A stretch of DNA of 64,000 bases, from NCBI RefSeq assembly GCF_006538745.1, contig NZ_BJLR01000013.1, positions 186,001 to 250,000 on the forward strand. The letters are read 5' to 3'. The DNA comes from Cellulomonas cellasea. GTDB taxonomy: Bacteria > Actinomycetota > Actinomycetes > Actinomycetales > Cellulomonadaceae. The translations under genes and the position numbers were made by a program. Positions 1 to 64,000 of the stretch are shown here, one piece after another (position 1 is the stretch's first letter; each line of letters begins with the position of its first letter). Below the pieces are notes generated by a model, which did no database searches, had not been told where the DNA came from, and worked only from the letters and a program-made list of their open reading frames with translations.

Positions 1-1
1 C

Positions 2-151
2 CCCGTGACCCCGGCGTACCCGTTCATCTCCTCGACGTTCCAGAAGGCCGTCTCGGACATCCTCTCCGGCGGCGACGTCCAGCAGATCCTCGACCAGGCC
101 GCGGCCGACATCGACAACGACATCCGGCAGAACGACGACTACGCCTTCTGA
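2..151 (+). CDS. ABC sugar-binding protein, C-terminal end (partial)
   Basis: Only the last 49 codons are inside the window, so the gene is cut at its 5' side. The peptide has the look of the C-terminal helices of an extracellular solute-binding protein of a CUT1 sugar ABC transporter (AVSDILSGGDVQQILDQAA, then an acidic tail DIDNDIRQNDDYAF). Sixty-four bases downstream begin two MalF/MalG-type permeases in the same direction, which is the standard gene order and the main reason for the call. By context it would deliver fructo-oligosaccharides or a related sugar to the permeases. Substrate and full length cannot be judged from the fragment. Confidence 0.7.
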   Translation, partial: PVTPAYPFISSTFQKAVSDILSGGDVQQILDQAAADIDNDIRQNDDYAF

Positions 152-215
152 CGCCGGCGCCCGGCGTGCCGGCACGTCCCGGCACGCCTGGGCACGGCCC
201 AGGGACAGGACTCCC

Positions 216-1181
216 ATGGTCACCCCCAGCTCCGTCGCGCCCGGCCGCGTCCTCGCGACCCGCCCGCGCCGCGGCCTGCTCCACCGCGGCGACCGCCGCG
301 CCACCTCCGGGCGGTCGCACGAGGCCCGGACCGCCTCGTGGATGGTCGGCCCCGCCGGCCTCCTGCTCACGACCTTCCTGGTCGTCCCCGTGGGCCTCGC
401 GTTCGCGCTGGCCTTCACCAACGCCCGCCTCATCTCCCCGCGCCCGGCCCGGTTCGTCGGTCTCGACAACTTCGTCAACCTGAGCCAGGACCCCGTCTTC
501 TGGGCGTCGCTGCGCAACACCCTCGTCTTCGCCCTGGTCGTCGTCCCGGTGCAGGCCGGGCTCGCCCTCGGGCTCGCGCTGCTGGTCAACGCGAAGGTCC
601 GCGGGACGACCTTCTTCCGGACCATCTACTTCGTGCCCGTCGTGACCTCGATGGTCGTGGTCTCGCTGCTGTGGCGGTTCCTCTACCAGGAGGACGGCCT
701 GCTCAACCGGCTGATCTCGATCGCGTCGTTCGGTCACTACACGCCGATCGACTGGCTCAACGACCCGCGCACCGCGCTCGGCGCGATCATCGTGATGTCG
801 GTCTGGCAGGCGGTCGGGTTCCACATGCTCATCTGGCTCTCGGGCCTGCAGACCATCCCCGCGGAGCTGTACGAGGCGGGCGCGCTGGACGGCGCGACGG
901 GCTGGGCGAGGTTCCGCTGGATCACCTGGCCGAGCCTCGTGGCGACCCGCACGTTCGTCCTCATCACCATCACGATCGCGGCGCTCAGCCTGTTCACGCA
1001 GATCAGCGTGATGACCCAGGGCGGCCCGCTCGACTCGACGACCACGGTCGTGTTCATGGCCGTGCGCACCGGCTACCAGCAGCTCGCGACCGGCTACGCG
1101 TCGGCGATCTCCCTGGTGTTCTTCGTCCTGGTGCTCGTCGTGGCCGCCGTCCAGCGCTACCTGACCCGGGAGAAGGTCTGA
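216..1181 (+). CDS. ABC sugar transporter permease, MalF/UgpA type
   Basis: A 321-residue integral membrane protein with about six hydrophobic segments, the first at about residues 42-65. The EAA loop that contacts the ATPase is visible near residues 220-240 (YEAGALDGATGWARFRWITWP). An AGGGACAGGA ribosome site precedes ATG 216. The N-terminal 40 residues are Arg-rich and cytoplasmic. One base separates its stop from the next permease, so the two are co-translated. It forms the inner-membrane channel of a CUT1 sugar importer with the solute-binding protein upstream. No ATPase gene is present here; actinobacterial CUT1 systems often share an MsiK-like ATPase encoded elsewhere (established knowledge, not visible here). 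Confidence 0.9.
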   Translation: MVTPSSVAPGRVLATRPRRGLLHRGDRRATSGRSHEARTASWMVGPAGLLLTTFLVVPVGLAFALAFTNARLISPRPARFVGLDNFVNLSQDPVFWASLRNTLVFALVVVPVQAGLALGLALLVNAKVRGTTFFRTIYFVPVVTSMVVVSLLWRFLYQEDGLLNRLISIASFGHYTPIDWLNDPRTALGAIIVMSVWQAVGFHMLIWLSGLQTIPAELYEAGALDGATGWARFRWITWPSLVATRTFVLITITIAALSLFTQISVMTQGGPLDSTTTVVFMAVRTGYQQLATGYASAISLVFFVLVLVVAAVQRYLTREKV

Positions 1182-1182
1182 G

Positions 1183-2151
1183 ATGACCGCCACCGTCCCC
1201 ACCGCGGGAGCCGTCCCCGCCGCGGGCGCCGTGCGCGCCGCCCGCGTCGTGCCCGTGCCCACCCGTGCCGGCAAGCGGGCCCGCTCGCGCCGCGCGACCG
1301 TCGGCGTGCTGGTCCTGCGCGTGCTGCTCGCGCTGGTGTTCGCCCTGCCGCTGCTGTTCCTGTTCGTGTCCTCGCTCAAGCCGGACCTGCGGATCTTCGC
1401 GGACCTGGGGAGCTGGCGGGCGTTCCTGCCCGTCGGGCCCCTGACGCTCGAGAACTACGCCGGGGTCTTCGAGCGGGTGCCGTTCGCGCGGTTCCTGCTG
1501 AACTCCGTCGGCATCGCCGCGGTGACCGTCGTGCTCGGGCTCGTCGTGAACTCGATGGCGGCGTTCGCCCTGTCGCGGCTGCGCTGGCGCGGCCAGCAGC
1601 TCGTGCTGACCGCCATCATCGCGACGCTGATCGTGCCGTTCGAGACGCTCGCCCTGCCGCTCGTCTGGTGGGTCAACAAGCTCCCGTGGCTCGAGCTCAA
1701 CGGGTTCTCCCTGGCCCTGACCAGCGGCTGGCTCGACACCTACCGCGTCCAGATCCTGCCGTTCGTCGCGAACGCGTTCTCGATCTACCTCTTCTACCAG
1801 TACTTCTCGAGCATCCCGAAGGACCTCGACGAGGCGGCCCGCATGGACGGCGCGGGGTGGTTCAGCATCTACCGCCGGGTGATCATGCCGCTGTCCGGGC
1901 CGGCGATCGCGACCGTCGCGATCCTCACGTTCCTGCCGGCGTGGAACTCCTACCTCTGGCCGCTCATGGTCGTGCAGACCGAGGACCTGCGGCCGGTCAT
2001 GGTCGGCATCCAGTACTTCTTCCAGCTCAACGTCTCGTGGGGCCAGATCATGGCGTACGCGTCGATGATCACCCTCCCGGTGCTGGCCCTGTTCCTGGCG
2101 TTCCAGCGGTCGTTCATCAGCTCGATCGCGTCCAGCGGCGTGAAGGGCTGA
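1183..2151 (+). CDS. ABC sugar transporter permease, MalG type
   Basis: A 322-residue membrane protein, the second permease half of the sugar importer. Hydrophobic segments begin near residue 45 after an Ala/Pro/Arg-rich cytoplasmic leader. The EAA motif reads DEAARMDGAGWFSIYRRVI. ATG 1183 follows the previous stop by one base and is followed four bases after its own stop by a GH32/68-like enzyme, so permeases and hydrolase look like one operon. Substrate specificity is inferred from the two downstream fructan-type hydrolases: fructose oligomers or sucrose are the likely cargo. Confidence 0.9.
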   Translation: MTATVPTAGAVPAAGAVRAARVVPVPTRAGKRARSRRATVGVLVLRVLLALVFALPLLFLFVSSLKPDLRIFADLGSWRAFLPVGPLTLENYAGVFERVPFARFLLNSVGIAAVTVVLGLVVNSMAAFALSRLRWRGQQLVLTAIIATLIVPFETLALPLVWWVNKLPWLELNGFSLALTSGWLDTYRVQILPFVANAFSIYLFYQYFSSIPKDLDEAARMDGAGWFSIYRRVIMPLSGPAIATVAILTFLPAWNSYLWPLMVVQTEDLRPVMVGIQYFFQLNVSWGQIMAYASMITLPVLALFLAFQRSFISSIASSGVKG

Positions 2152-2154
2152 GCG

Positions 2155-3147
2155 ATGCACCTCCTCCCTGACGCCTGGACCTGGGACATGTGGTTCGTCG
2201 ACGACGGACGGCAGTTCCACGCCTTCTACCTCAAGGCCTCCCGGGCCCTGATCGACCCCGACCGTCGCCACCTGCGGGCGAGCGTGGGGCACGCGGTCTC
2301 CGACGACCTGCACACCTGGACGGAGCTCGCCGACGCGTTCGTCCCGTCCGACGGGCCCGCGTTCGACGACCTGGCCATCTGGACCGGGTCGGTGCTGCGC
2401 GGCCCCGACGGCGACTGGCGCCTCTTCTACACCGGGTGCAGCCGCGCCCGGCCCGAGGTCCAGCGCATCTCCGTGGCGCGGTCCCGCGACCTGCTGACCT
2501 GGACCCGGGACGCCGGCGCCCCGGTCCTGGAGGCCGACCCCACCTGGTACGAGCGGCTCGGCGACTCGGCCTGGGACAACGAGACCTGGCGGGACCCCTG
2601 GGTGTTCCGGTCGGGCGACGAGTGGCACATGCTGCTCACCGCCCGGGCCCGCGACGGGGAGCCGCGCGGGCGCGGGGTCGTCGGGCACGCCGTGTCGACC
2701 GACCTCGACCGCTGGGACGTCCGGGCGCCGCTGAGCGCCCCGGACACCGGCTTCGGCCAGCTCGAGGTGCTCCAGCTCGCCGAGGTCGAGGGCCGGCTCG
2801 TGCTGCTGTTCAGCTGCCTGGGGGCGGAGCTGTCGGACGGGCGGCGGGCGACCGACGACCGCGGCGGGATCTGGAGCCTGCCGGTCGACTCGCCCACCGG
2901 GCCGTTCGACGTCGGGCGCGCCACCCGGCTGACCGACCACCGCTGGTACGCGGGGCGCCTCGTCGAGGACCGCGCCGGGCGGTGGAACCTCCTGGCGTTC
3001 CGCAACGAGGACGACGACGGCGCCTTCGTCGGCGGCATCGGGGACCCGGTGCCCGTCACCTGGGACGGCGAACGGCTCGTGCTCGCCGGGTACGACATCA
3101 GCTCCGGCATGGCGCCGCACGCGCGCCACCGGCTCACGGGGGAGTAG
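2155..3147 (+). CDS. Cytoplasmic GH32/GH68-like five-bladed propeller glycosidase
   Basis: A 330-residue protein without signal peptide. The fold signature of clan GH-J is seen: an Asp near the N terminus (TWDMWFVDDG, D11) in the nucleophile position, an RDP motif (WRDPWVF, D147), and an acidic residue at E204 (GQLEVLQL) where GH32 enzymes carry the EC motif. It therefore probably cleaves or transfers fructosyl units from imported oligosaccharides inside the cell. The N-terminal motif departs clearly from the canonical WMNDPNG, so a GH43/GH62-like activity is not excluded. It lies between the permeases and a secreted levanase, four bases after the permease stop. Pathway placement is inference from this order. 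Confidence 0.75.
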   Translation: MHLLPDAWTWDMWFVDDGRQFHAFYLKASRALIDPDRRHLRASVGHAVSDDLHTWTELADAFVPSDGPAFDDLAIWTGSVLRGPDGDWRLFYTGCSRARPEVQRISVARSRDLLTWTRDAGAPVLEADPTWYERLGDSAWDNETWRDPWVFRSGDEWHMLLTARARDGEPRGRGVVGHAVSTDLDRWDVRAPLSAPDTGFGQLEVLQLAEVEGRLVLLFSCLGAELSDGRRATDDRGGIWSLPVDSPTGPFDVGRATRLTDHRWYAGRLVEDRAGRWNLLAFRNEDDDGAFVGGIGDPVPVTWDGERLVLAGYDISSGMAPHARHRLTGE

Positions 3148-3151
3148 AACC

Positions 3152-5827
3152 ATGCACCGCAAGGACCAGCACACCGAGGCGGCTCCACGCCGTCGCACCG
3201 GACGACGGCTGCTCGCCGTCGCCTCCGCCGTCGCGTTCGCCGCGGCGCTGACCCCGGGAGCTCCGGCCGCCGCGTCGCGACCGGGACCGCCCGCGGCGTA
3301 CGACCAGGACCTGCGCCCGCAGTACCACTTCAGCGCGCAGGAGAACTGGCTCAACGACCCCAACGGGCTCGTCTACCACGAGGGCGTCTACCACCTGTTC
3401 TTCCAGCACAACCCGTTCGGGAACACGTGGGGCAACATGAGCTGGGGGCACGCGACGTCGCCCGACCTCGTGCACTGGACCGAGCAGCCGGTCGCGATCG
3501 GCCAGGGCTTCGACGAGCAGGGGCAGCCGATCGAGGACATCTTCTCGGGGTCGGTCGTCGTCGACCACGGCAACACCTCGGGCTTCGGCACCGCGGAGGA
3601 CCCGCCGCTCGTCGCGGTCTACACGAGCGCGTACACGCTGATGCACCCCACGCTGCCGGGCATCCAGGCCCAGTCCCTCGCGTACAGCACCGACGACGGG
3701 AAGACCTGGACCAAGCACGACGGGAACCCGGTGCTGGACATCGGCTCGCGCGACTTCCGCGACCCGAAGGTGTTCTGGCACGAGCCCACGCAGGAGTGGC
3801 GGATGGTCGTCGTCCGGGCCCCGGAGCACAAGGTCGCGATCTACGGGTCGACGAACCTCACGGAGTGGACGCACCTCAGCGACTTCGGCCCGGCCGGCGC
3901 CGTCGGGGGTGCGTGGGAGTGCCCCGACCTGTTCCCGCTCGCCGTGGACGGCGACCCGGGCAACGTGAAGTGGGTCATGGTCGTGAGCCTCAACCCCGGC
4001 GGCATCGCCGGCGGCTCGGGCACGCAGTACTTCGTCGGCGACTTCGACGGGACCACCTTCACGTCCGACGACCCGCCGACCTACACCCCGCCGGCGGGCA
4101 CGGTCCTCGAGGGCTTCGAGGGCGCGACGTACGGCGACTGGACCGCGACCGGCACCGCGTTCGGTGACGCCCCCAGCACGGGCGACCTGCCCGGGCAGGC
4201 CGGCGTCGCCGGGTTCGAGGGCGCGCAGCTCGCCAACAGCTTCCATGGCGGCGACGGCTCCCGGGGGACCCTCACGTCCCCGGAGGTCACGGTGACCGGC
4301 GACTACCTCAACTTCCTCGTCGGCGGCGGGACGCACCCGCGCGTCGAGGGGACCACGCTCGACCCGACGCTGCCGCCCGGCACGGTGCTCGCGGACTTCG
4401 AGGGCAGCACGTGGGGCGAGGGCTGGACGGCCACCGGCGACTTCGCCGGCGACGGCCCGCGCCCGGGGACGATCGGTGACCAGCAGGCCGTCAGCGGGTA
4501 CCAGGGCGAGCGGCTGGTCAACACGTTCACCGACCACGACGCGGCCACGGGCACCGTCACCTCACCGACGTTCACCATCGAGCAGGGCTTCATCAACCTG
4601 CTCGTCGGCGGCGGCTACCACCCGTACACCGGGGACGGCACCGACGCCACGGCCGTGAACCTCGTGGTCGACGGCGAGGTCGTGCAGAGCGCGACCGGGC
4701 AGGACAGCGAGGCCCTGAACTGGGTCGCGTGGGACGTGTCGGAGCTGGTCGGCAAGCAGGCGCAGATCCAGGTGGTCGACAACAACACGAGCGGGTGGGG
4801 GCACGTCCTGGTCGACCACGTCATGTTCTCGCCCGAGGCGTCGCACCCCGTGTCGGTCGAGACGTCGGTCAACCTGCTCGTCGGCGACGAGGTCGTGCGC
4901 ACCGCCACCGGCCCCAGCAGCGAGACGCTCGACTGGACCGGCTGGGACGTGCGCGACCTCGTCGGGCAGGACGTCCGGATCCAGCTCGTCGACAACAGCA
5001 CCGGCGGCTGGGGCCACGTCCTGGCCGACCAGTTCACGTTCGCCGACGAGCCGGCGCTCTCCGCGACCCAGCGGGCGCACTGGCTCGACCGCGGGCGGGA
5101 CTTCTACGCCGGCGTCACCTTCAACGGCCTGCCCGACGACCGCCGCGTCATGATCGGCTGGATGAGCAACTGGCAGTACGCCAACGCCGTCCCGACCGAC
5201 CCGTGGCGCAGCGCCATGTCGGTGCCGCGCGACCTGACCCTCGTCACGACCGACGGGCAGCCGCGCCTGCGGTCCACCCCGGTCCCCGAGCTCCGGTCCC
5301 TGCGGAACCGCGCGGTCCCGGTGAAGCGCACCACCCTGGAGCCCGGCGTCACGCCGGTCACGGAGCGGGCCTCGGGCGACCAGCTCGAGATCCAGGCGAC
5401 GTTCCGCCCGGGCGACGCGGAGCAGTTCGGCCTGCACGTGCGGGTCGGTGACGGGGAGCAGACCGTGATCGGCTACGACGTCGAGCGCAGCGAGCTGTAC
5501 GTCGACCGCACGCGCTCCGGCGCCGTCGGGTTCAGCCCGGCGTTCCCCAGCATCGAGCGCGCACCCCTCGAGCCCGACGCGTACGGGAACGTCACGCTCC
5601 GGGTGCTGGTCGACCGGTCCTCGGTCGAGGTGTTCGCAGGCGAGGGGCAGGTCGCGATCACCGACCTCGTGCTGCCCGCCCGCGGCAGCGACGGCGTCGA
5701 GCTGTTCTCGACCGGCGGGCGCGCACGCCTCACCGACATGAAGGTGTGGCACCTGGCCTCGAGCTGGACCGGCACGCACCCCACGCCGGCGCCCAGCGGC
5801 AGTGCGGCCCCGCCCGCGCAACCGTGA
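3152..5827 (+). CDS. Secreted GH32 levanase/exo-inulinase with duplicated inserted lectin-like domain
   Basis: An 891-residue exoenzyme. Residues 1-40 are a signal peptide (twin Arg, hydrophobic run, PAAA). The catalytic residues of GH32 are all present: WLNDPNG with nucleophile D69, FRDP with D204, and WECPD with acid/base E256. The propeller is interrupted at about residues 313-640 by a beta-sandwich-like insertion of the kind known from levanases, and here the insertion is itself duplicated, one copy nested in the other (see findings). The C-terminal beta-sandwich runs from about residue 690 and includes DRSSVEVFAGEG. It starts four bases after the upstream hydrolase and probably closes the operon, since a strong hairpin follows. 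It should release fructose or short fructans outside the cell for the ABC importer. Confidence 0.92.
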   Translation: MHRKDQHTEAAPRRRTGRRLLAVASAVAFAAALTPGAPAAASRPGPPAAYDQDLRPQYHFSAQENWLNDPNGLVYHEGVYHLFFQHNPFGNTWGNMSWGHATSPDLVHWTEQPVAIGQGFDEQGQPIEDIFSGSVVVDHGNTSGFGTAEDPPLVAVYTSAYTLMHPTLPGIQAQSLAYSTDDGKTWTKHDGNPVLDIGSRDFRDPKVFWHEPTQEWRMVVVRAPEHKVAIYGSTNLTEWTHLSDFGPAGAVGGAWECPDLFPLAVDGDPGNVKWVMVVSLNPGGIAGGSGTQYFVGDFDGTTFTSDDPPTYTPPAGTVLEGFEGATYGDWTATGTAFGDAPSTGDLPGQAGVAGFEGAQLANSFHGGDGSRGTLTSPEVTVTGDYLNFLVGGGTHPRVEGTTLDPTLPPGTVLADFEGSTWGEGWTATGDFAGDGPRPGTIGDQQAVSGYQGERLVNTFTDHDAATGTVTSPTFTIEQGFINLLVGGGYHPYTGDGTDATAVNLVVDGEVVQSATGQDSEALNWVAWDVSELVGKQAQIQVVDNNTSGWGHVLVDHVMFSPEASHPVSVETSVNLLVGDEVVRTATGPSSETLDWTGWDVRDLVGQDVRIQLVDNSTGGWGHVLADQFTFADEPALSATQRAHWLDRGRDFYAGVTFNGLPDDRRVMIGWMSNWQYANAVPTDPWRSAMSVPRDLTLVTTDGQPRLRSTPVPELRSLRNRAVPVKRTTLEPGVTPVTERASGDQLEIQATFRPGDAEQFGLHVRVGDGEQTVIGYDVERSELYVDRTRSGAVGFSPAFPSIERAPLEPDAYGNVTLRVLVDRSSVEVFAGEGQVAITDLVLPARGSDGVELFSTGGRARLTDMKVWHLASSWTGTHPTPAPSGSAAPPAQP

Positions 5828-5853
5828 CCTGACGGCGCGCGACGCACGCACGG

Positions 5854-5886
5854 CGGCGGCCCGGACCGAGCAGGTCCGGGCCGCCG
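5854..5886. terminator. Bidirectional terminator hairpin
   Basis: A perfect 14-bp stem (CGGCGGCCCGGACC with its complement) closes a 5-base loop, between the convergent levanase gene and the minus-strand membrane protein. There is no T-run, as is usual in high-GC actinobacteria. Confidence 0.8.
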
Positions 5887-5896
5887 TCGCGCCAGG

Positions 5897-6913
5897 TCAC
5901 AGAGCCAGCAGGACCGTCACCCCGACGACGAGGTCGATCACGATGCACGCCTCGGCGAACCAGCGCCAGGTGACCCGGTCCGCCCGGTGCAGGGCGACGT
6001 CCCACGCGACGTGCAGGAGCCACCCGGCGGCGACGACGGGCCCGGCGACCGCGACCGGTGCGGTGGCCGCGACGGCGGCGAGCCCGAGGTAGACGACGAA
6101 CCCGGCGACGTGCGCCGCGAGCAGCCGGTCGAGGTGGAGCTCGCGGCGCACCGCCCCGATCACCAGGTACTCCGCGCCGAGCACGGCGAGCATCCACGCA
6201 GGGGGGATGCCGGGGCGCAGCCACGAGTCGAAGGTCAGGCCGAGCGCGAGGAGCGTCGGCCAGCGGTGCGCGACGGCCTCGACCGCTCGCCACGCCGCCG
6301 TGCGCGCCGGGGCGTGCACGTGCCCGCCCGTGTACTCCGCCCGGCGCACGAGCATCACGGCCGCCATCGCGGGGAGCATCAGGAGGTGCCCGACGACGAG
6401 CGCGTCGGCCGCGGACACCAGCCCCGCCCAGTACGGGACGAGGCCGGCCGCGAACGGCAGGACCATCGCCGCCGACATCTCGCCGACGGCGCGGGCACCG
6501 TGCCCGCGGTGCACCATCCAGACGGCCATGCCGAGGGTCATGGTCGTCGCCATGACGAGCGCCGGGGCCTCCGGGCCGGCCGCGGCGAGGTCCCACCCGG
6601 CCGCGCCGGCGAGGGCCGTCGCGACGGGGGCGAGCAGGAGCATCCCGAGGAGCATGGCCACGGCCATGCCGCCGAGATGGCGGGCGAACGTCGCGGCCGG
6701 CCCGCGGGGAGGGCGTGGCGGGGTCGTCGCGGTGCGGTGCTGCGTGGGTGCGGGCCGCGTGGGTGCGTGCTGCGTGGGCGTGTGCTGGGCAGCCGCGTCG
6801 TGGGCGGGCGCGTGCTGGGTGGGTGCGGGCCGCGTGGGTGCGTGCGGGTCGGACGCGCCCTGGGCGGACGTGTGCGGGCTGGGTGCGGAGGTCGGTGCGT
6901 GTGTCGTGGTCAT
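5897..6913 (-). CDS. Multi-pass membrane protein of unknown function beside a two-component system
   Basis: A 338-residue protein starting at ATG 6913. Residues 1-70 are a low-complexity, Thr/Pro/His/Gln-rich cytoplasmic or exposed region with imperfect repeats of the type APTRPAPTQHAPA. About eight hydrophobic segments follow in two blocks: roughly 75-205, including WDLAAAGPEAPALVMATTMTLGM, and 230-338. The first block resembles short actinobacterial membrane proteins sometimes labelled FliP-like, but there is no flagellar context. The gene is divergent from the DesK-type kinase at 7023 across a 109-base spacer containing a perfect palindrome, so it may be a target of that system. Function is not known. 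Confidence 0.75.
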   Translation of the reverse strand: MTTTHAPTSAPSPHTSAQGASDPHAPTRPAPTQHAPAHDAAAQHTPTQHAPTRPAPTQHRTATTPPRPPRGPAATFARHLGGMAVAMLLGMLLLAPVATALAGAAGWDLAAAGPEAPALVMATTMTLGMAVWMVHRGHGARAVGEMSAAMVLPFAAGLVPYWAGLVSAADALVVGHLLMLPAMAAVMLVRRAEYTGGHVHAPARTAAWRAVEAVAHRWPTLLALGLTFDSWLRPGIPPAWMLAVLGAEYLVIGAVRRELHLDRLLAAHVAGFVVYLGLAAVAATAPVAVAGPVVAAGWLLHVAWDVALHRADRVTWRWFAEACIVIDLVVGVTVLLAL

Positions 6914-6959
6914 GGAGCCACGCTCGGCCCGGAGCGCGCCCGCGGGCCCCGGGCCCGGC

Positions 6960-6975
6960 GCACCGGATCCGGTGC
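6960..6975. promoter_or_regulatory. Perfect 16-bp palindrome in divergent promoter region
   Basis: GCACCGGATCCGGTGC is an uninterrupted palindrome centred 55 bases from the kinase start and 54 bases from the divergent membrane protein start. A second interrupted inverted repeat (GCGGACC, then GGTCCGC) follows directly. It is a plausible site for the LuxR-type regulator encoded at 8276, inferred from position and symmetry only. Confidence 0.45.
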
Positions 6976-7009
6976 GGACCGCACGGGTCCGCCGTGCGCC
7001 CCTCGCGCC

Positions 7010-7015
7010 TAGCAT
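7010..7015 (+). promoter_or_regulatory. -10 element TAGCAT for a leaderless kinase gene
   Basis: TAGCAT lies 7 bases before GTG 7023, and no Shine-Dalgarno sequence is present. This spacing puts the transcription start at or next to the start codon. Confidence 0.5.
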
Positions 7016-7022
7016 CACGCGT

Positions 7023-8279
7023 GTGAGCACCGTCGCCGCGTCGCCCTGGTCGGCCGCTCCGCGCGACCGCCGGCTGGGCCGCGCGCGGGCGCTCGTGCTC
7101 GTGTGGCTCGCGACCACGGTGTGCACGAGCCTCGTCATGCCCGGGATCGGCCTGCTCGAGGAGTCGCGGCCGCTGTGGGCCGGGCTCGGTGCGCTCGGGA
7201 TCGGGGCATTCACCGTGGCGTCGGCCGGTGCGGTGCACGGTGCCGTGACGCCGGGGACGACGGCCGGCACCCGCCGGGCCTGGACGCTCGCCCTCGCCGG
7301 GACGGCCGTGGCGTCGCTCGCGCTGGTCGCACCCGTCGCCGCCGGGCGGTGGGCGACGTGGGCGTGGGTCGGCGCGGGCGTCGTCGGCATCGCGCCGCTG
7401 CTCGTGACGTGGCGGTGGGTCGTCGTCGTGGCCTCGGTCTGCTCCGCGGCGAGCGTCGTGGTGGCCGGGCTCGTCGGCGGCTCGGCCGTGCAGGCGCTCG
7501 TCGTGACCGGCGGCATCGGCCTGTCCGTCGCGGCGGTCAACTGGGCGCCGGTGTGGATGTGGGCGCTCCTGCTCGACGCCGACGCCGGCCGCGACGCCCG
7601 CGCGCGCCTCGCCGCGGGGGAGGAGCGGCTGCGGTTCGCGCGCGACGTGCACGACGTGCTCGGGCACAGCCTCACCGTCATCGCGCTCAAGGCCGAGCTC
7701 GTCGCCCGCCTGCCCGCGGGCGACCCCGCCGTCCGGGACGAGGCCGGGCAGATCCAGCGGCTCGCCACGACGGCGCTCGCGGAGGTGCGCCAGGCCGTGC
7801 ACGCCTACCGCTCGGTGGACCTGCACGAGGAGGTCGCGGCCGTGCGTCAGGTGCTCGACTCGGCGGGCGTGCGGTGCACGGTCGTCGGGGAGGCCGCGGA
7901 CGTGCCGCCCGACGCGGCGGCCCGCCTCGCGCCCGTGCTGCGCGAGGCCGTGACCAACGTGCTGCGGCACAGCCGCGCGACGTGGTGCCGGGTCGAGGTC
8001 GGCGTCGAGGCCGGTGCCCCGGGCGGGGAGGACCACGCGACCGCCGTGCTGACCGTCCGCAACGACGGCGTCGACGCGCGGGGGGCCGACGCGCACAGCT
8101 CGGGGCTCGACGGCGTGGCGGCCCGGCTCGCGGACGCCGGCGGGCGGCTGCGCGTCGAGCGGCTCGGGGACGAGTTCCTCCTCCGGGCGAGCGTGCCGGT
8201 GCCGGTCGCTGCGCCGGTGCCCGACGGCGCGCCGCTGCCCGACGGTGCGTCCGCGACCGCGGAGGGCGCGGCCTCGTGA
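7023..8279 (+). CDS. Sensor histidine kinase, DesK/NarL-type (HisKA_3)
   Basis: A 418-residue kinase. The N-terminal half holds about five membrane segments (residues 25-180). A HisKA_3 dimerisation domain follows with phospho-acceptor H210 in RFARDVHDVLGHSLTVIALK, then an HATPase domain with the N box (EAVTNVLRHS) and a G box (GLDGVAARLADAGGRL). GTG 7023 was chosen because the preceding codons are outside any domain and a -10 element sits 7 bases upstream. The stop overlaps the response regulator start by 4 bases (GTGA). There is no large extracellular sensor domain, so the signal is probably membrane-borne. The divergent membrane protein is the obvious candidate partner or target. Confidence 0.9.
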   Translation: MSTVAASPWSAAPRDRRLGRARALVLVWLATTVCTSLVMPGIGLLEESRPLWAGLGALGIGAFTVASAGAVHGAVTPGTTAGTRRAWTLALAGTAVASLALVAPVAAGRWATWAWVGAGVVGIAPLLVTWRWVVVVASVCSAASVVVAGLVGGSAVQALVVTGGIGLSVAAVNWAPVWMWALLLDADAGRDARARLAAGEERLRFARDVHDVLGHSLTVIALKAELVARLPAGDPAVRDEAGQIQRLATTALAEVRQAVHAYRSVDLHEEVAAVRQVLDSAGVRCTVVGEAADVPPDAAARLAPVLREAVTNVLRHSRATWCRVEVGVEAGAPGGEDHATAVLTVRNDGVDARGADAHSSGLDGVAARLADAGGRLRVERLGDEFLLRASVPVPVAAPVPDGAPLPDGASATAEGAAS

Positions 8280-8881
8280 TCCGCGTCCTGATCGCCGACG
8301 ACGAGGAGCTGATCCGCTCCGCCGTCGCCGCGCTGCTCGCGCTCGAGCCCGACCTCGACGTCGTCGCGCAGGCCGCCGACGGCCCGGCCGCGGTCGCCGC
8401 CGCGCTCGCGCACCGTCCGGACGTCGCGCTCGTCGACCTCGAGATGCCGGGGCTCGACGGCGTGGGCGTCGCCGCGGAGATCACGCGCGCGCTGCCCGGG
8501 TGCCGCGTCGTCGTCCTCACCGGCCGCGGCCGACCGGCGCACCTGCGCCGCGCGCTCGAGTCGGGCGCGCGGGGGTTCGTCACCAAGGGCACGTCGGGCG
8601 CGACGCTCGCGGGAGTGCTGCGGACCGTCCACGCCGGCGAGCGGTACGTCGACCCGGGCCTGGCCGCCGACGCGCTCAGCGCCCCGCCGTGCCCGCTCAG
8701 CCCCCGCGAGCTCGAGGTGCTGCGCCTCGCCGCGTTCGACCTGCCCGCGTCGGTCATCGCCCAGCGGGCCCACCTGGCGCCAGGCACGGTGCGCAACTAC
8801 CTGCTCGCCGCCCAGACGAAGCTCGACGCGGCCACCCGCGCGGAGGCGGTCCGGACGGCCGAGCGGTTCGGCTGGCTCTAG
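8276..8881 (+). CDS. Response regulator, NarL/LuxR family
   Basis: A 201-residue two-domain regulator. The receiver domain has the acidic pocket (IADDEE), phospho-acceptor D54 (VALVDLEMPGLDG), Thr in VVLTGRG and Lys in FVTKGTSG. The C-terminal LuxR-type HTH runs from about residue 138 (LSPRELEVLRLAAFDLPASVIAQR, written in the family style). GTG 8276 overlaps the kinase stop by four bases, so the pair is translationally coupled. The tail overlaps by 3 bases the stop of the convergent ATPase gene. It probably binds the palindrome in the divergent spacer at about 6.96 kb (inference). Confidence 0.92.
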   Translation: MIRVLIADDEELIRSAVAALLALEPDLDVVAQAADGPAAVAAALAHRPDVALVDLEMPGLDGVGVAAEITRALPGCRVVVLTGRGRPAHLRRALESGARGFVTKGTSGATLAGVLRTVHAGERYVDPGLAADALSAPPCPLSPRELEVLRLAAFDLPASVIAQRAHLAPGTVRNYLLAAQTKLDAATRAEAVRTAERFGWL

Positions 8882-11049
8882 CGGTTCGGCCGGCTCTCGC
8901 GGTCAGGCCGGCTCCCGCGGTCACCGCTCGCCGGGACCGGCGTGTGCGCGTCGCCGGTCACGTGCTGCAGCCCGTGCACCTCGAGCTCCCACAGCGCGTC
9001 GCACAGCCGCCGGACGCCGAGCGCGAGGTGGCGCCGGAACGTGCTGAACGGGACGCCGAGGCGCCGGGCGGCCGACTCCTGCGTCGGCGCCCCCGCGAGG
9101 TGCAGCGCGCTGACGGCGTCGTACCCGCGCCGGCCGGCCTCGTCGGCCCGGAGCGCGCCGAGCGTGGCGTGCAGCACCGCCCGCAGCGCCGCCTGCGGGT
9201 CGGTCGCGCCCGGCGGCACGAGCCGGGTGCGCAGCAGCGGGGTCGACGCGAGCGCGTCGCGTCGCCGCCAGCCCCGGAGCGCGTCGCGCACGGCGGCGTC
9301 GAAGTCCGCGCGCGCGAGCACCGGGCGCGGCTCGGGCCGCGGGCGCTCGACGGCGTCGCGCTCCGGCAGCGGGCTCATGATCAGCTCGATCCAGGGGGCG
9401 AACGGCACGTGGCGCCAGTCGTGCACGTAGAGCGCGTACGCGTCGGCGCCGACGACGGGCCGGGCGCCCACGTCGGCGAGGTCCCAGTACCGGCACACCG
9501 GCCCCCAGGTCTCCGCGTCCCGGTACACGCAGAAGCAGTGCGCGAGCCCGGTCGAGCGCGAGATGTCGGCGACCGTCTCCCACAGGACGAGGCTCATGAC
9601 CGCCGAGGGCTGCTGGTAGCGCTCCGGGTGCACCGCGAACCGCGTCACCGCGACGTGCTCGCCGGGCCGTAGACCGCCCGTCGTCGCCACGTGCTCCCAG
9701 GCGGCGGCGACGACCGGGTCGACGGCCAGGTCGTCGGTCCGGGGAGCGTCCAGGTGCAAGCGCGCGGAGAACGCGACGGGCTCGTCCGACCCCGGCCACC
9801 GGTACACGCGGAACGCCTGCGGCTCGCGCGCGACCCAGTGCGCGGCGATCGCGGCCGACTCCGGCCCCTCGGCGGTCGCCGCGAGCCGCAGCACCGCCGG
9901 GACGTCGGCCTCGGTCAGCGGGCCGGACCGCACCTCGCCCTCGCGCTGCCAGCTCGGGTCGCCGTCGGGCCGGAACGGGAAGAGCAGCTCGCCGACGACG
10001 CTGATCGCCGCGCGCTCGTCGACGGCCCGGAGGCGGCGCAGCAGGGCCTGGGTCAGCCGGTCGCGGACCGCACCGAACGCCTCGGGGTCCCGCCAGCGCA
10101 GGTCCTCGGCGAGCGCCTCGCGCACCGCGTCGTGCGGGTGGAGGCCGTGCGGCACCGCCTCCACGAACGGCAGGCCGCGCAGCCAGGCGAACAGCGCGTG
10201 CGCGTCCTCGTCGGGCAGCGTCGCGCGCAGCAGGTCCTCCGTCGTCGTGTACGCCTGCGCGCTGACCTCGAGCGCGCGCCGGTGCGCGGGCGAGGGCACC
10301 TCCCCGACGAGCCGCGCGAGCAGCATCGCGAGCACGTCGCCCGACGGGCGCCACTCCTGCGGCTGCGACTCCGCGCCCCGGACGACGGCCGCCGCGAGCG
10401 AGAGCACCAGGGGGTTGCCGCCGGCGAACCCGAGCACGGCGCCGTGCCCGGCCTCGTCCAGTCCGGCGGCGGTGAGCAGCGCCGCCGACGTCCCCGGCCC
10501 CAGCGGGCCGAGCGCGAGGGCGGTCACGGCGCCGGCCCAGCCCGGGTCGACGCGCCACTCGACGTCGGGCGGCGTGCGGCCGGCGAGCACGACGAGGACG
10601 TCGTCGGGCAGCCGGGGGAGGAACCGCTCGCGCAGCCACGCCTCGAGCCACGGGCCGTGCTCGAGCGAGTCGACGACCAGCACGCACCGCGGGTCGACCA
10701 GCGCACGGGCCCCGGTGTCCTCGAGCGCGGCGGCGGACGGCCCGACGGAGCGCGCGTCGAGCTCGACGACCGGCCGGCCGGCCGCGCGCGCCCGGGCGAC
10801 GAAGCGGCGCAGCAGCGTGGACTTGCCGATGCCGCCCGGCCCGTGGACGTGCACGACCCGCGGCGCGTCGGGGCCGCCGGCCAGCGCCTCGGCCAGCACC
10901 CGCTGCTCGTGCTCGCGACCGACGAAGGCCCGCTCCCGCGCGGCGTCGAGCCGCTGCGCGAGCCGCTGCCCGGACGGCGCGGTGGGCGGACGGTCGAGCA
11001 GCGGGCCGGCCTGCTGCGACGCGGACCTGGTGACGGGCTCGTCGGGCAC
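8878..11049 (-). CDS. Large P-loop (STAND/AAA-like) ATPase with C-terminal HTH
   Basis: A 723-residue protein. A Walker A motif lies at residues 70-77 (GPGGIGKS) preceded by a FVGRE box typical of ORC/STAND-type ATPases, with a Walker B-like CVLVVDS near 120. The middle, about 390-580, has alpha/beta features with acetyltransferase-like stretches (PVAFSARLHL) and could be a ligand or effector domain. Residues about 660-700 (TQESAARRLGVPFSTFRRHL) look like an HTH. GTG 11049 has a GGGGG ribosome site. It reads as an NTP-dependent transcription regulator, but no family name fits with certainty. Three exactly spaced heptamer repeats lie upstream of its -10 and suggest tight control. Confidence 0.75.
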   Translation of the reverse strand: MPDEPVTRSASQQAGPLLDRPPTAPSGQRLAQRLDAARERAFVGREHEQRVLAEALAGGPDAPRVVHVHGPGGIGKSTLLRRFVARARAAGRPVVELDARSVGPSAAALEDTGARALVDPRCVLVVDSLEHGPWLEAWLRERFLPRLPDDVLVVLAGRTPPDVEWRVDPGWAGAVTALALGPLGPGTSAALLTAAGLDEAGHGAVLGFAGGNPLVLSLAAAVVRGAESQPQEWRPSGDVLAMLLARLVGEVPSPAHRRALEVSAQAYTTTEDLLRATLPDEDAHALFAWLRGLPFVEAVPHGLHPHDAVREALAEDLRWRDPEAFGAVRDRLTQALLRRLRAVDERAAISVVGELLFPFRPDGDPSWQREGEVRSGPLTEADVPAVLRLAATAEGPESAAIAAHWVAREPQAFRVYRWPGSDEPVAFSARLHLDAPRTDDLAVDPVVAAAWEHVATTGGLRPGEHVAVTRFAVHPERYQQPSAVMSLVLWETVADISRSTGLAHCFCVYRDAETWGPVCRYWDLADVGARPVVGADAYALYVHDWRHVPFAPWIELIMSPLPERDAVERPRPEPRPVLARADFDAAVRDALRGWRRRDALASTPLLRTRLVPPGATDPQAALRAVLHATLGALRADEAGRRGYDAVSALHLAGAPTQESAARRLGVPFSTFRRHLALGVRRLCDALWELEVHGLQHVTGDAHTPVPASGDRGSRPDRESRPNR

Positions 11050-11072
11050 GCGGACCCCCTTCGACGCCGCCG

Positions 11073-11112
11073 ACCCTATCGCCGGGTGAGCACCCGTGAG
11101 CAGGGGTGAGCA
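11073..11112 (-). promoter_or_regulatory. Promoter with three phased TGCTCAC direct repeats
   Basis: In the direction of the ATPase gene, TGCTCAC occurs at 11112-11106, 11102-11096 and 11092-11086, exactly 10 bases apart. A -10-like TAGGGT follows at 11078-11073, seven bases after the last heptamer. The layout matches activator-type direct-repeat sites (see findings). Confidence 0.5.
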
Positions 11113-11250
11113 GCGGACGGCAGCCCCACACCCTGGCGGGCGAGCACCCGGCCGCGGCACGGTCGGGGTGCAACGCCGGCCGCCCGCCACGGGCCCGGCC
11201 ACCACCCGCCGGCGAGCGCCGCGCGGGACCACCGAACGTCGGGGAGACGC

Positions 11251-12456
11251 ATGACCGAGACGACCGCCGCACCGGAGCACGACGCCGTCCTGTGGGGTGC
11301 CACGGGCTACGTCGGGCAGATCCTCGCGGGCCACCTCGCTGCGCAGCACGCCGCGGGCACGAGCGCGGGTCGCTGGGCGCTCGCGGGCCGTGACCGGGAC
11401 CGCCTCGCGCGGGTCCGCGACGACGCCGGGCTGCCCGCCGACACCCCGCTGCTCGTGGCCGACGCCGACGACCCGCGCTCGGTCGAGGCGCTCGTGCGCG
11501 GCACCCGGCTCGTGCTCAGCGTCGTCGGCCCGTACGGCCGGCACGGCTCGGCGCTCGTCGCGGCCTGCGCGGCGCACGGCGTCGACTACGTCGACCTGTC
11601 CGGCGAACCGCGCTGGGCCCGGCGGATGATCGCCGAGCACGACGCGACCGCGCGGTCGACCGGCGCCCGCCTCGTGCTCTCGGCCGGGTTCGACTCGGTG
11701 CCGTTCGAGCTCGCGGCGCAGGTGCTGCAGCGGGAGGCGCACGCCCGCTGGGGGTCGCCGCTGCCGGCGCTGTCCTGCCGCGTGCTCGTCGAGGGTGACG
11801 CCGGCTTCTCGGGCGGCACCCTGGCGAGCCTCGCGGCCGAGGTGGAGGCGGCGCGCGCGGACGGTGACGCCCGCGGGCTCGTGCTGCCGAGCGGGTACGC
11901 GGGCACGCAGGGTCCGCTCAGCGCCGAGCCGGCGCACGACGACGCGCTCGGCATGTGGGTCGCGCCGTGGGTCCTCGCGCCGATCAACGTGTGGAACCTG
12001 CACTGGTCGAACGCGCTGCGCGGGCAGGCGTGGGGTGACCTCACCTACGACGAGATGATGCTCGCCGGGCCCGGCCCCGTCGGCGAGGCCACCGCGACCG
12101 CGATCGCCGGGATGATGGCCGGCCTGGTGGACGCGCCGCCGCGGCTCCCCGGCGAGGGGCCCGACGCCGCCGCGCGCGACGCCGGCGCCTACACGGTGCT
12201 GCTGACCGGCTCGGCGCCGGACGGCCGGCGGCTCACGTCGGTCGTCACCGCGCAGGGCGACCCCGGGTACGGCTCGACGTCGCGCATCGTGCTCGAGGTC
12301 GCGAGGGGGCTCCTCGTCGGTGCCGCGGAGCCCGGTGCGGGCGGCGGGTTCTGGACCCCCGGCGCGCTGCTCGGCGAGTGGCTCGAGGACCGGCTCGCGG
12401 CGCACGCCGGCCTGACCTTCACGACCCAGGGCGCCGCCGACCGGCACGTGGTGTGA
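11251..12456 (+). CDS. Saccharopine dehydrogenase-like NAD(P)-binding enoyl/ketone reductase
   Basis: A 401-residue protein of the saccharopine dehydrogenase NADP-binding family, the same family as mycobacterial trans-acting enoyl reductases. The Rossmann motif is at residues 13-22 (LWGATGYVGQ), followed by a VVGPYGRHG turn, the family-typical YVDLSGEPRWARRMI, and a later GFDSVPFELAA. GGGGAGACGC precedes ATG 11251. It stands alone between the divergent ATPase gene and a terminator at 12463. In relatives the substrate is a lipid or polyketide-like chain; no such synthase is nearby, so the substrate remains open. Confidence 0.85.
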   Translation: MTETTAAPEHDAVLWGATGYVGQILAGHLAAQHAAGTSAGRWALAGRDRDRLARVRDDAGLPADTPLLVADADDPRSVEALVRGTRLVLSVVGPYGRHGSALVAACAAHGVDYVDLSGEPRWARRMIAEHDATARSTGARLVLSAGFDSVPFELAAQVLQREAHARWGSPLPALSCRVLVEGDAGFSGGTLASLAAEVEAARADGDARGLVLPSGYAGTQGPLSAEPAHDDALGMWVAPWVLAPINVWNLHWSNALRGQAWGDLTYDEMMLAGPGPVGEATATAIAGMMAGLVDAPPRLPGEGPDAAARDAGAYTVLLTGSAPDGRRLTSVVTAQGDPGYGSTSRIVLEVARGLLVGAAEPGAGGGFWTPGALLGEWLEDRLAAHAGLTFTTQGAADRHVV

Positions 12457-12462
12457 GGCCGG

Positions 12463-12493
12463 GGCCGCCCGGGCGGCGAGCGCCCGGGCGGCC
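12463..12493 (+). terminator. Terminator hairpin after the reductase gene
   Basis: A perfect 13-bp stem (GGCCGCCCGGGCG and its complement) with a 5-base loop, starting 7 bases after the stop codon. Confidence 0.75.
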
Positions 12494-12701
12494 GCCGCGC
12501 ACGAACCTCACCCCGCGGCCGCGACGGTGAGCAGCGGCCGGCCTTCGGTACCCGCGCCGGTCGAGCGGAAAGCGCTGGCGGCCCGACCCCGACCGCCGCT
12601 ACGGTCCGAGAGCCGTGCGGCAGGACGAGGAGGTGGTACCCGTGGACGCAGTGTCGACAAGGGTGCTCCCCGTCAGGATCACGGTCGGACGACAGGTCGT
12701 C

Positions 12702-12726
12702 CGGGAGCGCCACCCCAGCGCTCCCG
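12702..12726 (+). other. Hairpin just upstream of the hydrolase start
   Basis: A 9-bp stem (CGGGAGCGC / GCGCTCCCG) with a 7-base loop ends 12 bases before ATG 12739 and abuts the GAAAGG ribosome site. It could modulate translation or be an operator. No function is shown. Confidence 0.35.
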
Positions 12727-12738
12727 AAAGGCACGACC

Positions 12739-13461
12739 ATGCGCTTCACCTCTGAGCAGCGCCACGACGACGGCGTCCTCGCACGCGACTTCTCCCTCGG
12801 CGACATCCCCGGGACCCTCTGGACGCCCCGGACCACGCCCGCGCCGCTGATCCTGATGGCGCACAACAACGGCCTGCCCCGGTCGGACGCCCGGCTCGTC
12901 GCCCGGGCCCGGTACACCGCGGGGGTGCACGGCTACGCCGTCGCGTCCGTGGACGGGCCGGGCTCCGGCGACCGGCCCGGTCCCGCCGCCGTCGAGCGGG
13001 CCGGCGCCGACCTGCGCCGGGCGATGCAGGCCGGCGAGCCGGTCGACGAGATCCTCGAGACGCTGGTCGGCGCGCTCGTCGACGCGGCGGTCCCCGACTG
13101 GACGGCCACCGTGGACGCCCTGCTCCGGCTCCCCGAGATCGACGGGCCGGTCGGGTTCACCGGGTGGGCGGCCCTCGGCATCCGGCTCGCCGTGGCCGAG
13201 CCACGCATCGCGGCGCTCGGTCTGTTCGCCGGCGGCCACGTCCCCCGCGCCCAGCGGGAGCACGCCCGGCAGGTCACCGTCCCGCTGCTCCTCCTGCTGC
13301 AGTGGGACGACGAGGGCAACCCCCGCCAGCGCGCGCTGGACCTGTTCGACGCGTTCGGCAGCACGGAGAAGACGCTGCACGCCAACCGGGGAGGGCACCT
13401 CGGCACCCCGGCGTTCGAGCTGGAGGACACGTGCCGGTTCCTCGACCGGCACCTGCGCTGA
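12739..13461 (+). CDS. Alpha/beta-hydrolase-fold protein with atypical nucleophile elbow
   Basis: A 240-residue single-domain protein. It has an oxyanion-side HNNG motif (LMAHNNGLPR), a core strand VASVDGPGSGDR and a C-terminal His (NRGGHLG) in the place of the catalytic His. At the nucleophile elbow, where relatives read G-x-S-x-G, the sequence is GFTGWAALG (near residues 136-144) with no Ser, Cys or Asp in the key position. It may be a catalytically altered dienelactone-hydrolase-like protein or a binding protein. A GAAAGG ribosome site precedes the start. A strong hairpin follows the gene. Confidence 0.75.
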   Translation: MRFTSEQRHDDGVLARDFSLGDIPGTLWTPRTTPAPLILMAHNNGLPRSDARLVARARYTAGVHGYAVASVDGPGSGDRPGPAAVERAGADLRRAMQAGEPVDEILETLVGALVDAAVPDWTATVDALLRLPEIDGPVGFTGWAALGIRLAVAEPRIAALGLFAGGHVPRAQREHARQVTVPLLLLLQWDDEGNPRQRALDLFDAFGSTEKTLHANRGGHLGTPAFELEDTCRFLDRHLR

Positions 13462-13502
13462 GCGGAGGTCGACGCGGTGCGCGGCCCTGGCGGGCGGTTG
13501 CG

Positions 13503-13555
13503 GTCCCCCGCCGGTGCCGTGCCCGGGCGACGTCACGGACGTCACCGCGGGGGAC
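13503..13555. terminator. Terminator between convergent hydrolase genes
   Basis: GTCCCCCGCCGGTG and CACCGCGGGGGAC pair over about 13 bp with one bulge. The 26-base interior contains a further small inverted repeat (GACGTC). It sits between the convergent genes ending at 13461 and 13592. Confidence 0.6.
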
Positions 13556-13591
13556 GGGACCTCGCGCCGTCCGCGCGCCCGTCTGCCCCCC

Positions 13592-14485
13592 TCAGCGCCG
13601 CTCGTCGACCCGTGCGGTGTGGTCGAGGATCGCCGCGGCGAGCGCCTCCGGGGCCTCCTGCGCGACGAGGTGCCCGACGCCCTCGACGTGCACGGCGTCG
13701 ACCTCGCCCGTGCTGACCTGGCGGAACGTCGTCGCGGTCGCGGGGTGGTTGACGCCGTCGACGGCGAGCACCGGGACGGCGAGCGGGCGGGCCTGCGCGA
13801 GCGCCCGGGTGGCGCCGTCGTCGGCGAAGAGGCTCTGGTAGAGGCCTTCGGTGCCGCGCCAGGCACCCGGGCGCGCGTAGGTGCGCACGAGCTCGTCGAG
13901 GTCGTCGTCGGTGACGGCGCCCTCGGTCCCGTTCATCAGCGGGTACGCCCAGCCGGCGAGGAGCTCCCGCTCGCGGCCCGGGAGCAGCAGGGACGGGATG
14001 CCGGGCGCGCCGAGGAACCCGACGTGCCAGGAGCCGTGGGCGTTCACGTCGGCGAGCGCCTCGAGCCCGTACCCGGCGAGCGTCGACTCCACGGCGGTCA
14101 GGCTCAGCACGTCCTCGGGGTGGGTCGCCGTGAACCGGAACCCCACCCCGCCGCTGATGTCCTGGACCACGAGGTGCACGGGACCCTCGCCCAGGTGCTC
14201 GACGAGGCGGTGCAGGTCCTCGGCGGCGACGTGCTCGCCGACCTCGGTGCCGTCGGTGCTGGAGTCGCCGAAGCCGCGCAGGTCGAGGGCGTGCACGCGG
14301 TGGGTGCCCGCCAGCAGCGGGATCAGCTTCCGGAAGGCCCACCAGGTCTCCGGCCACCCGTGCACCAGGAGGATCGGCGAGCCGGTGGTCCCGGCCGAGA
14401 CGTGGTGGAGCCGCGTGCCGTTGACCTCGGTGAGGTGGTGGGTCACGCCGGGGACGGTCGCGCCGGCGGGGGTGACGACGGGCAT
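13592..14485 (-). CDS. Epoxide-hydrolase-like alpha/beta hydrolase
   Basis: A 297-residue enzyme. The HGWPETWW motif supplies the oxyanion hole. The nucleophile position reads VVQDISGG, with Asp replacing the usual Ser as in epoxide hydrolases and haloalkane dehalogenases. The catalytic His lies in GVGHLVAQEAPE. ATG 14485 was preferred over an upstream in-frame ATG at 14506 because GGAGG sits 5 bases before it. It is divergent from a MarR regulator. Two copies of CTAGGTTGTCCAT lie between the genes, so the hydrolase is probably derepressed by a toxic small molecule, perhaps its own substrate. Confidence 0.88.
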   Translation of the reverse strand: MPVVTPAGATVPGVTHHLTEVNGTRLHHVSAGTTGSPILLVHGWPETWWAFRKLIPLLAGTHRVHALDLRGFGDSSTDGTEVGEHVAAEDLHRLVEHLGEGPVHLVVQDISGGVGFRFTATHPEDVLSLTAVESTLAGYGLEALADVNAHGSWHVGFLGAPGIPSLLLPGRERELLAGWAYPLMNGTEGAVTDDDLDELVRTYARPGAWRGTEGLYQSLFADDGATRALAQARPLAVPVLAVDGVNHPATATTFRQVSTGEVDAVHVEGVGHLVAQEAPEALAAAILDHTARVDERR

Positions 14486-14506
14486 GGTGGCCTCCAAGGT
14501 GGACAT

Positions 14507-14544
14507 CTAGGTTGTCCATCAAGCTAGACACCTAGGTTGTCCAT
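14507..14544. promoter_or_regulatory. Two operator copies in the hydrolase/MarR divergent promoter
   Basis: The 13-mer CTAGGTTGTCCAT occurs at 14507-14519 and 14532-14544, 25 bases apart, each with dyad symmetry (GACAnnTAGGTTGTC type). The second copy overlaps the probable -35 (TTGTCC) of the MarR gene, whose -10 TAGGCT is at 14559-14564. This is a likely MarR autorepression site. Confidence 0.65.
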
Positions 14545-14570
14545 GTCAAGTGCGTGACTAGGCTGGCCCC

Positions 14571-15044
14571 ATGTCGCGATCGGGCGCCGACCTGGCGCTG
14601 CTCCTGCTCGCCGGCTTCCGGGCGATGGCGGACCAGGCCCAGACCGAGCTCGCGGGACGCGGCCACGAGGACGTCCGGCCCGTGCACGACTTCGCCCTCC
14701 GGGCGATCCTCACCGGCGCGGACAGCGCCTCCGAGCTCGGCCGCGCGATGTCGGTCACCAAGCAGGCGGCAGCCAAGACGATCGCCGCCCTCGAGACGCG
14801 CGGCTACGTCGCGCGCGAGCCCGACCCCGACGACGGGCGCCGGATGCGCCTGCGCGTCACCGAGCACGGGCAGGCCCTGATGCGCGAGGGGGAGGCGGTC
14901 TTCGCCGAGCTCCGTGAGCGGTGGGAGCGGCAGGTCGGCGCGGCGTCGGTCGCGGCGCTCGAGGGCACGCTGCGGCAGCTCGTCGGCGACGACGCGATCC
15001 GCATCGACCGGCCCGGCTGGGACGCGGCTGACCCGGACGCGTAG
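14571..15044 (+). CDS. MarR family transcription regulator
   Basis: A 157-residue winged-helix regulator. The recognition region reads SASELGRAMSVTKQAAAKTIAALETRGYVARE, followed by the wing EPDPDDGRRMRLRVTEHG with its conserved D-R sequence. There is no ribosome site, and a TAGGCT -10 ends 6 bases before ATG, so the mRNA is probably leaderless. It is divergent from the epoxide-hydrolase-like gene and shares two operator copies with it. It likely represses both genes until a phenolic or epoxide-like ligand binds. Confidence 0.9.
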   Translation: MSRSGADLALLLLAGFRAMADQAQTELAGRGHEDVRPVHDFALRAILTGADSASELGRAMSVTKQAAAKTIAALETRGYVAREPDPDDGRRMRLRVTEHGQALMREGEAVFAELRERWERQVGAASVAALEGTLRQLVGDDAIRIDRPGWDAADPDA

Positions 15045-15131
15045 ACCTGCCCCACGGCGGTCCACCGGTGCCCCTGGAGGGGCCGGGCGGACCGGCTCGT
15101 GCCGAGCGCGCGCGGGCCGCCGCCGAGCAGA

Positions 15132-15167
15132 GCCGGGGCCGCAGCGCTCGCGGACCCCGGCCCCGGC
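15132..15167. terminator. Terminator between MarR and the convergent GH27 gene
   Basis: A 9-bp perfect stem (GCCGGGGCC / GGCCCCGGC) with an 18-base loop, lying between convergent genes. Confidence 0.55.
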
Positions 15168-15177
15168 AGGAGCGCGC

Positions 15178-16857
15178 CTACCGTCGCGACCAGCGCTGGT
15201 TCGCGGCTCCCGAGCAGTGCCACAGCAGCACGGCGGTGTTGTTGGCGGTCAGGTTGCGGTCCACGTCGAGGCACAGCCCGGACCGCACGCCGCGGATCGT
15301 CCCGTCGCCCTGCGCCGTCCACTGCTGGTTCGTGCCGCCGTTGCAGTCCCACAGCTGCACGCGCGTCCCGGCCACCGCGCTCGGCGGGGCGTCGAGGCAC
15401 TTGCCCAGCGAGCGCAGGGTGCCGGCGCTCTCGGTCCACTGCTGGTTCGCGCCCGTGCCGCAGTCCCAGATCACGAGGCCCGTGCCGTTCGCGGTCGCGC
15501 TCGCGGGGACGTCGAGGCAGCGGCCCGACGCGGCGCTGACGAGCGTGCTCCCGGTCGGGGGCGTCACGACGCCGCCGGGCGTGACCCGGTAGAGCGCGGC
15601 CCCGTGCGCGGGGACCTGGGCCGAGAGCGACCCCGCGGTCGTCCCCGTCGCGCCGGTCCACAGCTCGCGGTAGGTGTGCGTGCCGGAGCCGAGGCCGACC
15701 TGCCCGAGAGTCGTCGAGATCGACCGCGCCCCGCCGCCCCGGTTGAGCAGCGCGACCGCGACCGAGCCGTCGGCGAGCGGCTTGGCCCAGACCTCGGCCT
15801 CGCCGTCGTCGCGCACGCGGTCGGCCTGCCGGACGAGCGGGTCCTGGTCGATCGCCAGCACGTCGCGGTTCGTCAGCACCGCGCGCACGTCGGCGGTCAT
15901 GTTCCGCAGGTCGTTGCCGGCGATCAGCGGGGCGCTGAGCATCGCCCACATCGTCATGTGCGCCCGGTTCTCCGTCGGGTTCAGGCTGCCGCGCACGCCC
16001 ACCATGAGCATGTCCGGGTCGTTGTACTGCCCCGGCCGCGTCCACTCGCGCATCGGCTCGATGATGTCGAGCGCCTCGGTGATGCCCACGAAGCAGTCGG
16101 CCGTCGGCGCGCAGCCCGTCGACCACGCGTCGTCCAGGTCCTCGGACGTCCGCCACATGTCCGCGAAGGAGCCCCAGCCCGGGTAGGTCGGCGCGGTGTT
16201 GGAGTGCGCGCTGTTCGGGTTGATCGAGTAGACGATCGGGCGGCCGGTCGCCTTGAGGGCGGAGCCGAACCGCGCGAACAGCGTCGCCTGCTCGGTGACC
16301 GAGCCGCGCGGATCGCACCAGTCGTGCTTGACGTAGTCGACGCCCCACGAGGCGAAGAGATTGGCGTCCCGCGTCTCGTAGCCGTTCGACGAGGTGCCGG
16401 GCCGGTTGCCGAAGTACTGGTCGCAGGTCTTCTCGCGCGGCGCGTGGTAGATCCCGAACTTGAGGCCCTTGCCGTGGATGTAGTCGCCCAGCGCCTTCAT
16501 GCCCGACGGGAACCGGTCGGCCCGGACCTGGAGGTTGCCGCTCGCGTCGCGGGTGTCGCGCATCCAGCAGTCGTCGACCACGACGTACTGGTACCCGGCC
16601 GCGGCCATCCCGCTGCTCACCATGGCGTCCGCGGTCTGGCGCACCATCCCCTCGTCGATGCCGCAGTAGAACGTGTTCCAGCTGTTCCACCCCAGCGGCG
16701 GCAGCGGCGCGGGCTCCTCGACGGTGGGCGGTGGAGCGGCGGCGGGCGCGGGGCCGACGGCGGACGCGGGGCCGGCTCCGACGGCGAGGCCGGCGGTCAG
16801 GAGGGACAGGGTCGCCACGCAGGCCGCGGCCCAGCGACGGACGGTCGGAGAGGACAT
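15178..16857 (-). CDS. Secreted GH27 alpha-galactosidase with CBM13 (ricin-type) domain
   Basis: A 559-residue exoenzyme. Residues 1-33 are a signal peptide (LSLLTAGLAVGAGPASA). The GH27 barrel begins at PPLGWNSWN and runs to about 340. It contains the nucleophile D179 (VDYVKHDWCD) and acid/base D240 (RTSEDLDD), with the small beta domain to about 425. Residues 430-559 are a CBM13 with three QxW repeats (NQQWTES, NQQWTAQ, NQRWSRR) and matching CLD motifs. AAGGGAG precedes the ATG. It should remove alpha-galactosyl side chains from galactomannan or melibiose-type sugars. The GH43 gene upstream in the same direction also carries a ricin-type module. Confidence 0.95.
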   Translation of the reverse strand: MSSPTVRRWAAACVATLSLLTAGLAVGAGPASAVGPAPAAAPPPTVEEPAPLPPLGWNSWNTFYCGIDEGMVRQTADAMVSSGMAAAGYQYVVVDDCWMRDTRDASGNLQVRADRFPSGMKALGDYIHGKGLKFGIYHAPREKTCDQYFGNRPGTSSNGYETRDANLFASWGVDYVKHDWCDPRGSVTEQATLFARFGSALKATGRPIVYSINPNSAHSNTAPTYPGWGSFADMWRTSEDLDDAWSTGCAPTADCFVGITEALDIIEPMREWTRPGQYNDPDMLMVGVRGSLNPTENRAHMTMWAMLSAPLIAGNDLRNMTADVRAVLTNRDVLAIDQDPLVRQADRVRDDGEAEVWAKPLADGSVAVALLNRGGGARSISTTLGQVGLGSGTHTYRELWTGATGTTAGSLSAQVPAHGAALYRVTPGGVVTPPTGSTLVSAASGRCLDVPASATANGTGLVIWDCGTGANQQWTESAGTLRSLGKCLDAPPSAVAGTRVQLWDCNGGTNQQWTAQGDGTIRGVRSGLCLDVDRNLTANNTAVLLWHCSGAANQRWSRR

Positions 16858-16920
16858 CGTGCACTCCCTTGTGCAGTCGGGCGGTGACGCGCGCTCGGGC
16901 AGGAGCGCGCGGTCGTGCGG

Positions 16921-16966
16921 GTGCGTGCGGACGTGTGGGTGCGTGCGGACGTGTGGGTGCGTGCGG
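16921..16966. repeat. 18-bp tandem repeat, about 2.6 copies
   Basis: GTGCGTGCGGACGTGTGG is repeated twice exactly, with a third partial copy, between the two minus-strand glycosidase genes. It lies in the region expected to hold the GH27 promoter. The role is unknown. Confidence 0.6.
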
Positions 16967-16992
16967 TCGGCGACGGCCGCGTCAGGGCGCGG

Positions 16993-19113
16993 TCAGGGCG
17001 TGGTGAGGTCGAAGCTGCGGACGGTCACGGCGCCACCCAGCGCGCGGGTCGCGTGGTTGAAGATCCCGAACCGGTAGCCCATGAAGAACTGCCACTCGTT
17101 GTTGAGGACGAAAGGGGGCCCGAGCGGGACGAACGTGGTCCCGTCGGTGCTGTAGGAGAACGTCGCCGTCCGCCCCGAGCCCGGCCGGATGTCCGCCGTC
17201 GCACGGAGCCAGACCCGCCCGCCGGACAGGGCGGCCGACGCGCGCTCGACCCCGGTCCCGGTGGTCGCCCACGAGCTGTTCATGCTCAGCCCGTCCGTCA
17301 TCACGACCCGGCTCGTGCCGCCCGAGCGGACCACCCCGATCCACGCCGACGACTGCCGCAGCATCGCGAGGCCCGACCGGTCACCGTCGGCCATCGCCGA
17401 GACGTCGAGCTCGATCGTCGCCGTCGACGACGGGCCCTGGATGCGGTGCGTGAGGGTGTTGCGCGCGGCGTACAGGTCATTCGTGACCGTGGCCGTCTGC
17501 AGCCGCAGCCCGTTCCCGACGCTGAACCGGCTCGTGTCGGGGTTGTGGTTCCACTCCCACCGGTGGCCGAGCGCGGGGCCGGCGAAGGTGTCCCGGCCCG
17601 TCATCGGGGCGACCGTCCGGGTGGTCGCGATGACCGGCCGCGGGTACGTCGCCCCCCAGCGCCCGTTGACCGTCTGCACGGACGGCCAGCCGTCGGCGCT
17701 CCAGGTGATCGGGGCGAGCGTCGGCATCCGGCCGCCGGGGTACGCGTCGGTGAACGCCATGTACCACCAGTCGCCGGCCTGCGTCTGGACGAGCCCGCCC
17801 TGGTGCGGCACGCCGCCGCCGGGGATCGGGCCCGGCAGGTCGAGGAGCACCTGCCGCATCTCGTACGGGCCGAACGGCGAGGTCGACCGCAGCACGTACT
17901 GGCCGTTCGCGGGCCGGGTCAGCCAGATGTAGTAGTAGCCGCCGCGCTTGTAGAACCGGGCGCCCTCGAGGGTCCCGACGCTCGCCGGGGTCTGGAAGAC
18001 CTGCTGCGCGCGGACCTGGGCGGTGCCGTCGGCGTTGAGCTGGGCGACGCTGATCGTGCCGTTGCCGTACGCGACGTACATCGTGTCGTCGGTGTCCACG
18101 AGCAGGCCCGCGTCGTAGTAGCACTGGTTGAGCCGGGCCTTCTTGGTCCACGTCCCGTCGACCGCCGACGCGGTGTACACGTACGTGCGGTTGAACTCCG
18201 TGCAGCCGATCCAGTAGTACGTGCGGTTGCTCGGGCGGTAGCCGAGCGTGGACGCCCAGATGCCCTTGACGTACTTGCGCCCGCCGGTGAGGTCGTACCC
18301 GGCGTCGTCGAAGTCGAGGCGGGGCACCGAGTGGCCGGCGTACTCCCAGTCGACCAGGTTGTACGACCGCAGGACGGGCGCACCGGGCGAGTAGTGCATG
18401 GTCGACGCCGAGTAGTAGTAGGCGTCGCCGACGCGGATGATGTCGCCGTCGGCGAAGTCCTGCCAGACGACGGGGTTGGTGAAGGTCCCCGTCGGGGGCG
18501 TCGTGGGGGTCGGGGTGGACGTCCCGACGCGGGCGAGGAGCCACTGCTGGTTGGTCCCGCCCCAGTTCGCGTACTGCACGACGTTCCCCCCGTCTGCCGT
18601 CGAGGCACCCTGGACCTCGAGCGCCTTGCCGCTGTTGCGGTTGACCAGCGTGACGTAGCCGTCGGTGGTGTCCTGGAGCCGCCACTGCTGGTTCGTGCCG
18701 TTGGTGTCGGCCCACTGCACGACCGGTCCGCCGTCGGCGAGCGACCGGCCCGAGACGTCGAGGACCTTGCCCGAGTGCAGGGACCGGACCCGGTAGTACC
18801 CGTCGCCGGAGCTGACGAGCTGCCACCGCTGGTTGACGCCGTCGCCCCGGGTCCACTGGGTGATCCGGGCGCCGTCGCTCGTCGCGAAGTTGAAGACGTC
18901 GAGCGCCTTGCCGCTGTTGCGGTTGACGAGCACGTAGGTCGCGGTCGTGTCGACGGTGATCGCCGCAGCCGGGGGCGACACGGCCACCGCGAGCCCGACG
19001 ACGGCCGTGCTGACCGCGAGGCAGAAGGCGGCCCAGCGCCGTCGAGCGCGGGCCCGGCGCGAGGGCGCGCGGCCCCGGTGGTGGCTGGGGTGCTGGTCGC
19101 GGTCGTCGCGCAT
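16993..19113 (-). CDS. Secreted CBM13-GH43 glycosidase (xylosidase/arabinanase type)
   Basis: A 706-residue exoenzyme. A long basic signal region (1-51) is followed by a ricin-type lectin domain (about 55-200) with repeated NRNSGKALDV and NQQW motifs, a short Thr/Pro linker, and a GH43 propeller. The likely general base is D222 (FADGDII) and the acid is E383 (LEGARFYKRGG). The C-terminal part (about 520-706) is a concanavalin-like DUF1349 or xylosidase C2-type domain ending in FDLTTP. An AGGAGA ribosome site supports ATG 19113. A LacI-type palindrome lies 41 bases upstream. The target is probably arabinoxylan or arabinan; the exact activity cannot be read from the motifs. Confidence 0.9.
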   Translation of the reverse strand: MRDDRDQHPSHHRGRAPSRRARARRRWAAFCLAVSTAVVGLAVAVSPPAAAITVDTTATYVLVNRNSGKALDVFNFATSDGARITQWTRGDGVNQRWQLVSSGDGYYRVRSLHSGKVLDVSGRSLADGGPVVQWADTNGTNQQWRLQDTTDGYVTLVNRNSGKALEVQGASTADGGNVVQYANWGGTNQQWLLARVGTSTPTPTTPPTGTFTNPVVWQDFADGDIIRVGDAYYYSASTMHYSPGAPVLRSYNLVDWEYAGHSVPRLDFDDAGYDLTGGRKYVKGIWASTLGYRPSNRTYYWIGCTEFNRTYVYTASAVDGTWTKKARLNQCYYDAGLLVDTDDTMYVAYGNGTISVAQLNADGTAQVRAQQVFQTPASVGTLEGARFYKRGGYYYIWLTRPANGQYVLRSTSPFGPYEMRQVLLDLPGPIPGGGVPHQGGLVQTQAGDWWYMAFTDAYPGGRMPTLAPITWSADGWPSVQTVNGRWGATYPRPVIATTRTVAPMTGRDTFAGPALGHRWEWNHNPDTSRFSVGNGLRLQTATVTNDLYAARNTLTHRIQGPSSTATIELDVSAMADGDRSGLAMLRQSSAWIGVVRSGGTSRVVMTDGLSMNSSWATTGTGVERASAALSGGRVWLRATADIRPGSGRTATFSYSTDGTTFVPLGPPFVLNNEWQFFMGYRFGIFNHATRALGGAVTVRSFDLTTP

Positions 19114-19154
19114 CGCCGTCTCCTGGGGCCGTCACGAGGCTGGTGCCGAGCCCG

Positions 19155-19168
19155 TGTGAGCGTTCACA
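19155..19168 (-). promoter_or_regulatory. LacI-family operator-like palindrome before GH43
   Basis: TGTGAGCGTTCACA has TGTGA/TCACA arms around a GC-centred core, the shape bound by actinobacterial LacI-type sugar repressors. It lies 41 bases upstream of the GH43 start codon, where it could block transcription. Confidence 0.55.
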
Positions 19169-19398
19169 ACGGCCGCGACCCGGTCACTGTGGCACGAGTC
19201 TGCGACGTTCTTCACCGGTGCAAACGATTAAGACGCGCAGCAGGGGTGCCCGGGCGGAGGGGCGACCACCACCGCACGGGGTGGACGAACCTCGCAGAAC
19301 GGCTCGCAACCGATATGGTCCGCCCTCGGGGGCTTGATCCGTCGTCGTGGACGCCGTGCTGCCGACCCGACCGTTCGGATGACGAGGAGTGTGTGCTG

Positions 19399-20559
19399 GT
19401 GCGGAACCTGATTCGCTCGCTGTGCGTGGCCGTGACGCTGATGGTGGCGGGGCTCGGAGCAGGGGCGTTGCCCGCCGCGGCCGATCCGGTCGCCGACCTC
19501 CGGGCGTTCGTCGAGGCGGGGTTCGACGGGTCGTCCGACGCGGAGTACCGCGCCTGGGCCGAGGTCCTGGCCGCGACCACGGACGGCCCCGCGACGCGGG
19601 CGGCTGCGACGAAGGCCCTGGCGGGGACGGACGAGGAGCTGCGCGCCTTCGTCGACGGCGGCCACAGGGCCGCGTGGTACGCCGACGAGCGCCTGCGGGT
19701 CGCACGCGTCCTCGTGGGCGCCGGTCCCGCCGTCTCGCGCAACGCGCAGGCCGCCCTGGACGACCCCGACCCCCGCGCGCTCTCCGAGTTCCTCTCGACG
19801 GGCCTGGAGGCGGCGCGGCGCGTCGACGACCGGATCGAGGCCGCGCGGATCCTCGGCAGCATCGAGGAGGGCACCAGCCCGACGCTGTACGCGGCGACGC
19901 GGGCGGCGCTCGCCGGCACGGCCGCCGAGCTGCGTGAGTTCCTGCTGACCGGCCAGCACGCGGCGCGCGCCCTCGACGACCGCCTCGCGGGGGCTCGGAT
20001 CCTCGCCGAGATCGACCCGGCCACCAGCCCGACGCTGTACGCGGCGACGCAGGCGGCGCTCGCCGGCACGCCCGCCGAGCTGCGTGAGTTCCTCGTGACC
20101 GGCCAGCACGCGGCGCGCGCCCTGGACGACCGCCTGGCGGCCGCGCGAATCCTCGCCGGCATCGACCCGGTCACGAGCCCGGCGCTGTACGCGGCGACGC
20201 AGGCGGCGCTCGCCGGCACGCCCGCCGAGCTGCGCGAGTTCCTCGTGACCGGCCAGCACGCCGCCCGCGCGCTCGACGCGCAGGCGGGAGCCGCTGCCGG
20301 GGCGCCGGCTCCCGCAGCACCGGCCGCACCCGCACCGGCAGCACCGGCAGCCGCAGCGCCGGCCGCTCCCGCACCGGCCGAGGCGCAGGCCGCAGCCGCT
20401 CGCACCGCGGCACCGCGCGCCGCCGGGACCGGGCGCTCGGCGCGGGTGCTCGCCGCCACGGGCACGTCGACCGCGGTGCCCGTCGCGGCGCTCGGCGCGG
20501 GTGCGCTCGCCGTCGGCGCCGGGCTGGTCGTCCTGGCGCGCCGGCGCCGCCAGGCCTGA
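19399..20559 (+). CDS. Wall-anchored ALF-repeat protein with LAATG sorting signal
   Basis: A 386-residue protein. Residues 1-30 are a signal peptide ending in ALPAAADP. Then come about five repeats of near 50 residues of the ALF type (LREFLxTGQHAARALDDRLAxARIL); the last three are almost identical at DNA level with a 150-base period. An Ala/Pro linker (about 295-340) leads to LAATG at 351-355, a hydrophobic segment and a RRRRQA tail, the layout of a sortase (class E type) substrate. GTG 19399 was chosen because GAGGAG lies 9 bases before it. ALF repeats occur in actinobacterial surface proteins of unclear role; adhesion or spacing of the wall surface is a guess. Confidence 0.85.
   Translation: MRNLIRSLCVAVTLMVAGLGAGALPAAADPVADLRAFVEAGFDGSSDAEYRAWAEVLAATTDGPATRAAATKALAGTDEELRAFVDGGHRAAWYADERLRVARVLVGAGPAVSRNAQAALDDPDPRALSEFLSTGLEAARRVDDRIEAARILGSIEEGTSPTLYAATRAALAGTAAELREFLLTGQHAARALDDRLAGARILAEIDPATSPTLYAATQAALAGTPAELREFLVTGQHAARALDDRLAAARILAGIDPVTSPALYAATQAALAGTPAELREFLVTGQHAARALDAQAGAAAGAPAPAAPAAPAPAAPAAAAPAAPAPAEAQAAAARTAAPRAAGTGRSARVLAATGTSTAVPVAALGAGALAVGAGLVVLARRRRQA
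19881..20280 (+). repeat. 150-bp tandem coding repeats in the ALF protein
   Basis: The blocks starting at 19881, 20031 and 20181 (GCTGTACGCGGCGACGC core) recur with an exact 150-base period, the third being truncated. They encode the 50-residue ALF units and could expand or contract by recombination. Confidence 0.8.
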
Positions 20560-20583
20560 GCCCGGTCGGCACCACCAGCGCAC

Positions 20584-20613
20584 GGCGGCCGCGGGACCGG
20601 ACCCGCGGCCGCC
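20584..20613. terminator. Bidirectional terminator hairpin
   Basis: A perfect 12-bp stem (GGCGGCCGCGGG and its complement) around an ACCGGA loop, between the ALF protein gene and the convergent SRPBCC gene. Confidence 0.75.
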
Positions 20614-20619
20614 TCCGCG

Positions 20620-21108
20620 TCAGCCGCCGCTGGCGACGTAGGCGGCCAGGTTGCCCAGGGTCTGCTGCCCGCCCTCGATCGCGTGGTACTTCTCGACCGC
20701 CTCGTCGCGCTGCTCCCGGGTCGGGAACACGGTGTGCATCCGGATCCGGGTGCCGGCGCCGTCGGGTGCGAACGTGAGGACCGTCTCGAACGCCTTCGCG
20801 TCGTCGGCGGACTCGCCGTGCACGAACGCGATGCGCTCCGGCGCGGTGATCTCGGTCCAGGAGATCCACTCGGGGTAGACCGTCCCGTCCGGTCCACGCA
20901 TCGTGAAGTCCCACTCCCCGCCGACGCGGAACTCGAACGCGCGCGTGGTCGTGGTGAACCCGTCCGGTCCCCACCACTGCGTCAGGTGCCGGACCTCGGT
21001 GAACGCCTCGAACACCCGCTCGCGCGGGGCGTCGATCGTGCGGGAGACGACGACCTCGCGGTCGGCCGTCGCGGTCGTGGTCGGTGTTCCGTGCTCTGTC
21101 GTCGACAT
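20620..21108 (-). CDS. SRPBCC (AHSA1/START-like) protein
   Basis: A 162-residue single-domain protein of the AHSA1-type SRPBCC superfamily. It shows REVVVSRTIDAPRERVFEAFTEVRHLTQWWGPDGF at the start of the helix-grip fold (pattern only) and the usual VGGEWDFTMRGPDG hairpin. It starts 3 bases after the stop of an ArsR-type repressor, in the very common ArsR-SRPBCC operon. Such proteins bind small hydrophobic ligands. Whether this one is an enzyme or a binding protein cannot be told. Confidence 0.9.
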   Translation of the reverse strand: MSTTEHGTPTTTATADREVVVSRTIDAPRERVFEAFTEVRHLTQWWGPDGFTTTTRAFEFRVGGEWDFTMRGPDGTVYPEWISWTEITAPERIAFVHGESADDAKAFETVLTFAPDGAGTRIRMHTVFPTREQRDEAVEKYHAIEGGQQTLGNLAAYVASGG

Positions 21109-21111
21109 CGC

Positions 21112-21453
21112 TCACTCCTCCTGGTGCTGCTGCTCGAGGTCCTGCACGTACGCGTCCAGCCGGTCGAAGCTCTCGTTCCAGAACTGCGCGAACCCGCCGC
21201 TCCACTCGTGGACCGGTCGCAGCCCGCGGGCGTCGAGCCCGTAGACGCGGTGCTTGCCTTCCTTGCGGTCCCGCACGAGGCCCACCTCCCGCAGCACCCG
21301 CAGGTGCTTGGACGCACCCGGCTGGGTGAGCCCCAGCTCCTGCGCCAGCTCCGTCACCGGCCGCTCGCCGGTCCGCAGCAGCGCGAGGATCTCGCGGCGC
21401 TGCGGCTCGGCGATCGCGTTGAACACGTCGGAGGTCGTCGCTGCTCGGGCCAC
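21112..21453 (-). CDS. ArsR/SmtB-type transcription regulator
   Basis: A 113-residue winged helix protein. It has the HTH GERPVTELAQELGLTQPGASKHL and the wing region VGLVRDRKEGKHRVYGLD. No Cys metal-binding motif is present, so it is one of the non-metal ArsR members usually paired with SRPBCC genes. GTG 21453 has no ribosome site, and a near-palindrome begins 9 bases upstream, so autorepression of a leaderless mRNA is likely. It forms a two-gene operon with the SRPBCC gene. Confidence 0.9.
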   Translation of the reverse strand: MARAATTSDVFNAIAEPQRREILALLRTGERPVTELAQELGLTQPGASKHLRVLREVGLVRDRKEGKHRVYGLDARGLRPVHEWSGGFAQFWNESFDRLDAYVQDLEQQHQEE

Positions 21454-21461
21454 CCGGCAAT

Positions 21462-21483
21462 CGTATGCCTATATGGGAATGCG
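21462..21483 (-). promoter_or_regulatory. Near-palindromic ArsR operator candidate
   Basis: This 22-base AT-richer patch (CGTATGCC, then GGGAATGCG around TATAT) matches its own reverse complement at 16 of 22 positions. It begins 9 bases before the GTG start of the ArsR gene and contains a TATA-like -10. Confidence 0.5.
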
Positions 21484-21518
21484 TCAAGGGCCGCCGCGGG
21501 ACGACGCGCCCGCGGAGG

Positions 21519-22529
21519 TCAGGCCCGGTCCGCGGGCGTGGCCAGCTCGGCGAGCAGCGCGAACCCGGCCCGGTCGACCGACACCGCCGTGGCCGCGATG
21601 ACGACGACGCCCGTGCCGGCCGCCCGGTCGAGCCCGAGCCACGACCGGAAGCCGCCGGTGCCGCCGTTGTGCCAGGTGACGGTGCGCCCGCGCATGTCGA
21701 GCGTCACCCACGCCGCTCCGACCTGCGCGCCGCGCCCCAGGGGAGCGACGGGGTCCAGCGCCCGCAGCCCGGGCGCCGAGCCGTCGAGCAGCGCCGCGGT
21801 CAGCCGGGCCGCCGCGTCCAGCGAGGAGCGGATGCCGCCCGCCGGGGCGATCCCCTCGCCGGTCCACGCCTCCTGGGCCTTCCCGCGACGGCTGCGCCCG
21901 AGCAGGGCCTCGGGGCGCAGCTCGTCGGGCGTGCGCGCGACGTAGAACGGGTCGAGGGCCAGCGGCTCCGCGACCCGCGTGCGCAGCAGGTCCGGGTACG
22001 ACGTGCCCGCGGCCGCCGCCACCGCGTGCCCGAGCAGCGCGAACCCGAGGTTCGAGTAGCGCGGCCGCGGCGCGCCGGGCACCACGGGCCGGACGGAGTC
22101 GAGGAGCTCGTCGAGCGTCTCGCCGTAGGGGTTCGTGCCGTGCCGCCACAGCGCGACGCTGCGCCGGAGCACGTGGGTCCCCGGGGCGAGACGCGGCAGC
22201 CCCGAGCGGTGCGTCGCGAGGTCGGCGAGCCGCACGGCGCCGACCGCCGACCCGCCCAGGTCGAGGTGGTCGCCCAGCGTCGTGGACGCCGACACCTCGC
22301 CGCGGTCGAGCGCGTCGACGTACAGCAGCCCGGTCACGCCCTTCGAGACCGACCCGATCTCGAGGTCCGCGTCCGGCGCGGCACCGAGCAGCGCGGTCGA
22401 CGTGCCGCCGGGCGTGACGGCCGCGACGCCGACGACCGGGTGGCGCCTCCCGAGCAGGCGCCGGACGCGGTCGGCGAGCGCGTCGTCGGGGAGGGGGTGG
22501 TCGGTGCGCGGTTCCGGGCGGGTCGTCAT
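21519..22529 (-). CDS. Serine hydrolase, class C beta-lactamase fold
   Basis: A 336-residue protein with the penicillin-binding fold motifs: SVSK with S60 and K63, YSN with Y158 and N160, and HNGGTGGF in the KTG position. No clear signal peptide is present, so it is probably cytoplasmic and more likely an esterase or peptidase than a true beta-lactamase. ATG 22529 follows AGGATG. It stands alone, after the terminator of the AA10 gene. The substrate is unknown. Confidence 0.88.
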   Translation of the reverse strand: MTTRPEPRTDHPLPDDALADRVRRLLGRRHPVVGVAAVTPGGTSTALLGAAPDADLEIGSVSKGVTGLLYVDALDRGEVSASTTLGDHLDLGGSAVGAVRLADLATHRSGLPRLAPGTHVLRRSVALWRHGTNPYGETLDELLDSVRPVVPGAPRPRYSNLGFALLGHAVAAAAGTSYPDLLRTRVAEPLALDPFYVARTPDELRPEALLGRSRRGKAQEAWTGEGIAPAGGIRSSLDAAARLTAALLDGSAPGLRALDPVAPLGRGAQVGAAWVTLDMRGRTVTWHNGGTGGFRSWLGLDRAAGTGVVVIAATAVSVDRAGFALLAELATPADRA

Positions 22530-22635
22530 GGGGTCATCCTGGGTCGGCGCCCGGGGGCGTGGTGACGAGTTCGCTCTCGGCGTGGGCCCACGCCCTCGAC
22601 GCGTCGCTCGCCGCGGCCGGTCCGTGTGCACACGC

Positions 22636-22673
22636 ACGAGGGCCGCACGTCCGTCCGGACGTGCGGCCCTCGT
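22636..22673 (-). terminator. Strong terminator of the AA10 gene
   Basis: A perfect 17-bp stem (ACGAGGGCCGCACGTCC and its complement) with a 4-base loop, 35 bases after the stop of the minus-strand AA10 gene. This is the strongest hairpin in the window. Confidence 0.85.
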
Positions 22674-22708
22674 CGTGCGTGGTGCGTGGTGCGCTGTGGA
22701 CCCGGGGG

Positions 22709-23788
22709 TCAGAACGCGGTGCAGGTCACGGCGGGGCTGCCGTTGCTGCCCGTCCACGAGCCGTTGAAGCCGAAGCTCGCCGTGGCGCCGGCAGCGAGGC
22801 TGCCGTTGTAGCTCTCGTTCCGCACCGTCGTCGTCGACCCGGTCGTCGACCCGCTCGCGCTCCACACGTTCGTGATGCGCTGGCCGTCGGGCCACGTCAG
22901 CGCGACCTCCCAGCCGCGGATCGCGGCGGCGCCCGCGGTGACCCGGACCTCGCTGCTGAACCCGCCGGTCCACTCACCGCGCTTGGTGTACGCCGCGGTG
23001 CAGCCGCCGGTGCCCGTCGCGGTGGGCGTGGGCGTCGGGGTGGTGGTCGGCGTCGGGGTCGACGTCACGGTCGGCGTGGGCGTCGGCGTGGCCGTCACGG
23101 TCGGCGTCGGCGTCGGCGTGGAGGTGTCGCCGCCGAACGTCACGTCGCTGCACTGGTAGTACGGCTGGTCGAGGTGGCTGGCCTGCCAGATCGTGTAGAC
23201 CACGTGGTGGCCGCGGCGGTCGCGCGGGATGCTCACGTCCGTGACGTACGGGCTCGTGGTGCCGTACCGGCCGGTCGTCTTGACGAGCTCGAGGTCCGAC
23301 CACGTGAGCGGCTCGGTCGTGGCGTCGTACCCCTGCTTGGTCACGTAGATCTTGAGGTAGTCGGCGCCGTGGTTGGACGGGTCGGTCACGGTGAGCCGGA
23401 AGTCGTACGGCTTCGGGGTCGTGCGCCAGGCACCGGGGGTGTCGGCGGCCGCGTAGATCGGGTTGCCCGCCGAGCAGAGCTTGCCGTCGGGGATGACCTG
23501 CTCGTGCCGGCCCGCGACGCCCTCACGGAAGATGCCGTTCCAGTTCCACATGGCGTTCGGGTTCGCCCGCCAGGCGTCCCAGCATGCGGGGTCCTGCGTC
23601 TGCATCGCGGGGTCCGCGTGGTTGGACTTCCAGCGGTCCCAGCACCCGTAGATGCGGGTGGGCGGGTCGGACACGGCGCCGTGGGCCGAGGCCGGCGAGG
23701 CGAGGACGGCGGCGCCGGCCACGAGGGCGGCACCGAGCGCGAGCGTGCTCGCGGCCGCGGCGATGCGGCGGAATGGTGAGCGTGACAT
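22709..23788 (-). CDS. Secreted AA10 lytic polysaccharide monooxygenase with CBM2
   Basis: A 359-residue exoenzyme. The signal peptide ends at SPASA-35, so the mature protein begins with H36 (HGAVSDPP), which forms the copper His brace together with H140 (SNHGADYLKIY). The AA10 domain runs to about 225. A Thr-Pro linker with VT punctuations is followed by a C-terminal CBM2 (about 260-359) with Cys at both ends (GGCTAAY and VTCTAF). GGAGGGGG precedes ATG 23788. It should cleave crystalline chitin or cellulose oxidatively; CBM2 favours cellulose but the specificity is uncertain. A LacI-type GAAACGCTTC site lies 73 bases upstream. Confidence 0.95.
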   Translation of the reverse strand: MSRSPFRRIAAAASTLALGAALVAGAAVLASPASAHGAVSDPPTRIYGCWDRWKSNHADPAMQTQDPACWDAWRANPNAMWNWNGIFREGVAGRHEQVIPDGKLCSAGNPIYAAADTPGAWRTTPKPYDFRLTVTDPSNHGADYLKIYVTKQGYDATTEPLTWSDLELVKTTGRYGTTSPYVTDVSIPRDRRGHHVVYTIWQASHLDQPYYQCSDVTFGGDTSTPTPTPTVTATPTPTPTVTSTPTPTTTPTPTPTATGTGGCTAAYTKRGEWTGGFSSEVRVTAGAAAIRGWEVALTWPDGQRITNVWSASGSTTGSTTTVRNESYNGSLAAGATASFGFNGSWTGSNGSPAVTCTAF

Positions 23789-23860
23789 GGTCCCCCTCCG
23801 GGACAGGGCTGAGCGAACGTACGAGCACCCTGTGACCGGCGGCAGGACGCGGCAAGCGAT

Positions 23861-23870
23861 GAAACGCTTC
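23861..23870 (-). promoter_or_regulatory. GAAACGCTTC operator-like site before AA10-CBM2
   Basis: A LacI-family-like half-symmetric core (GAAACGCTTC, within AAGCG, six bases, CGCTT) 73 bases upstream of the AA10 start. The same decamer occurs in reverse complement before the CE2-like esterase at 39308. Confidence 0.45.
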
Positions 23871-23960
23871 GGCACTCGAGGCCCCGCGCCGGCCCGCGGC
23901 ACGGTGTCCCGCATGTTCCGGCTCTTCCTCGGGGGTGAGACGCAGGTGGGGGAGACGCAG

Positions 23961-24503
23961 ATGGACGGCAATCAGGAGGCGGCGTCCCGGGTCACGCGCG
24001 ACGAGCTCGAGCGGCAGTGGCCCGGGCCGCGGCTCACGACCTACCCGGACCCGGTGGTGAGCGCACTGGGGCTGCCCCCGGTGGCGAGCCGCGTGCTGCG
24101 CGAGCTCGGGCTGCCCGACGGCGTGCCCGTCCTGTTCACGGCGGCGAGCCCGTCGCGTGCCCCGGGTGCGCTGCCTCCCGAGGCGGCGGGGGCGGTGCTC
24201 GTGGGCCGGGTGTGGAACGACGAGCATGCCCTGCTCGTCGTGCCGGACGAGCGTGTGCTCGCCTGGCACGAGAGCGGTGAGCTGACGGCCGTCAACACGG
24301 ACCTCGAGCGGTACCTCCGGTTCCTGGTGTGCGTGGACGCGGTGCAGGAGCGGATGGACGCGGTGGACAGCGGCCTGGTGAGTCGCGGCGCGTACGAGGC
24401 GCTCGTGGCGGAGCAGCGGGAGACCATGCGCCGAGCCGACCCGCAGGCGCTCGCCGACGGCTGGTGGTGGCCGGGGGTCGTGGACGAGCTCCTCATGATC
24501 TGA
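23961..24503 (+). CDS. SUKH-4-like immunity-type protein
   Basis: A 180-residue soluble protein. It shows the SUKH-like layout: an N-terminal TRDELERQW, a TYP-x-x-VVSALGLPP turn, LRELGLPDGVPVLFTA, a strand VGRVWNDEHALLVVPD, then a long helix and a WWWPGVVDEL C terminus. GGGGGAG lies 6 bases before ATG 23961; an upstream ATG at 23913 is possible but has no ribosome site. SUKH proteins are immunity proteins of polymorphic toxins, but no toxin gene is adjacent, so it may be an orphan. The family assignment rests on general pattern and is moderate. Confidence 0.6.
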   Translation: MDGNQEAASRVTRDELERQWPGPRLTTYPDPVVSALGLPPVASRVLRELGLPDGVPVLFTAASPSRAPGALPPEAAGAVLVGRVWNDEHALLVVPDERVLAWHESGELTAVNTDLERYLRFLVCVDAVQERMDAVDSGLVSRGAYEALVAEQRETMRRADPQALADGWWWPGVVDELLMI

Positions 24504-24581
24504 CGACCGCTGTGTGACGAACCCTGCCTGACGAACCCCTGCGCGACGAACCCGCGCACGATCGGGTGGTGTGCCCACCCG
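24504..24581 (+). repeat. Short GACGAACCC repeats and a hairpin after the SUKH-like gene
   Basis: Three imperfect direct repeats of about 15 bases (TGACGAACCCTGC type) lie between 24513 and 24557. A 7-bp hairpin (CGGGTGG / CCACCCG, loop TGTGC) at 24563-24581 could terminate the gene. Confidence 0.45.
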
Positions 24582-24641
24582 CGCAGGTGACGGTGCTCCG
24601 CTCGGGAGGCCGCCCGCCGGAGCCCGACATAGCCTGCCCCG

Positions 24642-25928
24642 GTGACGCCACCCCCCACCCCCGCAGGACCGGTCCCGGTCCCCGGCAACGCCGCGCCGCG
24701 GCACGCGCGTCCCTCCCGGTGGGCCGGTCGCGTGCGGGCCGTGGCGCTCGCGGGCCTCGCGGTCGCCTGCCTCGGGGCGGGCTCCGTGGGCGCGGCCGCG
24801 CTCGCCGACCGCACCGACGCACCCGTCGTGACCTCGGCTTCCGACCCGGTCGCTGCGTCGCCGTCGCCGACGCCGACCCCCGAGCCCACGCCGACCTGCA
24901 CCCCCGCGCCGCTCGAGCAGCGCGCCGCGGCGACCCTCGTCGTCGGGCTGCCCGGCGTGCGAACCGCCGCCGACCCGCTCGCGCAGGAGGTCGTCGGCCT
25001 CGGCGTCGGCGGCGTGTTCCTCTCCGAGAGCAACGTCGGCACGGCGACGCAGGTCGCGGCCCTGTCGGCCGGGCTGCGCACCGCCGCGGGCCGGCCGCTG
25101 CTCGTCTCGACCGACGAGGAGTCCGGCCGCGTCGCGCTCATGCGGGACGTCGTCGGCGAGGGCCCGTCGCCGCGGCGCATGGCGCAGCGCGAGACCCCCG
25201 AGGCCGTGCGCGCCCGTGCCGCCGAGACCGGGGCGGCGCTCGCGGGGGTCGGCGTCGATCTCGACCTGGCACCCGTGCTCGACCTCGACGCCGGCCCGGC
25301 CGGGGGAGTCATCGGCGACCGGTCGTTCAGCGCGGACCCGGCCGCGGCCGCCGACTACGGGCTCGCGTACGCCGCGGGCCTCGCCGACGCGGGCGTCACG
25401 CCGACCATGAAGCACTTCCCCGGGCACGGGCGCTCGACGGTCGACTCGCACGAGACGTCCTCGCTCGTGACCGCGACCGTCGACGAGCTCGCGGCGACCG
25501 ACCTGCTGCCGTTCCAGCGCGCGATCGACGCGGGGGCGCCCGTGATCATGCTCAACCACCTGCAGTACGCGGCGCTGGACCCCGACCGGCCGGCGTCCCT
25601 GAGCCCGCGCGCCTACGCGCTGCTGCGGGACATGGGCTTCGAGGGCGTCGCGATCACCGACTCGGTCGGCATGGGCGCGGTCAACCTGCGGTGGGACTTC
25701 CCGGTGGCCGCGGTCGAGGCCGTCGGCGCCGGTGCGGACGCCGTGCTCACGACCGACGGGCGCCACGCGGCGGCGATGCGGGACGCGCTCGTCGACGCGG
25801 TGCGCACCGGCCGGCTCCCCGAGGCGCGGCTCTCCGAGGCCGCCGCGCGGGTCACGGCGCTCGCGGGCGGGGACCCGGTAGCGATGTCCTGCCTCGACGT
25901 CGAGCTCCCGGCTGTCTCACGGTTCTGA
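24642..25928 (+). CDS. Secreted GH3 beta-N-acetylhexosaminidase, NagZ-like
   Basis: A 428-residue GH3 single-barrel enzyme. The N-terminal region has a membrane segment (VRAVALAGLAVACLGAGSVGAAALA) and a Pro/Thr stretch, so it is exported or membrane-tethered. The NagZ signature KHFPGHGRSTVDSH begins at K257. The nucleophile is D340 in ITDSVGMGAV. It should remove N-acetylglucosamine from wall fragments or chitin products. GTG 24642 lacks a ribosome site but has a TAGCCT -10 six bases before it, so it is probably leaderless. It is convergent with a histidine kinase gene. Confidence 0.9.
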   Translation: MTPPPTPAGPVPVPGNAAPRHARPSRWAGRVRAVALAGLAVACLGAGSVGAAALADRTDAPVVTSASDPVAASPSPTPTPEPTPTCTPAPLEQRAAATLVVGLPGVRTAADPLAQEVVGLGVGGVFLSESNVGTATQVAALSAGLRTAAGRPLLVSTDEESGRVALMRDVVGEGPSPRRMAQRETPEAVRARAAETGAALAGVGVDLDLAPVLDLDAGPAGGVIGDRSFSADPAAAADYGLAYAAGLADAGVTPTMKHFPGHGRSTVDSHETSSLVTATVDELAATDLLPFQRAIDAGAPVIMLNHLQYAALDPDRPASLSPRAYALLRDMGFEGVAITDSVGMGAVNLRWDFPVAAVEAVGAGADAVLTTDGRHAAAMRDALVDAVRTGRLPEARLSEAAARVTALAGGDPVAMSCLDVELPAVSRF

Positions 25929-25986
25929 CACCCGGGCCGGCCGAGGGCTGGGCGCCGTCGTCCGGCACCGGTCGTGGGGTCGCGCG

Positions 25987-27069
25987 TCACGCCGCCGTCG
26001 CGCCCGGCGCCGACGGCAGCCGCACCGCGACCCGCAGCCCGCCCGCGGCGCGCGGGCTGAGGACGAGCCCGCCGCCGTGGGCGCGCGCGATGCTCGCGAC
26101 GATCGCGAGGCCGAGGCCCACGCCCGCGTCGTCGGCCCGGACTCGGCCCGTGCCGCGCTGGAACGGCTCGGTGAGCGTCGCGACGACGCCCGGCTCGAGC
26201 AGGTCCCCGGTGCTCTCGACCGTGAGCGTCGTCCAGCCCGGACGCGCCGTGGTGCGGACCTCGACGCTGCCGCCGTGGGGGAGGTTGTGGACGATCGCGT
26301 TGTGCACGAGGTTCGTCGTGAGCTGCAGCAGCAGCGCCGGCGAGCCGACCGTCGGGGCGACGTCGCCGGACGTCTCCAGGGTGATGCCGCGCTGCTCGGC
26401 GAGGGGCAGGAGCGTCTCGGCGGCCTGCTCGGCCAGGAGCGAGAGGTCGACGCGCTCGCGGGCGAACGAGCGCTGGTCGGCGCGGCTGAGCAGCAGGAGC
26501 GCCTCGGTGAGGTCGATCGCCCGGCCGTTGACGGCGCGGAGCCGGTCCAGGAGCTCGCCGGTGTCCTGGCCGGGGTCGTCGCGGGCCACCTCGAGGAGCG
26601 CCTGCGAGACGGCGAGCGGCGTGCGCAGCTCGTGGGAGGCGTTGGCGGCGAACCTGCGCTGCTCGGCGACCTGCTCCTCGACCTGCGCGAGCATCGCGTC
26701 GAACGCGTCGGCGAGCTCGCGCAGCTCGTCCTGGCGTCCCTCGAGCGCGATCCGGTGGGACAGCGAGCCGCCCGCGGCCCGGCGGGTCGCCGCGGTGATC
26801 CGGGCCAGCGGAGCCAGCATCCGCCCGGCGAGCAGCCACCCGCCCACGAGCCCGACGACGAGCAGGAACGTCAGCACGACGCCGGCGGCCGGGAGGAACT
26901 CGCGCAGCAGCATCGGGTGGGACGGCGCGAAGCCGCCGATCGCCCGGAACGTGGGCACGCGCAGGAACAGCCAGACGAGCGTGAGCAGCACGGCACCGGC
27001 CAGCACGAGGAAGCCGGCGTAGCTGAGCGTGAGCTGCAGGCGCACGCTCGGTCCGGGCGCCCTAGCCAT
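25987..27069 (-). CDS. Sensor histidine kinase with HAMP domain
   Basis: A 360-residue kinase. Two membrane segments (about 12-36 and 60-82) enclose a very short external loop. A HAMP domain (about 83-135) and a HisKA domain with H146 (ANASHELRTPLAV) follow. The HATPase has the N box (TTNLVHNAIVHN) and a GVGLGLAIV G box. The ATG overlaps the end of the response regulator by 8 bases, so it is the second gene of the pair. The small sensor loop suggests detection of membrane or envelope stress. Confidence 0.92.
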   Translation of the reverse strand: MARAPGPSVRLQLTLSYAGFLVLAGAVLLTLVWLFLRVPTFRAIGGFAPSHPMLLREFLPAAGVVLTFLLVVGLVGGWLLAGRMLAPLARITAATRRAAGGSLSHRIALEGRQDELRELADAFDAMLAQVEEQVAEQRRFAANASHELRTPLAVSQALLEVARDDPGQDTGELLDRLRAVNGRAIDLTEALLLLSRADQRSFARERVDLSLLAEQAAETLLPLAEQRGITLETSGDVAPTVGSPALLLQLTTNLVHNAIVHNLPHGGSVEVRTTARPGWTTLTVESTGDLLEPGVVATLTEPFQRGTGRVRADDAGVGLGLAIVASIARAHGGGLVLSPRAAGGLRVAVRLPSAPGATAA

Positions 27070-27748
27070 CGCCTGGGCCGCCGGGCGGCGGGGTGTCGAT
27101 CCGGTACCCCACGCCGGGCACGGTCGCGACGATCCAGGGCGCGCCGAGCCGCTTGCGCAGCGTCGACACCGTGATGCGCACGGCGTTGGTGAACGGGTCG
27201 GCGTTCTCGTCCCACGCGCGCGCGAGGAGCTCCTCGGCGCTGATGACCCCGCCCTCGGCGGCGACGAGGACGTCGAGCACCGCGAACTGCTTGCGGGTGA
27301 GCGCGACGTAGCGGCCGTCGCGGTAGACCTCCCGGCGGAACGGGTCCACGCGCAGGCCGGCGAGCTCGCGCACCGGCGGCCGCGGTCGGGTGCGCCGGCG
27401 GTCGAGCGCCCGGAGCCGGAGCACGAGCTCCCGCAGCTCGAAGGGTTTGGTGAGGTAGTCGTCGGCCCCGAGCTCGAATCCCGACGCCTTGTCGTCGAGC
27501 CGGTCCGCGGCGGTGAGCATGAGGATGGCGGTGCCGCTGCCCGAGGCGACGATCCGCGCGGCGACCTCGTCGCCCGACGGCCCGGGGATGTCGCGGTCGA
27601 GCACGGCGACGTCGTACGCGTGCACGGCGAGCAGCTCGAGGGCGGCGTCCCCGTCGCCGGCGACGTCCGCGGCGATCGCCTCGAGGCGCAGGGCGTCGCG
27701 GACGGCCTCGGCCAGGTACGGCTCGTCCTCCACGATCAGCACGCGCAC
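27062..27748 (-). CDS. Response regulator, OmpR/PhoB family
   Basis: A 228-residue regulator. The receiver has VEDEP, phospho-acceptor D51 (VAVLDRDIPGPSG), Thr in LMLTAAD and Lys in YLTKPFEL. The C-terminal winged helix includes LTRKQFAVLDVLVAAEGG and ends GVGYRIDTPPPGG. GTG 27748 follows GAGG. It is the first gene of the two-component operon. A divergent VanZ-like gene starts 146 bases away across the shared promoter region. Target genes are unknown. Confidence 0.93.
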   Translation of the reverse strand: MRVLIVEDEPYLAEAVRDALRLEAIAADVAGDGDAALELLAVHAYDVAVLDRDIPGPSGDEVAARIVASGSGTAILMLTAADRLDDKASGFELGADDYLTKPFELRELVLRLRALDRRRTRPRPPVRELAGLRVDPFRREVYRDGRYVALTRKQFAVLDVLVAAEGGVISAEELLARAWDENADPFTNAVRITVSTLRKRLGAPWIVATVPGVGYRIDTPPPGGPGDG

Positions 27749-27894
27749 ACCCTCGATGCTACGAGCGGGCCCGTATCGCGGGCGTATGCGGATCCGCGAA
27801 CCCCCGGGCAACACGCGGCCGGGTTGCCTGGCGGGGCCGCCGGGGCGACGCGACCGGCGCACGCCTCTCGACCAGGACGGACACCCACCACCTC

Positions 27895-28527
27895 ATGACG
27901 ACCACCACCTCGCGGGCCCACCACGACGGCACGTCCGCACCGGCGCGGACCGTCCCCGTCGCGCTGGTCGCCCTGTTCGGCGTCTACCTCGTCCTGCTCG
28001 CCTGGACCGTGCTGTGGAAGCTCGAGGTCCCGTGGGTGGGAGCGGACGCCATGCGCGTGCTCAAGCTGGTCCCGTTCGCCGCCACAGCCGACGCAGGCCC
28101 GAGCGAGCCCCCCGAGGTCGTGCTCAACGCGCTGATCTTCGTGCCGCTCGGCCTGTACCTCGGGCTGCTCGCGCCCGCGTGGCGGTGGTGGCGGGTCGCC
28201 GGCGTCGTCGCCGCGACGAGCGTGGGCCTGGAGGTCGCGCAGTACGCCCTGGCCGTCGGCAGCGCCGACGTGACGGACCTCGTCGTCAACACCGCCGGGG
28301 GCCTGGCCGGACTCGGCGTGCTGACCCGGGCCCGGCGCCGGCTCGGGGCGAGGACCGGCGCCGTGCTGGTGCGGGTCTGCGCGGCCGGGACCGTGCTCGC
28401 GCTGCTCGCGGGTGCGGCGGTCATCGCGTCCCCGATGCGCTTCGGCCCGCCGGGGGAGGACGACCTGCCCCCGCGCACCCGCGGCGCGGCTACGGCAGCG
28501 GACCGGGTCCCGCCGGCGACGGGGTGA
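27895..28527 (+). CDS. VanZ-family membrane protein
   Basis: A 210-residue protein with about four hydrophobic segments and the VanZ motifs: LNALIFVPLGLYLG, GLEVAQYAL and DVTDLVVNTAGGLAG. VanZ proteins give low-level teicoplanin resistance in enterococci, but most actinobacterial members are uncharacterised. It is divergent from the OmpR-type regulator and may be controlled by it. Its 3' end overlaps by 38 bases the 3' end of the convergent MerR gene. Confidence 0.85.
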   Translation: MTTTTSRAHHDGTSAPARTVPVALVALFGVYLVLLAWTVLWKLEVPWVGADAMRVLKLVPFAATADAGPSEPPEVVLNALIFVPLGLYLGLLAPAWRWWRVAGVVAATSVGLEVAQYALAVGSADVTDLVVNTAGGLAGLGVLTRARRRLGARTGAVLVRVCAAGTVLALLAGAAVIASPMRFGPPGEDDLPPRTRGAATAADRVPPATG

Positions 28528-29293
28528 GCCGGTCCGCGGGCACGCGCTCGATGCGGGTCCAGCCGCCCCAGCCGCGCTCGCGCAGGATCTCGACGAGCCG
28601 CTGGGCAGCAGGCGCGGCCGTGCGCATCGTCGAGTCGAGGAAGTCGACGAACTGGTCGTCGAAGTCGTCGGCCCCGACGTTGCCCTCCGCGACCGCGCGG
28701 ACCATGAGGCGCTCCAGGACGTCGGCGACCTCGACGACCCGCGGGTCGTCCGGGGACCAGTCGAGGGCGCCGCCGATGAGCTGGTAGAACCGCACCATGT
28801 CGGGGTCGTCGAGCTCGACGTTCTTCAGGGCCATGATCGCGTCGATCTGGTCGGGCACCTGGGCGGCGACCATGATCCAGCTGTCGCGCTCCAGCTCGAC
28901 GTACGCCTCGTCGACCCCCAGCGCGCGCACCCGGTCGAGGTAGTCGACGACGCACGGCGGGAGCGCCAGGTGGTCCCCGGCGGCGAGCCTCGTGAGCCGC
29001 TGCCGGGTCGCCTGCAGCCGCCGGACCTCGGCCCGCAGCTCCCGGTCGATCGCCCGGACCCCCGCCGCGAACTCGTCCGGCCCGGCGTCGAGGAGCTCCT
29101 GGACCCGCGCCAGGGGGACGCCCGAGTCGGCCAGGGTGTGGATCCGGATGAGCCGGACCACCGCCGCGGCGTCGTACGTGCGGTAGCCCGACCGGTCCCG
29201 TGCCGGCTCGGGCAGCAGCCCGATCTGGTGGTAGTGGCGCACCGCCCGGACCGTGACCCCGGCGTACGAGGCGAGCTGGCTGATCGTGAGCAC
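28490..29293 (-). CDS. MerR/TipA-type regulator of the adjacent exporter
   Basis: A 267-residue regulator. The N-terminal MerR HTH and wing are clear (ISQLASYAGVTVRAVRHYHQIG, then RSGYRTYDAAAVVRLIRIH, in family style), followed by a long coiled coil (85-125) and a C-terminal ligand-binding-like domain with many Trp and Asp residues. GTG 29293 lies 15 bases after the stop of the permease gene, so it is the third gene of an exporter operon. A MerR-type palindrome overlaps the promoter at 31058. It is probably a drug-responsive activator of its own operon. Confidence 0.88.
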   Translation of the reverse strand: MLTISQLASYAGVTVRAVRHYHQIGLLPEPARDRSGYRTYDAAAVVRLIRIHTLADSGVPLARVQELLDAGPDEFAAGVRAIDRELRAEVRRLQATRQRLTRLAAGDHLALPPCVVDYLDRVRALGVDEAYVELERDSWIMVAAQVPDQIDAIMALKNVELDDPDMVRFYQLIGGALDWSPDDPRVVEVADVLERLMVRAVAEGNVGADDFDDQFVDFLDSTMRTAAPAAQRLVEILRERGWGGWTRIERVPADRLTPSPAGPGPLP

Positions 29294-29308
29294 GGGACCC
29301 AGGCTGCC

Positions 29309-30073
29309 TCAGGCGGCCCTGCGGCGGTAGGTCGCCATCGCGGCCAGCTGCGCCACGAGGAGCACCCCGACGCACCACGCGAGCGCGACCACGATGTCGG
29401 TGCCGACCGGCTCCTGCGCGAGCAGCGCACGGATCGTGTCGACGATCGACGTCACGGGCTGGTTCTCCGCGAACCAGCGGACCGGTCCGGGCATCGACTC
29501 GGTCGGCACGAACGCCGAGCTGATGAACGGCACGAAGATCAGCGGGTAGGAGAACGCGCTGGCGCCCTCGACCGACGACGCGGTCAGCCCAGCGATCACG
29601 GCGACCCAGGTCAGGGCGAGCGTGAGCACGACGAGGATGCCGACGACGGCGAGCCACGCGAGGACGTCCGCCCCGGAGCGGAACCCGATGAGCAGCGCGA
29701 CGCCGACGACGAGCGCGAGCGAGATCAGGTTCGCGACGAGCGACGTCAGGACGTGCGCCCACAGGGCCCCCGACCGCGCGATCGGCATCGACTGGAACCG
29801 CTCGAACATCCCGCTCTTCACGTCCGTGAACAGCCGGAACGCGGTGTACGCGACGCCCGACGCGATCGTGATCACGAGGATGCCCGGCAGCAGGTACGTC
29901 ACGTACGACTCGGAACCGGTCCGGATCGCGCCGCCGAGGACGTAGACGAACAGCAGCAGCATCGCGATCGGCGTGACCGCGGTCGTGACGATCGTGTCGA
30001 TGCTGCGCGTGACGTGCCGCAGCGTGCGCCCGGTGAGGACGGCGGTGTCCGCGAGGACGTGGGTGGTGGTCAT
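29309..30073 (-). CDS. ABC-2 type exporter permease, DrrB-like
   Basis: A 254-residue membrane protein with six hydrophobic segments. The ABC-2 signature region (LPGILVITIASGVAYTAFRLFTDVKSGMFERFQSMPIARSG, in family style) lies near residues 63-105, and ENQPVTSIVDTIRALL near the C terminus is typical of DrrB proteins. GGAGGAG precedes ATG 30073. It begins 2 bases after the stop of its ATPase. It likely exports a hydrophobic drug or lipid. Confidence 0.92.
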   Translation of the reverse strand: MTTTHVLADTAVLTGRTLRHVTRSIDTIVTTAVTPIAMLLLFVYVLGGAIRTGSESYVTYLLPGILVITIASGVAYTAFRLFTDVKSGMFERFQSMPIARSGALWAHVLTSLVANLISLALVVGVALLIGFRSGADVLAWLAVVGILVVLTLALTWVAVIAGLTASSVEGASAFSYPLIFVPFISSAFVPTESMPGPVRWFAENQPVTSIVDTIRALLAQEPVGTDIVVALAWCVGVLLVAQLAAMATYRRRAA

Positions 30074-30075
30074 GG

Positions 30076-30990
30076 TCAGCTCCTCCGGGGGCTCGTGGTG
30101 CCGGTCGGGTCGGTCGCGGCGCGCGGGGCGCCGTCGTGGGTGGTGCCGTGGGTGGTGCCGTTCCCGACGACCGCGAGGAAGACCTCCTCGAGCGTCGGCT
30201 GCTTCTCGACGTACTCGACCCGGGCCGGCGGGAGCAGCCGCTTGAGCTCGGCGAGCGTCCCGTCCGCGATGATCCGGCCCTCGTGCAGGATCGCGATGCG
30301 GTCGGCGAGCTGCTCGGCCTCCTCGAGGTACTGCGTCGTGAGCAGCACCGTGGTGCCGCCCTCCGCGAGCCGCCGCACGGACTGCCAGACCTCGACGCGC
30401 GCCTCGGGGTCGAGCCCCGTCGTCGGCTCGTCGAGGAAGATCACCGGCGGGTCGCCGATGAGGCTCATCGCGATGTCGAGCCGCCGGCGCATGCCGCCGG
30501 AGTACGTGGCGACCCGGCGGGCCGCGGCCTCGGTGAGCCCGAAGCGGGTGAGCAGCTCGTCCGCGACGGCGGCCGGGTCGTCCTGGTGCCGCAGCCGCGC
30601 GACGAGCACGAGGTTCTCGCGCCCGCTGAGGATCTCGTCGACGGCCGCGAACTGACCGGTCAGGCTGAACGACCCGCGCACCTGCGCCGCCTGCGTCGCG
30701 ACGTCGAAGCCGTGCACGACGGCCGTGCCGGCGTCGGCGCGCAGCAGCGTCGCGAGGATCCGCACGAGCGTCGTCTTGCCCGCCCCGTTGGACCCGAGCA
30801 GCGCGACGATGCTGCCGCGCGCCACCTCGAGGTCGACGCCCCGCAGCACCGCGTGGTCGCCGTACGCCTTGTGCAGATCCGCGACGCGGATCGCCGGACC
30901 GTCTGCCGGCCGGGCCGACGTGGACCGCCCGCCGCCCGCCGCCGCGGTGCGCTCGACCGCGTGGACCACCTTCTTGCGTTCTGGGGACAT
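30076..30990 (-). CDS. ABC exporter ATPase, DrrA-like
   Basis: A 304-residue ATPase. Walker A is GSNGAGKTT, the Q loop lies in SLTGQFAAVDEILSGRENL, the signature is YSGGMRRRLDIAMSLIG, and Walker B is VIFLDEPTTGLDPEAR. The N-terminal 30 residues and the C-terminal Thr/Gly/His-rich 25 residues are extra. It is the first gene of the ATPase-permease-MerR operon. The promoter with MerR dyad is about 68 bases upstream. By family it energises drug or glycolipid export. Confidence 0.93.
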   Translation of the reverse strand: MSPERKKVVHAVERTAAAGGGRSTSARPADGPAIRVADLHKAYGDHAVLRGVDLEVARGSIVALLGSNGAGKTTLVRILATLLRADAGTAVVHGFDVATQAAQVRGSFSLTGQFAAVDEILSGRENLVLVARLRHQDDPAAVADELLTRFGLTEAAARRVATYSGGMRRRLDIAMSLIGDPPVIFLDEPTTGLDPEARVEVWQSVRRLAEGGTTVLLTTQYLEEAEQLADRIAILHEGRIIADGTLAELKRLLPPARVEYVEKQPTLEEVFLAVVGNGTTHGTTHDGAPRAATDPTGTTSPRRS

Positions 30991-31057
30991 GGCTGTCCGC
31001 CGCCCTTCCGTCGTGCTCCGCGCCCCCGGTGGGGGCCTGTGCGACCAGCGTCGAGGG

Positions 31058-31078
31058 TTGACCCTGCGTCAAGGTCAA
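31058..31078 (-). promoter_or_regulatory. MerR-type promoter dyad of the exporter operon
   Basis: In the gene direction, a -35 TTGACC (31078-31073) is followed at once by the palindrome TTGACGCAGGGTCAA (31072-31058). The dyad fills the long spacer between -35 and a weak -10, the classic arrangement for MerR-type activation. Confidence 0.65.
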
Positions 31079-31238
31079 GGGCCGTGCGGGACGGATCACG
31101 AAGTTCTCCCGGAGCGCCGGATGCGGGTGCCCGCGTGGTGCCCGGCGACGTGCGTCGGCGGCTCAGCGCCCTCGACCCGGGCCTCCCGGGCGCGGGCGCT
31201 CGCCGCGCGCACGCGAGTGTGTGGTTAGGCTCCGCGGC

Positions 31239-31871
31239 GTGACCGACCAGCCCAGCTCGCCGTCCCGTCCGCCCACCCGCGAGGAGCAGCAGCTCCGCGA
31301 CGAGCTGCTGCGGCAGGGGTACTCGGCCGAGGAGGCCGACGTCGCGCTGCGCGACGCGGGCATCCTCGCGCCCGGTGCCGCGGTGCCCGGCCCCCCGGTG
31401 CCCGGCTCTGCCCCCTCCGGCCCCGGCGCGCCCGGCTACGGGCACCCGGGGCACGGCGACCCGAGGGCGACCGGGCGGACCTCCTACCTCGTGGGCCTGC
31501 TCGCGTGGCTGCCCATCCCGGTCGTCAGCGCGGTGATCGCCGGGATCGCCATGGCCGCGGTCTACCCCGGTCAGCGGCGGCGGTCGGCGCTCGCCGCCGA
31601 GAACGCCCGCCGGGCCGCGAACTGGGGGCTCACGTACGCGCTCGGTGTCGTCCTGAGCGTCGCCCTGACGGTGGCCGTGATCGTCGCGACCCAGCCCGAG
31701 ACGCCCGACCCGGACGCGACGCCGTGGCAGGTCCTGTTCCTCACGCCCGTGCTCGTGCTCAGCGTCGCGCACCTCGTGGTCACGGTCCTCGGCCTGACGC
31801 GCACGGCTCGCGGCCAGGTCTACGCGCCGCCGGCGATCCCGTTCTTCCGCGCCGCGGAGCCCCGCTCCTAA
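31239..31871 (+). CDS. DUF4870-like small membrane protein
   Basis: A 210-residue protein. It has an N-terminal charged helix (REEQQLRDELLRQGYSAEEADVALRDAGI), a Pro/Gly-rich linker, and three hydrophobic segments with the DUF4870-like SALAAENARRAANWGLTYALG between them. GTG 31239 has no ribosome site, but TAGGCT ends 7 bases upstream, indicating a leaderless mRNA. The function of the family is unknown. It is divergent from the exporter operon. Confidence 0.75.
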   Translation: MTDQPSSPSRPPTREEQQLRDELLRQGYSAEEADVALRDAGILAPGAAVPGPPVPGSAPSGPGAPGYGHPGHGDPRATGRTSYLVGLLAWLPIPVVSAVIAGIAMAAVYPGQRRRSALAAENARRAANWGLTYALGVVLSVALTVAVIVATQPETPDPDATPWQVLFLTPVLVLSVAHLVVTVLGLTRTARGQVYAPPAIPFFRAAEPRS

Positions 31872-32267
31872 CCCGACCTCGCGCCCCGGCCTGCGCCCAG
31901 GCCCAGGCCCCGCCCAGGCTCCCGGCCCGGGCCCACGCTGCTGGCCCGACCTCACGCTGCTGGCCCGGGCCAACGCTGGTGGCCCGACCACACGCTGCTG
32001 GCCCGACGCCACGCCCCCGGCCCGACGCTTCCGGCACTCCGCAACGTGGCGCTCCGGCGCGCGCGACGCGACGTCGTCCGGCCTGCCCGAAGGGACACCG
32101 GGGGAGGGCCGCACGCGTGCCCGACGGTGCGTGCGGCGGCGGTGCGCGGCGACGAGGATCGCCGCACGGGCGCCGCGCCACCCGGCGCTGACCGCCCGGC
32201 GCTGCTTGCGCGGCGCTGACCGCCGGGCGACGCACGCAGCGGTGCTGCGGGGGGAGGGGAGCCGGTC
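31872..32267. other. 396-bp gene-free region with a 19-bp tandem repeat
   Basis: No credible gene is seen here. The first 160 bases are GC-rich low-complexity DNA containing five in-phase copies of a 19-base unit (31935-32029). The rest holds short GGCGCTGACCGCC-type repeats near 32180-32230 and the ribosome site (GGGGGGAGGGGAG) of the next gene. Confidence 0.7.
31935..32029. repeat. Five 19-bp tandem repeats
   Basis: Units start at 31935, 31954, 31973, 31992 and 32011, each beginning ACGC, with consensus ACGCTGCTGGCCCGACCNC. The unit is not a multiple of three and the copies are exactly phased, so this is not a coding repeat. Confidence 0.85.
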
Positions 32268-32747
32268 ATGACGGTCGTCGAGGTCGTCGCCGCGGCGTCC
32301 GGTGGCCTGTCGGCGCTCACGGCGCTCGTCGCCGTGGCCGTGGCCGTCCGGAGCGACCGACGGTCCCGCGAGATCGCGCGGGTGGCGATCTTCCTCAACC
32401 TCCGCGACGGGTTCCGGGACATCTACCGCGAGCTCGGGGACCTCCGGGGCGCGGACGACCCCGGCGCACCGCTGCGGCTCGCCCGCGAGAGCTACTGGCA
32501 CCACGCCTTCGACGAGTGGTTCGTGCCGCAGCTCGCGCCGCGCGAGTGCGGGGACCTGTGGAGCGGGCTGTTCCGCACGATGGTCGTCTCCGGGTACGGG
32601 CACGCCCCGCTGCGGCAGGTGCTCGACGACCTCATGGCCGAGCCGGACAAGGGGTTCGGCGCCTACGCCGGTGCCTTCGCGGACGAGGTCCGGAAGGTCG
32701 CCGCCGAGCACGCCCGCCGGTTCCCGGCCGACCACCCACCGGCCTGA
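32268..32747 (+). CDS. Hypothetical protein with one N-terminal membrane helix
   Basis: A 159-residue protein: one membrane segment (residues 3-27, VVEVVAAASGGLSALTALVAVAVAV), then a helical, Trp/Tyr-rich soluble domain (SYWHHAFDEWFVPQLAPRECGDLW) rich in charged residues. GGGGGGAGGGGAG lies before ATG. No family is recognised with confidence; it has the general look of DUF4760-type proteins. It is convergent with the XRE regulator. Confidence 0.7.
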   Translation: MTVVEVVAAASGGLSALTALVAVAVAVRSDRRSREIARVAIFLNLRDGFRDIYRELGDLRGADDPGAPLRLARESYWHHAFDEWFVPQLAPRECGDLWSGLFRTMVVSGYGHAPLRQVLDDLMAEPDKGFGAYAGAFADEVRKVAAEHARRFPADHPPA

Positions 32748-32870
32748 GGTCGGGCCGCCCGCCCGCCCGCCGGTCCGGTGGCCTCAGCCGGTCACCCGCC
32801 TCGAGGTCGAGCGGCCAGGGCACGTGCCTGCTCGCCGGACCGCCGGCGCGCGTGCCTGCTCGTCGGGCCG

Positions 32871-33746
32871 CTAGGGCACGTGCTTCCTCGGGTGCGCCGA
32901 GCGGGTCGCGTGCAGGGACGCCAGCAGGTCGAGGCGGTCCGCGTCCGCGCTGCCGGGTTCCGCGGTGAACACCAGCACCACCGGCCCGGGGCTGCCCGGC
33001 AGCGGGTACGTGTCCCAGTGCAGGACGACGTCGCCGACCTCGGGCAGCCGGAACGTCTTGGTCCCGCTGACCGACTCCCGCACGTCGTGCCGGGCCCACA
33101 GCCGCCGGAACTCGGCGCTGCGGATCGTCAGCTCGCCGACCACCGCCGTCGCGCGCGGGTGGGTCGGGTCGGCCGCCACGGCGGCGTGCATCATCCCGAT
33201 GTAGTCGAGCGCCTGCCGCTCCCAGTCGGCGCACGTGCGGTCGCCGGTGCGCGTGTCGTCGAACATGAGCAGGAGCATGTTGAGCCGGTCGGCCGGGAGC
33301 CCGGCGGGGTCGCCGAGCAGCGCCTCCGCGTGGGCGTTCCAGTCGAGCAGGTCGAGGTGCCGGCCCAGCACGAGCGCCGGGGTGGCCAGGGCGCGCAGCA
33401 GCCGGCGCGTGCCCTCGGGCACCTGCTCGGGGCCGTGGTCGACGCGCGGCGCCACCGGCCGGCGCGCGGCCCGGGCCAGGGCGAACAGGTGCCGGCGCTC
33501 CTCGTCGTCCAGCGCGAGCGCTCCCGCCAGGGCGTCGAGGACGTCGTCCGACGGCCGCACCTCGCGGCCCTGCTCCATGCGCTGGTAGTAGTCGGTGCTC
33601 AGCCCCGCCAGCAGCGCGAGCTCCTCGCGCCGCAGCCCGGTGACCTTGCGCCGCCCGCCCGGCTCGAGGCCCACGTCGCGCGGCTGGAGCCGGCCGCGGC
33701 GGGCGCGCAGGAAGTCGCCGAGCTCGCGGGCGTGCGGCTGGGTCAT
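32871..33746 (-). CDS. XRE-family regulator with MmyB-like ligand-binding domain
   Basis: A 291-residue regulator. The N-terminal HTH (VTGLRREELALLAGLSTDYYQRMEQGREVRPSDDVLDALA, family style) is followed by a PAS-like MmyB domain (110-275) with LDWNAHAEALLGDPAG and LTIRSAEFRRLWARHDV. Such MmyB regulators are common in actinobacteria, are thought to bind fatty-acid-like ligands, and typically control a divergent SDR. Here the divergent gene at 33876 is indeed an SDR. Two palindromes lie between them. Confidence 0.92.
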   Translation of the reverse strand: MTQPHARELGDFLRARRGRLQPRDVGLEPGGRRKVTGLRREELALLAGLSTDYYQRMEQGREVRPSDDVLDALAGALALDDEERRHLFALARAARRPVAPRVDHGPEQVPEGTRRLLRALATPALVLGRHLDLLDWNAHAEALLGDPAGLPADRLNMLLLMFDDTRTGDRTCADWERQALDYIGMMHAAVAADPTHPRATAVVGELTIRSAEFRRLWARHDVRESVSGTKTFRLPEVGDVVLHWDTYPLPGSPGPVVLVFTAEPGSADADRLDLLASLHATRSAHPRKHVP

Positions 33747-33762
33747 CCCGCCAGTGTGCGAC

Positions 33763-33796
33763 CTGTCCGTACGGGCAGGGGAGGTCTCGCAGACCT
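33763..33796. promoter_or_regulatory. Palindromes in the XRE/SDR divergent promoter
   Basis: CTGTCCGTACGGGCAG (33763-33778, 14 of 16 symmetric) and AGGTCTCGCAGACCT (33782-33796, perfect 6-bp arms) lie side by side, 17-50 bases from the regulator start. They are likely sites for the MmyB-type regulator. Confidence 0.55.
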
Positions 33797-33875
33797 AGGG
33801 AGCCGGGGACGACGGAACCCGCGCGCGCCGCTCCTAGCGTCGGCGGTCCCACCACGACCGCACCGGGAGCAGCAC

Positions 33876-34817
33876 ATGACCGCACCGACCGCCGACCGCA
33901 CACCCCACCCTGGGCCCGACCGCACGCCTGACCGCATGCCCGACCAGCACGGCCGCGTCGCCGTCGTGACGGGAGCCACCTCGGGTCTCGGCCTCGTCAC
34001 CGCCACCGAGCTCGCGCGCCACGGCGCCCGCGTCGTGCTCGCCGTCCGCCGCACCGCCGCCGGGCACGAGGTCGCGCGCCGGATGGCCGGCGACGTCGAG
34101 GTGCGCGAGGTCGACCTCGCGTCCCTCGACTCGGTGCGCACGTTCGCCGCGGGGCTCGTCGCGGACCACCCGGCGATCGACCTGCTCGTCAACAACGCCG
34201 GGGCGGTGCTGCTCGGGCCACGCCGCACGTCCGTCGACGGCTTCGAGCTGCAGCTCGCGACCAACATGCTGGGCCACTTCGCCCTCACCGGGCTGCTGCT
34301 CGACGCCCTCACGGCGGGGCGGGGTGCGCGGGTCGTGAGCCTCAGCTCGATCACCCACAGGACGGCGCACCTCGATCTCGACGACCTCCAGTACGAGCGC
34401 GACTACCGGCCCGCACCCGCGTACGGCCGGTCGAAGCTCGCGACGACGCTGTTCGGCCTCGAGCTCGACCGCCGGCTGCGCGCGGCCGGGTCGCCGGTCG
34501 CGAGCGTGCTCGCGCACCCCGGCCTGACGCGCACCAACCTGACCCCGCGCGCGTGGGAGCACCGGCCCCGGCTCGGGCGGCTGATCGCCGCGGCGGGCCT
34601 GCTCGTGACCCAGCGGGTCGAGCAGGGCGCGCTGCCGCAGCTGCACGCCGCGACCGCGCCGGGGGTGCGCGGCGGGCAGTTCTTCGGCCCGGCGGGACCG
34701 TGGGAGACGCGCGGCCAGGTCGCCGAGGCGCGGCTCGGGCGCGAGGCGGCGGACCCGGCGCTGGGACGCGGGCTGTGGGAGGCCGCCGAGCGGCTCACGG
34801 GGGTGCGGTACCTCTGA
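33876..34817 (+). CDS. Short-chain dehydrogenase/reductase, retinol-dehydrogenase-like
   Basis: A 313-residue SDR. It has the cofactor motif TGATSGLG (near residue 31), NNAG, catalytic Ser in SLSSITH, and YGRSK with Tyr and Lys. Its length and the PAYGRSKLATTLFGLELDRRL stretch fit the retinol-dehydrogenase/oxidoreductase subgroup often paired with MmyB regulators. CGGGAGCAGCAC precedes ATG 33876. The first 25 residues are a Pro/Arg/Asp-rich extension. The substrate is unknown. Confidence 0.9.
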   Translation: MTAPTADRTPHPGPDRTPDRMPDQHGRVAVVTGATSGLGLVTATELARHGARVVLAVRRTAAGHEVARRMAGDVEVREVDLASLDSVRTFAAGLVADHPAIDLLVNNAGAVLLGPRRTSVDGFELQLATNMLGHFALTGLLLDALTAGRGARVVSLSSITHRTAHLDLDDLQYERDYRPAPAYGRSKLATTLFGLELDRRLRAAGSPVASVLAHPGLTRTNLTPRAWEHRPRLGRLIAAAGLLVTQRVEQGALPQLHAATAPGVRGGQFFGPAGPWETRGQVAEARLGREAADPALGRGLWEAAERLTGVRYL

Positions 34818-34832
34818 GCGCGAGGCGCGCGG

Positions 34833-35237
34833 TCACAGCTCGCGGATGTGGAGCAGCGACCGCACGCCGAGCCGGCGCCGGACCGCGGGCTCGGTCAGGC
34901 CGTCGACCAGCACCGCCAGCCCGAGCCACGTCGCGTCCGCCTGCTCCACGAGGGCTCGTGCACCGAGGGCCTGGCCCCCGGTGGCCACCCAGTCGTCGAC
35001 GAGGAGCACCCGGTCCGCGGAGCCGACGAGGTCCCGCCGGATGCCGAGGTCCAGCTGCTTGTCGTGGTGGTCCGGCGGGGTCCGGGCCTGCAGCCAGGCA
35101 GCTCCGCCCGCACGTCGTCGGGGGCTCGCGCGGGTGACCTGCTCACCGGAGGGAGTGTGGCCGACGCGCAGCCCGCGGGCACGGGTTTTCGCGGGTGATC
35201 CGGAGCAGCGCGCCCGGGCGCCGGTGACGGGGTTCAC
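34833..35237 (-). pseudogene. Truncated phosphoribosyltransferase-family gene
   Basis: The readable frame gives at most 134 residues. Its C-terminal 85 residues match the second half of a type I phosphoribosyltransferase: TPPDHHDKQLDLGIRRDLVG, then the PRPP loop VLLVDDWVATGGQA, then LGLAVLVDGL and VRRRLGVRSLL. The first half of the fold, which supplies the substrate hood and early strands, is missing. The region upstream reads as Arg/Pro/Ala-rich noise and runs into the opposite-strand radical SAM gene. It is most likely a 5'-truncated relic; a sequencing frameshift is an alternative. Confidence 0.6.
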
Positions 35238-35292
35238 ACCCCTGAGGGGCCGGTGCGCGGACGCCCCGCAGACCTCGGGGCGTTGTACCGGT

Positions 35293-36453
35293 GTGACGAC
35301 ACCGACCCCGTCCGCTCACCGCCCCGACGCCCCCGCCCGCACCGCCGCAGCGGCCCCGCCGGCGGCACCCGCCGCGACACCGACCCCGTCCCGCCCGCGC
35401 CCGCTGCTCGACGTCCGTCGGATCTACGTCGAGCCCGAGGCCGCCGAGCTGCCCCGCGGGCGCGAGGTGCTCGCGCGCTGGCCCGACGCCGAGCGCGTCG
35501 AGGTCGCCTCGCACTGGAACATCCCGGAGCTGCACGGCGACGAGGCCAACGTCGACCGCTGGGTGCGGATCAAGACCGAGGCGCTCGTCCTCGGGGTCAA
35601 GAAGTCGCTCGCCGCGAGGCCGAACGGGCGCTCGTCGGACTTCGTCGCGCCCTCGACCGCGAACGGCTGCGCGATGGCGTGCGCGTACTGCTACGTCCCC
35701 CGGCGCAAGGGCTACAGCAACCCGATCACGGTGTTCGCGAACATCGACCGGATCACCGGGTACCTCGCGCGCCACGTCGCCCGGCAGGGCGTCAAGGCCG
35801 AGCCGAACCAGTGCGACCCGCAGGCGTGGGTCTACGACATCGGGGAGAACAGCGACTGCTCGGTCGACGCGACCGTCAGCGACAACGTGCGCGACCTCGT
35901 CGACCTGTTCCGCGGCCTGCCGACCGCGAAGGCGTCGTTCGCGACGAAGCACGTGAACCGCGACCTGCTCGACTGGGACCCGCGCGGCCGCACACGCGTG
36001 CGGTTCTCGCTCATGCCCGACCGGGTCGCGCGCCTCGTCGACGTCCGGACCTCGCGGGTCGCCGAGCGGATCGCCGCGATCGACGACTTCGTCGAGGCCG
36101 GGTACGAGGTGCACCTCAACTTCAGCCCCGTGATCGTGCACGACGGCTGGCTCGCCGACTGGGCCGAGCTGCTCGACCAGGTCGAGGCCGGGATCGGCGC
36201 CAAGGCCAAGGCCCAGCTCGCGTGCGAGGTCATCATGCTCACGCACAACCAGGCGCTCCACGAGGTCAACCTCGGCTGGCACCCCAAGGCCGAGCAGGTG
36301 CTGTGGCGGCCGGACCTGCAGCAGCCCAAGCGCTCGGAGACGGGCGGCTGGAACGTGCGCTACCGCACGGGCGACAAGGGCCGGTACGTCGCGGCGCTCA
36401 CGGACCTGATCGCCGAGCGGCTCCCGTCGTGCCGGGTGCGGTACGCGTTCTGA
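35293..36453 (+). CDS. Radical SAM protein, spore photoproduct lyase family
   Basis: A 386-residue protein. The radical SAM cluster motif is CAMACAYC (C-x3-C-x2-C). Around it lie family landmarks of SplB-like proteins: HWNIPELHGDEANVDRWVRIK, YVPRRKGYSNPI, FSLMPDRVARLVDVRTS and HLNFSPVIVHDG. The N-terminal 38 residues are a Thr/Pro/Ala-rich extension. GTG 35293 is the first plausible start. Non-sporulating actinobacteria commonly carry this family; DNA repair of thymine photoproducts is possible but not shown. It overlaps nothing and faces away from the truncated phosphoribosyltransferase. Confidence 0.9.
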   Translation: MTTPTPSAHRPDAPARTAAAAPPAAPAATPTPSRPRPLLDVRRIYVEPEAAELPRGREVLARWPDAERVEVASHWNIPELHGDEANVDRWVRIKTEALVLGVKKSLAARPNGRSSDFVAPSTANGCAMACAYCYVPRRKGYSNPITVFANIDRITGYLARHVARQGVKAEPNQCDPQAWVYDIGENSDCSVDATVSDNVRDLVDLFRGLPTAKASFATKHVNRDLLDWDPRGRTRVRFSLMPDRVARLVDVRTSRVAERIAAIDDFVEAGYEVHLNFSPVIVHDGWLADWAELLDQVEAGIGAKAKAQLACEVIMLTHNQALHEVNLGWHPKAEQVLWRPDLQQPKRSETGGWNVRYRTGDKGRYVAALTDLIAERLPSCRVRYAF

Positions 36454-36535
36454 CCCACCCTCCGCGAATCCCGTATCAGCGGCTCGCGACGCACGTCCTC
36501 CTCCCGTCAGCACGACCGGGAGGAGGGGCACGACC

Positions 36536-37135
36536 ATGACCCAGCCCAGCGACAGGCGCCGACCACCCCCGCCGGCGTACCCGCCCGGCCCGGGGATCCG
36601 CGACCAGTCGGCCGGCTACATCCTCAACGCCGACCGCGACGCCTACCTGGACCAGAGCTACCGCCAGTACGTCCACACCGTCGTGCAGCAGCGCCGCAGC
36701 TTCCTGCGCGACGTGGCCGCCACCCGGACGCGCGCCCGCGGGCTCGTGGGCGTCGGCTTCACGATGTTCCTCGTCGGCTTCGGCGCGTTCGCCTACGGGA
36801 TCCTCCGCTTCCTGGCCGACGGCGCGCAGGCCCTGGAGCAGGTGTCCTCGGGCCCGACGACGTACCCGGACCTGACGACGTTCACGGACCTGACGACGCT
36901 CCCCGACACGACGTTCCCCGACATGACGTCGCCGTTCGGCCCACCGGTCCTCGGCGTGCCGCTCGGCCTGCTCGGCTGGGGGCTCGCGGCGCTCGGCGTG
37001 CTCGTGATGATCGTCGGGGGCGTGCTGCACGTCGTCGCGACGGCCAAGCGGCACCGGGTCGACCGCGAGCACCCGGAGCCGCCGCCGGTGCGGCCGCCGT
37101 GGTGGGACGAGACGTCCGCGTGGGGAGGCCGCTGA
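36536..37135 (+). CDS. Two-helix membrane protein with N-terminal NADRD motif
   Basis: A 199-residue protein. Residues 1-21 are Pro/Arg-rich. Residues 22-38 carry a motif ending ILNADRDAYL that recurs in the next gene. A basic helical region (YRQYVHTVVQQRRSFLRDVAATRTRARG) leads to two membrane segments (about 69-95 and 140-163) separated by a Thr/Asp/Pro-rich loop with repeats of the type PDLTTFTDLTTLPDTTF. GGGAGGAGGGG precedes ATG 36536. The plan resembles membrane proteins with a TRADD-N-associated two-helix domain (inference). The next gene starts one base after its stop. Confidence 0.7.
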   Translation: MTQPSDRRRPPPPAYPPGPGIRDQSAGYILNADRDAYLDQSYRQYVHTVVQQRRSFLRDVAATRTRARGLVGVGFTMFLVGFGAFAYGILRFLADGAQALEQVSSGPTTYPDLTTFTDLTTLPDTTFPDMTSPFGPPVLGVPLGLLGWGLAALGVLVMIVGGVLHVVATAKRHRVDREHPEPPPVRPPWWDETSAWGGR

Positions 37136-37136
37136 C

Positions 37137-37502
37137 ATGGTGAACGTGCGCGACCAGAAGGCCAAGGTCATCATCAACGCCGACCGCGACGTCTACCTGC
37201 AGGGCTCCCCGGACCCGCGGCGCGCCGCGAGCGAGCTGCGTGCGGCGGTGACGGGCCTCGCGCTCGACCCCGCGACGTCCGCAGCCGTGCGGGCCGACGT
37301 CGACGAGATCGAGGACGGCCTCGCGCCCGGCGCCCCGGACCCGCAGCGCGTCGCCCGGGCGACCGAGCGGCTCACCGGGACGCTCGAGCGCGCCGGTGCG
37401 CTCGCGACCGCCGGCGCGGCGCTCGTGACGCCGCTGCGCACGATCGGCGGGTGGCTCGGGTCGGTCGGGGAGTCCGTGCTGCGGATGCTGCCGGGGGCGT
37501 GA
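37137..37502 (+). CDS. Small helical protein sharing the NADRD motif
   Basis: A 121-residue soluble protein. Residues 5-21 (RDQKAKVIINADRDVYL) match residues 22-38 of the protein encoded one base upstream at 11 of 17 positions. The remainder is predicted helical, rich in Ala, Arg and Asp (ASELRAAVTGLALDPATSAAVRADVDEIEDGL), and ends in a weakly hydrophobic stretch. The shared motif and the one-base gap imply that the two proteins work together. No family is recognised. Confidence 0.7.
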   Translation: MVNVRDQKAKVIINADRDVYLQGSPDPRRAASELRAAVTGLALDPATSAAVRADVDEIEDGLAPGAPDPQRVARATERLTGTLERAGALATAGAALVTPLRTIGGWLGSVGESVLRMLPGA

Positions 37503-37550
37503 GCCGGCGGCGCCGGGGTCGCGGCGACGACGCCCGAGCGGCACCACACG

Positions 37551-37610
37551 CCGGACGTGCGACCGCGGGCCCGCGCCACGAGGGCGTCGGGCCGGCGGCC
37601 GCACGTCTGG
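37551..37610. terminator. Possible terminator between convergent genes
   Basis: Arms CCGGACGTGCG (37551) and CGCACGTCTGG (37600) pair at 10 of 11 positions around an interior palindrome GCGGGCCCGC, between the small helical protein and the CE2-like esterase gene. It is a weak call. Confidence 0.35.
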
Positions 37611-37632
37611 CCCGCTCAGGTGCGGCGGGGCG

Positions 37633-39195
37633 TCAGCCGGCCGTGCACGTCACCGGACCGGTCGGCGCCGCGCCCGTGCCGATGAAGCCGAAGCTCGTCG
37701 ACGCACCCGCGCCGAGCGCGCCGTTCCAGCCCGCGTTCCGCGCGGTCACGGTGCCGCCCGACGTCGTGAGGTCGCTCGACCAGGAGGTCGCGACCGAGCC
37801 GCCCGACGGCAGCGCGAACGTCGTCCCCCACCGGCTGATCACGGCGCGACCGGCCGTGACCTGCACCGACGCCTGGTATCCGCCGGGCCACGCCGAGCCG
37901 ACCGTGAGGGTCGCGGTGCACCCGCCGGGTGCGGTGGTCGGAGTCGGGGTGGGCGTGGGCGTGACCGACGGGGTGGGCGTGGGGGTCGGCGTCGGCGTGG
38001 GCGTGGGCGTGACCGACGGGGTGGGCGTGGGGGTCGGCGTCGGCGTGGGCGTGGGCGTGGGCGTGGGCGTGGGGCCGCCGCCGAGCGGGAGCGTGCCGAG
38101 GAACGTCGTCAGCTCCCGCGCGATCACCCGGTGGTCGGCGAGCGAAGGGTGCCAGTGGCAGCCGAGGTAGTCGAGGCCCTGGGCGCCGTAGAACCAGCGG
38201 CGCACCCGGTCGTCCCCGCGCGCGTTGCGCTCGCGGACGACCTGCTCGGTGAGCTCGGCCTGCGCGCTGCCGCCCGACGGGGTCGCGCTCACGACGAGGA
38301 ACGTGTCGGGGCCGTACGCCGCCCGCAGCTTGTCGAGGAAGCCGTGGTACGCGGTGACGTACGCGGTGCGCAGCGACTCGGTGGTCCACTGCTCGCCCGA
38401 GCCGACGGGCGTCGAGAAGTCGTTGATGCCGAGCCCGATCACGACGGCCTCGGGCGTCCAGCCGGCGGGCCGGTCCCACACGTCGCCCCCCGTGGCCAGG
38501 AGCGCGCGGTCGGCGTACGTGCGGTAGCTCGTGCCGGCCTCGCCGCCGCCGTAGTTGCGGACCATCCCGCGGCCCGAGAACGCGTTGAGCTGGTAGTCGG
38601 CGCCGAGCCCGCGTGCGGCGATCGCCCCGAAGCTGAGGTCGGCGTTGGTCGTCCGGTTGACCTGGTCGCCGGTGCACTCGCGGGTGGTCGACTCGTTGCC
38701 GTAGCCCGCGGTGTAGGAGTCGCCGAGGAACTCGAGCTGCAGCTCGCGGTCGCCCGGCGCCGTCAGGACCTGGCCGCCGGGTGCGGCGACGAAGCCGCCG
38801 AACGTGCTCGTCGCCCACGGGCTCTCGCTGCGCTTCACGACCCGCACGGTGTGCGTGCCGTCCGTGAGCCCCTCGATCCAGCGGGTCCCGGTGACCGGCG
38901 CCCGGAGCGTCTGGACGGTGCGCCCGTCGATCGCGACGTCGTAGTCGGCGGCCGGGTCGTCGAGCACGATCCCGACGCCGGTGCCGCGGAAGCGGCCCTC
39001 GAGGTAGACGCCGGGCCAGCTGAACGCCAGCGCGCCGTCGCGGGGCGTGACCCGGCCGGCGGTGTGGGTGGTCGTCCGGACGTCGGGCGACGGCGCGACG
39101 GTCGGGGCGGCGACGGCCGACCCGGGGAGCAGCGCGGCCGTGCCCCACAGGGCCAGCAGGGCCGTCAGCGCGACGGTGGCACGTGCAGGGCGCAC
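37633..39195 (-). CDS. Secreted CE2-like SGNH esterase with CBM2
   Basis: A 520-residue exoenzyme. A signal peptide (1-30, ending SAVAA) precedes an N-terminal beta-sandwich (about 40-150). The SGNH hydrolase domain has S160 in [19 protein letters not shown] in the block-III position, and H349 in [10 protein letters not shown]. This order matches carbohydrate esterase family 2 (acetylxylan or acetylmannan esterases). A long Thr-Pro linker with two SVT interruptions (about 372-418) and a C-terminal CBM2 (about 420-520) follow. GAGAGGAG supports GTG 39195. A LacI-type GAAACGCTTC site lies 112 bases upstream. It should deacetylate hemicellulose bound near cellulose. Confidence 0.93.
37961..38056. 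repeat. 48-bp direct repeat in the Thr-Pro linker
   Basis: Two 48-base copies beginning GTGACCGACGGGG (at 37961 and 38009) encode 16-residue Pro-Thr units punctuated by Ser-Val-Thr. It is a typical slippage-prone linker repeat. Confidence 0.7.
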
Positions 39196-39307
39196 GTCGT
39201 CTCCTCTCGGCGCGCGGAGGGCAGCCCGCGCGCGGCTCGTGATCCGGGCGCCGGTGCGCCGCTCGGGGTTCCCTTCGTACCTGGTCAGGGGGCTGCCGCG
39301 TACATGC

Positions 39308-39317
39308 GAAGCGTTTC
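39308..39317 (-). promoter_or_regulatory. GAAACGCTTC operator-like site before the CE2-like esterase
   Basis: Read on the gene strand this is GAAACGCTTC followed by G, the same core as the site before the AA10 gene (23861). It lies 112 bases upstream of the start and suggests shared LacI-type control. Confidence 0.45.
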
Positions 39318-39401
39318 GATGATCGAGTCGGGACGCCGTCGCCGGCACCCGGTCCTCGCGGGGCGTCGACGCGCGTGGGTGCCCAGGGGCACGATCGGCG
39401 C

Positions 39402-39803
39402 ATGACGGAGTCCCGGCACCTCAGCGTGCACATCGACCGGTCCGTGCCCGACGTCTACGCGTTCGTCTCCGACCCGGCGAACCTGCCCCGGTGGGCGCCC
39501 GGCCTGGGCGGGGACGTCGTCGAGGAGGACGGCCGGTGGTTCGTCGAGACGCCCGGCGGGCGCGCGCAGATCACGTTCACGCCGCCCAACGACCTCGGGG
39601 TCCTCGACCACGACGTCGTGACGCCCTCCGGGGAGATCGTGCACGTCCCGCTGCGGGCGCTCGCGGACGGCGACGGCTGCGAGGTCGTCTTCACCGTCCG
39701 CCGGTCGCCGGTCATGTCCGACGCGGACCTCGAGCGCGACGTGGCGGCGGTGCGCCAGGACCTCGAGCAGCTCCGGCAGGTCCTCGAGGGCGCGCGGGAC
39801 TGA
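39402..39803 (+). CDS. SRPBCC family protein
   Basis: A 133-residue polyketide-cyclase-like SRPBCC protein. It begins [29 protein letters not shown] (family style), has a compact beta-sheet ([21 protein letters not shown]) and ends with a long C-terminal helix ([25 protein letters not shown]). ATG 39402 has no evident ribosome site. It stands alone, divergent from the CE2-like gene. No ligand is known. Confidence 0.85.
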
Positions 39804-39955
39804 CCTGCGGCTGCTGCTCCGTCAGGCGCGGACCGTGGACGTCGCCGACGTCGGTGGCGTGCTGGCAGGTGTCGGTCAGCTCCACGGCCGCCCGCGCGGC
39901 GCCGGTATCTGCCCGGTCCCCGGGTGGTCCTCCTGCTCGACCCCAGGAGGCCCCC

Positions 39956-40873
39956 GTGCCCGACGACCCCGTCCGCCTCGTCCTCGACCGCCCCGACGAC
40001 GCCCACCACGCAGCCGCGCTGCTCGCCGCGGGGCTGCCCGTCGCGCACGGCTTCGGGGGGATCTACGCGCTGACCGCACGCGGTGACGCGGTCCGCCGGC
40101 TCAACGCGCTCAAGGGCCGTCCGCCCGGCCAGACCGGCAGCGTCACCGCGCCGACCGGGCGCGTCCTCGACGCGTTCGACCTCGCGGCGCTGCCGGCATC
40201 CGTGCCCGCGGCCCTGGTGCGCGAGCTCGTCGACGCGTTCGGGGCGCTCGGCCCGTTCGGGTTCCGCGGGCCCGCCGCGGCGCACGTCCCCGCGGGGCTG
40301 ACCGCGCCGGACCGCGGGACGACGACGACCCAGGTGATCGTGCCGGGCGACGCGTGCCCGTCGCAGGTGTTCCTCGCGGCCGCCGACGCCGCGGTCGGCG
40401 GGGCACCGCTGGTCGTCACGTCGGCCAACCGGTCGCACCACGTCACCGGCGCGCCGGACGCACCCGCGCACTGGCGCGGGGACGGGCTGCGCGCCGAGCT
40501 GGGCGGGCCGGACGGGTCCGGGCTCGTCGTCCTCGAGCACGCGGACGACGCGGCCGCACGGGCCCGGTTCCCGCGGCACGTGCCCGTGTCGACCACGATC
40601 CTCGCGCTGCACCGCGCCGAGCGGTCGCACGGCCGGCTGCACCTCGTGCTCGAGCGTCACGGCTCCCTGCACGCCGACGACGTCGCGGCCGTGCTCCGCG
40701 GTCTCGGTCTCGGGCTGGTCCTGGGTCCGCGCGCCGCGACCCGGCTCACTCCCCGGGTGTACGACGACGCGCGGGCGCCCCGGCCCTCGGCCGCCACGCT
40801 CGCGTCGGTCCCCGCCGCGTCCGTGGGCGCCCCCGGCGGCGTCCGTCATGGGCGCTCCGCCGCCGTCCGCTGA
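39956..40873 (+). CDS. Sua5/YciO/YrdC-family protein
   Basis: A 305-residue protein with the YrdC-type layout: AAALLAAGLPVAHGFGGIYALTARGDAVRRLNALKGRPPG (family style) near the N terminus, QVIVPGD, and the SAN motif VTSANRSHHVTG. It is shorter than a full Sua5 and its substrate-entry motif (HGFGGIYAL) departs from the usual PTDTVYGL. It may therefore be a divergent paralogue rather than the housekeeping tRNA threonylcarbamoyl-AMP synthase. CAGGAGG lies 5 bases before GTG 39956. No tRNA-modification partner is adjacent. Confidence 0.75.
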   Translation: MPDDPVRLVLDRPDDAHHAAALLAAGLPVAHGFGGIYALTARGDAVRRLNALKGRPPGQTGSVTAPTGRVLDAFDLAALPASVPAALVRELVDAFGALGPFGFRGPAAAHVPAGLTAPDRGTTTTQVIVPGDACPSQVFLAAADAAVGGAPLVVTSANRSHHVTGAPDAPAHWRGDGLRAELGGPDGSGLVVLEHADDAAARARFPRHVPVSTTILALHRAERSHGRLHLVLERHGSLHADDVAAVLRGLGLGLVLGPRAATRLTPRVYDDARAPRPSAATLASVPAASVGAPGGVRHGRSAAVR

Positions 40874-41072
40874 CCCTCGCACGCGGCCGCACAGCCGCTC
40901 CCGAGGTACTCCGGAGGGGTGCTCCGCGGCCCGGCGCGAACTTGGTCACGTGCCCGACTTGTCCCTTGACGTTAGCCCGAACGGGTGAACTACTGGACCG
41001 GGCCGCGGGGTCCCACGCAACGGGGCAACGGAGCCCCGACGCTCCCGCGGCGGCACCCGAGGGAGTGTGTCC

Positions 41073-43823
41073 ATGCCACCTGCACGAGTCAGTTCCGCGC
41101 GCCTGCGCGTCGTCGTCACCCTGTCCGCGGCGGCCCTCGTCGTCTCCGCCGGAGCCGCGTCCGCGGCCACCCCCGACCTCGACCGCGAGGCCGCAACCGC
41201 CGAGCGGCTCCAGCCGCAGTCGTTCCCCACGACGTGGTGGTGGGACGAGTCCGAGGAGGACACCGAGCGGGCCCGTGACCTGCTGCGTCAGATGACCTTG
41301 GACGAGAAGGTCAACATGATGCACGGCGAGCTGAACAACTACTACGGGTTCTACAACGGCCCGATCGAGCGCCTCGGCATCCCGGCGCTCACCATGGCCG
41401 ACGGCCCCGCCGGCGTGCGGATCGCCAACCCGGACGTGAACGACCAGGAGGCCACCCAGCTCCCCGCGCCGATCGCGCTCGCGGCGACGTGGGACCGGGA
41501 CCTCGCGCAGCAGTACGGCGACGTCGAGGGCGACGAGGCGTTCCGCACGGGGCACAACGTGCTGCTCTCGCCCGCGGTCGACATCGCGCGCGTCGCACAG
41601 GCCGGGCGGGCGTTCGAGGCGCTCGGGGAGGACCCGCTGCTGTCCGGGACCATGGGCGCGGGGGTCATCCGGGGCATCCAGTCCCACCCGGTCGTCGCGG
41701 ACATCAAGCACTACAACGTCTACACGCAGGAGACGAACCGCCTGTCCGGCGGCAACGCGGTCGTCGAGGAGCGCGCGCTCCAGGAGATCTACACGCGGCC
41801 GTTCGCGATCGGCATCGAGCAGGGCCGCCCCGGCTCGGCGATGTGCGCGTTCAACAAGGTCAACGGCGTGTGGGCGTGCGAGAGCGACGAGCTGCTCAAC
41901 CAGATCCTCAAGGAGCAGCTCGACTTCCAGGGCTGGGTCATGAGCGACTACGGCGCCACCCACAGCACCGTGCAGGCGGCGAACGCGGGCCTCGACCAGG
42001 AGATGCCGGGCAACACGACCCCCGACGTCGGACCCGGGACCTGCTACTTCTGCGGTCCGCTGCTCGACGCGGTGCGCTCCGGGCAGGTCCCCGAGTCGCG
42101 CGTGGACGACGCGGTGCTGCGCATCCTGCGGCCGATGTTCGGCCTGGGGCTGTTCGACCACCCGCCGGTGATCGAGCCGCTGCCCGAGGCGGAGCACGGC
42201 GCGTTCGCCCGGCTCGTCGCCGAGCGCGCGATGGTGCTGCTCAAGAACGACGGCGGCGCGCTGCCGCTGACCGACTCGGTCGGCTCCATCGCGGTGATCG
42301 GGGCGGACGCCGACTCGGTCGTCGCCGGTGGGGGCAGCTCGCTCGTGAAGCCCACCTACACGGTCAGCCCGCTGCAGGGCATCCAGGACCGCGTCGCCGC
42401 CGGGGTCGACGTGCGGCACGTCGCGGGCGCCGACCCCGTCACGTCCGCGTCGCTCATCCCGGGCCCCGACCCGATCCCGTCGGACTTCCTCACGTCCGCG
42501 CTCGGCGACGGCGCCGGCCTGCGCGCCGAGTACTTCTCCACGCAGGACTTCTCCGGCGAGACCATCGCAGACCGCACCGACCCGTACGCCGCGATCAACG
42601 CCGGGTTCTTCCTGTTCGAGGGCTTCAACTCGCAGTCCCCGGACTTCCCGGTGCAGACCCGCGACATGGGGGCCTCGATCCGGTGGACGGGTGAGCTCAC
42701 GGCGCCGACGACCGGGACGTACGAGCTCGCGGTCACCACCACCGGCAGCGCCGTGGTCTACCTCGACGACGTGGCGGTCCTCACCGCGACCCCGTCAGGC
42801 TCCTCGGCGCCGACGACCACGACGGCCGCGGTCGACCTCGAGGCGGGTGTCGCACGCGACCTCCGCGTCGAGTTCGTCAACAACGGCCCCGGCGGGACCG
42901 ACGCCGGTGCGGTCTTCCAGCTCGGGTGGACGACGCCCGAGGGGGTCGTCGCACCGCAGGCGCTCGAGGCGGCGGCGCTCGCCCGCAGCTCGCAGGCGGC
43001 GGTCGTCGTCGTGCGCGACTACTCGAGCGAGGGCGGCGACAAGCCGGACCTCGACCTGCCCAACGGCCAGGTCGAGCTCATCCGCCAGGTCGCCGCGGCG
43101 AACCCGCGCACGGTCGTGGTGCTCGCGACCGGGGGTGCCGTCCAGACGTCCGACTGGGAGGACGGCGTGCCGGCGATCGTGCACTCGTGGTTCGGCGGCC
43201 AGGAGCAGGGCAACGCCCTCGCGGGCATCCTGTTCGGCGACGTCAACCCGTCCGGGAAGCTGCCGGTCACGATGCCCGTGGACGAGGAGAGCACGCCGGT
43301 CAGCGCGCCCGAGCAGTTCCCGGGCGACGGGCTCGACCAGCAGTTCTCCGAGGGCATCTACGTCGGCTACCGCGGCTACGAGGAGTTCGACATCGAGCCG
43401 CAGTACCCGTTCGGCCACGGCCTGTCCTACACGACGTTCGACTACCGCAACCTGCGCACGAGCATCAACGCGGGCGGCGGGCAGGACGGGGACGGCGCGC
43501 AGCTGCGGGTGCGCGTCGCGGTCCGCAACACCGGGACCGTCGCGGGCACCGAGACCGTGCAGGTCTACGTCGGCAACCTGCCGACCCGCCGGGTCGAGAG
43601 CTCCCCGAAGGTGCTCGCGGGCTGGGAGACCGTGACCCTGCAGCCGGGGGAGCGGCGCCAGGTCACCGTGACGCTGAGCCCGGAGTCGGTGTCGTACTGG
43701 GACGTCGACCGTGACCGGTGGCAGACGCCGCGCGGCACGATCCCGGTCTACGTCGGCTCGTCGTCGACGGACGTCCGGCTGACCGGCTCGCTGCGGATCG
43801 GGGGCAGCGCGCTGCTGCCGTGA
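41073..43823 (+). CDS. Secreted GH3 beta-glucosidase with PA14 insert
   Basis: A 916-residue exoenzyme. The signal peptide (1-31) ends SAGAASAA. The GH3 N-terminal barrel has LTMADGPAGVRI and nucleophile D292 (GWVMSDYGATHS). The GH3 C-terminal domain (about 380 onward) is interrupted by a PA14 beta-barrel (about 480-625, LRAEYFSTQDFSGETI to YELAVTTTGSAVVYLDDV). A fibronectin III-like domain ends the protein. GAGGGAG sits 7 bases before ATG 41073, which is preferred over an in-frame GTG at 41067. It should hydrolyse cello- or gentio-oligosaccharides outside the cell; the PA14 insert usually tunes substrate length. Confidence 0.94.
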   Translation: MPPARVSSARLRVVVTLSAAALVVSAGAASAATPDLDREAATAERLQPQSFPTTWWWDESEEDTERARDLLRQMTLDEKVNMMHGELNNYYGFYNGPIERLGIPALTMADGPAGVRIANPDVNDQEATQLPAPIALAATWDRDLAQQYGDVEGDEAFRTGHNVLLSPAVDIARVAQAGRAFEALGEDPLLSGTMGAGVIRGIQSHPVVADIKHYNVYTQETNRLSGGNAVVEERALQEIYTRPFAIGIEQGRPGSAMCAFNKVNGVWACESDELLNQILKEQLDFQGWVMSDYGATHSTVQAANAGLDQEMPGNTTPDVGPGTCYFCGPLLDAVRSGQVPESRVDDAVLRILRPMFGLGLFDHPPVIEPLPEAEHGAFARLVAERAMVLLKNDGGALPLTDSVGSIAVIGADADSVVAGGGSSLVKPTYTVSPLQGIQDRVAAGVDVRHVAGADPVTSASLIPGPDPIPSDFLTSALGDGAGLRAEYFSTQDFSGETIADRTDPYAAINAGFFLFEGFNSQSPDFPVQTRDMGASIRWTGELTAPTTGTYELAVTTTGSAVVYLDDVAVLTATPSGSSAPTTTTAAVDLEAGVARDLRVEFVNNGPGGTDAGAVFQLGWTTPEGVVAPQALEAAALARSSQAAVVVVRDYSSEGGDKPDLDLPNGQVELIRQVAAANPRTVVVLATGGAVQTSDWEDGVPAIVHSWFGGQEQGNALAGILFGDVNPSGKLPVTMPVDEESTPVSAPEQFPGDGLDQQFSEGIYVGYRGYEEFDIEPQYPFGHGLSYTTFDYRNLRTSINAGGGQDGDGAQLRVRVAVRNTGTVAGTETVQVYVGNLPTRRVESSPKVLAGWETVTLQPGERRQVTVTLSPESVSYWDVDRDRWQTPRGTIPVYVGSSSTDVRLTGSLRIGGSALLP

Positions 43824-43924
43824 GCCAGGCCGTCGAGGGGCGGTCGTCGCACGTCGCGGCGGCCGCCCTCGGCGCGCGCCGGGCCGTCCTGCACCCCGGA
43901 ACGCGTCCCGCACGTCCTGCCGCA

Positions 43925-43938
43925 GGTGAGAGCCTGTG
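43925..43938 (+). promoter_or_regulatory. Conserved 14-mer upstream of the first propeller paralogue
   Basis: GGTGAGAGCCTGTG lies 55 bases before GTG 43994. The same 14-mer is found 50 bases before the second paralogue. It may be part of the promoter or a leader element. Confidence 0.5.
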
Positions 43939-43993
43939 CGGGCGGGACCGCCGGCGCACCGACGCGCCGGGCTGCCGCGCCGGAGGGGGAGCC

Positions 43994-45541
43994 GTGAGCC
44001 GGGAGCCGCACGTCGAGGTCGAGCTGGTCGAGGGCGCGCCGTCCGACGCTCTCGGGCCCCCGCCCGACGCCGACGGCGCGTCCGTCGAGGGCGCGCGTGC
44101 GCCGCGCCCCCGCCGCGCCGGGCGGCCGTCCTGGTTGCGCCCCCGGACGCTCGTCGCCGGCGTGCTCGTCGTGGTGGCCGGGCTCGCCGGGACGCAGGCC
44201 GTGCTCGACGCGCGCGAGCGTGCGGCCGACGCGCGCTTCGCCGACGTGCCCGGGGTCGTGGCGCCGCTCTCCCCGGACCTCGGCGTGCTGTGGCGCCCCC
44301 GGCCCGAGCAGATGGACGTGCTGTGGAGCGGGCTGCAGGAGGCCGGCGGCCTGGGGGTCGGGGCCAGGTTCGACGAGTCGGGCGCGCCGTCGGCGGTCGC
44401 CCTCGACCCGCGGACCGGCGACATCGTGTGGTCGGTCCCCCTCGGCGACGCGGACCCCGTGCTGGCCGACACCCTGATCCTGCCTCGGGTGCCGTGCGAC
44501 GTGTCCGACGGGCTGCTCGTGTGCCTCGTCGGCTCGGCGTACGGCCCGGCGACGCCCCGCGAGGGGTCGGTCGAGGGCGACGAGCCGGCTCCGGTCCCGG
44601 GCCGCGCCGAGCTCGTGGTGCTCGACGCGTCCGACGGCGCGGTGGTGCGCCGCGCCCCCGAGGAGGTCGGCACCACGCTGCTCGCGCTCGGGGACGTCGT
44701 GGTCACGGCCCGCGTCGAGCCGGACGCGAGCATCGCGGTGCGGACGCTCGACGCCCGCTCGGGGGACGAGGCGTGGACGCACACCACCCCGCCCGGGACC
44801 GCCACGCCGTCCGACGCGGAGCTGGGCGGCGACGGCGCGCCCGCCGTCACACCGGTCGGCGACGCGGTGCTCGTGCACGCCGGGGACGGCGGCGTCCGGC
44901 TCGCGGCCGACGGGACCGTCGAGGCGACCTACGCGCCCGTGACGGACGGGGACGAGGACGCGGCGCTCACCGTCGCGCGGGGCCACGTCCTGCGCCACTC
45001 GGACGGTCGCGGCGCCGGCGAGCTGCTCGCCGACGACGGCACCAGCACCGCCCTGCCTGCCGGGTCGCCGCACCAGCTCTCCGTCGACGACGGGACCGAA
45101 CCGGACCTGCTGCTCCTCCCGAGCCGCTCGGGCGACGGCCTCGACGGCTGGGACGCCCGCACCTCACGCCTGCGCTGGTCGCGGCCCGACGTGCCGTACT
45201 CCGGCGCGGCGATGCTCGACGGCACGCTCTACGTCGCGAACGCCGGCGGCGCGGTCGCGCTCGACCCGGCCGACGGGACGACGCGCTGGAGGAGCGAGGC
45301 GCCGCCCGCCGGGTCGTCGCTCGCGGTGTCGTCGACGGTGAGCCTCCTGACCGACGGACGCGTGCTGGGGGTCGTCGGCCAGCGCGTGAGCGGGCCGCCC
45401 GTGGTGCTGGCGTTCACGCTCTCCGACGGTCGGCTGGCGTGGACGGCCGAGCTGCCGGGGGACGTCCAGAGCGTGCTCGTGGCCGGCCGCGTGGTCATCG
45501 GCTGGGGACGCGGCGCCCCGGAGCGAGCGGTGCTGGGCTGA
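43994..45541 (+). CDS. Membrane-anchored PQQ-like beta-propeller protein (copy 1)
   Basis: A 515-residue protein: an acidic/Pro-rich cytoplasmic N terminus (1-48, HVEVELVEG), one membrane segment (about 52-72, LVAGVLVVVAGLAGTQAVL), and an extracytoplasmic propeller. The propeller repeats include SAVALDPRTGDIVWSVPL, LDGWDARTSRLRWSRPDV and VALDPADGTTRWRSE, typical of PQQ-like/WD-type outer-surface propellers. PQQ-binding enzyme residues are not evident, so a sensor or scaffold role is more likely than dehydrogenase. GGAGGGGGAG supports GTG 43994. It is followed 81 bases later by a paralogue with the same start motif. Confidence 0.85.
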   Translation: MSREPHVEVELVEGAPSDALGPPPDADGASVEGARAPRPRRAGRPSWLRPRTLVAGVLVVVAGLAGTQAVLDARERAADARFADVPGVVAPLSPDLGVLWRPRPEQMDVLWSGLQEAGGLGVGARFDESGAPSAVALDPRTGDIVWSVPLGDADPVLADTLILPRVPCDVSDGLLVCLVGSAYGPATPREGSVEGDEPAPVPGRAELVVLDASDGAVVRRAPEEVGTTLLALGDVVVTARVEPDASIAVRTLDARSGDEAWTHTTPPGTATPSDAELGGDGAPAVTPVGDAVLVHAGDGGVRLAADGTVEATYAPVTDGDEDAALTVARGHVLRHSDGRGAGELLADDGTSTALPAGSPHQLSVDDGTEPDLLLLPSRSGDGLDGWDARTSRLRWSRPDVPYSGAAMLDGTLYVANAGGAVALDPADGTTRWRSEAPPAGSSLAVSSTVSLLTDGRVLGVVGQRVSGPPVVLAFTLSDGRLAWTAELPGDVQSVLVAGRVVIGWGRGAPERAVLG

Positions 45542-45558
45542 CGTGCCCGGTGCCCGCG

Positions 45559-45572
45559 GGTGAGAGCCTGTG
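45559..45572 (+). promoter_or_regulatory. Conserved 14-mer upstream of the second propeller paralogue
   Basis: GGTGAGAGCCTGTG, an exact copy of the element at 43925, lies 50 bases before GTG 45623. Confidence 0.5.
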
Positions 45573-45622
45573 GGCCGGGTCGCCGACGCGTCGAGGCGCG
45601 GCACCGACGCAGGGGGGACGCC

Positions 45623-47263
45623 GTGGGCCGGGAGCCGCGCATCGAGGTCGAGCTCGTCGAGGAGGGGCCCGACGCGTCCGGCGGTCCCGCGTCCGCCCCT
45701 CCCGCGTCCGACCCTGACGCATCCGCCCCGGCGGCGCCCGTCACCACCCCGTCGCCGCGCCGGCGTGTTCGCACGCGCACGGTCGTCGCCGCCGGCGTCG
45801 CGCTCGCCGCGGGGCTCGTGGGCACCCAGGCCGTGCTCGACGCCCGCGAGCGTGCGCTCTACGCGCGGTTCGCGGACGTCCCGGGCGTCGTCGCGCCGCT
45901 GTCCCCGGACCTGGAGGTCCTGTGGCGTGCCGACCAGGCCGAGGTAACCGTGCTGTGGGCGGACCACGAGGTCGACGGGCTGCGGCTCGGCGCCTGGTTC
46001 GACGAGGCGGGCACGCCGACGGCCGTGGCGCTCGACCCGCGCACCGGCGAGCGCGCGTGGGCGGTCCCCCTCGGTGAGCCCGAGCCCGTCGTCCGCGTCG
46101 AGGCCGGCCCGGTGTGGGTCCCGTGCGACCTGGTCGAGGAGGGGCCCGCGCTGCTCGTGTGCCTCGTCCCGTCCGCGCACCGCCCCGCCGAGCCGGGCGA
46201 GCTGCTCGACGGCCCGCTGCCCGCCGACCGCGCCGAGCTCGTCGTGCTCGACGCGGCGACCGGGGAGGTCGTGCGCCGGGCGCCCGACGAGGTCGGCACG
46301 GGGATGGCGGTGCTCGGCGACCTCGTCGTGACCGCCCGCGTCCGGGACGACGACAGCATCGTGGTCCGGGGCAGCGACGCGAGGTCCGGTGACGTCGCGT
46401 GGACCACCGAGACCGAGCCCGGGACGGCCTCCGGCGACCGGGCGACGGTGCTCGGGACGGGAGCGCCGCAGCTCGGGCGCGTCGGGGACGTGGTGCTCGT
46501 CCAGGCGGGAGCGGGCGGCGCGCGCGTCGACGCCGACGGGACGGTCGTGGCGACCTTCCGCCCCACGGCCGAGGACCTCGGGACGGTCCGGGTGACCCAC
46601 GCAGGCTCGGACGTGCGCGAGGGCGAGGGGACCGCCGAGGACGAGCGCGCGGGCACGGTGGAGAGCGAGGCCTCGGACGGGACGCTCGTGACCAGCGCCC
46701 GCGGGCACGTCCTGCGGCACGGGCTCGGCGGCGGCACGACGTACCTCCTGCGCGACGGCGGCACCCGGACGGCTCTGCCCGGCGGGTTCCCGCTGCAGGT
46801 CGGGCTCGACGACGGCTCCGAGCCCGACCTGCTGCTCGTGCCGGACCACACGCGCGGCGTCGACGCATGGGACACGCGCACCGGGCGCACGCGCTGGTCA
46901 CGCCCCGACCTCCCCCTCTCGGAGGCGGTCGTCCTCGACGGGAGGCTGTACGTCGCGGCGGTCGACACCGGCGTCGTCGCGGTCGACCTGAGCGACGGCA
47001 CGACGCTGTGGAGCACCGCGCGCACCCCGCGCACGCCCCGGTTCGCGGCGCTGCCCAACCCCCAGCTGCTGACCGACGGCCGCGTGCTCGCGGTCGTCGG
47101 TCAGCGGGCGGGCGAGGCGCCGACGATGCAGGCCTACGCGCTGGCCGACGGGCGGCCGCTGTGGGCGGCCGGGCTCCCCCCGAGCGTCAGCACAGCCCAC
47201 GCGCTCGGCGGGCACGTCGTGGGCCTGAACGACGGGGACGACGACTGGTCCGTGCTGGGCTGA
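45623..47263 (+). CDS. Membrane-anchored PQQ-like beta-propeller protein (copy 2)
   Basis: A 546-residue paralogue of the preceding gene. It shares the start (GREPRIEVELVEEGP), the membrane segment with GTQAVLDARERA, the RFADVPGVVAPLSPDLxVLWR block just outside the membrane, and the propeller repeats (VALDPRTGERAWAVPL, VDAWDTRTGRTRWSRPDL). An extra acidic stretch near residues 330-350 (DVREGEGTAEDERAGTVESE) distinguishes it. A GGGGGG ribosome site precedes GTG 45623. It converges on the alkaline phosphatase gene with a 12-base gap. Tandem duplication of gene plus leader is the simplest origin. Confidence 0.85.
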   Translation: MGREPRIEVELVEEGPDASGGPASAPPASDPDASAPAAPVTTPSPRRRVRTRTVVAAGVALAAGLVGTQAVLDARERALYARFADVPGVVAPLSPDLEVLWRADQAEVTVLWADHEVDGLRLGAWFDEAGTPTAVALDPRTGERAWAVPLGEPEPVVRVEAGPVWVPCDLVEEGPALLVCLVPSAHRPAEPGELLDGPLPADRAELVVLDAATGEVVRRAPDEVGTGMAVLGDLVVTARVRDDDSIVVRGSDARSGDVAWTTETEPGTASGDRATVLGTGAPQLGRVGDVVLVQAGAGGARVDADGTVVATFRPTAEDLGTVRVTHAGSDVREGEGTAEDERAGTVESEASDGTLVTSARGHVLRHGLGGGTTYLLRDGGTRTALPGGFPLQVGLDDGSEPDLLLVPDHTRGVDAWDTRTGRTRWSRPDLPLSEAVVLDGRLYVAAVDTGVVAVDLSDGTTLWSTARTPRTPRFAALPNPQLLTDGRVLAVVGQRAGEAPTMQAYALADGRPLWAAGLPPSVSTAHALGGHVVGLNDGDDDWSVLG

Positions 47264-47275
47264 CGTCGCCGGGGT

Positions 47276-48571
47276 CTACCACCGCCTGCGCAGGAGGTCC
47301 GCGACGACGTCGTGCGCGTCGGTCGCGTGCTGCGCCCGGGCGAGCCGCTCGGCGCCGGGGCCCTCCGCGGTGAGCGGCGTCGCGGCGCCGGTGTGGCTGC
47401 CGGTGGTCCAGTCGACCGTGAACTCCAGGTCGCTCCCGGCGATCGCGAACGGGCCGTCCTCGAGGCTCTGCGTGACGTCCGCGCTCGGGTTCTCCGGGTC
47501 GCCCGACTCGTCGTCCGCGTCGACGTTCTCGATGTGCAGCCCGCCGGTCTCGTGGTCGCCGACGACGAGCACGAGCGTCCCGCGGTGGTGCGCCGCGAAC
47601 TCCTGGGCGAGGGCCACCGTCTCGTCGAGCGACTGCCCGGCCTGGATCGTGCGCTCCGCGTTGTTCTGGTGCGCGAACTCGTCGATCGCCTCCTCCTCGA
47701 CGACGAGGAAGAAGCCGTGCCGGTCGCGGGACAGCACGTCGAGGGCCTTCGCGGTCATGTCCACCAGCGGCACGAGCGGCTCGTACACGTCGCCCTGCCC
47801 CTCGGGCTCCTGCTGGAACATCTCCTCGTTCGCGAACAGCCCGAGGATGCGGTCGGCGTCCGTGGCGGCGAGCTCCTCGGCCGAGCTCACGTAGGTGTAG
47901 CCGGTGTCCTGGGCGCGCTCGACGAGGTTGCCGATCGTGCTCTTGCTGATCTCGGCCGGGTCGTCGTCGGGCACGGGCGCGAACACGCCCTCGTCGCCCA
48001 CGGGGTACCACCAGTCCTCGCCGCCGCCGAGGATCACGTCGGGCCGCGACTCCTCGAGGTACTGCCGCGCGATCTCGGACTGGTCCGAGCGGTTCGGCAC
48101 GTGCGCCCCGAACGCCGCGGGCGTCGCGTCCGTGACCTGCGAGGTCGTGACCAGGCCGGTCGCCTTGCGCAGCGCCTTCGCGCGCTCGAGCAGGGTCGTC
48201 ACGGGGTTGCCGTCGAGGTCGACCGAGACCGCCCCGTTGTAGGTCCGCACCCCGGTGGCGAACGCCGTCGCGGCCGCCGCGGAGTCGGTCACCGCGTCCT
48301 CGGGGTCCGCCGAGTCGGTGTAGGTCCACCCCGCGTACCGGAGCGTGTCCATCGCGAGCTGCCCGTCCTGCCCGACGGTCGCCAGCCGCGTCGCGTCGCG
48401 GGCCGCGATGCTCAGGCCGTCACCGACCATGAGGATCACGTTCCGCACCCGCTGGTCGCCGTGCCCGGGGTAGCCGCGGTCCGTCGCGGCCCCCGGACTC
48501 CCGGACGCCAGCCCGACCGCGAGCACCGCCGTCCCTGCGGCGCCCGCGAGCACCCGTCCCCTCGTCGCCAT
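47276..48571 (-). CDS. phoA: Secreted alkaline phosphatase, PhoA family
   Basis: A 431-residue exoenzyme. The signal peptide is short (1-30, LAGAAGTAVLAVGLASGSPGAA). The metal and nucleophile motifs of alkaline phosphatase are present: VRNVILMVGDGLS, the catalytic Ser in AVTDSAAAATAFATG, FLVVEEEAIDEFAHQN, VVGDHETGGL and the late SHTGAATPL His. ATG 48571 has GGAAGG 9 bases before it; an in-frame GTG at 48580 is less well placed. A promoter with TTGACC and TGTGAT lies about 200 bases upstream. It should release phosphate from organic esters outside the cell, and phosphate control is expected by analogy only. Confidence 0.93.
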   Translation of the reverse strand: MATRGRVLAGAAGTAVLAVGLASGSPGAATDRGYPGHGDQRVRNVILMVGDGLSIAARDATRLATVGQDGQLAMDTLRYAGWTYTDSADPEDAVTDSAAAATAFATGVRTYNGAVSVDLDGNPVTTLLERAKALRKATGLVTTSQVTDATPAAFGAHVPNRSDQSEIARQYLEESRPDVILGGGEDWWYPVGDEGVFAPVPDDDPAEISKSTIGNLVERAQDTGYTYVSSAEELAATDADRILGLFANEEMFQQEPEGQGDVYEPLVPLVDMTAKALDVLSRDRHGFFLVVEEEAIDEFAHQNNAERTIQAGQSLDETVALAQEFAAHHRGTLVLVVGDHETGGLHIENVDADDESGDPENPSADVTQSLEDGPFAIAGSDLEFTVDWTTGSHTGAATPLTAEGPGAERLARAQHATDAHDVVADLLRRRW

Positions 48572-48947
48572 CGTCTGCACCCTTCCGCCGTCCTGCGCCG
48601 TCCACCGTGGTGTGCGCGGCGGCCGGGCCGCCGCGCGAGGGCTCCTGCGGAGCCGGTCGGTCGGCCGGGGGCGCGGCTGGACACGGCGGGGGCTGCTTCC
48701 CCGCGGGGCGCGGCGACGGCACGACGAGCGGTCGCGCGGGTGCGGCTCTGCACCGGCGCGGCCTGGGTTCGATCACAACCCCGCGGCGCGCCCGGGGTCA
48801 ACCGTTGCGGGCGGGGCGGGTGGACGGTGCCCGTTCGGGAGGCGTGCTGCACCGGCGCGGCCGGGCGCAGCGAGACGCGACGGCCTCGCGAGGGGTCCTG
48901 GCCTGCCGTCCGGTCGGGGACGACGCCGCGTCGCTCGGGCGCCTGCC
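48572..48947. other. 376-bp region upstream of phoA and downstream of the MpaB-like gene
   Basis: No gene is seen. It contains the likely phoA promoter (48772-48801), a leader of about 190 bases, and a twice-occurring GCACCGGCGCGGCC (near 48749 and 48849). No terminator for the MpaB-like gene was recognised. Confidence 0.6.
48772..48801 (-). promoter_or_regulatory. Candidate phoA promoter
   Basis: On the minus strand TTGACC (48801-48796) and TGTGAT (48777-48772) are separated by 18 bases. This is the best sigma-70-like match in the region. It implies an unusually long leader before ATG 48571. Confidence 0.5.
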
Positions 48948-49826
48948 CTACGTCCGGTCGTCGCCCGGCTGCACGCGGTCGGTCGCGACGAGGTAGTGCG
49001 GCCAGAACCGGGGACGCGCCGGGAGCAACGGCAGCGCACGCCGCGTCGCGTGCTGGGCGGCGCGGAACACGAGGCGCTCGCGCTGGCGCCACGGGAGCCC
49101 GTACGCGTCGCGCACGGCCTCGGGCAGCACGCCGGCGGCGAGCAGCGCGGGCAGCGGACGGGCCGGCGCGGCGACGAGCGGCGGGTCGGGGGACAGGATC
49201 TGCTCGGCGAGCCGGGACGCGGTCGGCCCGACGGCGAGCACGTGCGCGACCTGGTCCTCGACGTACCGCTCGAGCGCGGCGTAGTCGTCGGGCAGCACGG
49301 CGTCGGGCACGCCGAAGTGGTGCCCGACGCGGCGCATGTCCCGGTAGTACGCGTCCCGCTCCGCGCCGCTCACCGGGCGCGCGAAGCCGTCGGTCACCTC
49401 GACGGACGTCCACACGAGGGTCGCGAACACCCACAGCCCGAGGTCGCGGTCCGCGGCGCGGTAGGGCGTGCCCGCAGGCAGTGAACCGGTCGCGACGGGC
49501 AGGGTCCCCTGGACGACGCGGTGGCGGAGGGCGACGTGCCGCGCGGCGTCGCGCACCTGCACGCTGTCCCCGAACGTCACCGTCAGGACGGCGTCGAGCG
49601 TGCCCCGCAGCCGGGTCAGCGGGTCCCCGGTGAAGTCGCTGTGCGCCGCGACGCCGGCGGCGACGAGCGGGTGCGCCACCTGGAGCAGCAGCGCGGCCGG
49701 GCCGGAGGCGAGCAGGACCCGCTCACGCCCGATGCGCCACGCCGCGGAGCCGGGGCCGAACAGCCCGGGGTCGCCCGGCCGCCCGCGCTCGGGTGCGGCG
49801 GGGAAGAAGGTGCTCAGCGGCGGCAC
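48948..49826 (-). CDS. MpaB/latex-clearing-type oxygenase family protein (DUF2236)
   Basis: A 292-residue protein of the MpaB/DUF2236 family. It shows FGPGSAAWRIGRERVLLASGPAALLLQVAHPLVAAGVAAHSDF (family style) near the N terminus and TLVWTSVEVTDGFARPVSGAERDAYYRD in the middle. Members include haem-dependent fungal mpaB and bacterial rubber oxygenase (Lcp) relatives, but most are unassigned. GTG 49826 follows GAGGAG. It is divergent from the SDR-TetR-MDR genes across a spacer bearing a large TetR-type palindrome, so it may belong to the same oxidation regulon (inference). Confidence 0.85.
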   Translation of the reverse strand: MPPLSTFFPAAPERGRPGDPGLFGPGSAAWRIGRERVLLASGPAALLLQVAHPLVAAGVAAHSDFTGDPLTRLRGTLDAVLTVTFGDSVQVRDAARHVALRHRVVQGTLPVATGSLPAGTPYRAADRDLGLWVFATLVWTSVEVTDGFARPVSGAERDAYYRDMRRVGHHFGVPDAVLPDDYAALERYVEDQVAHVLAVGPTASRLAEQILSPDPPLVAAPARPLPALLAAGVLPEAVRDAYGLPWRQRERLVFRAAQHATRRALPLLPARPRFWPHYLVATDRVQPGDDRT

Positions 49827-50199
49827 GGGCGCTCCTCGCCGCGTCTCCGCTCGTGCGCGCTCGTCCGTCCCACGCGGCCTCCCCCGTGACTGCGGCGTCG
49901 TCCGTCCGGCGCCCGGTCGTCACCCTACGTCGGCCCTCGGGCGGGCCCGCGGGTGCGCGACGAGCGAGGGGAGTGGGTCGTGTGCGGAGAGCGTGGACGA
50001 GGGGCGCTGCAAAGGCCGGACGGTCGGAGCTCGGCGGTCAGGCGACGTCTGCGCGCGACTCCGCTCAGCGGGCTGCCTCCCTGCGCCGAGCGGGTCCTCG
50101 GGCATCTGCACGGCCAGATGTGACTGCGGTCGTGTACTCTCGCCACGGACATACCGTCTGGTCGGTCTGTCCGTGGCGACGGCGACGGGAAGGGCACCG
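49827..50199. other. 373-bp divergent spacer with TetR-type operator
   Basis: No gene is supported here. The left part is the promoter side of the MpaB-like gene. The right part holds a -10-like TACTCT (50135-50140), the palindromic operator (50143-50176) and the GGGAAGGG ribosome site of the SDR. Confidence 0.65.
50143..50176. promoter_or_regulatory. 34-bp near-perfect TetR operator upstream of the SDR gene
   Basis: Nine-base outer arms (CCACGGACA and TGTCCGTGG) are perfect complements. The interior (TACCGTCTGGTCGGTC) contains ACCG/CGGT half-sites of TetR-type operators. It lies just downstream of a TACTCT -10 and 23 bases before the SDR start. The same core recurs at 54042. Confidence 0.75.
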
Positions 50200-50952
50200 A
50201 TGCAGCGGTTCGAGGGCAGGGTCGCCCTGGTCACCGGCGCGAGCCGGGGGATCGGGTTCGCGATCGCCGAGCGGCTCGTCGCCGAGGGGGCGTCGGTCGT
50301 GCTGACCGGCCGCAAGCAGGAGTCGCTCGACGAGGCCGTCGCCGCGCTCGGGGCCGACCGGGCGCTCGGCGTCGCGGGCAAGGCCGACGACCCGGAGCAC
50401 CGCGCCGCCACGATCGCCGCGACGGTCGAGCGGTTCGGCCGGATCGACCACCTCGTCAACAACGCCGGCATCAACCCGGTCTACGGCCCGGCGCTCGAGA
50501 TCGAGCCGGCCGCGATCCACAAGATCCTCGCCGTCAACGTCGTCGCGGCCCTCGAGTGGACGCGCGACGCCGTCGCCGCCGGGCTGGGGTCGGGCGAGGG
50601 CGCGTCGGTGCTCAGCACCGCGTCGGTCGCCGGGCTCTCCGCGAGCCCCGGCATCGCGTTCTACGGGGTCTCGAAGGCCGCGCTCATGAACCTCACCGCG
50701 CAGCTCGCCGTCGAGCTCGCGCCCCGGGTCCGCGTCAACGCCGTGGCCCCGGCCGTCGTCCGCACCAAGCTCGGCGCCGCGCTCTACGAGGGCCGGGAGG
50801 CCGAGGTCGCCGCGCGCTACCCGCTCGGGCGGCTCGGCGATCCCGTCGACGTCGCCGGTCCCGCCGCGTTCCTGCTGTCCGGCGACGCCGCCTGGGTGAC
50901 GGGGCAGACGCTCGTGGTCGACGGGGGCGCCTCCGTGGCGCCGATGGGGTGA
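50200..50952 (+). CDS. SDR family oxidoreductase (FabG-like)
   Basis: A 250-residue classical SDR. It has the cofactor motif TGASRGIG, NNAG (VNNAGINPVYG), catalytic Ser in STASVAGLSASPG, and YGVSK with Tyr and Lys. The C-terminal VTGQTLVVDGGASV is typical of the FabG-like group. A GGGAAGGG ribosome site precedes ATG 50200. It is the first gene after the TetR-type palindrome and is followed 10 bases later by the regulator. It probably oxidises or reduces a hydroxyacyl or alcohol intermediate of the pathway fed by the Liv importer. Confidence 0.92.
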   Translation: MQRFEGRVALVTGASRGIGFAIAERLVAEGASVVLTGRKQESLDEAVAALGADRALGVAGKADDPEHRAATIAATVERFGRIDHLVNNAGINPVYGPALEIEPAAIHKILAVNVVAALEWTRDAVAAGLGSGEGASVLSTASVAGLSASPGIAFYGVSKAALMNLTAQLAVELAPRVRVNAVAPAVVRTKLGAALYEGREAEVAARYPLGRLGDPVDVAGPAAFLLSGDAAWVTGQTLVVDGGASVAPMG

Positions 50953-50962
50953 GGATGTCGGC

Positions 50963-51592
50963 ATGAAGCAGACGAGCGTCGTGGACGACGTGACCCGGGC
51001 GGCGGTCGAGCTCTTCGCGTCCCAGGGGTACGCCAACACCTCCGTGCAGCAGGTCGTCGAGGCCGCGGGCGTCACCAAGGGCGCGCTGTACCACTACTTC
51101 CAGTCGAAGGACGACCTGCTCTTCGGCATCTACGAGCGGCTGCTGTCGCTGCAGACCGAGCGGCTGACCGCGATCGTCGCGCGCGGGGAGCCGACGGCCG
51201 AGACGCTGCGCGCCGTGTGCGTCGACGTGATCGAGACCTCCGTCGACTTCCTGCTCGAGGGCACCGTGTTCTTCCGCAGCGCGCACATGCTCTCCGCGCC
51301 GCGGCAGCAGGAGGTCACCCGGCGCCGCCGGGCGTACCACGACACGTTCGCGGGCATCGTCGAGCGCGGTCAGGCCGAGGGGCTCTACCGCACCGACATC
51401 CCCGTCGCGGTGCTCGTGGCGCACTTCTTCTCCGACGTGCACTACCTGTCGCACTGGTACAAGCCCGAGGGTCCGGAGGACAAGACCGTGCTCGCTCACC
51501 AGCTCACCGACCTGTTCCTGGTGTCGATCGCGGCGTCGTCCGCGTCGGCGCTCGCGTCCGCCGCAGGGTCGACCGCCTCGGCCGAGGGCTGA
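50963..51592 (+). CDS. TetR family regulator of the SDR/Liv regulon
   Basis: A 209-residue regulator. The N-terminal HTH is clear: AAVELFASQGYANTSVQQVVEAAGVTKGALYHYFQSKDDLL (family style). The C-terminal domain (60-195) has long helices and YLSHWYKPEGPEDK, as seen in KstR2-like acyl-CoA-responsive members. It lies in the middle of the SDR-TetR-MDR-SDR operon, 10 bases after the first SDR and 5 before the MDR. Operators of the same sequence flank this operon and the Liv importer, so it is the obvious repressor of both. Confidence 0.93.
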   Translation: MKQTSVVDDVTRAAVELFASQGYANTSVQQVVEAAGVTKGALYHYFQSKDDLLFGIYERLLSLQTERLTAIVARGEPTAETLRAVCVDVIETSVDFLLEGTVFFRSAHMLSAPRQQEVTRRRRAYHDTFAGIVERGQAEGLYRTDIPVAVLVAHFFSDVHYLSHWYKPEGPEDKTVLAHQLTDLFLVSIAASSASALASAAGSTASAEG

Positions 51593-51597
51593 CCGGC

Positions 51598-52578
51598 GTG
51601 CGCGCCTGGCACGTGACGGCCCACGGCGAGCCGGCCGACGTCCTGCGGCTCGTCGACCTGCCCGACCCGGTGCCCGGCGACGGGCAGGTGCTCGTGCGGG
51701 TGCGCGCGGTCGCGGTCAACTTCCCCGACGTGCTCCTCGCCCGCGGGGAGTACCAGGTGCGCCCGCCGCTGCCGTTCGTGCCGGGCATCGAGCTGTGCGG
51801 CGAGGTGCTCGCGGTCGGCGCGGGGGTCACGCACGTCGCCGTCGGGCAGCGCGTGACCGGCTCGCGCATCGGGGTGCTCGCGGAGCTCGCGGTGCTCGAC
51901 GCGACCGAGGTCTTCCCGGCGCCGGACGCGCTCGACGACGCCCAGGCCGCCGCGTTCACCATCGCCTACCAGACCGGCTGGTTCGGGCTGCACCGCCGGG
52001 CCGGGCTGCGGTCCGGCGAGACGCTGCTCGTGCACGCCGCCGCGGGCGGGGTCGGCACCGCCGCGGTCCAGCTCGGGGCGGCGGCCGGGGCGCGCGTGAT
52101 CGGCGTGGTCGGCAGCGCAGCCAAGGCCGACGCGGCGCGCGCGGCCGGCGCCGACGTCGTCGTGGACCGGTCCACGCAGGACGTCGCCGAGGTGGTCCGC
52201 GCCGAGACCGGGGGAGCGGGAGCCGACGTGGTCTACGACCCGGTCGGCGGGGACGCGTTCGCGGCGTCGACCCGGTGCGTCGCGTTCGAGGGGCGGATCG
52301 TCGTCGTCGGCTTCGCGGGCGGGTCGATCCAGGACGTCCGCGCGGGGCACCTGCTCGTGAAGAACTACACCGTGCACGGCCTGCACTGGGGGCTGTACGC
52401 ACGCGTCCGGCCCGAGCTCGTGGCCGCCGCGCACGAGGAGCTGACGGCGCTCGCGGCCCGTGGAGCGGTGTCGCCGCAGGTCAGCGACGTGGTGCCGTTC
52501 GAGTCGGCCGACGAGGCGGTGTCCCGGCTCGCCGGCGGGGGCACGACGGGCCGGCTCGTGGTCCGCGTCGGGGACTGA
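51598..52578 (+). CDS. NADPH:quinone oxidoreductase-like MDR protein
   Basis: A 326-residue zinc-free medium-chain reductase. The N-terminal GroES-like fold (VNFPDVLLARGEYQVRPPLPFVPGIELCGEV, family style) is followed by the Rossmann motif AAAGGVGTAAVQLGAAAGARVIG and DVVYDPVGGDAF. No catalytic or structural zinc Cys set is present, as in QOR and enoyl reductases. GTG 51598 lies 5 bases after the TetR stop. In catabolic clusters this family reduces enoyl-CoA or quinones. The exact substrate is unknown. Confidence 0.92.
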   Translation: MRAWHVTAHGEPADVLRLVDLPDPVPGDGQVLVRVRAVAVNFPDVLLARGEYQVRPPLPFVPGIELCGEVLAVGAGVTHVAVGQRVTGSRIGVLAELAVLDATEVFPAPDALDDAQAAAFTIAYQTGWFGLHRRAGLRSGETLLVHAAAGGVGTAAVQLGAAAGARVIGVVGSAAKADAARAAGADVVVDRSTQDVAEVVRAETGGAGADVVYDPVGGDAFAASTRCVAFEGRIVVVGFAGGSIQDVRAGHLLVKNYTVHGLHWGLYARVRPELVAAAHEELTALAARGAVSPQVSDVVPFESADEAVSRLAGGGTTGRLVVRVGD

Positions 52579-52608
52579 CCGACCACCACGGACCGCGAGG
52601 AGACGACG

Positions 52609-53340
52609 ATGACCGAGCTCGACGGACGGGTGGCCCTCGTCTCCGGCGGGGCGCGCGGCCTCGGCGCCGCGTACGTGCGCGCGCTGCACGAGCGCGGGGC
52701 GACGGTCGTCGTCGGCGACCTGCTCGACGACGAGGGCACGGCGCTCGCGGACGAGCTCGGGGAGCGCGTGCGGTTCGTGCACCTCGACGTCACGTCCGAG
52801 GAGGACTGGGCCGCCGCGGTCGAGGTCGCCGTCGGCCTCGGCGGGGTCGACGTCCTGGTCAACAACGCCGGCATCGCCAACGCCGGGCGGATCGAGCGGT
52901 ACGGGCGCGAGAAGTGGGACGCGGTCATCGCGGTCAACCTCACGGGCACCTACCTCGGCGTACGCGCGGTCGTGCCCGTCATGAAGGCGGCCGGGAGGGG
53001 CTCGATCGTCAACATCTCTTCGGTCGAGGGGATGCGCGGCGACGCGGGCCTGCACGGCTACGTGGCGTCGAAGTTCGGCGTGCGGGGGCTGACCAAGTCG
53101 CTCGCGGTCGAGCTCGGCGCGGACGGCATCCGGGTCAACTCGGTGCACCCCGGCTTCGTGCTGACCCCGATGACCGAGCGGCTCGACGTGACGCTCCAGC
53201 GCATCCCGCTCGGGCGGCCCGCGGTGCCCGCCGACCTGGTCGGTGCCGTGCTGTTCCTCGCGGGCGACGCGTCCGCGTACGTGACGGGCACGGAGCTCGT
53301 GGTCGACGGCGGGATGATCGCGGGCGTCCCGCACGCCTGA
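52609..53340 (+). CDS. SDR family oxidoreductase (hydroxysteroid-dehydrogenase-like)
   Basis: A 243-residue SDR with SGGARGLG, NNAGIANAG, the Ser motif NISSVEGMRGDAGLHG and YVASKFGVRGLTKSLAVELG. The EGMRG and HGY-x-ASKF surroundings match the 3-alpha/20-beta-hydroxysteroid dehydrogenase subgroup, which suggests a bulky hydrophobic substrate. GAGGAGACGACG precedes ATG. It ends the TetR-containing operon. A GC-rich, repetitive, non-coding stretch of about 140 bases follows. Confidence 0.92.
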   Translation: MTELDGRVALVSGGARGLGAAYVRALHERGATVVVGDLLDDEGTALADELGERVRFVHLDVTSEEDWAAAVEVAVGLGGVDVLVNNAGIANAGRIERYGREKWDAVIAVNLTGTYLGVRAVVPVMKAAGRGSIVNISSVEGMRGDAGLHGYVASKFGVRGLTKSLAVELGADGIRVNSVHPGFVLTPMTERLDVTLQRIPLGRPAVPADLVGAVLFLAGDASAYVTGTELVVDGGMIAGVPHA

Positions 53341-53484
53341 ACCGACCCGGCCGGCCCCGCTCGGCCGACGGTTCGAAGGTAGTCGGCCCGGCTTGGCCGA
53401 CAGTCCGCACGGAGTCCGCCCGGCTGGCCCGCCCCGATCCGGGCGGCCCGGCCCGGCCCGGTCCGCCGGTCCGCCCCGGCCCGC

Positions 53485-53967
53485 TCACCCCGGGGGTGCC
53501 GCCCCGTCCACCTCGACCTGGACGTCGAGGGCGCCGTCCGGCAGCCGGTACCAGCGGAACCCGACCCGGTGCTCGGCGCCCCGGTCGTCGACCGCGAGCG
53601 CGGACAGGCAGGGGTGCGCGTGCGGCGGCGGGACGTCGTTGGCGCAGCCCCGGAACGGGCCCGTGACGCGGAGTCCCTCGGTGCGCTCGACCCACGTCAC
53701 GACGGCGGAGCTCGCGTCGGCGGCGGCGGCCTGCGCCCGGCGCTGCGACCAGGCGAGCGACGCGGCGAGCGCGACCGCGGCGACGGCGGTCCCGGCGACG
53801 AGGGCCCGGCCGAGCGCCCCACGCCGGCCTCCCGCACGAGCGAGCCGCAGCGCGGGCACGACGAGCGCCACGGCGACGAGCAGCGTGCCGGCGACGAGCA
53901 CCCACCTCGCCGGTGACAGGGCGGCGAGCATCGCGTCGAGGTGTGGTGCGAGCTCGCGGCGGTCCAT
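53485..53967 (-). CDS. Hypothetical two-helix membrane protein
   Basis: A 160-residue protein with two membrane segments (about 20-45 and 52-76) and a soluble C-terminal domain holding two Cys (GCANDVPPPHAHPC) and a final beta-rich stretch (DVQVEVDGAAPPG). AGGAG lies 8 bases before ATG 53967. It is divergent from the Liv operon. No family is recognised. The Cys pair could form a disulfide outside the membrane. Confidence 0.65.
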   Translation of the reverse strand: MDRRELAPHLDAMLAALSPARWVLVAGTLLVAVALVVPALRLARAGGRRGALGRALVAGTAVAAVALAASLAWSQRRAQAAAADASSAVVTWVERTEGLRVTGPFRGCANDVPPPHAHPCLSALAVDDRGAEHRVGFRWYRLPDGALDVQVEVDGAAPPG

Positions 53968-54041
53968 CTCGGCTCCTGTCGTCGGCGCGAGCGTACCGAC
54001 GCGCGGGCCGGTCGCGTCACGGTTCGGAAACGGTCCATCGG

Positions 54042-54065
54042 GGACATACCGTCTAGTCGGTTTCC
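54042..54065. promoter_or_regulatory. Second TetR operator copy upstream of the Liv operon
   Basis: GGACATACCGTCTAGTCGGT repeats the core of the operator at 50143 with one change in 20 bases. Its ACCGTCTAGTCGGT centre is symmetric at 12 of 14 positions. A -10-like TACAGT lies at 54070-54075, so a bound repressor would occlude the -35 region. Confidence 0.75.
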
Positions 54066-54103
54066 GTTGTACAGTCGGGCCACGCCGACACGACGGAGTG
54101 CCG

Positions 54104-54976
54104 ATGCCCGGACAGGAGACGCCCGCCCACGCGGGTGCGATGCGACTGCAGGTGCGCGGCCTCACCGTGCGCTTCGGCGGGCTCGCCGCCCTCACCGACG
54201 TGGACCTCGACGTCGCGGACGGCCAGGTCGTCGGGCTCATCGGGCCCAACGGCGCGGGCAAGACGACGGTGTTCAACGCGGTCTGCGGGCTCGTCCGGCC
54301 CACCGCGGGGACCGTCACGGTCGCGGGCCGCCCCGCGCCGCGCACCCCGTCCGGCCTCGCGCCCGCGGGGGTCGCCCGGACGCTCCAGGGGCTCGGGCTG
54401 TTCCCCGGCCTGACCGTGCTCGAGAACGTCGAGGTCGGGGCGCTCGCGACCCGCGGCGGGGCGCACGCGCACGGCCCCGACGGTCCGGCCCGCGCCCCCC
54501 GGTCCGGCGCCGCCCGCACCGCCGACCCGGGCGACGCCCGCACCGCCGACCAGCGCGACGCCCGCACCCCCGACCGACGCGACGACACCGCCGGCCGCGC
54601 CCTGCGCGCCCTCGCCGACCTCGACCTCGCCGACCGCGCCGCGCTCCCCGTCGGCGCCCTGCCCTACCCCGAGCAGAAGCGGGTCGCGCTCGCCCGCGCC
54701 CTCGTCGCCGAGCCCCGCCTGCTGCTGCTCGACGAGCCCGCGGGCGGCCTGGGTGCAGCCGACATCGCCGAGCTCGACGCGACCGTCCGCCGGGTCGCCG
54801 CCACGGGCTGCGCGGTCCTGCTCGTCGAGCACCACGTCGACTTCGTCATGGAGCTGTGCGACCGGGTGGTCGTGCTCGACTTCGGGCGGGTCATCGCCGA
54901 CGGGCGCCCCGACGCCGTCCGGCGCGACCCGGCCGTCACGGCGGCGTACCTCGGGATCGAGGTGACGGCCCGGTGA
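54104..54976 (+). CDS. livG: Branched-chain-type ABC importer ATPase, LivG-like
   Basis: A 290-residue ATPase. Walker A is GPNGAGKTT. The signature position reads ALPYPEQKRVALARAL instead of LSGGQ, as in many LivG proteins. Walker B is LLLLDEPAGGL. Between the A domain and the signature it carries an unusual 24-residue insertion of three 8-residue repeats (ARTADPGD type, residues 137-160). GGAG lies before ATG 54104. The next ATPase overlaps it by 4 bases. It energises uptake by the importer encoded downstream. Confidence 0.9.
   Translation: MPGQETPAHAGAMRLQVRGLTVRFGGLAALTDVDLDVADGQVVGLIGPNGAGKTTVFNAVCGLVRPTAGTVTVAGRPAPRTPSGLAPAGVARTLQGLGLFPGLTVLENVEVGALATRGGAHAHGPDGPARAPRSGAARTADPGDARTADQRDARTPDRRDDTAGRALRALADLDLADRAALPVGALPYPEQKRVALARALVAEPRLLLLDEPAGGLGAADIAELDATVRRVAATGCAVLLVEHHVDFVMELCDRVVVLDFGRVIADGRPDAVRRDPAVTAAYLGIEVTAR
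54512..54583 (+). repeat. Three 24-bp tandem repeats inside livG
   Basis: Units starting at 54512, 54536 and 54560 (GCCCGCACC start) encode ARTADPGD, ARTADQRD and ARTPDRRD. They lie in a surface region of the ATPase and look like a recent in-frame expansion. Confidence 0.75.
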
Positions 54977-55689
54977 CCGCGGCGCTGGCCCTGCGCGGGC
55001 TCGTCGTCGGGCACGGCGGGGCGCCCGTGCTGCACGGGGTCTCGTTCGAGGTCGACGAGGGCTCGGTCGTCGCGCTCGTCGGCGGGAACGGCGCGGGCAA
55101 GACGACGCTGCTGCGGACCGTGTCGGGGCTGCTCACGCCGACCGCGGGGACCGTGCACCTGCACGGGCGCGACCTCGCCCGCGTCGGCGTCGAGGACCGC
55201 GTGCGTGCCGGGCTGGCTCAGGTGCCGGAGGGGCGCGGCGTCATCACCGAGCTCACCATCGAGGAGAACCTGCGCCTCGGCGGGCTGTGGCGGGGCGACC
55301 CCGCGGACCTGCGCGCGGCGCTCGCCGAGATGGAGGAGCTGTTCGAGCCGCTCGCCCGGCGCCGCACGAGCCTCGGCCACCAGCTCTCGGGCGGCGAGCG
55401 GCAGATGCTCGCGATCGCCCGCGCGCTCGTCGCCCGCCCGCGGGTGCTGCTGCTCGACGAGCCGTCGCTCGGGCTCGCCCCGCTCGTCGTCGCGCAGATC
55501 ATGCGGGTCCTGCGCGAGCTGTGCGACCGCACCGGCCTCACCGTGCTGCTCGCCGAGCAGAACGTCGCGGGCGCGCTGTCCGTCGCCGACCGCGGCGTCG
55601 TCCTCGGGCTCGGCGAGGTCGTCGCGGACCGCCCAGCGGCCGCGCTCGCGCAGGACGAGACCCTCCGACACGCCTACCTGGGGTTCTGA
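54973..55689 (+). CDS. livF: Branched-chain-type ABC importer ATPase, LivF-like
   Basis: A 238-residue ATPase: Walker A GGNGAGKTT, the LivF-typical VPEGRGVITELTIEENL, signature LSGGERQMLAIARAL and Walker B VLLLDEPSLGLAP. GTG 54973 overlaps the livG stop by 4 bases and its stop overlaps the next ATG (TGATG). It is the second ATPase of the heteromeric importer. Confidence 0.95.
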   Translation: MTAALALRGLVVGHGGAPVLHGVSFEVDEGSVVALVGGNGAGKTTLLRTVSGLLTPTAGTVHLHGRDLARVGVEDRVRAGLAQVPEGRGVITELTIEENLRLGGLWRGDPADLRAALAEMEELFEPLARRRTSLGHQLSGGERQMLAIARALVARPRVLLLDEPSLGLAPLVVAQIMRVLRELCDRTGLTVLLAEQNVAGALSVADRGVVLGLGEVVADRPAAALAQDETLRHAYLGF

Positions 55690-56567
55690 TGGACCGGCTC
55701 GTGTTCCTGCTCGGCACCGGCGTCGCCCGCGGCACGGTGCTCGCGCTGTTCGCGCTCTCGCTCGTGCTGATCTGGCGCGCCACACGGATCGTCAACTTCG
55801 CCGCGGGCGCGATGGCGGTCGTCGGCGTCTACGTCGGCGTCGCCGTCACCGGGGCCACCGGGAGCTGGTGGTGGGGGCTCGTCGCGACCGTCGTCGCCGG
55901 CGGGCTGCTCGGGTTCGTCGTCGAGCGCGGGGTGCTGCGGTTCGCGTCGGCGCGCTCGCCGCTCTCGGGCGTGATCCTCGCGATCGGGCTCGTAGTGGTG
56001 CTGCAGTCGCTGCTCGGCATCGTGTTCGGGCAGGAGCACGAGCCCGTGCAGCCGCCGTTCAGCGACCGCCCGCTGCAGGTCGGCGGCGTGCCGCTGCTCT
56101 CGCCCTACGACCTGTTCGTCGTGGTCGTCGCGCTCGGGCTGCTCGGGGCGCTGCGGCTGCTGTTCGTGAAGACGTCGCTCGGGCTGCAGCTGCGCGCGGC
56201 GGCGTTCGAGCCCGAGGTGTCCCGGCTGCTCGGCGTGCGGGTCGCGCGGATGCGGACCGTCGGCTGGGTGCTCGCCGCGTCGGCCGCGTCGCTCGCCGCG
56301 CTGCTGGCCGTGCCGAACGAGCTCGGCCTCAACCCGCACGCGGCGGACATGCTGTTCGTCTCGGCGTTCACCGTCGCCGTCGTCGGCGGGCTCGACTCGC
56401 CGGGCGGCGCGCTGCTCGGCGGGCTCACGGTCGGGGTCGTGACGAGCGTCGTGACCGGGTACCTCGGGGCGACGCTCGCGCCGGTCGCGGTGCTCGGGCT
56501 GCTCGCGGCTGTCCTGCTGCTGCGACCGTCGGGGCTGTTCGCCCAGGCCGAGGCGAGGCGCGCGTGA
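55689..56567 (+). CDS. livH: Branched-chain-type ABC importer permease, LivH-like
   Basis: A 292-residue membrane protein with eight or so hydrophobic segments. It shows the LivH landmarks WRATRIVNFAAGAMAVVG near the N terminus, KTSLGLQLRAAAFEPEVSRLLGV in the ATPase-facing loop, and VVGGLDSPGGALLGGLTVGV. It overlaps livF at TGATG. With livM it forms the channel. Confidence 0.94.
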   Translation: MDRLVFLLGTGVARGTVLALFALSLVLIWRATRIVNFAAGAMAVVGVYVGVAVTGATGSWWWGLVATVVAGGLLGFVVERGVLRFASARSPLSGVILAIGLVVVLQSLLGIVFGQEHEPVQPPFSDRPLQVGGVPLLSPYDLFVVVVALGLLGALRLLFVKTSLGLQLRAAAFEPEVSRLLGVRVARMRTVGWVLAASAASLAALLAVPNELGLNPHAADMLFVSAFTVAVVGGLDSPGGALLGGLTVGVVTSVVTGYLGATLAPVAVLGLLAAVLLLRPSGLFAQAEARRA

Positions 56568-57736
56568 ACGCCCGCCGGACGCTGCTGCTCGCCGCGGGCG
56601 GGCTCGTGCTCGCGATCGGGGCGACGTTCCTGCTCGACCCGTTCCGCAACTACCAGCTGGCCCTCGTCGCCGCGTACCTGTGCGCGACCGCCGGGCTCAC
56701 GGTCCTCGTCGGGCTCAGCGGGCAGCTCTCGCTCGGGCACGCCGCGCTCATGGCCGCGGGCGGCTACGGGTACGCGCTGACCGTGAACGCGCTGACCGGC
56801 GCGGGGGTCGACGGCGTCGGCCGCTTCCTCGGCGGGATCGTCGGGGCCGTCGTGGTGTCCGGCGTCGTCGGGCTGCTGCTCGGGCTCGCAGGGGCGCGGC
56901 TGCACGGCCCGTACCTCGCCGGGCTCACGCTCACGCTCGTCGTCGCCGTGCCCGCGGTCGCGGCGAGCGTGCCCGCGCTGCAGGGGGACCGCGGCGTGCG
57001 GACCGCGTTCGACGGCGTGCCCGCCCCGCTCCGCAGCCTGATCGCGCTCGAGCAGTGGCAGGCGTGGGTCGCGCTCGCCGTCGCGGCGGTCGCCGTCACC
57101 GGGCTCGTGCTGCTGCGCGACGGCCGCGCCGGGCTGCGGATGCGCGCGGTGCGGGACGACGAGGTCGCCGCGGCGCTCGCCGGGATCGCGCCGGCGCGGG
57201 TCAAGGTGCTCGCGTTCGTGGCGAGCGCCGTGACGGCCGGGCTCGGCGGCTCGGTGCTCGTGTTCGTCACGCAGTCGGTCTCGCCCGGGGCGTTCCCGCT
57301 CGGGCTGTCGCTGCTGCTGCTCGTCGCGGTCGTCGTCGGCGGCCTCGGGAGCCTGCTCGGCGCCGCGCTCGGTGCGGTGCTCGTGGTGCTCCTGCCCTGG
57401 CTCGTCGGGACCGTGACCGACGCCCTCCCGCTGCCCGACGCCGTCGTCCAGCGGCTCGACGGGACGCTCGCGTCGCTCGTGTTCGGGGTGCTGCTCATCG
57501 CGCTCGTCGCGGGCGCACCCGGCGGGCTCGCCGGCGCGCTCACGGCCGCCCGTGCCCGGCGCCGGGCCCGTCGCGCCGCCGGTGGCGCCGGTGGCCGCCG
57601 TCGTACCCGTCCCTCCCGAGGGGGTGCGGCCGCCGCACCCCCGACCGGCGACCCGTCCGCCCCCGCCCGCCCGGCGACCCCGACCCCCACCCCCAGCACC
57701 CCCAGAGAACCCGTCCGCACACCGACCGAGGGATGA
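56564..57736 (+). CDS. livM: Branched-chain-type ABC importer permease, LivM-like
   Basis: A 390-residue membrane protein: about nine hydrophobic segments with GLSGQLSLGHAALMAAGGYGYAL, RLHGPYLAGLTLTL, the loop RAVRDDEVAAALAGI and VVGGLGSLLGAALGAVL. The last 65 residues are a long Arg-, then Pro/Thr-rich tail (RRRTRPSRGG, PATPTPTPSTPREP) not needed for the fold and probably cytoplasmic. GTG 56564 overlaps livH by 4 bases. Confidence 0.93.
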   Translation: MNARRTLLLAAGGLVLAIGATFLLDPFRNYQLALVAAYLCATAGLTVLVGLSGQLSLGHAALMAAGGYGYALTVNALTGAGVDGVGRFLGGIVGAVVVSGVVGLLLGLAGARLHGPYLAGLTLTLVVAVPAVAASVPALQGDRGVRTAFDGVPAPLRSLIALEQWQAWVALAVAAVAVTGLVLLRDGRAGLRMRAVRDDEVAAALAGIAPARVKVLAFVASAVTAGLGGSVLVFVTQSVSPGAFPLGLSLLLLVAVVVGGLGSLLGAALGAVLVVLLPWLVGTVTDALPLPDAVVQRLDGTLASLVFGVLLIALVAGAPGGLAGALTAARARRRARRAAGGAGGRRRTRPSRGGAAAAPPTGDPSAPARPATPTPTPSTPREPVRTPTEG

Positions 57737-57741
57737 CGACG

Positions 57742-59040
57742 ATGTCGCAGCTCCGCACCCGCACGCGCCCCGCGCGCACGCACCTGGCCCGCACACACGT
57801 GGCCCGCACCGCCGGCACCCTTGCGCTCGTCGCGGTCGTGTCGCTCACGGCGTGCAGCACGCCCGCCGCCTCGCCCGGCGTCGCCGGGGAGACCGTCACG
57901 ATCGGCACGCACACGCCGCTGACCGGCCCGGCCGCCGCCGGCTACGCGTCGATCTCCGCGGCCGCCTCCGCGTACTTCGACTACCTCAACGACCAGGGCG
58001 GCATCCACGGCCGCACGATCGAGTACGTCGTCAAGGACGACGCCTACAACCCGGCGACCACCCAGACCGTCGTCCGGGAGCTCGTGCAGGAGGACGGGGT
58101 GCTCGCGCTCGTCAACGGCCTCGGCACGCCCACGCACGGCTCGGTCGTCGACTACCTCAACGAGAACGGCGTGCCGGACCTGTTCGTCGCGTCGGGCAGC
58201 CCGGCGTGGGACGACCCCGAGGCGTACCCGTGGACGTTCGCGTTCAACGCCGACTACGTCACCGAGGCCAAGGTCCTCGCCCACCACGCGCAGGAGACCT
58301 ACGACGACGCGGTGTTCTGCGTGCTCGGGCAGGACGACGACTTCGGCACCGACTTCACCACGGGCCTGACGACCGTCCTCGGGGAGCTCGCGAGCACGCA
58401 GACCTACTCGGTCTCGAACCAGGACGTCACCGCGCAGGTCGGCGCGATGCAGGCCGCGGGCTGCACCGTGAACTTCCTCGCGACCGTCAACGGCTTCACC
58501 GCGCTCGCGCTCGGGACCGCCGCGAAGATGGGCTACCGCGCGCAGTGGCTCTCGTCGTCCTCGGGCGGCGACTACCCGACGCTCCTCGGCTACCTCGGCG
58601 AGGACGTCGGCCCGGCCCTGCTGCAGGGCTTCGTCAGCACGAACTACCTGCCGTTCAGCGCCGACGACCCGTGGGTCGAGCTGTTCCGCCGCGTCAACGA
58701 CGAGTACAACGACGGCGCGCCGTTCACGGGCAACACGGTCTACGGGATGTCCGTGGCCTACACGTTCGCGGAGGCGCTGGCCCGGGCCGGCGAGGACCCC
58801 ACGCGCGAGAGCCTCGTCGAGGCGCTCGAGTCCGGGGACGTCGTCGGCAACGGGATCCTGCCCCTGCAGTTCTCGGCCGACAGCCACAAGGCGTTCGGGG
58901 GCGTCGGGATCACCATGGTCGACGGCGGGATGCAGGACTACGTCGGCAGCGCCTGGACGACCGACACCGGCGACGGCCCGGTCGTCGCGCACGACGGCGA
59001 GCCGGTGCCGCTCGAGGACGAGGGCGTCCCGCAGCCCTGA
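57742..59040 (+). CDS. Branched-chain-type solute-binding lipoprotein, LivJ/K-like
   Basis: A 432-residue lipoprotein. A basic leader with ARTH repeats and a hydrophobic stretch ends in the lipobox LTAC-S (Cys near 38). The periplasmic-binding fold I begins VTIGTHTPLTGPAAAGYASISAAASAYFDYLNDQGGIHGRTIEYVVKDDAYNP (family style). GAGGGA lies 8 bases before ATG 57742; ATG 57733 in frame is an alternative. It is the last gene of the importer operon and is followed by a strong terminator. In Liv-type systems the ligand can be an amino acid, an aromatic acid or a urea-like compound. The SDR/MDR neighbours favour an aromatic or aliphatic acid (inference). Confidence 0.92.
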   Translation: MSQLRTRTRPARTHLARTHVARTAGTLALVAVVSLTACSTPAASPGVAGETVTIGTHTPLTGPAAAGYASISAAASAYFDYLNDQGGIHGRTIEYVVKDDAYNPATTQTVVRELVQEDGVLALVNGLGTPTHGSVVDYLNENGVPDLFVASGSPAWDDPEAYPWTFAFNADYVTEAKVLAHHAQETYDDAVFCVLGQDDDFGTDFTTGLTTVLGELASTQTYSVSNQDVTAQVGAMQAAGCTVNFLATVNGFTALALGTAAKMGYRAQWLSSSSGGDYPTLLGYLGEDVGPALLQGFVSTNYLPFSADDPWVELFRRVNDEYNDGAPFTGNTVYGMSVAYTFAEALARAGEDPTRESLVEALESGDVVGNGILPLQFSADSHKAFGGVGITMVDGGMQDYVGSAWTTDTGDGPVVAHDGEPVPLEDEGVPQP

Positions 59041-59096
59041 CCCGGCGCGGGGTGCCCGGGAGCGCGCCGAGCGCCCCGAGCCGACCGGCGGGCGGG

Positions 59097-59132
59097 CGTC
59101 CGCCGCAGCCCCTGGACCGGCTGCGGCGGACG
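59097..59132 (+). terminator. Terminator of the Liv operon
   Basis: A perfect 14-bp stem (CGTCCGCCGCAGCC and its complement) with an 8-base loop, 57 bases after the stop of the binding-protein gene. Confidence 0.75.
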
Positions 59133-59264
59133 TCCCGCGCTCGCGTGCTGCATCCTTGGAGGGCCGGGGGTCTCGCACCTGCGGCCGTGGGGCGTCGAGG
59201 CGACGCCCGCGCGGGGGCGCGGTTCCGGGGGGCCGGCGCGCCGAGGACATGACTGGGGGGTCAC

Positions 59265-61409
59265 GTGTCCGGCGTTGCCGTGGACGGGAGCGACGAGCGC
59301 GCGGGTGCGCCGGCGTGGCACGTGCACGCCGCCGCGTACACCGCGCTGTACGAGCGCAGCGGTGACGGCTTCCTCCTGACGAACCCGGCGGGTGGCATCC
59401 TCACCGCGAACCCGGCGGCCTGCCGGATGCTCGGACGCTCCGAGGCCGAGCTCCGTCGGGTCGGGCGCGCGGGCGTGATCGACCCGGAGGATTCGCGCTG
59501 GGAGAGGGCCATCGCGACCCGCAACGCCGACGGGTACTTCCAGGGCGAGCTGCGCGCCCGCCGGGCCGACGGCTCCACGTTCCCGGTCGACCTGTCGTCG
59601 GCCGTCGTGTCCCAGGACACCGCGATCGTGCTGTTCCGGGACCTCTCGCGCGTCGCCGAGGTCGTCGCGCGGGCAGAGAACGTGCACCGCGCCGCGACCA
59701 CGGTCATCGACCTGCTCGAGACGATCAGCGAGGGCTACTTCGCGCTCGACGAGGACTGGCGGTTCTCCTACGTCAACCGGCACGGAGAGCGGATCATGGG
59801 CGTCGAGCGCGCCGACGTGCTCGGCCGCGTCTTCTGGGAGGTCTTCCCCCAGCTCCTCGGCTCGCCGCTCGAGACGTCCTACCGGCACGTCATGGCGACC
59901 GGCGAGCCCGTCGAGTTCGAGGGCTCCTACGGGCCGCTCCAGATCCGCTGCGAGGTGCGCGGTCACCGGCTCCCGAGCGGCGGCATGTGCGTGTACTTCC
60001 GGGACATCGTCGAGCGGCACGCCGCGCAGCGGGAGCGTGAGGAGCTGCTGATCCGGCAGCAGGCGGCCCGCGCCGCGGCCGAGGAGGCGCGCGCGGCGGC
60101 GGAGGAGGCGCAGCGCGTGCTGACCGAGCACGCCACGCACGACACGGTGACCGGCCTGCTCAACCGGTGGGGGCTGCTGCGCGAGGTCCGCCGGCTCGGC
60201 GACGGCCCGGCGTCCGCGGACCCCGGGCTGGTGCTGCTGTTCATCGACCTGGACCGGTTCAAGCTCGTGAACGACACGCTCGGCCACGTCGCCGGCGACC
60301 AGGTGCTCAGCGCCGTCGCGGACCGCCTGCGCGAGCTCATCGGCCCTCGGGACCTGCTCGCGCGGTTCGGCGGCGACGAGTTCGTCGTCGTCCTCCCCGG
60401 GGCGTCGGCCTCGGCGGCCGAGACGCTCGCGCGCCGGATCGTCGAGTCCGGCGACGACCCCGTCGTCATCGGCAGCACCCTCCTGCCGGTCACCACGAGC
60501 ATCGGGCTCGCGCACGCGACCAGGGCCGACGAGATCGACACGCTGCTGCGCGAGGCCGACGCCGCGCTGCACCGGGTCAAGGCCGGCGGGCGCGACGGGT
60601 TCACGTGGTTCGACGAGGTCCTCCACCAGCAGACCGTCCAGCGCGTCGAGACCGAGCTCGAGCTGCGGCGCGGGCTCACCGCCGGTGACGGTCTCGTGCT
60701 GCACTACCAGCCGGCGTTCGAGCTCGGGCCCCACCCCGGCGTCGCGCACGTCGAGGCGCTCGCGCGGTGGAGCGGCCCCGGTCCTGGCCTGGTGCCCCCG
60801 GCCGCGTTCATCCCCGTGGCCGAGGAGTCCGGGCTCATCGTGGCGCTCGGGGCGCAGGTCGTGGCCCGCGCTGTCGAGCAGATCGCCCGCTGGTCCGACC
60901 GGCCCGGCGTGCGCGTGTGGGTCAACGTCTCCCCGCGCCAGCTCGCGCTGCCCGGCCTGGCCGACCTCCTCGCGCGGCGGCTCGACGAGGCGGGCGTCGC
61001 CGCCGACCGCCTCGGCATCGAGGTCACCGAGCAGGCGATGGACGACAGCCGGCTCGTCGCGCACCTCGAGGCCGTCCGCCGCCTCGGGGTCGCCGTCGCG
61101 ATCGACGACTTCGGGACCGGCTACAGCTCGCTCTCACGCCTCGCGCAGGCCCCCGTCGACGTCATCAAGGTCGACCGCTCGTTCGTCACCGCGACCGGCA
61201 CCCCCAAGGGCCGGGCCGTCGTCGACGGCATCGTTCGCCTGGCCCACTCGATCGGCGCGCACGTCATCGCGGAGGGCATCGAGACCCCCGAGCAGCTCGA
61301 CGCGATCACCGGCGTGGGGGCCGACGCCGCGACCGGGTTCCTGCTCGCCCGGCCCGAGCCCGCGGAGTCCGTCTCGTGGGAGAGCCGGTTCCCGCTGTCG
61401 TGGCGCTGA
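59265..61409 (+). CDS. PAS-PAS-GGDEF-EAL cyclic-di-GMP enzyme
   Basis: A 714-residue soluble protein. Two PAS domains (about 22-130 and 145-255) and a short Ala/Glu coiled coil (about 255-290) precede a GGDEF domain with intact GGDEF at 369-373. The EAL domain has the EAL motif at 497-499, DDFGTGYSSL and EGIET. In the last EAL motif the usual Q-G is replaced (DAATGFLLARP), so phosphodiesterase activity may be changed. GTG 59265 is the most upstream plausible start. It should make and/or break c-di-GMP in response to a small ligand or redox signal sensed by the PAS domains. Confidence 0.92.
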   Translation: MSGVAVDGSDERAGAPAWHVHAAAYTALYERSGDGFLLTNPAGGILTANPAACRMLGRSEAELRRVGRAGVIDPEDSRWERAIATRNADGYFQGELRARRADGSTFPVDLSSAVVSQDTAIVLFRDLSRVAEVVARAENVHRAATTVIDLLETISEGYFALDEDWRFSYVNRHGERIMGVERADVLGRVFWEVFPQLLGSPLETSYRHVMATGEPVEFEGSYGPLQIRCEVRGHRLPSGGMCVYFRDIVERHAAQREREELLIRQQAARAAAEEARAAAEEAQRVLTEHATHDTVTGLLNRWGLLREVRRLGDGPASADPGLVLLFIDLDRFKLVNDTLGHVAGDQVLSAVADRLRELIGPRDLLARFGGDEFVVVLPGASASAAETLARRIVESGDDPVVIGSTLLPVTTSIGLAHATRADEIDTLLREADAALHRVKAGGRDGFTWFDEVLHQQTVQRVETELELRRGLTAGDGLVLHYQPAFELGPHPGVAHVEALARWSGPGPGLVPPAAFIPVAEESGLIVALGAQVVARAVEQIARWSDRPGVRVWVNVSPRQLALPGLADLLARRLDEAGVAADRLGIEVTEQAMDDSRLVAHLEAVRRLGVAVAIDDFGTGYSSLSRLAQAPVDVIKVDRSFVTATGTPKGRAVVDGIVRLAHSIGAHVIAEGIETPEQLDAITGVGADAATGFLLARPEPAESVSWESRFPLSWR

Positions 61410-61426
61410 CCGGCCTACTCGCGCGC

Positions 61427-61690
61427 ATGACAGGGGGACGGAACAGGGTTCGGGCCGTGGTTCTGGGAGCCGGGGGAGTGCTGCTGGTGCTCCTCGCGAC
61501 GGTGCTGGCGTACTGGCGGCCGCAGCAGGGGCAGTGGGGGCACGACCTCCTCGGCTTCCTCACGTGGGGCGGGGTGCGCCTCGTGTCGTGGGGAGCCGTG
61601 GCGGGGGGCGCGTGGCTGCTCGTGCTGGCCGGGCAGACGTGGCGCGGGACGGGCGCGGAGGACGACGGGCCGGTGCCGCAGGAGGGGTGA
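61427..61690 (+). CDS. Small two-helix membrane protein
   Basis: An 87-residue protein with two membrane segments (about 9-28 and 46-67) joined by a Trp/Gln-rich loop (YWRPQQGQWGHDLLGF), and an acidic tail. ATG 61427 has no ribosome site; TACTCG lies 5 bases before it, so the mRNA may be leaderless. It is 17 bases after the c-di-GMP enzyme gene and may be cotranscribed. No family is recognised. Confidence 0.6.
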   Translation: MTGGRNRVRAVVLGAGGVLLVLLATVLAYWRPQQGQWGHDLLGFLTWGGVRLVSWGAVAGGAWLLVLAGQTWRGTGAEDDGPVPQEG

Positions 61691-61872
61691 CCGCGGGGCG
61701 TGAACGGGCCCGGACGACCGGAGAGGACCGGCCCCGGCCCGGCGGACCGGCGCAGACCGACCCGCACGACGTTTCCGTTATCCGCCCCCGTCCGGGTGGT
61801 CTCCCTCCGTGTGGGCGGTGCACGCGCCGGCCCGCGCGATGATCGACTGCCCCCACGGAGAGGTCCCCCGCC

Positions 61873-63855
61873 ATGCAGCCCACCCCGGACACCGCGACGG
61901 TCGTCGCCGCGCGCGCCGGCGACCCCGACGCGGTCGACCGGCTCGTCGCCGGGTACCTGCCGCTCGTGTACTCCGTCGTCGGCCGGGCCCTGCGCGGGCA
62001 CGCGGACGTCGACGACGTGGTGCAGGAGACGATGCTGCGTGCGCTGCGGGGGCTCGGTGACCTGCGCGACCCCGAGGCGTTCCGGTCGTGGCTCGTCGCG
62101 ATCGCCGTCCGGCAGGTGCGCGAGCGGCACCGCGTGCAGGGGGCGGCCCCCGGCGCGCTGCCCGACGACGGGGCCGACGGCGACCCCGGTGCCGACTTCA
62201 CCGACCTCGCGATCGTGCGGCTCGAGCTCTCGGGCCAGCGCCGCGAGACCGCGGAGGCGACGCGCTGGCTCGACGAGGACGACCGCGAGCTGCTGTCGCT
62301 GTGGTGGCTCGAGGCCTCGGGCGAGCTCACGCGCGACGAGATCGTCGACGCGCTCGACGTGACGCGGGCGCACGCCGCCGTCCGCGTCCAACGCATGAAG
62401 GGTCAGCTCGAGACCGCACGCGTCGTGGTCCGGGCCCTCGCCGCGACGCCGCCGTGCGCCGACCTGCTCGTGGTCACCGCCGGGTGGGACGGGCGCCCGG
62501 CGCCGCTGTGGCGCAAGCGGGTCGCGCGGCACACCCGCGAGTGCCCGCAGTGCGCGCCCGCGTGGCACGGTCTCGTCGCCGCCGACCGGCTGCTCGTGGG
62601 GCTCGGGCTCGTCCCCGTGCCGCTCGCGCTGGCGGCGCTGCGGGACGGGCTGGTCCCGGGCCTGCCCGCCGTCGCACCGGGTGTCGCACCCGTGCTGACG
62701 CCGGTCGACGCCACGGCGCTCGCGCACGTCCCCGGGCAGACCGCGGGCGGCGCGCTCGGGCACGCCGGGACGAACGCCGGGGCGCACGCGGCGTCGGGCC
62801 ACGGGCTCGCCGGCAAGCTCGCCATCGCCGCAGGGACGCGCGTCGGGCGCGGCGTGCTCGTGGCGGCGCTCACCACGTCCGCCGTCGCCGGGGTCGGCAC
62901 CGCGGTGGCCGTCGGGCAGCGCGAGCCGGCCCCCGAGACCGTGGTCGCGGCGACCTCGACCCCCGTGCCGGGCGACCCGGCGCCGGCGCCCACGCCGACC
63001 GCACCCGCACCCGACCCCGCGCTCGTCCCGCCCGCGGTCCTCGAGCCGCCCGTCGAGGCCCCGGCCCCGCCCGTCGAGCAGCCCGACCCGCCCGCCCCCG
63101 AGCCGGCGCCCGTCGCCGCCGCGTCGGCCAAGAAGGGCGTCGCGACCTGGCAGTTCGACGGCATCAGCGGGGCGCTCGGCGACGTCGGCGCGGGCTGGTA
63201 CTACAACTGGTCCGAGTCGAACGCGAGCATGCCCGGGCCGGACGGCGTCGAGTTCGTGCCGATGATCTGGGGGCGCGACTCGGTGACCGACGCGACGCTC
63301 GCGCGGGCCGCGTCCGAGGGCACGACGCTGCTGGGCTTCAACGAGCCGGACCTCGCGGAGCAGTCGGCCATGAGCGTCGAGGAGGCGCTCGCGGCCTGGC
63401 CTCGGCTCGAGGCCACCGGCATGCGGCTCGGCAGCCCCGCGGTCGCGTGGGGCGGCGACACCCCGGGCGGCTGGCTCGACCGGTTCATGACCGGCGCGCG
63501 CGCGGAGGGCCGGCGCGTCGACTTCATCACGCTGCACTGGTACGGCTCCGACTTCAGCGACGCCGCCGTCGGGCACTTCCTGGGGTACGTCGACGCCGTG
63601 CACGAGCGCTACGGGCTGCCCGTCTGGGTCACCGAGTACGGGCTGATGAACTTCGGCGGCAGCCCGCGCTACCCGTCGGGGCCGCAGCTCGCCGCGTTCA
63701 TCGAGGGCTCGACCGCCGGCATGGAGGCGCGGCCCTACGTCGAGCGGTACGCGTGGTTCGGGCTGCCGGCCGTCGGGGACAGCGCGGCGTTCGGGCTCTA
63801 CACCGACGCCGCGACGCCGACCGAGGCCGGGCGGGCGTACCGCGCGGCGGGCTGA
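61873..63855 (+). CDS. ECF sigma factor fused through a membrane segment to a GH128-like glucanase
   Basis: A 660-residue multidomain protein. Sigma-2 is at about 20-90 (VDDVVQETMLRALRGLGDLRDPEAFRSWL, family style) and sigma-4 at about 140-185 (LTRDEIVDALDVTRAHAAVRVQRMKGQL, family style). A zinc-finger-like H220-x3-C224-x2-C227 (HTRECPQC) resembles an anti-sigma fold. One membrane segment (about 324-345) and a Pro/Ala-rich linker (345-420) follow. The GH128/Asl1-like glycosyl hydrolase domain runs from about 420 to 660 with acid E491 (GFNEPDL) and nucleophile E588 (WVTEYGL). A possible GGAG site precedes ATG 61873. The protein would place a beta-1,3-glucanase-like domain outside the cell and a sigma factor inside (inference). 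Confidence 0.88.
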   Translation: MQPTPDTATVVAARAGDPDAVDRLVAGYLPLVYSVVGRALRGHADVDDVVQETMLRALRGLGDLRDPEAFRSWLVAIAVRQVRERHRVQGAAPGALPDDGADGDPGADFTDLAIVRLELSGQRRETAEATRWLDEDDRELLSLWWLEASGELTRDEIVDALDVTRAHAAVRVQRMKGQLETARVVVRALAATPPCADLLVVTAGWDGRPAPLWRKRVARHTRECPQCAPAWHGLVAADRLLVGLGLVPVPLALAALRDGLVPGLPAVAPGVAPVLTPVDATALAHVPGQTAGGALGHAGTNAGAHAASGHGLAGKLAIAAGTRVGRGVLVAALTTSAVAGVGTAVAVGQREPAPETVVAATSTPVPGDPAPAPTPTAPAPDPALVPPAVLEPPVEAPAPPVEQPDPPAPEPAPVAAASAKKGVATWQFDGISGALGDVGAGWYYNWSESNASMPGPDGVEFVPMIWGRDSVTDATLARAASEGTTLLGFNEPDLAEQSAMSVEEALAAWPRLEATGMRLGSPAVAWGGDTPGGWLDRFMTGARAEGRRVDFITLHWYGSDFSDAAVGHFLGYVDAVHERYGLPVWVTEYGLMNFGGSPRYPSGPQLAAFIEGSTAGMEARPYVERYAWFGLPAVGDSAAFGLYTDAATPTEAGRAYRAAG

Positions 63856-64000
63856 GGGCGGGCGGGAGCCGCGCGCCCTCACCCGTCGCATGACCGGCGG
63901 GGTCGACCCGCGCCGCTCCCGTGACGGGCGGCGTTGGCGCCCACTCCCACGTCCGACGACCGGATCGTGGCCCGACCGATGAGGACGGCCGCTCGGTCCG
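63856..64000. other. Right edge, no gene seen
   Basis: The last 145 bases after the sigma-glucanase gene contain only a short symmetric GCGGGGTCGACCCGC (near 63898) and no supported gene. Confidence 0.5.

What the first reader, a model, noticed from the sequence alone, without database searches (positions are those of the whole stretch)
61873..63855. One polypeptide joins an ECF sigma factor, an anti-sigma-like zinc motif, a membrane helix and a GH128-like glucanase
In sequence: sigma-2 and sigma-4 regions, then HTRECPQC, a single membrane segment, a Pro-rich linker, and a complete glycosidase-like domain with both Glu residues (E491, E588). Established: ECF sigma factors with membrane and extracytoplasmic C-terminal extensions exist in actinobacteria, and RsgI-type anti-sigma factors of cellulolytic clostridia carry outside carbohydrate modules. 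Inference: binding or cleavage of beta-glucan outside is transmitted to a tethered sigma factor, perhaps with release by proteolysis. The reading frame is continuous, so it is not two adjacent genes.
Basis: partly seen in the sequence, partly recalled or inferred. Interest (0 to 1): 0.75.

Follow-up and report, generated by a model that had tools for sequence, protein, structure and literature searches.

The report
Membrane sigma factor with glucanase head
A soil bacterium's gene-switching protein is built in one piece with a domain that looks like an enzyme for cutting fungal-type beta-1,3-glucan, and in related bacteria the same switch signal sits in front of glucan-cutting enzyme genes, so it is probably a one-piece sugar sensor.

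Summary
Window 61873-63855 (+) is one 660-codon frame: ECF sigma domains, a Cys/His cluster, a membrane segment, a Pro-rich linker and a GH128 subgroup I domain with both catalytic Glu. I found 69 distinct intact fusions (window included) and two broken ones. The architecture class is in print: a 2024 review says some ECF52/ECF53 proteins carry predicted glycosyl hydrolase domains, unvalidated. So: new member of a known kind. New here: (1) 66 of 69 fusion genes have GTTRT-N18/19-TCTCC upstream; the exact pattern occurs once in the window's genome, at this gene. (2) In relatives exact sites precede GH16 beta-1,3-glucanase-type genes (21 genomes, all with the fusion), DUF1996 genes (10), BTAD/SARP regulators (8) and one GH64 gene. 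(3) The same chassis carries CAP, AbfB or ricin-type heads elsewhere. Best reading: a one-polypeptide beta-1,3-glucan sensor that switches on itself and, in relatives, glucanases. Against: no second exact site in the window's own genome; none before GH128 genes that lack a sigma part; 12 fusion genomes have a GH16 relative without an exact site; one GH16 site lies in a genome where I did not see the fusion. No experiment was done.

The parts
61777..61804 (+). Predicted autoregulatory ECF promoter GTTATC-N16-GTCTCC
   Evidence: Same bipartite site in 66 of 69 fusion upstream regions; only exact match of GTTATN{16,18}RTCTCC in the window's genome; only match without mismatch in the window
61857..61863 (+). 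Likely ribosome binding site GGAGAGG
   Evidence: Read from sequence; not tested
61873..63855 (+). CDS, 660 aa plus stop: ECF sigma - Cys/His cluster - membrane segment - linker - GH128
61942..62139 (+). Sigma region 2 (residues 24-89)
   Evidence: Pfam PF04542 E 4.4e-14
62233..62442 (+). Sigma region 4 helices (residues 121-190)
   Evidence: TIGR02937 match 19-181; helices in model; Pfam sigma-4 model not reached
62455..62553 (+). ZAS-like cluster C195...H220-x3-C224-x2-C227
   Evidence: Invariant in alignments of 18 and 30 sequences; HxxxCxxC in 69 of 69 fusions; Pfam zf-HC2 not detected
62851..62913 (+). Predicted membrane segment (residues 327-347)
   Evidence: Hydropathy peak; pLDDT under 50 in model
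62920..63123 (+). Pro/Ala/Thr-rich linker (residues 350-417)
   Evidence: mostly low confidence in model
63130..63852 (+). GH128 subgroup I domain (residues 420-660)
   Evidence: Pfam PF11790; 6UAQ 59% identity, TM-score 0.96 over the target
63343..63345 (+). Codon of E491
   Evidence: Invariant 68/68 other fusions and 55/55 GH128 without sigma
63634..63636 (+). Codon of E588
   Evidence: Invariant 68/68 and 55/55; aligns with the Glu changed to Gln in 6UFL

Best explanation
A one-polypeptide beta-1,3-glucan sensor and transcription switch. The cytoplasmic ECF sigma domains are held inactive by their own fused ZAS-like segment at the membrane; the GH128 domain reaches outside on a Pro-rich linker. 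When it engages beta-1,3-glucan (most likely fungal, yeast, plant callose or laminarin-type), the sigma part is set free or uncovered, probably by proteolysis. It then transcribes its own gene from GTTATC-N16-GTCTCC and, in relatives, genes for beta-1,3-glucanases (GH16, GH64), a DUF1996 protein and a BTAD/SARP regulator. Shown by sequence: the architecture, its conservation, the kept active site, the promoter-like site and where it lies. Inferred: outside location, glucan as signal, inhibition in cis, proteolytic release, secretion of the target enzymes, and that this sigma reads those promoters.
For: 69 intact fusions in several actinobacterial families. Catalytic core invariant; nearest solved structures are GH128 subgroup I endo-beta-1,3-glucanases. 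Site in 66 of 69 fusions with GTTRT (64 with GTTAT; resampled sequences give 0.01 for GTTAT..TCTCC and 0.4 for the loosest pattern), in 34 of 45 members with another or broken C-terminus, in 0 of 57 GH128 genes without sigma. 24 fusion genomes: 67 exact sites against 7 for the reversed pattern; 23 are the fusion's own promoter, 9 precede GH16, 5 DUF1996, 7 BTAD/SARP. 200-genome draw: in 18 of the 46 genomes whose rows were printed the site lies about 100 bp before the GH16 match, and both fusion parts were seen in all 18. More distant GH16 relatives: 0 strict sites in 19 readable loci (fusion status unknown). GH16 target: closest solved chains are glucanases, mostly named beta-1,3. One GH64-CBM6 gene has the site and lies beside the start of a sigma gene of this family. 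Published parallel: SigI6 is autoregulated and drives xylanase promoters while RsgI6 carries a GH10 domain (PMC4711584, passages).
Against: No transcript, binding or activity data. Own genome: one exact site only, the gene itself; sites with mismatches were not searched genome-wide. 0 of 57 GH128 genes without sigma have the site. Of the 30 best GH16 relatives 13 have an exact site and 17 do not (two of the 17 could not be read); both fusion parts were seen in 12 of those 17 genomes. GH16 promoters often have a palindrome between the two elements and a TTGACT-type promoter below it (by eye), so another regulator acts there. In G944 an exact site precedes a different GH16 gene, and G944 and G962 hold sites identical to SARP sites, but I did not see the fusion in either. 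Which places I fetched was partly my choice.
Confidence: 0.58

Rival explanations
1. The GH128 domain is a working cell-tethered glucanase, and the sigma part answers another cue such as membrane or wall stress; sigma activity serves mainly to make more of the tethered enzyme.
For: Active site invariant; AmGH128_I is an endo-beta-1,3-glucanase by its PDB title; in the window's genome the only exact site is its own promoter; members with the same chassis carry CAP heads with no obvious sugar role.
Against: Sites before GH16 and GH64 genes in relatives match the head's likely substrate.
Confidence: 0.16
2. The head reads a self-made or envelope glucan, or a developmental state, as proposed for ECF52 SCO4117, rather than food or prey.
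For: SCO4117, a similar build with a carbohydrate-binding module, affects differentiation and antibiotics (PMC5826349, passages); several predicted targets are BTAD/SARP-type regulators.
Against: Targets include GH16 with a ricin-type lectin domain and GH64 with CBM6, which suit digestion of outside glucan.
Confidence: 0.13
3. The sites in front of GH16, DUF1996 and SARP genes are read by another sigma factor, and the fusion has a different or no regulon.
For: Members with CAP heads have the same promoter type, so recognition is not unique to the GH128 form. G944 has an exact site before a GH16-F5/8C gene, and G944 and G962 have sites identical to SARP sites, with no fusion seen there; it was looked for only at some sites.
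Against: In G757 the three exact sites are the fusion, GH16 and a SARP. The fusion was seen in 21 of 21 genomes with the P0002-type GH16 site, 10 of 10 with the DUF1996 site and 8 of 8 with a read SARP site.
Confidence: 0.12
4. Assembly or reading-frame artefact joining two genes.
For: Two of 71 fusion loci are split in their assemblies.
Against: 69 intact fusions, down to about 47% identity.
Confidence: 0.01

Closest known systems
ECF52/ECF53 sigma factors with C-terminal extensions (Actinobacteria; SCO4117 for ECF52)
   Same: ECF sigma, zinc finger, membrane helix or helices, Pro-rich stretch, outside carbohydrate domain in one polypeptide; GH domains already predicted in some members (PMC10766802, PMC8999054, PMC5826349, passages)
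   Different: The sigma part does not match the ECF52-type NPCBM protein L217 (BLAST E 0.19); the head is GH128; the promoter differs from the SCO4117 motif CSGYN-17bp-SRHA printed in PMC5826349
Clostridial SigI/RsgI, above all SigI6-RsgI6 (GH10 head)
   Same: Outside glycosidase-family head, membrane segment, sigma factor that autoregulates and drives enzymes acting on the same kind of polymer (PMC4711584, passages)
   Different: There sigma and anti-sigma are separate proteins; here all is one chain and the ZAS-like part is fused to the sigma
AmGH128_I, GH128 subgroup I endo-beta-1,3-glucanase (6UAQ)
   Same: 59% identity, TM-score 0.96 over the target, both catalytic Glu
   Different: AmGH128_I comes from a 296-aa open frame without a sigma part (100% match)
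IutY, Pseudomonas putida (ECF243)
   Same: Sigma and membrane anti-sigma fused, activated by proteolysis (PMC8999054, passage)
   Different: Iron-starvation cell-surface signalling with the siderophore aerobactin, not a glycosidase head

Membership tests
[quoted passage not shown]
   PF04542, TIGR02937 19-181, fold matches to SigE, AlgU, CnrH, SigW; the sigma-4 Pfam model itself is not reached
ZAS (zinc anti-sigma) segment | Conserved Cys/His cluster HxxxCxxC with a further ligand (definition recalled) | tested here: met
   C195, H220, C224, C227 invariant; 69 of 69; but Pfam zf-HC2 not detected; zinc binding not testable
ECF52 | Sequence kinship with the SCO4117 type | tested here: not met
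   NPCBM-type protein L217 aligns only at BLAST E 0.19; a proxy, SCO4117 itself was not in hand
ECF53 | Match to the ECF53 group model or its representative WP_030276194.1 | not testable with these tools
   No ECF group models here; reference papers not held
GH128 subgroup I | Fold and both catalytic Glu | tested here: met
GH128 subgroup I | Endo-beta-1,3-glucanase activity | not testable with these tools
   Needs an enzyme assay
RsgI anti-sigma | Separate anti-sigma protein with an RsgI N-terminal domain | tested here: not met
   One chain; no such Pfam match

The most novel reading that the evidence does not exclude
A plug-in receptor family: one sigma-ZAS-membrane chassis with its own promoter carries exchangeable outside heads (GH128, CAP, AbfB, ricin-type), and the GH128 form is a catalytically intact enzyme used as a beta-1,3-glucan (fungal wall) receptor whose regulon in relatives includes GH16/GH64 glucanases and DUF1996 proteins, making DUF1996 a candidate glucan-acting family. 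Members with AbfB or ricin heads lack the shared promoter (0 of 5), as expected if signals are kept apart.
Probability: 0.35. Interest if true: 0.8.

Novelty: new member of a known kind. Interest (0 to 1): 0.6.

Why it matters
Fused ECF sigma factors with carbohydrate-type heads have been catalogued for years, but a 2024 review states that the predicted GH domains have had no experimental validation (PMC10766802, passage). A conserved promoter plus named target enzymes turns this into a direct test: one reporter, one sugar, one truncated sigma. It also gives DUF1996 a functional lead in bacteria and offers natural head swaps for sensor engineering.

Tried and rejected
Idea: the solved AmGH128_I is itself cut from a sigma fusion. 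Rejected: its 100% match lies in a 296-aa frame. Idea: the sigma drives GH128 genes that lack a sigma part. Not supported: 0 of 57 upstream regions have the site (two of the 57 are pieces of broken fusions, and some starts are guesses), though 21 of 297 genomes of one family have both forms (35 with fusion, one of them broken, 47 with a GH128 without sigma; Fisher p 9e-11, kinship not controlled). Idea: a conserved neighbour partner. In the 30 largest clusters printed, neighbours are shared only within clades. Idea: ECF52 membership. Not met by proxy. Sites at C5 of G457 and in three relatives look like coding sequence, by eye. A site in six genomes at the end of an SDR gene, antisense, is unexplained. 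Trees: the window's sigma part groups with Cellulomonas and then Actinoplanes-type fusions, the GH128 tree agrees, so horizontal transfer is likely; quick trees only. Not done: genome-wide search with mismatches in the own genome, and the fusion search over the 200-genome draw (failed, then cap). On rechecking I lowered the main reading from 0.60 to 0.58 and two rivals a little, because the odds summed to more than 1 and because the G944 site had been left out.

Full report
WHAT IS THERE. Window 61873-63855 (+) encodes 660 residues in one frame. Pfam finds Sigma70_r2 at 24-89 and Glyco_hydro_cc at 440-656; NCBIfam TIGR02937 covers 19-181. Between them lie C195 and H220-x3-C224-x2-C227, a hydrophobic segment near 327-347 (a weaker one at 235-257) and a Pro/Ala/Thr-rich linker. 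The AlphaFold model from 30 sequences has high confidence for most of the sigma part and the GH part, under 50 at 91-106, 243-254 and 257-393, and pTM 0.45, so the placement of the two halves relative to each other is unknown. Foldseek ranks 6UAQ first, a GH128 subgroup I endo-beta-1,3-glucanase, TM-score 0.96 over the target, 59% identity; further down come SigE-RseA, AlgU-MucA, CnrH-CnrY and SigW-RsiW. E491 and E588 are invariant in 68 of 68 other fusions and 55 of 55 GH128 without sigma (the pieces of two broken loci left out).

RELATIVES. With loci from genome searches, 171 distinct genes (counted once if their last 200 residues are identical) sorted into 69 intact fusions with the window's, 57 GH128 without sigma (two are pieces of broken fusions) and 45 sigma parts with another or broken C-terminus. 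Of the 45, 32 cluster as CAP type, 4 as AbfB, 1 is ricin-type, 2 share an unknown domain, 1 has no Pfam C-terminal match, 3 have poor frames and 2 are broken GH128 fusions (Pfam run on 8 of them). One search shows 26 more loci with both fusion parts by tblastn, partly the same species and not checked for one frame. One Dactylosporangium genome holds four members: GH128, two AbfB-type, one ricin-type. Own-family draw: 61 genomes, fusions in few of them. A phylum-wide draw found GH128-I in 3 of 396 genomes, own included; a draw from the Umezawaea family in 61 of 297: 35 with fusion, 47 with a form without sigma, 21 with both. In the sigma tree the window gene groups with Cellulomonas and then Actinoplanes-type fusions; the GH128 tree agrees and puts ricin-GH128 enzymes among fusions, so heads and free enzymes have been exchanged. 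Both are quick trees.

PROMOTER. Upstream regions (400 bp) of the fusions share GTTRT-N18/19-TCTCC, 61 of 66 at 60-109 bp before the start: 66 of 69 (64 with GTTAT), 34 of 45 other members by the loosest pattern, 0 of 57 GH128 without sigma. Sequences resampled with first-order base steps gave 0.01 fusions for GTTAT..TCTCC and 0.4 for the loosest pattern. The three fusions without it are L167, L168 and L170; none of the five AbfB/ricin members has it. That CGTC is a usual ECF -10 element is recalled. In the window the site is at 61777-61804, the only one without mismatch there; the pattern GTTATN{16,18}RTCTCC occurs once in the whole genome.

PREDICTED REGULON. In 24 fusion genomes the pattern has 67 exact sites, the reversed control 7. 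23 are the fusion's own promoter. Of the other 44 I fetched 33 and read the next gene: 9 GH16, 5 DUF1996, 7 BTAD/SARP; the other 12 are scattered, coding or unclear, and 11 were not read there. In 22 further genomes there were 45 sites, control 9: 22 own promoters (one of a CAP-type member), 4 before DUF1996 in genomes that group with Lentzea, 19 others. The GH16 target has GH16 and ricin-type lectin domains; its closest solved relatives are glucanases, mostly named beta-1,3; secretion is judged by eye from the N-terminus. In a 200-genome draw 159 have a GH16 relative and 155 have some exact site; the site table was cut after 46 genomes. By coordinates, in 18 of these 46 the site lies about 100 bp before the GH16 match. 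Both fusion parts were seen in all 18, and in the three further genomes with a GH16 site: 21 of 21. DUF1996 sites: 10 genomes, fusion seen in all; Pfam was run on one full protein and one fragment that scored below the cut-off, the rest by tblastn and one, G671, by eye. SARP sites read: 8 genomes, fusion seen in all. G946 has the site before a GH64-CBM6 gene (Pfam) divergent from the start of a sigma gene of this family, of which only residues 6-50 are on the fetched piece. G944 has the site 241 bp before a GH16 gene with F5/8-type domains; the fusion was not seen in G944. All places with DNA in hand, a set partly chosen by me: 193 distinct, 120 before a sigma of this family, 18 GH16, 9 DUF1996, 8 SARP, 1 GH64, 37 other.

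CONTROLS AND NEGATIVES. Of 20 loci before more distant GH16 relatives (63-68% identity) 19 are long enough; none has a strict site, one has a loose match, and 13 show GAGAGCGCTCTC by eye. These genomes were not tested for the fusion, so this shows contrast between lineages, not a test of cause. Among the 30 best GH16 relatives 13 have an exact site and 17 do not (two of the 17 unreadable); both fusion parts were seen in 12 of the 17 genomes. Several of the 17 keep one of the two elements. GH16 sites often have a CGGGTTCCGGAACCCG palindrome in the spacer, but G758, G759 and G762 keep both elements with a different spacer, so the elements are not just its flanks. G944 and G962 hold sites identical to SARP sites without a fusion seen.

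LITERATURE. Seen as passages: PMC10766802 (some ECF52 and ECF53 proteins have predicted glycosyl hydrolase and carbohydrate-binding domains, no experimental validation), PMC8999054 (ECF48, 52, 53 expected to be activated by proteolysis), PMC5826349 (SCO4117 build and motif), PMC4711584 (RsgI6 GH10 of very low activity that still binds; SigI6 autoregulated and active on xylanase promoters). The catalogues they cite (Huang 2015, Pinto 2019) and Casas-Pastor 2021 were not held. My ten searches listed no report of this promoter or of a GH128 sigma regulon; only listings were seen for most papers. GH128 with 'sigma factor' gave one paper, whose title concerns a lignocellulose consortium.

MECHANISM. 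By the SigI6-RsgI6 parallel I expect the head to act as a receptor for the polymer that the target enzymes cut. Unlike the low activity reported for the RsgI6 GH10 domain, the active site here is fully kept, so turnover may be part of the signal (for example a short-lived grip). Shown: build, conservation, site places. Inferred: topology, signal, inhibition in cis, release.

Noticed in passing
window 59265-61409 (+): PAS-GGDEF-EAL protein just upstream of the sigma fusion; no such neighbour stood out among the 30 largest neighbour clusters of the fusion loci.
   Followed up: partly
window 41067-43823 (+): GH3-type glycosidase with a PA14 domain inside its C-terminal domain and an Fn3-like tail; could act on glucan oligosaccharides.
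   Followed up: no
window 34846-36453 (+): Spore photoproduct lyase family match (Pfam SPL, E 1e-35) beside an SDR-type gene, in a genome whose nearest named fusion relative is Cellulomonas.
   Followed up: no
L295-L299, L310-L312, L236, L379: DUF1996 proteins of two families, about 37-39% identical between the groups, share the sigma promoter type.
   Followed up: partly
L301, L303, L370, L373, L387, L388: Exact promoter-like site near the 3' end of an SDR gene or its surroundings, pointing antisense, in six genomes; no explanation.
   Followed up: partly
L040, L078: Two relatives with the same sigma chassis share a C-terminal domain that matches nothing in Pfam at E 0.05.
   Followed up: no
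L041, L042, L048 and relatives, downstream: A gene with a weak, below cut-off GH30 match (one fragment scanned) lies convergent to the fusion in 11 of 69 loci.
   Followed up: no
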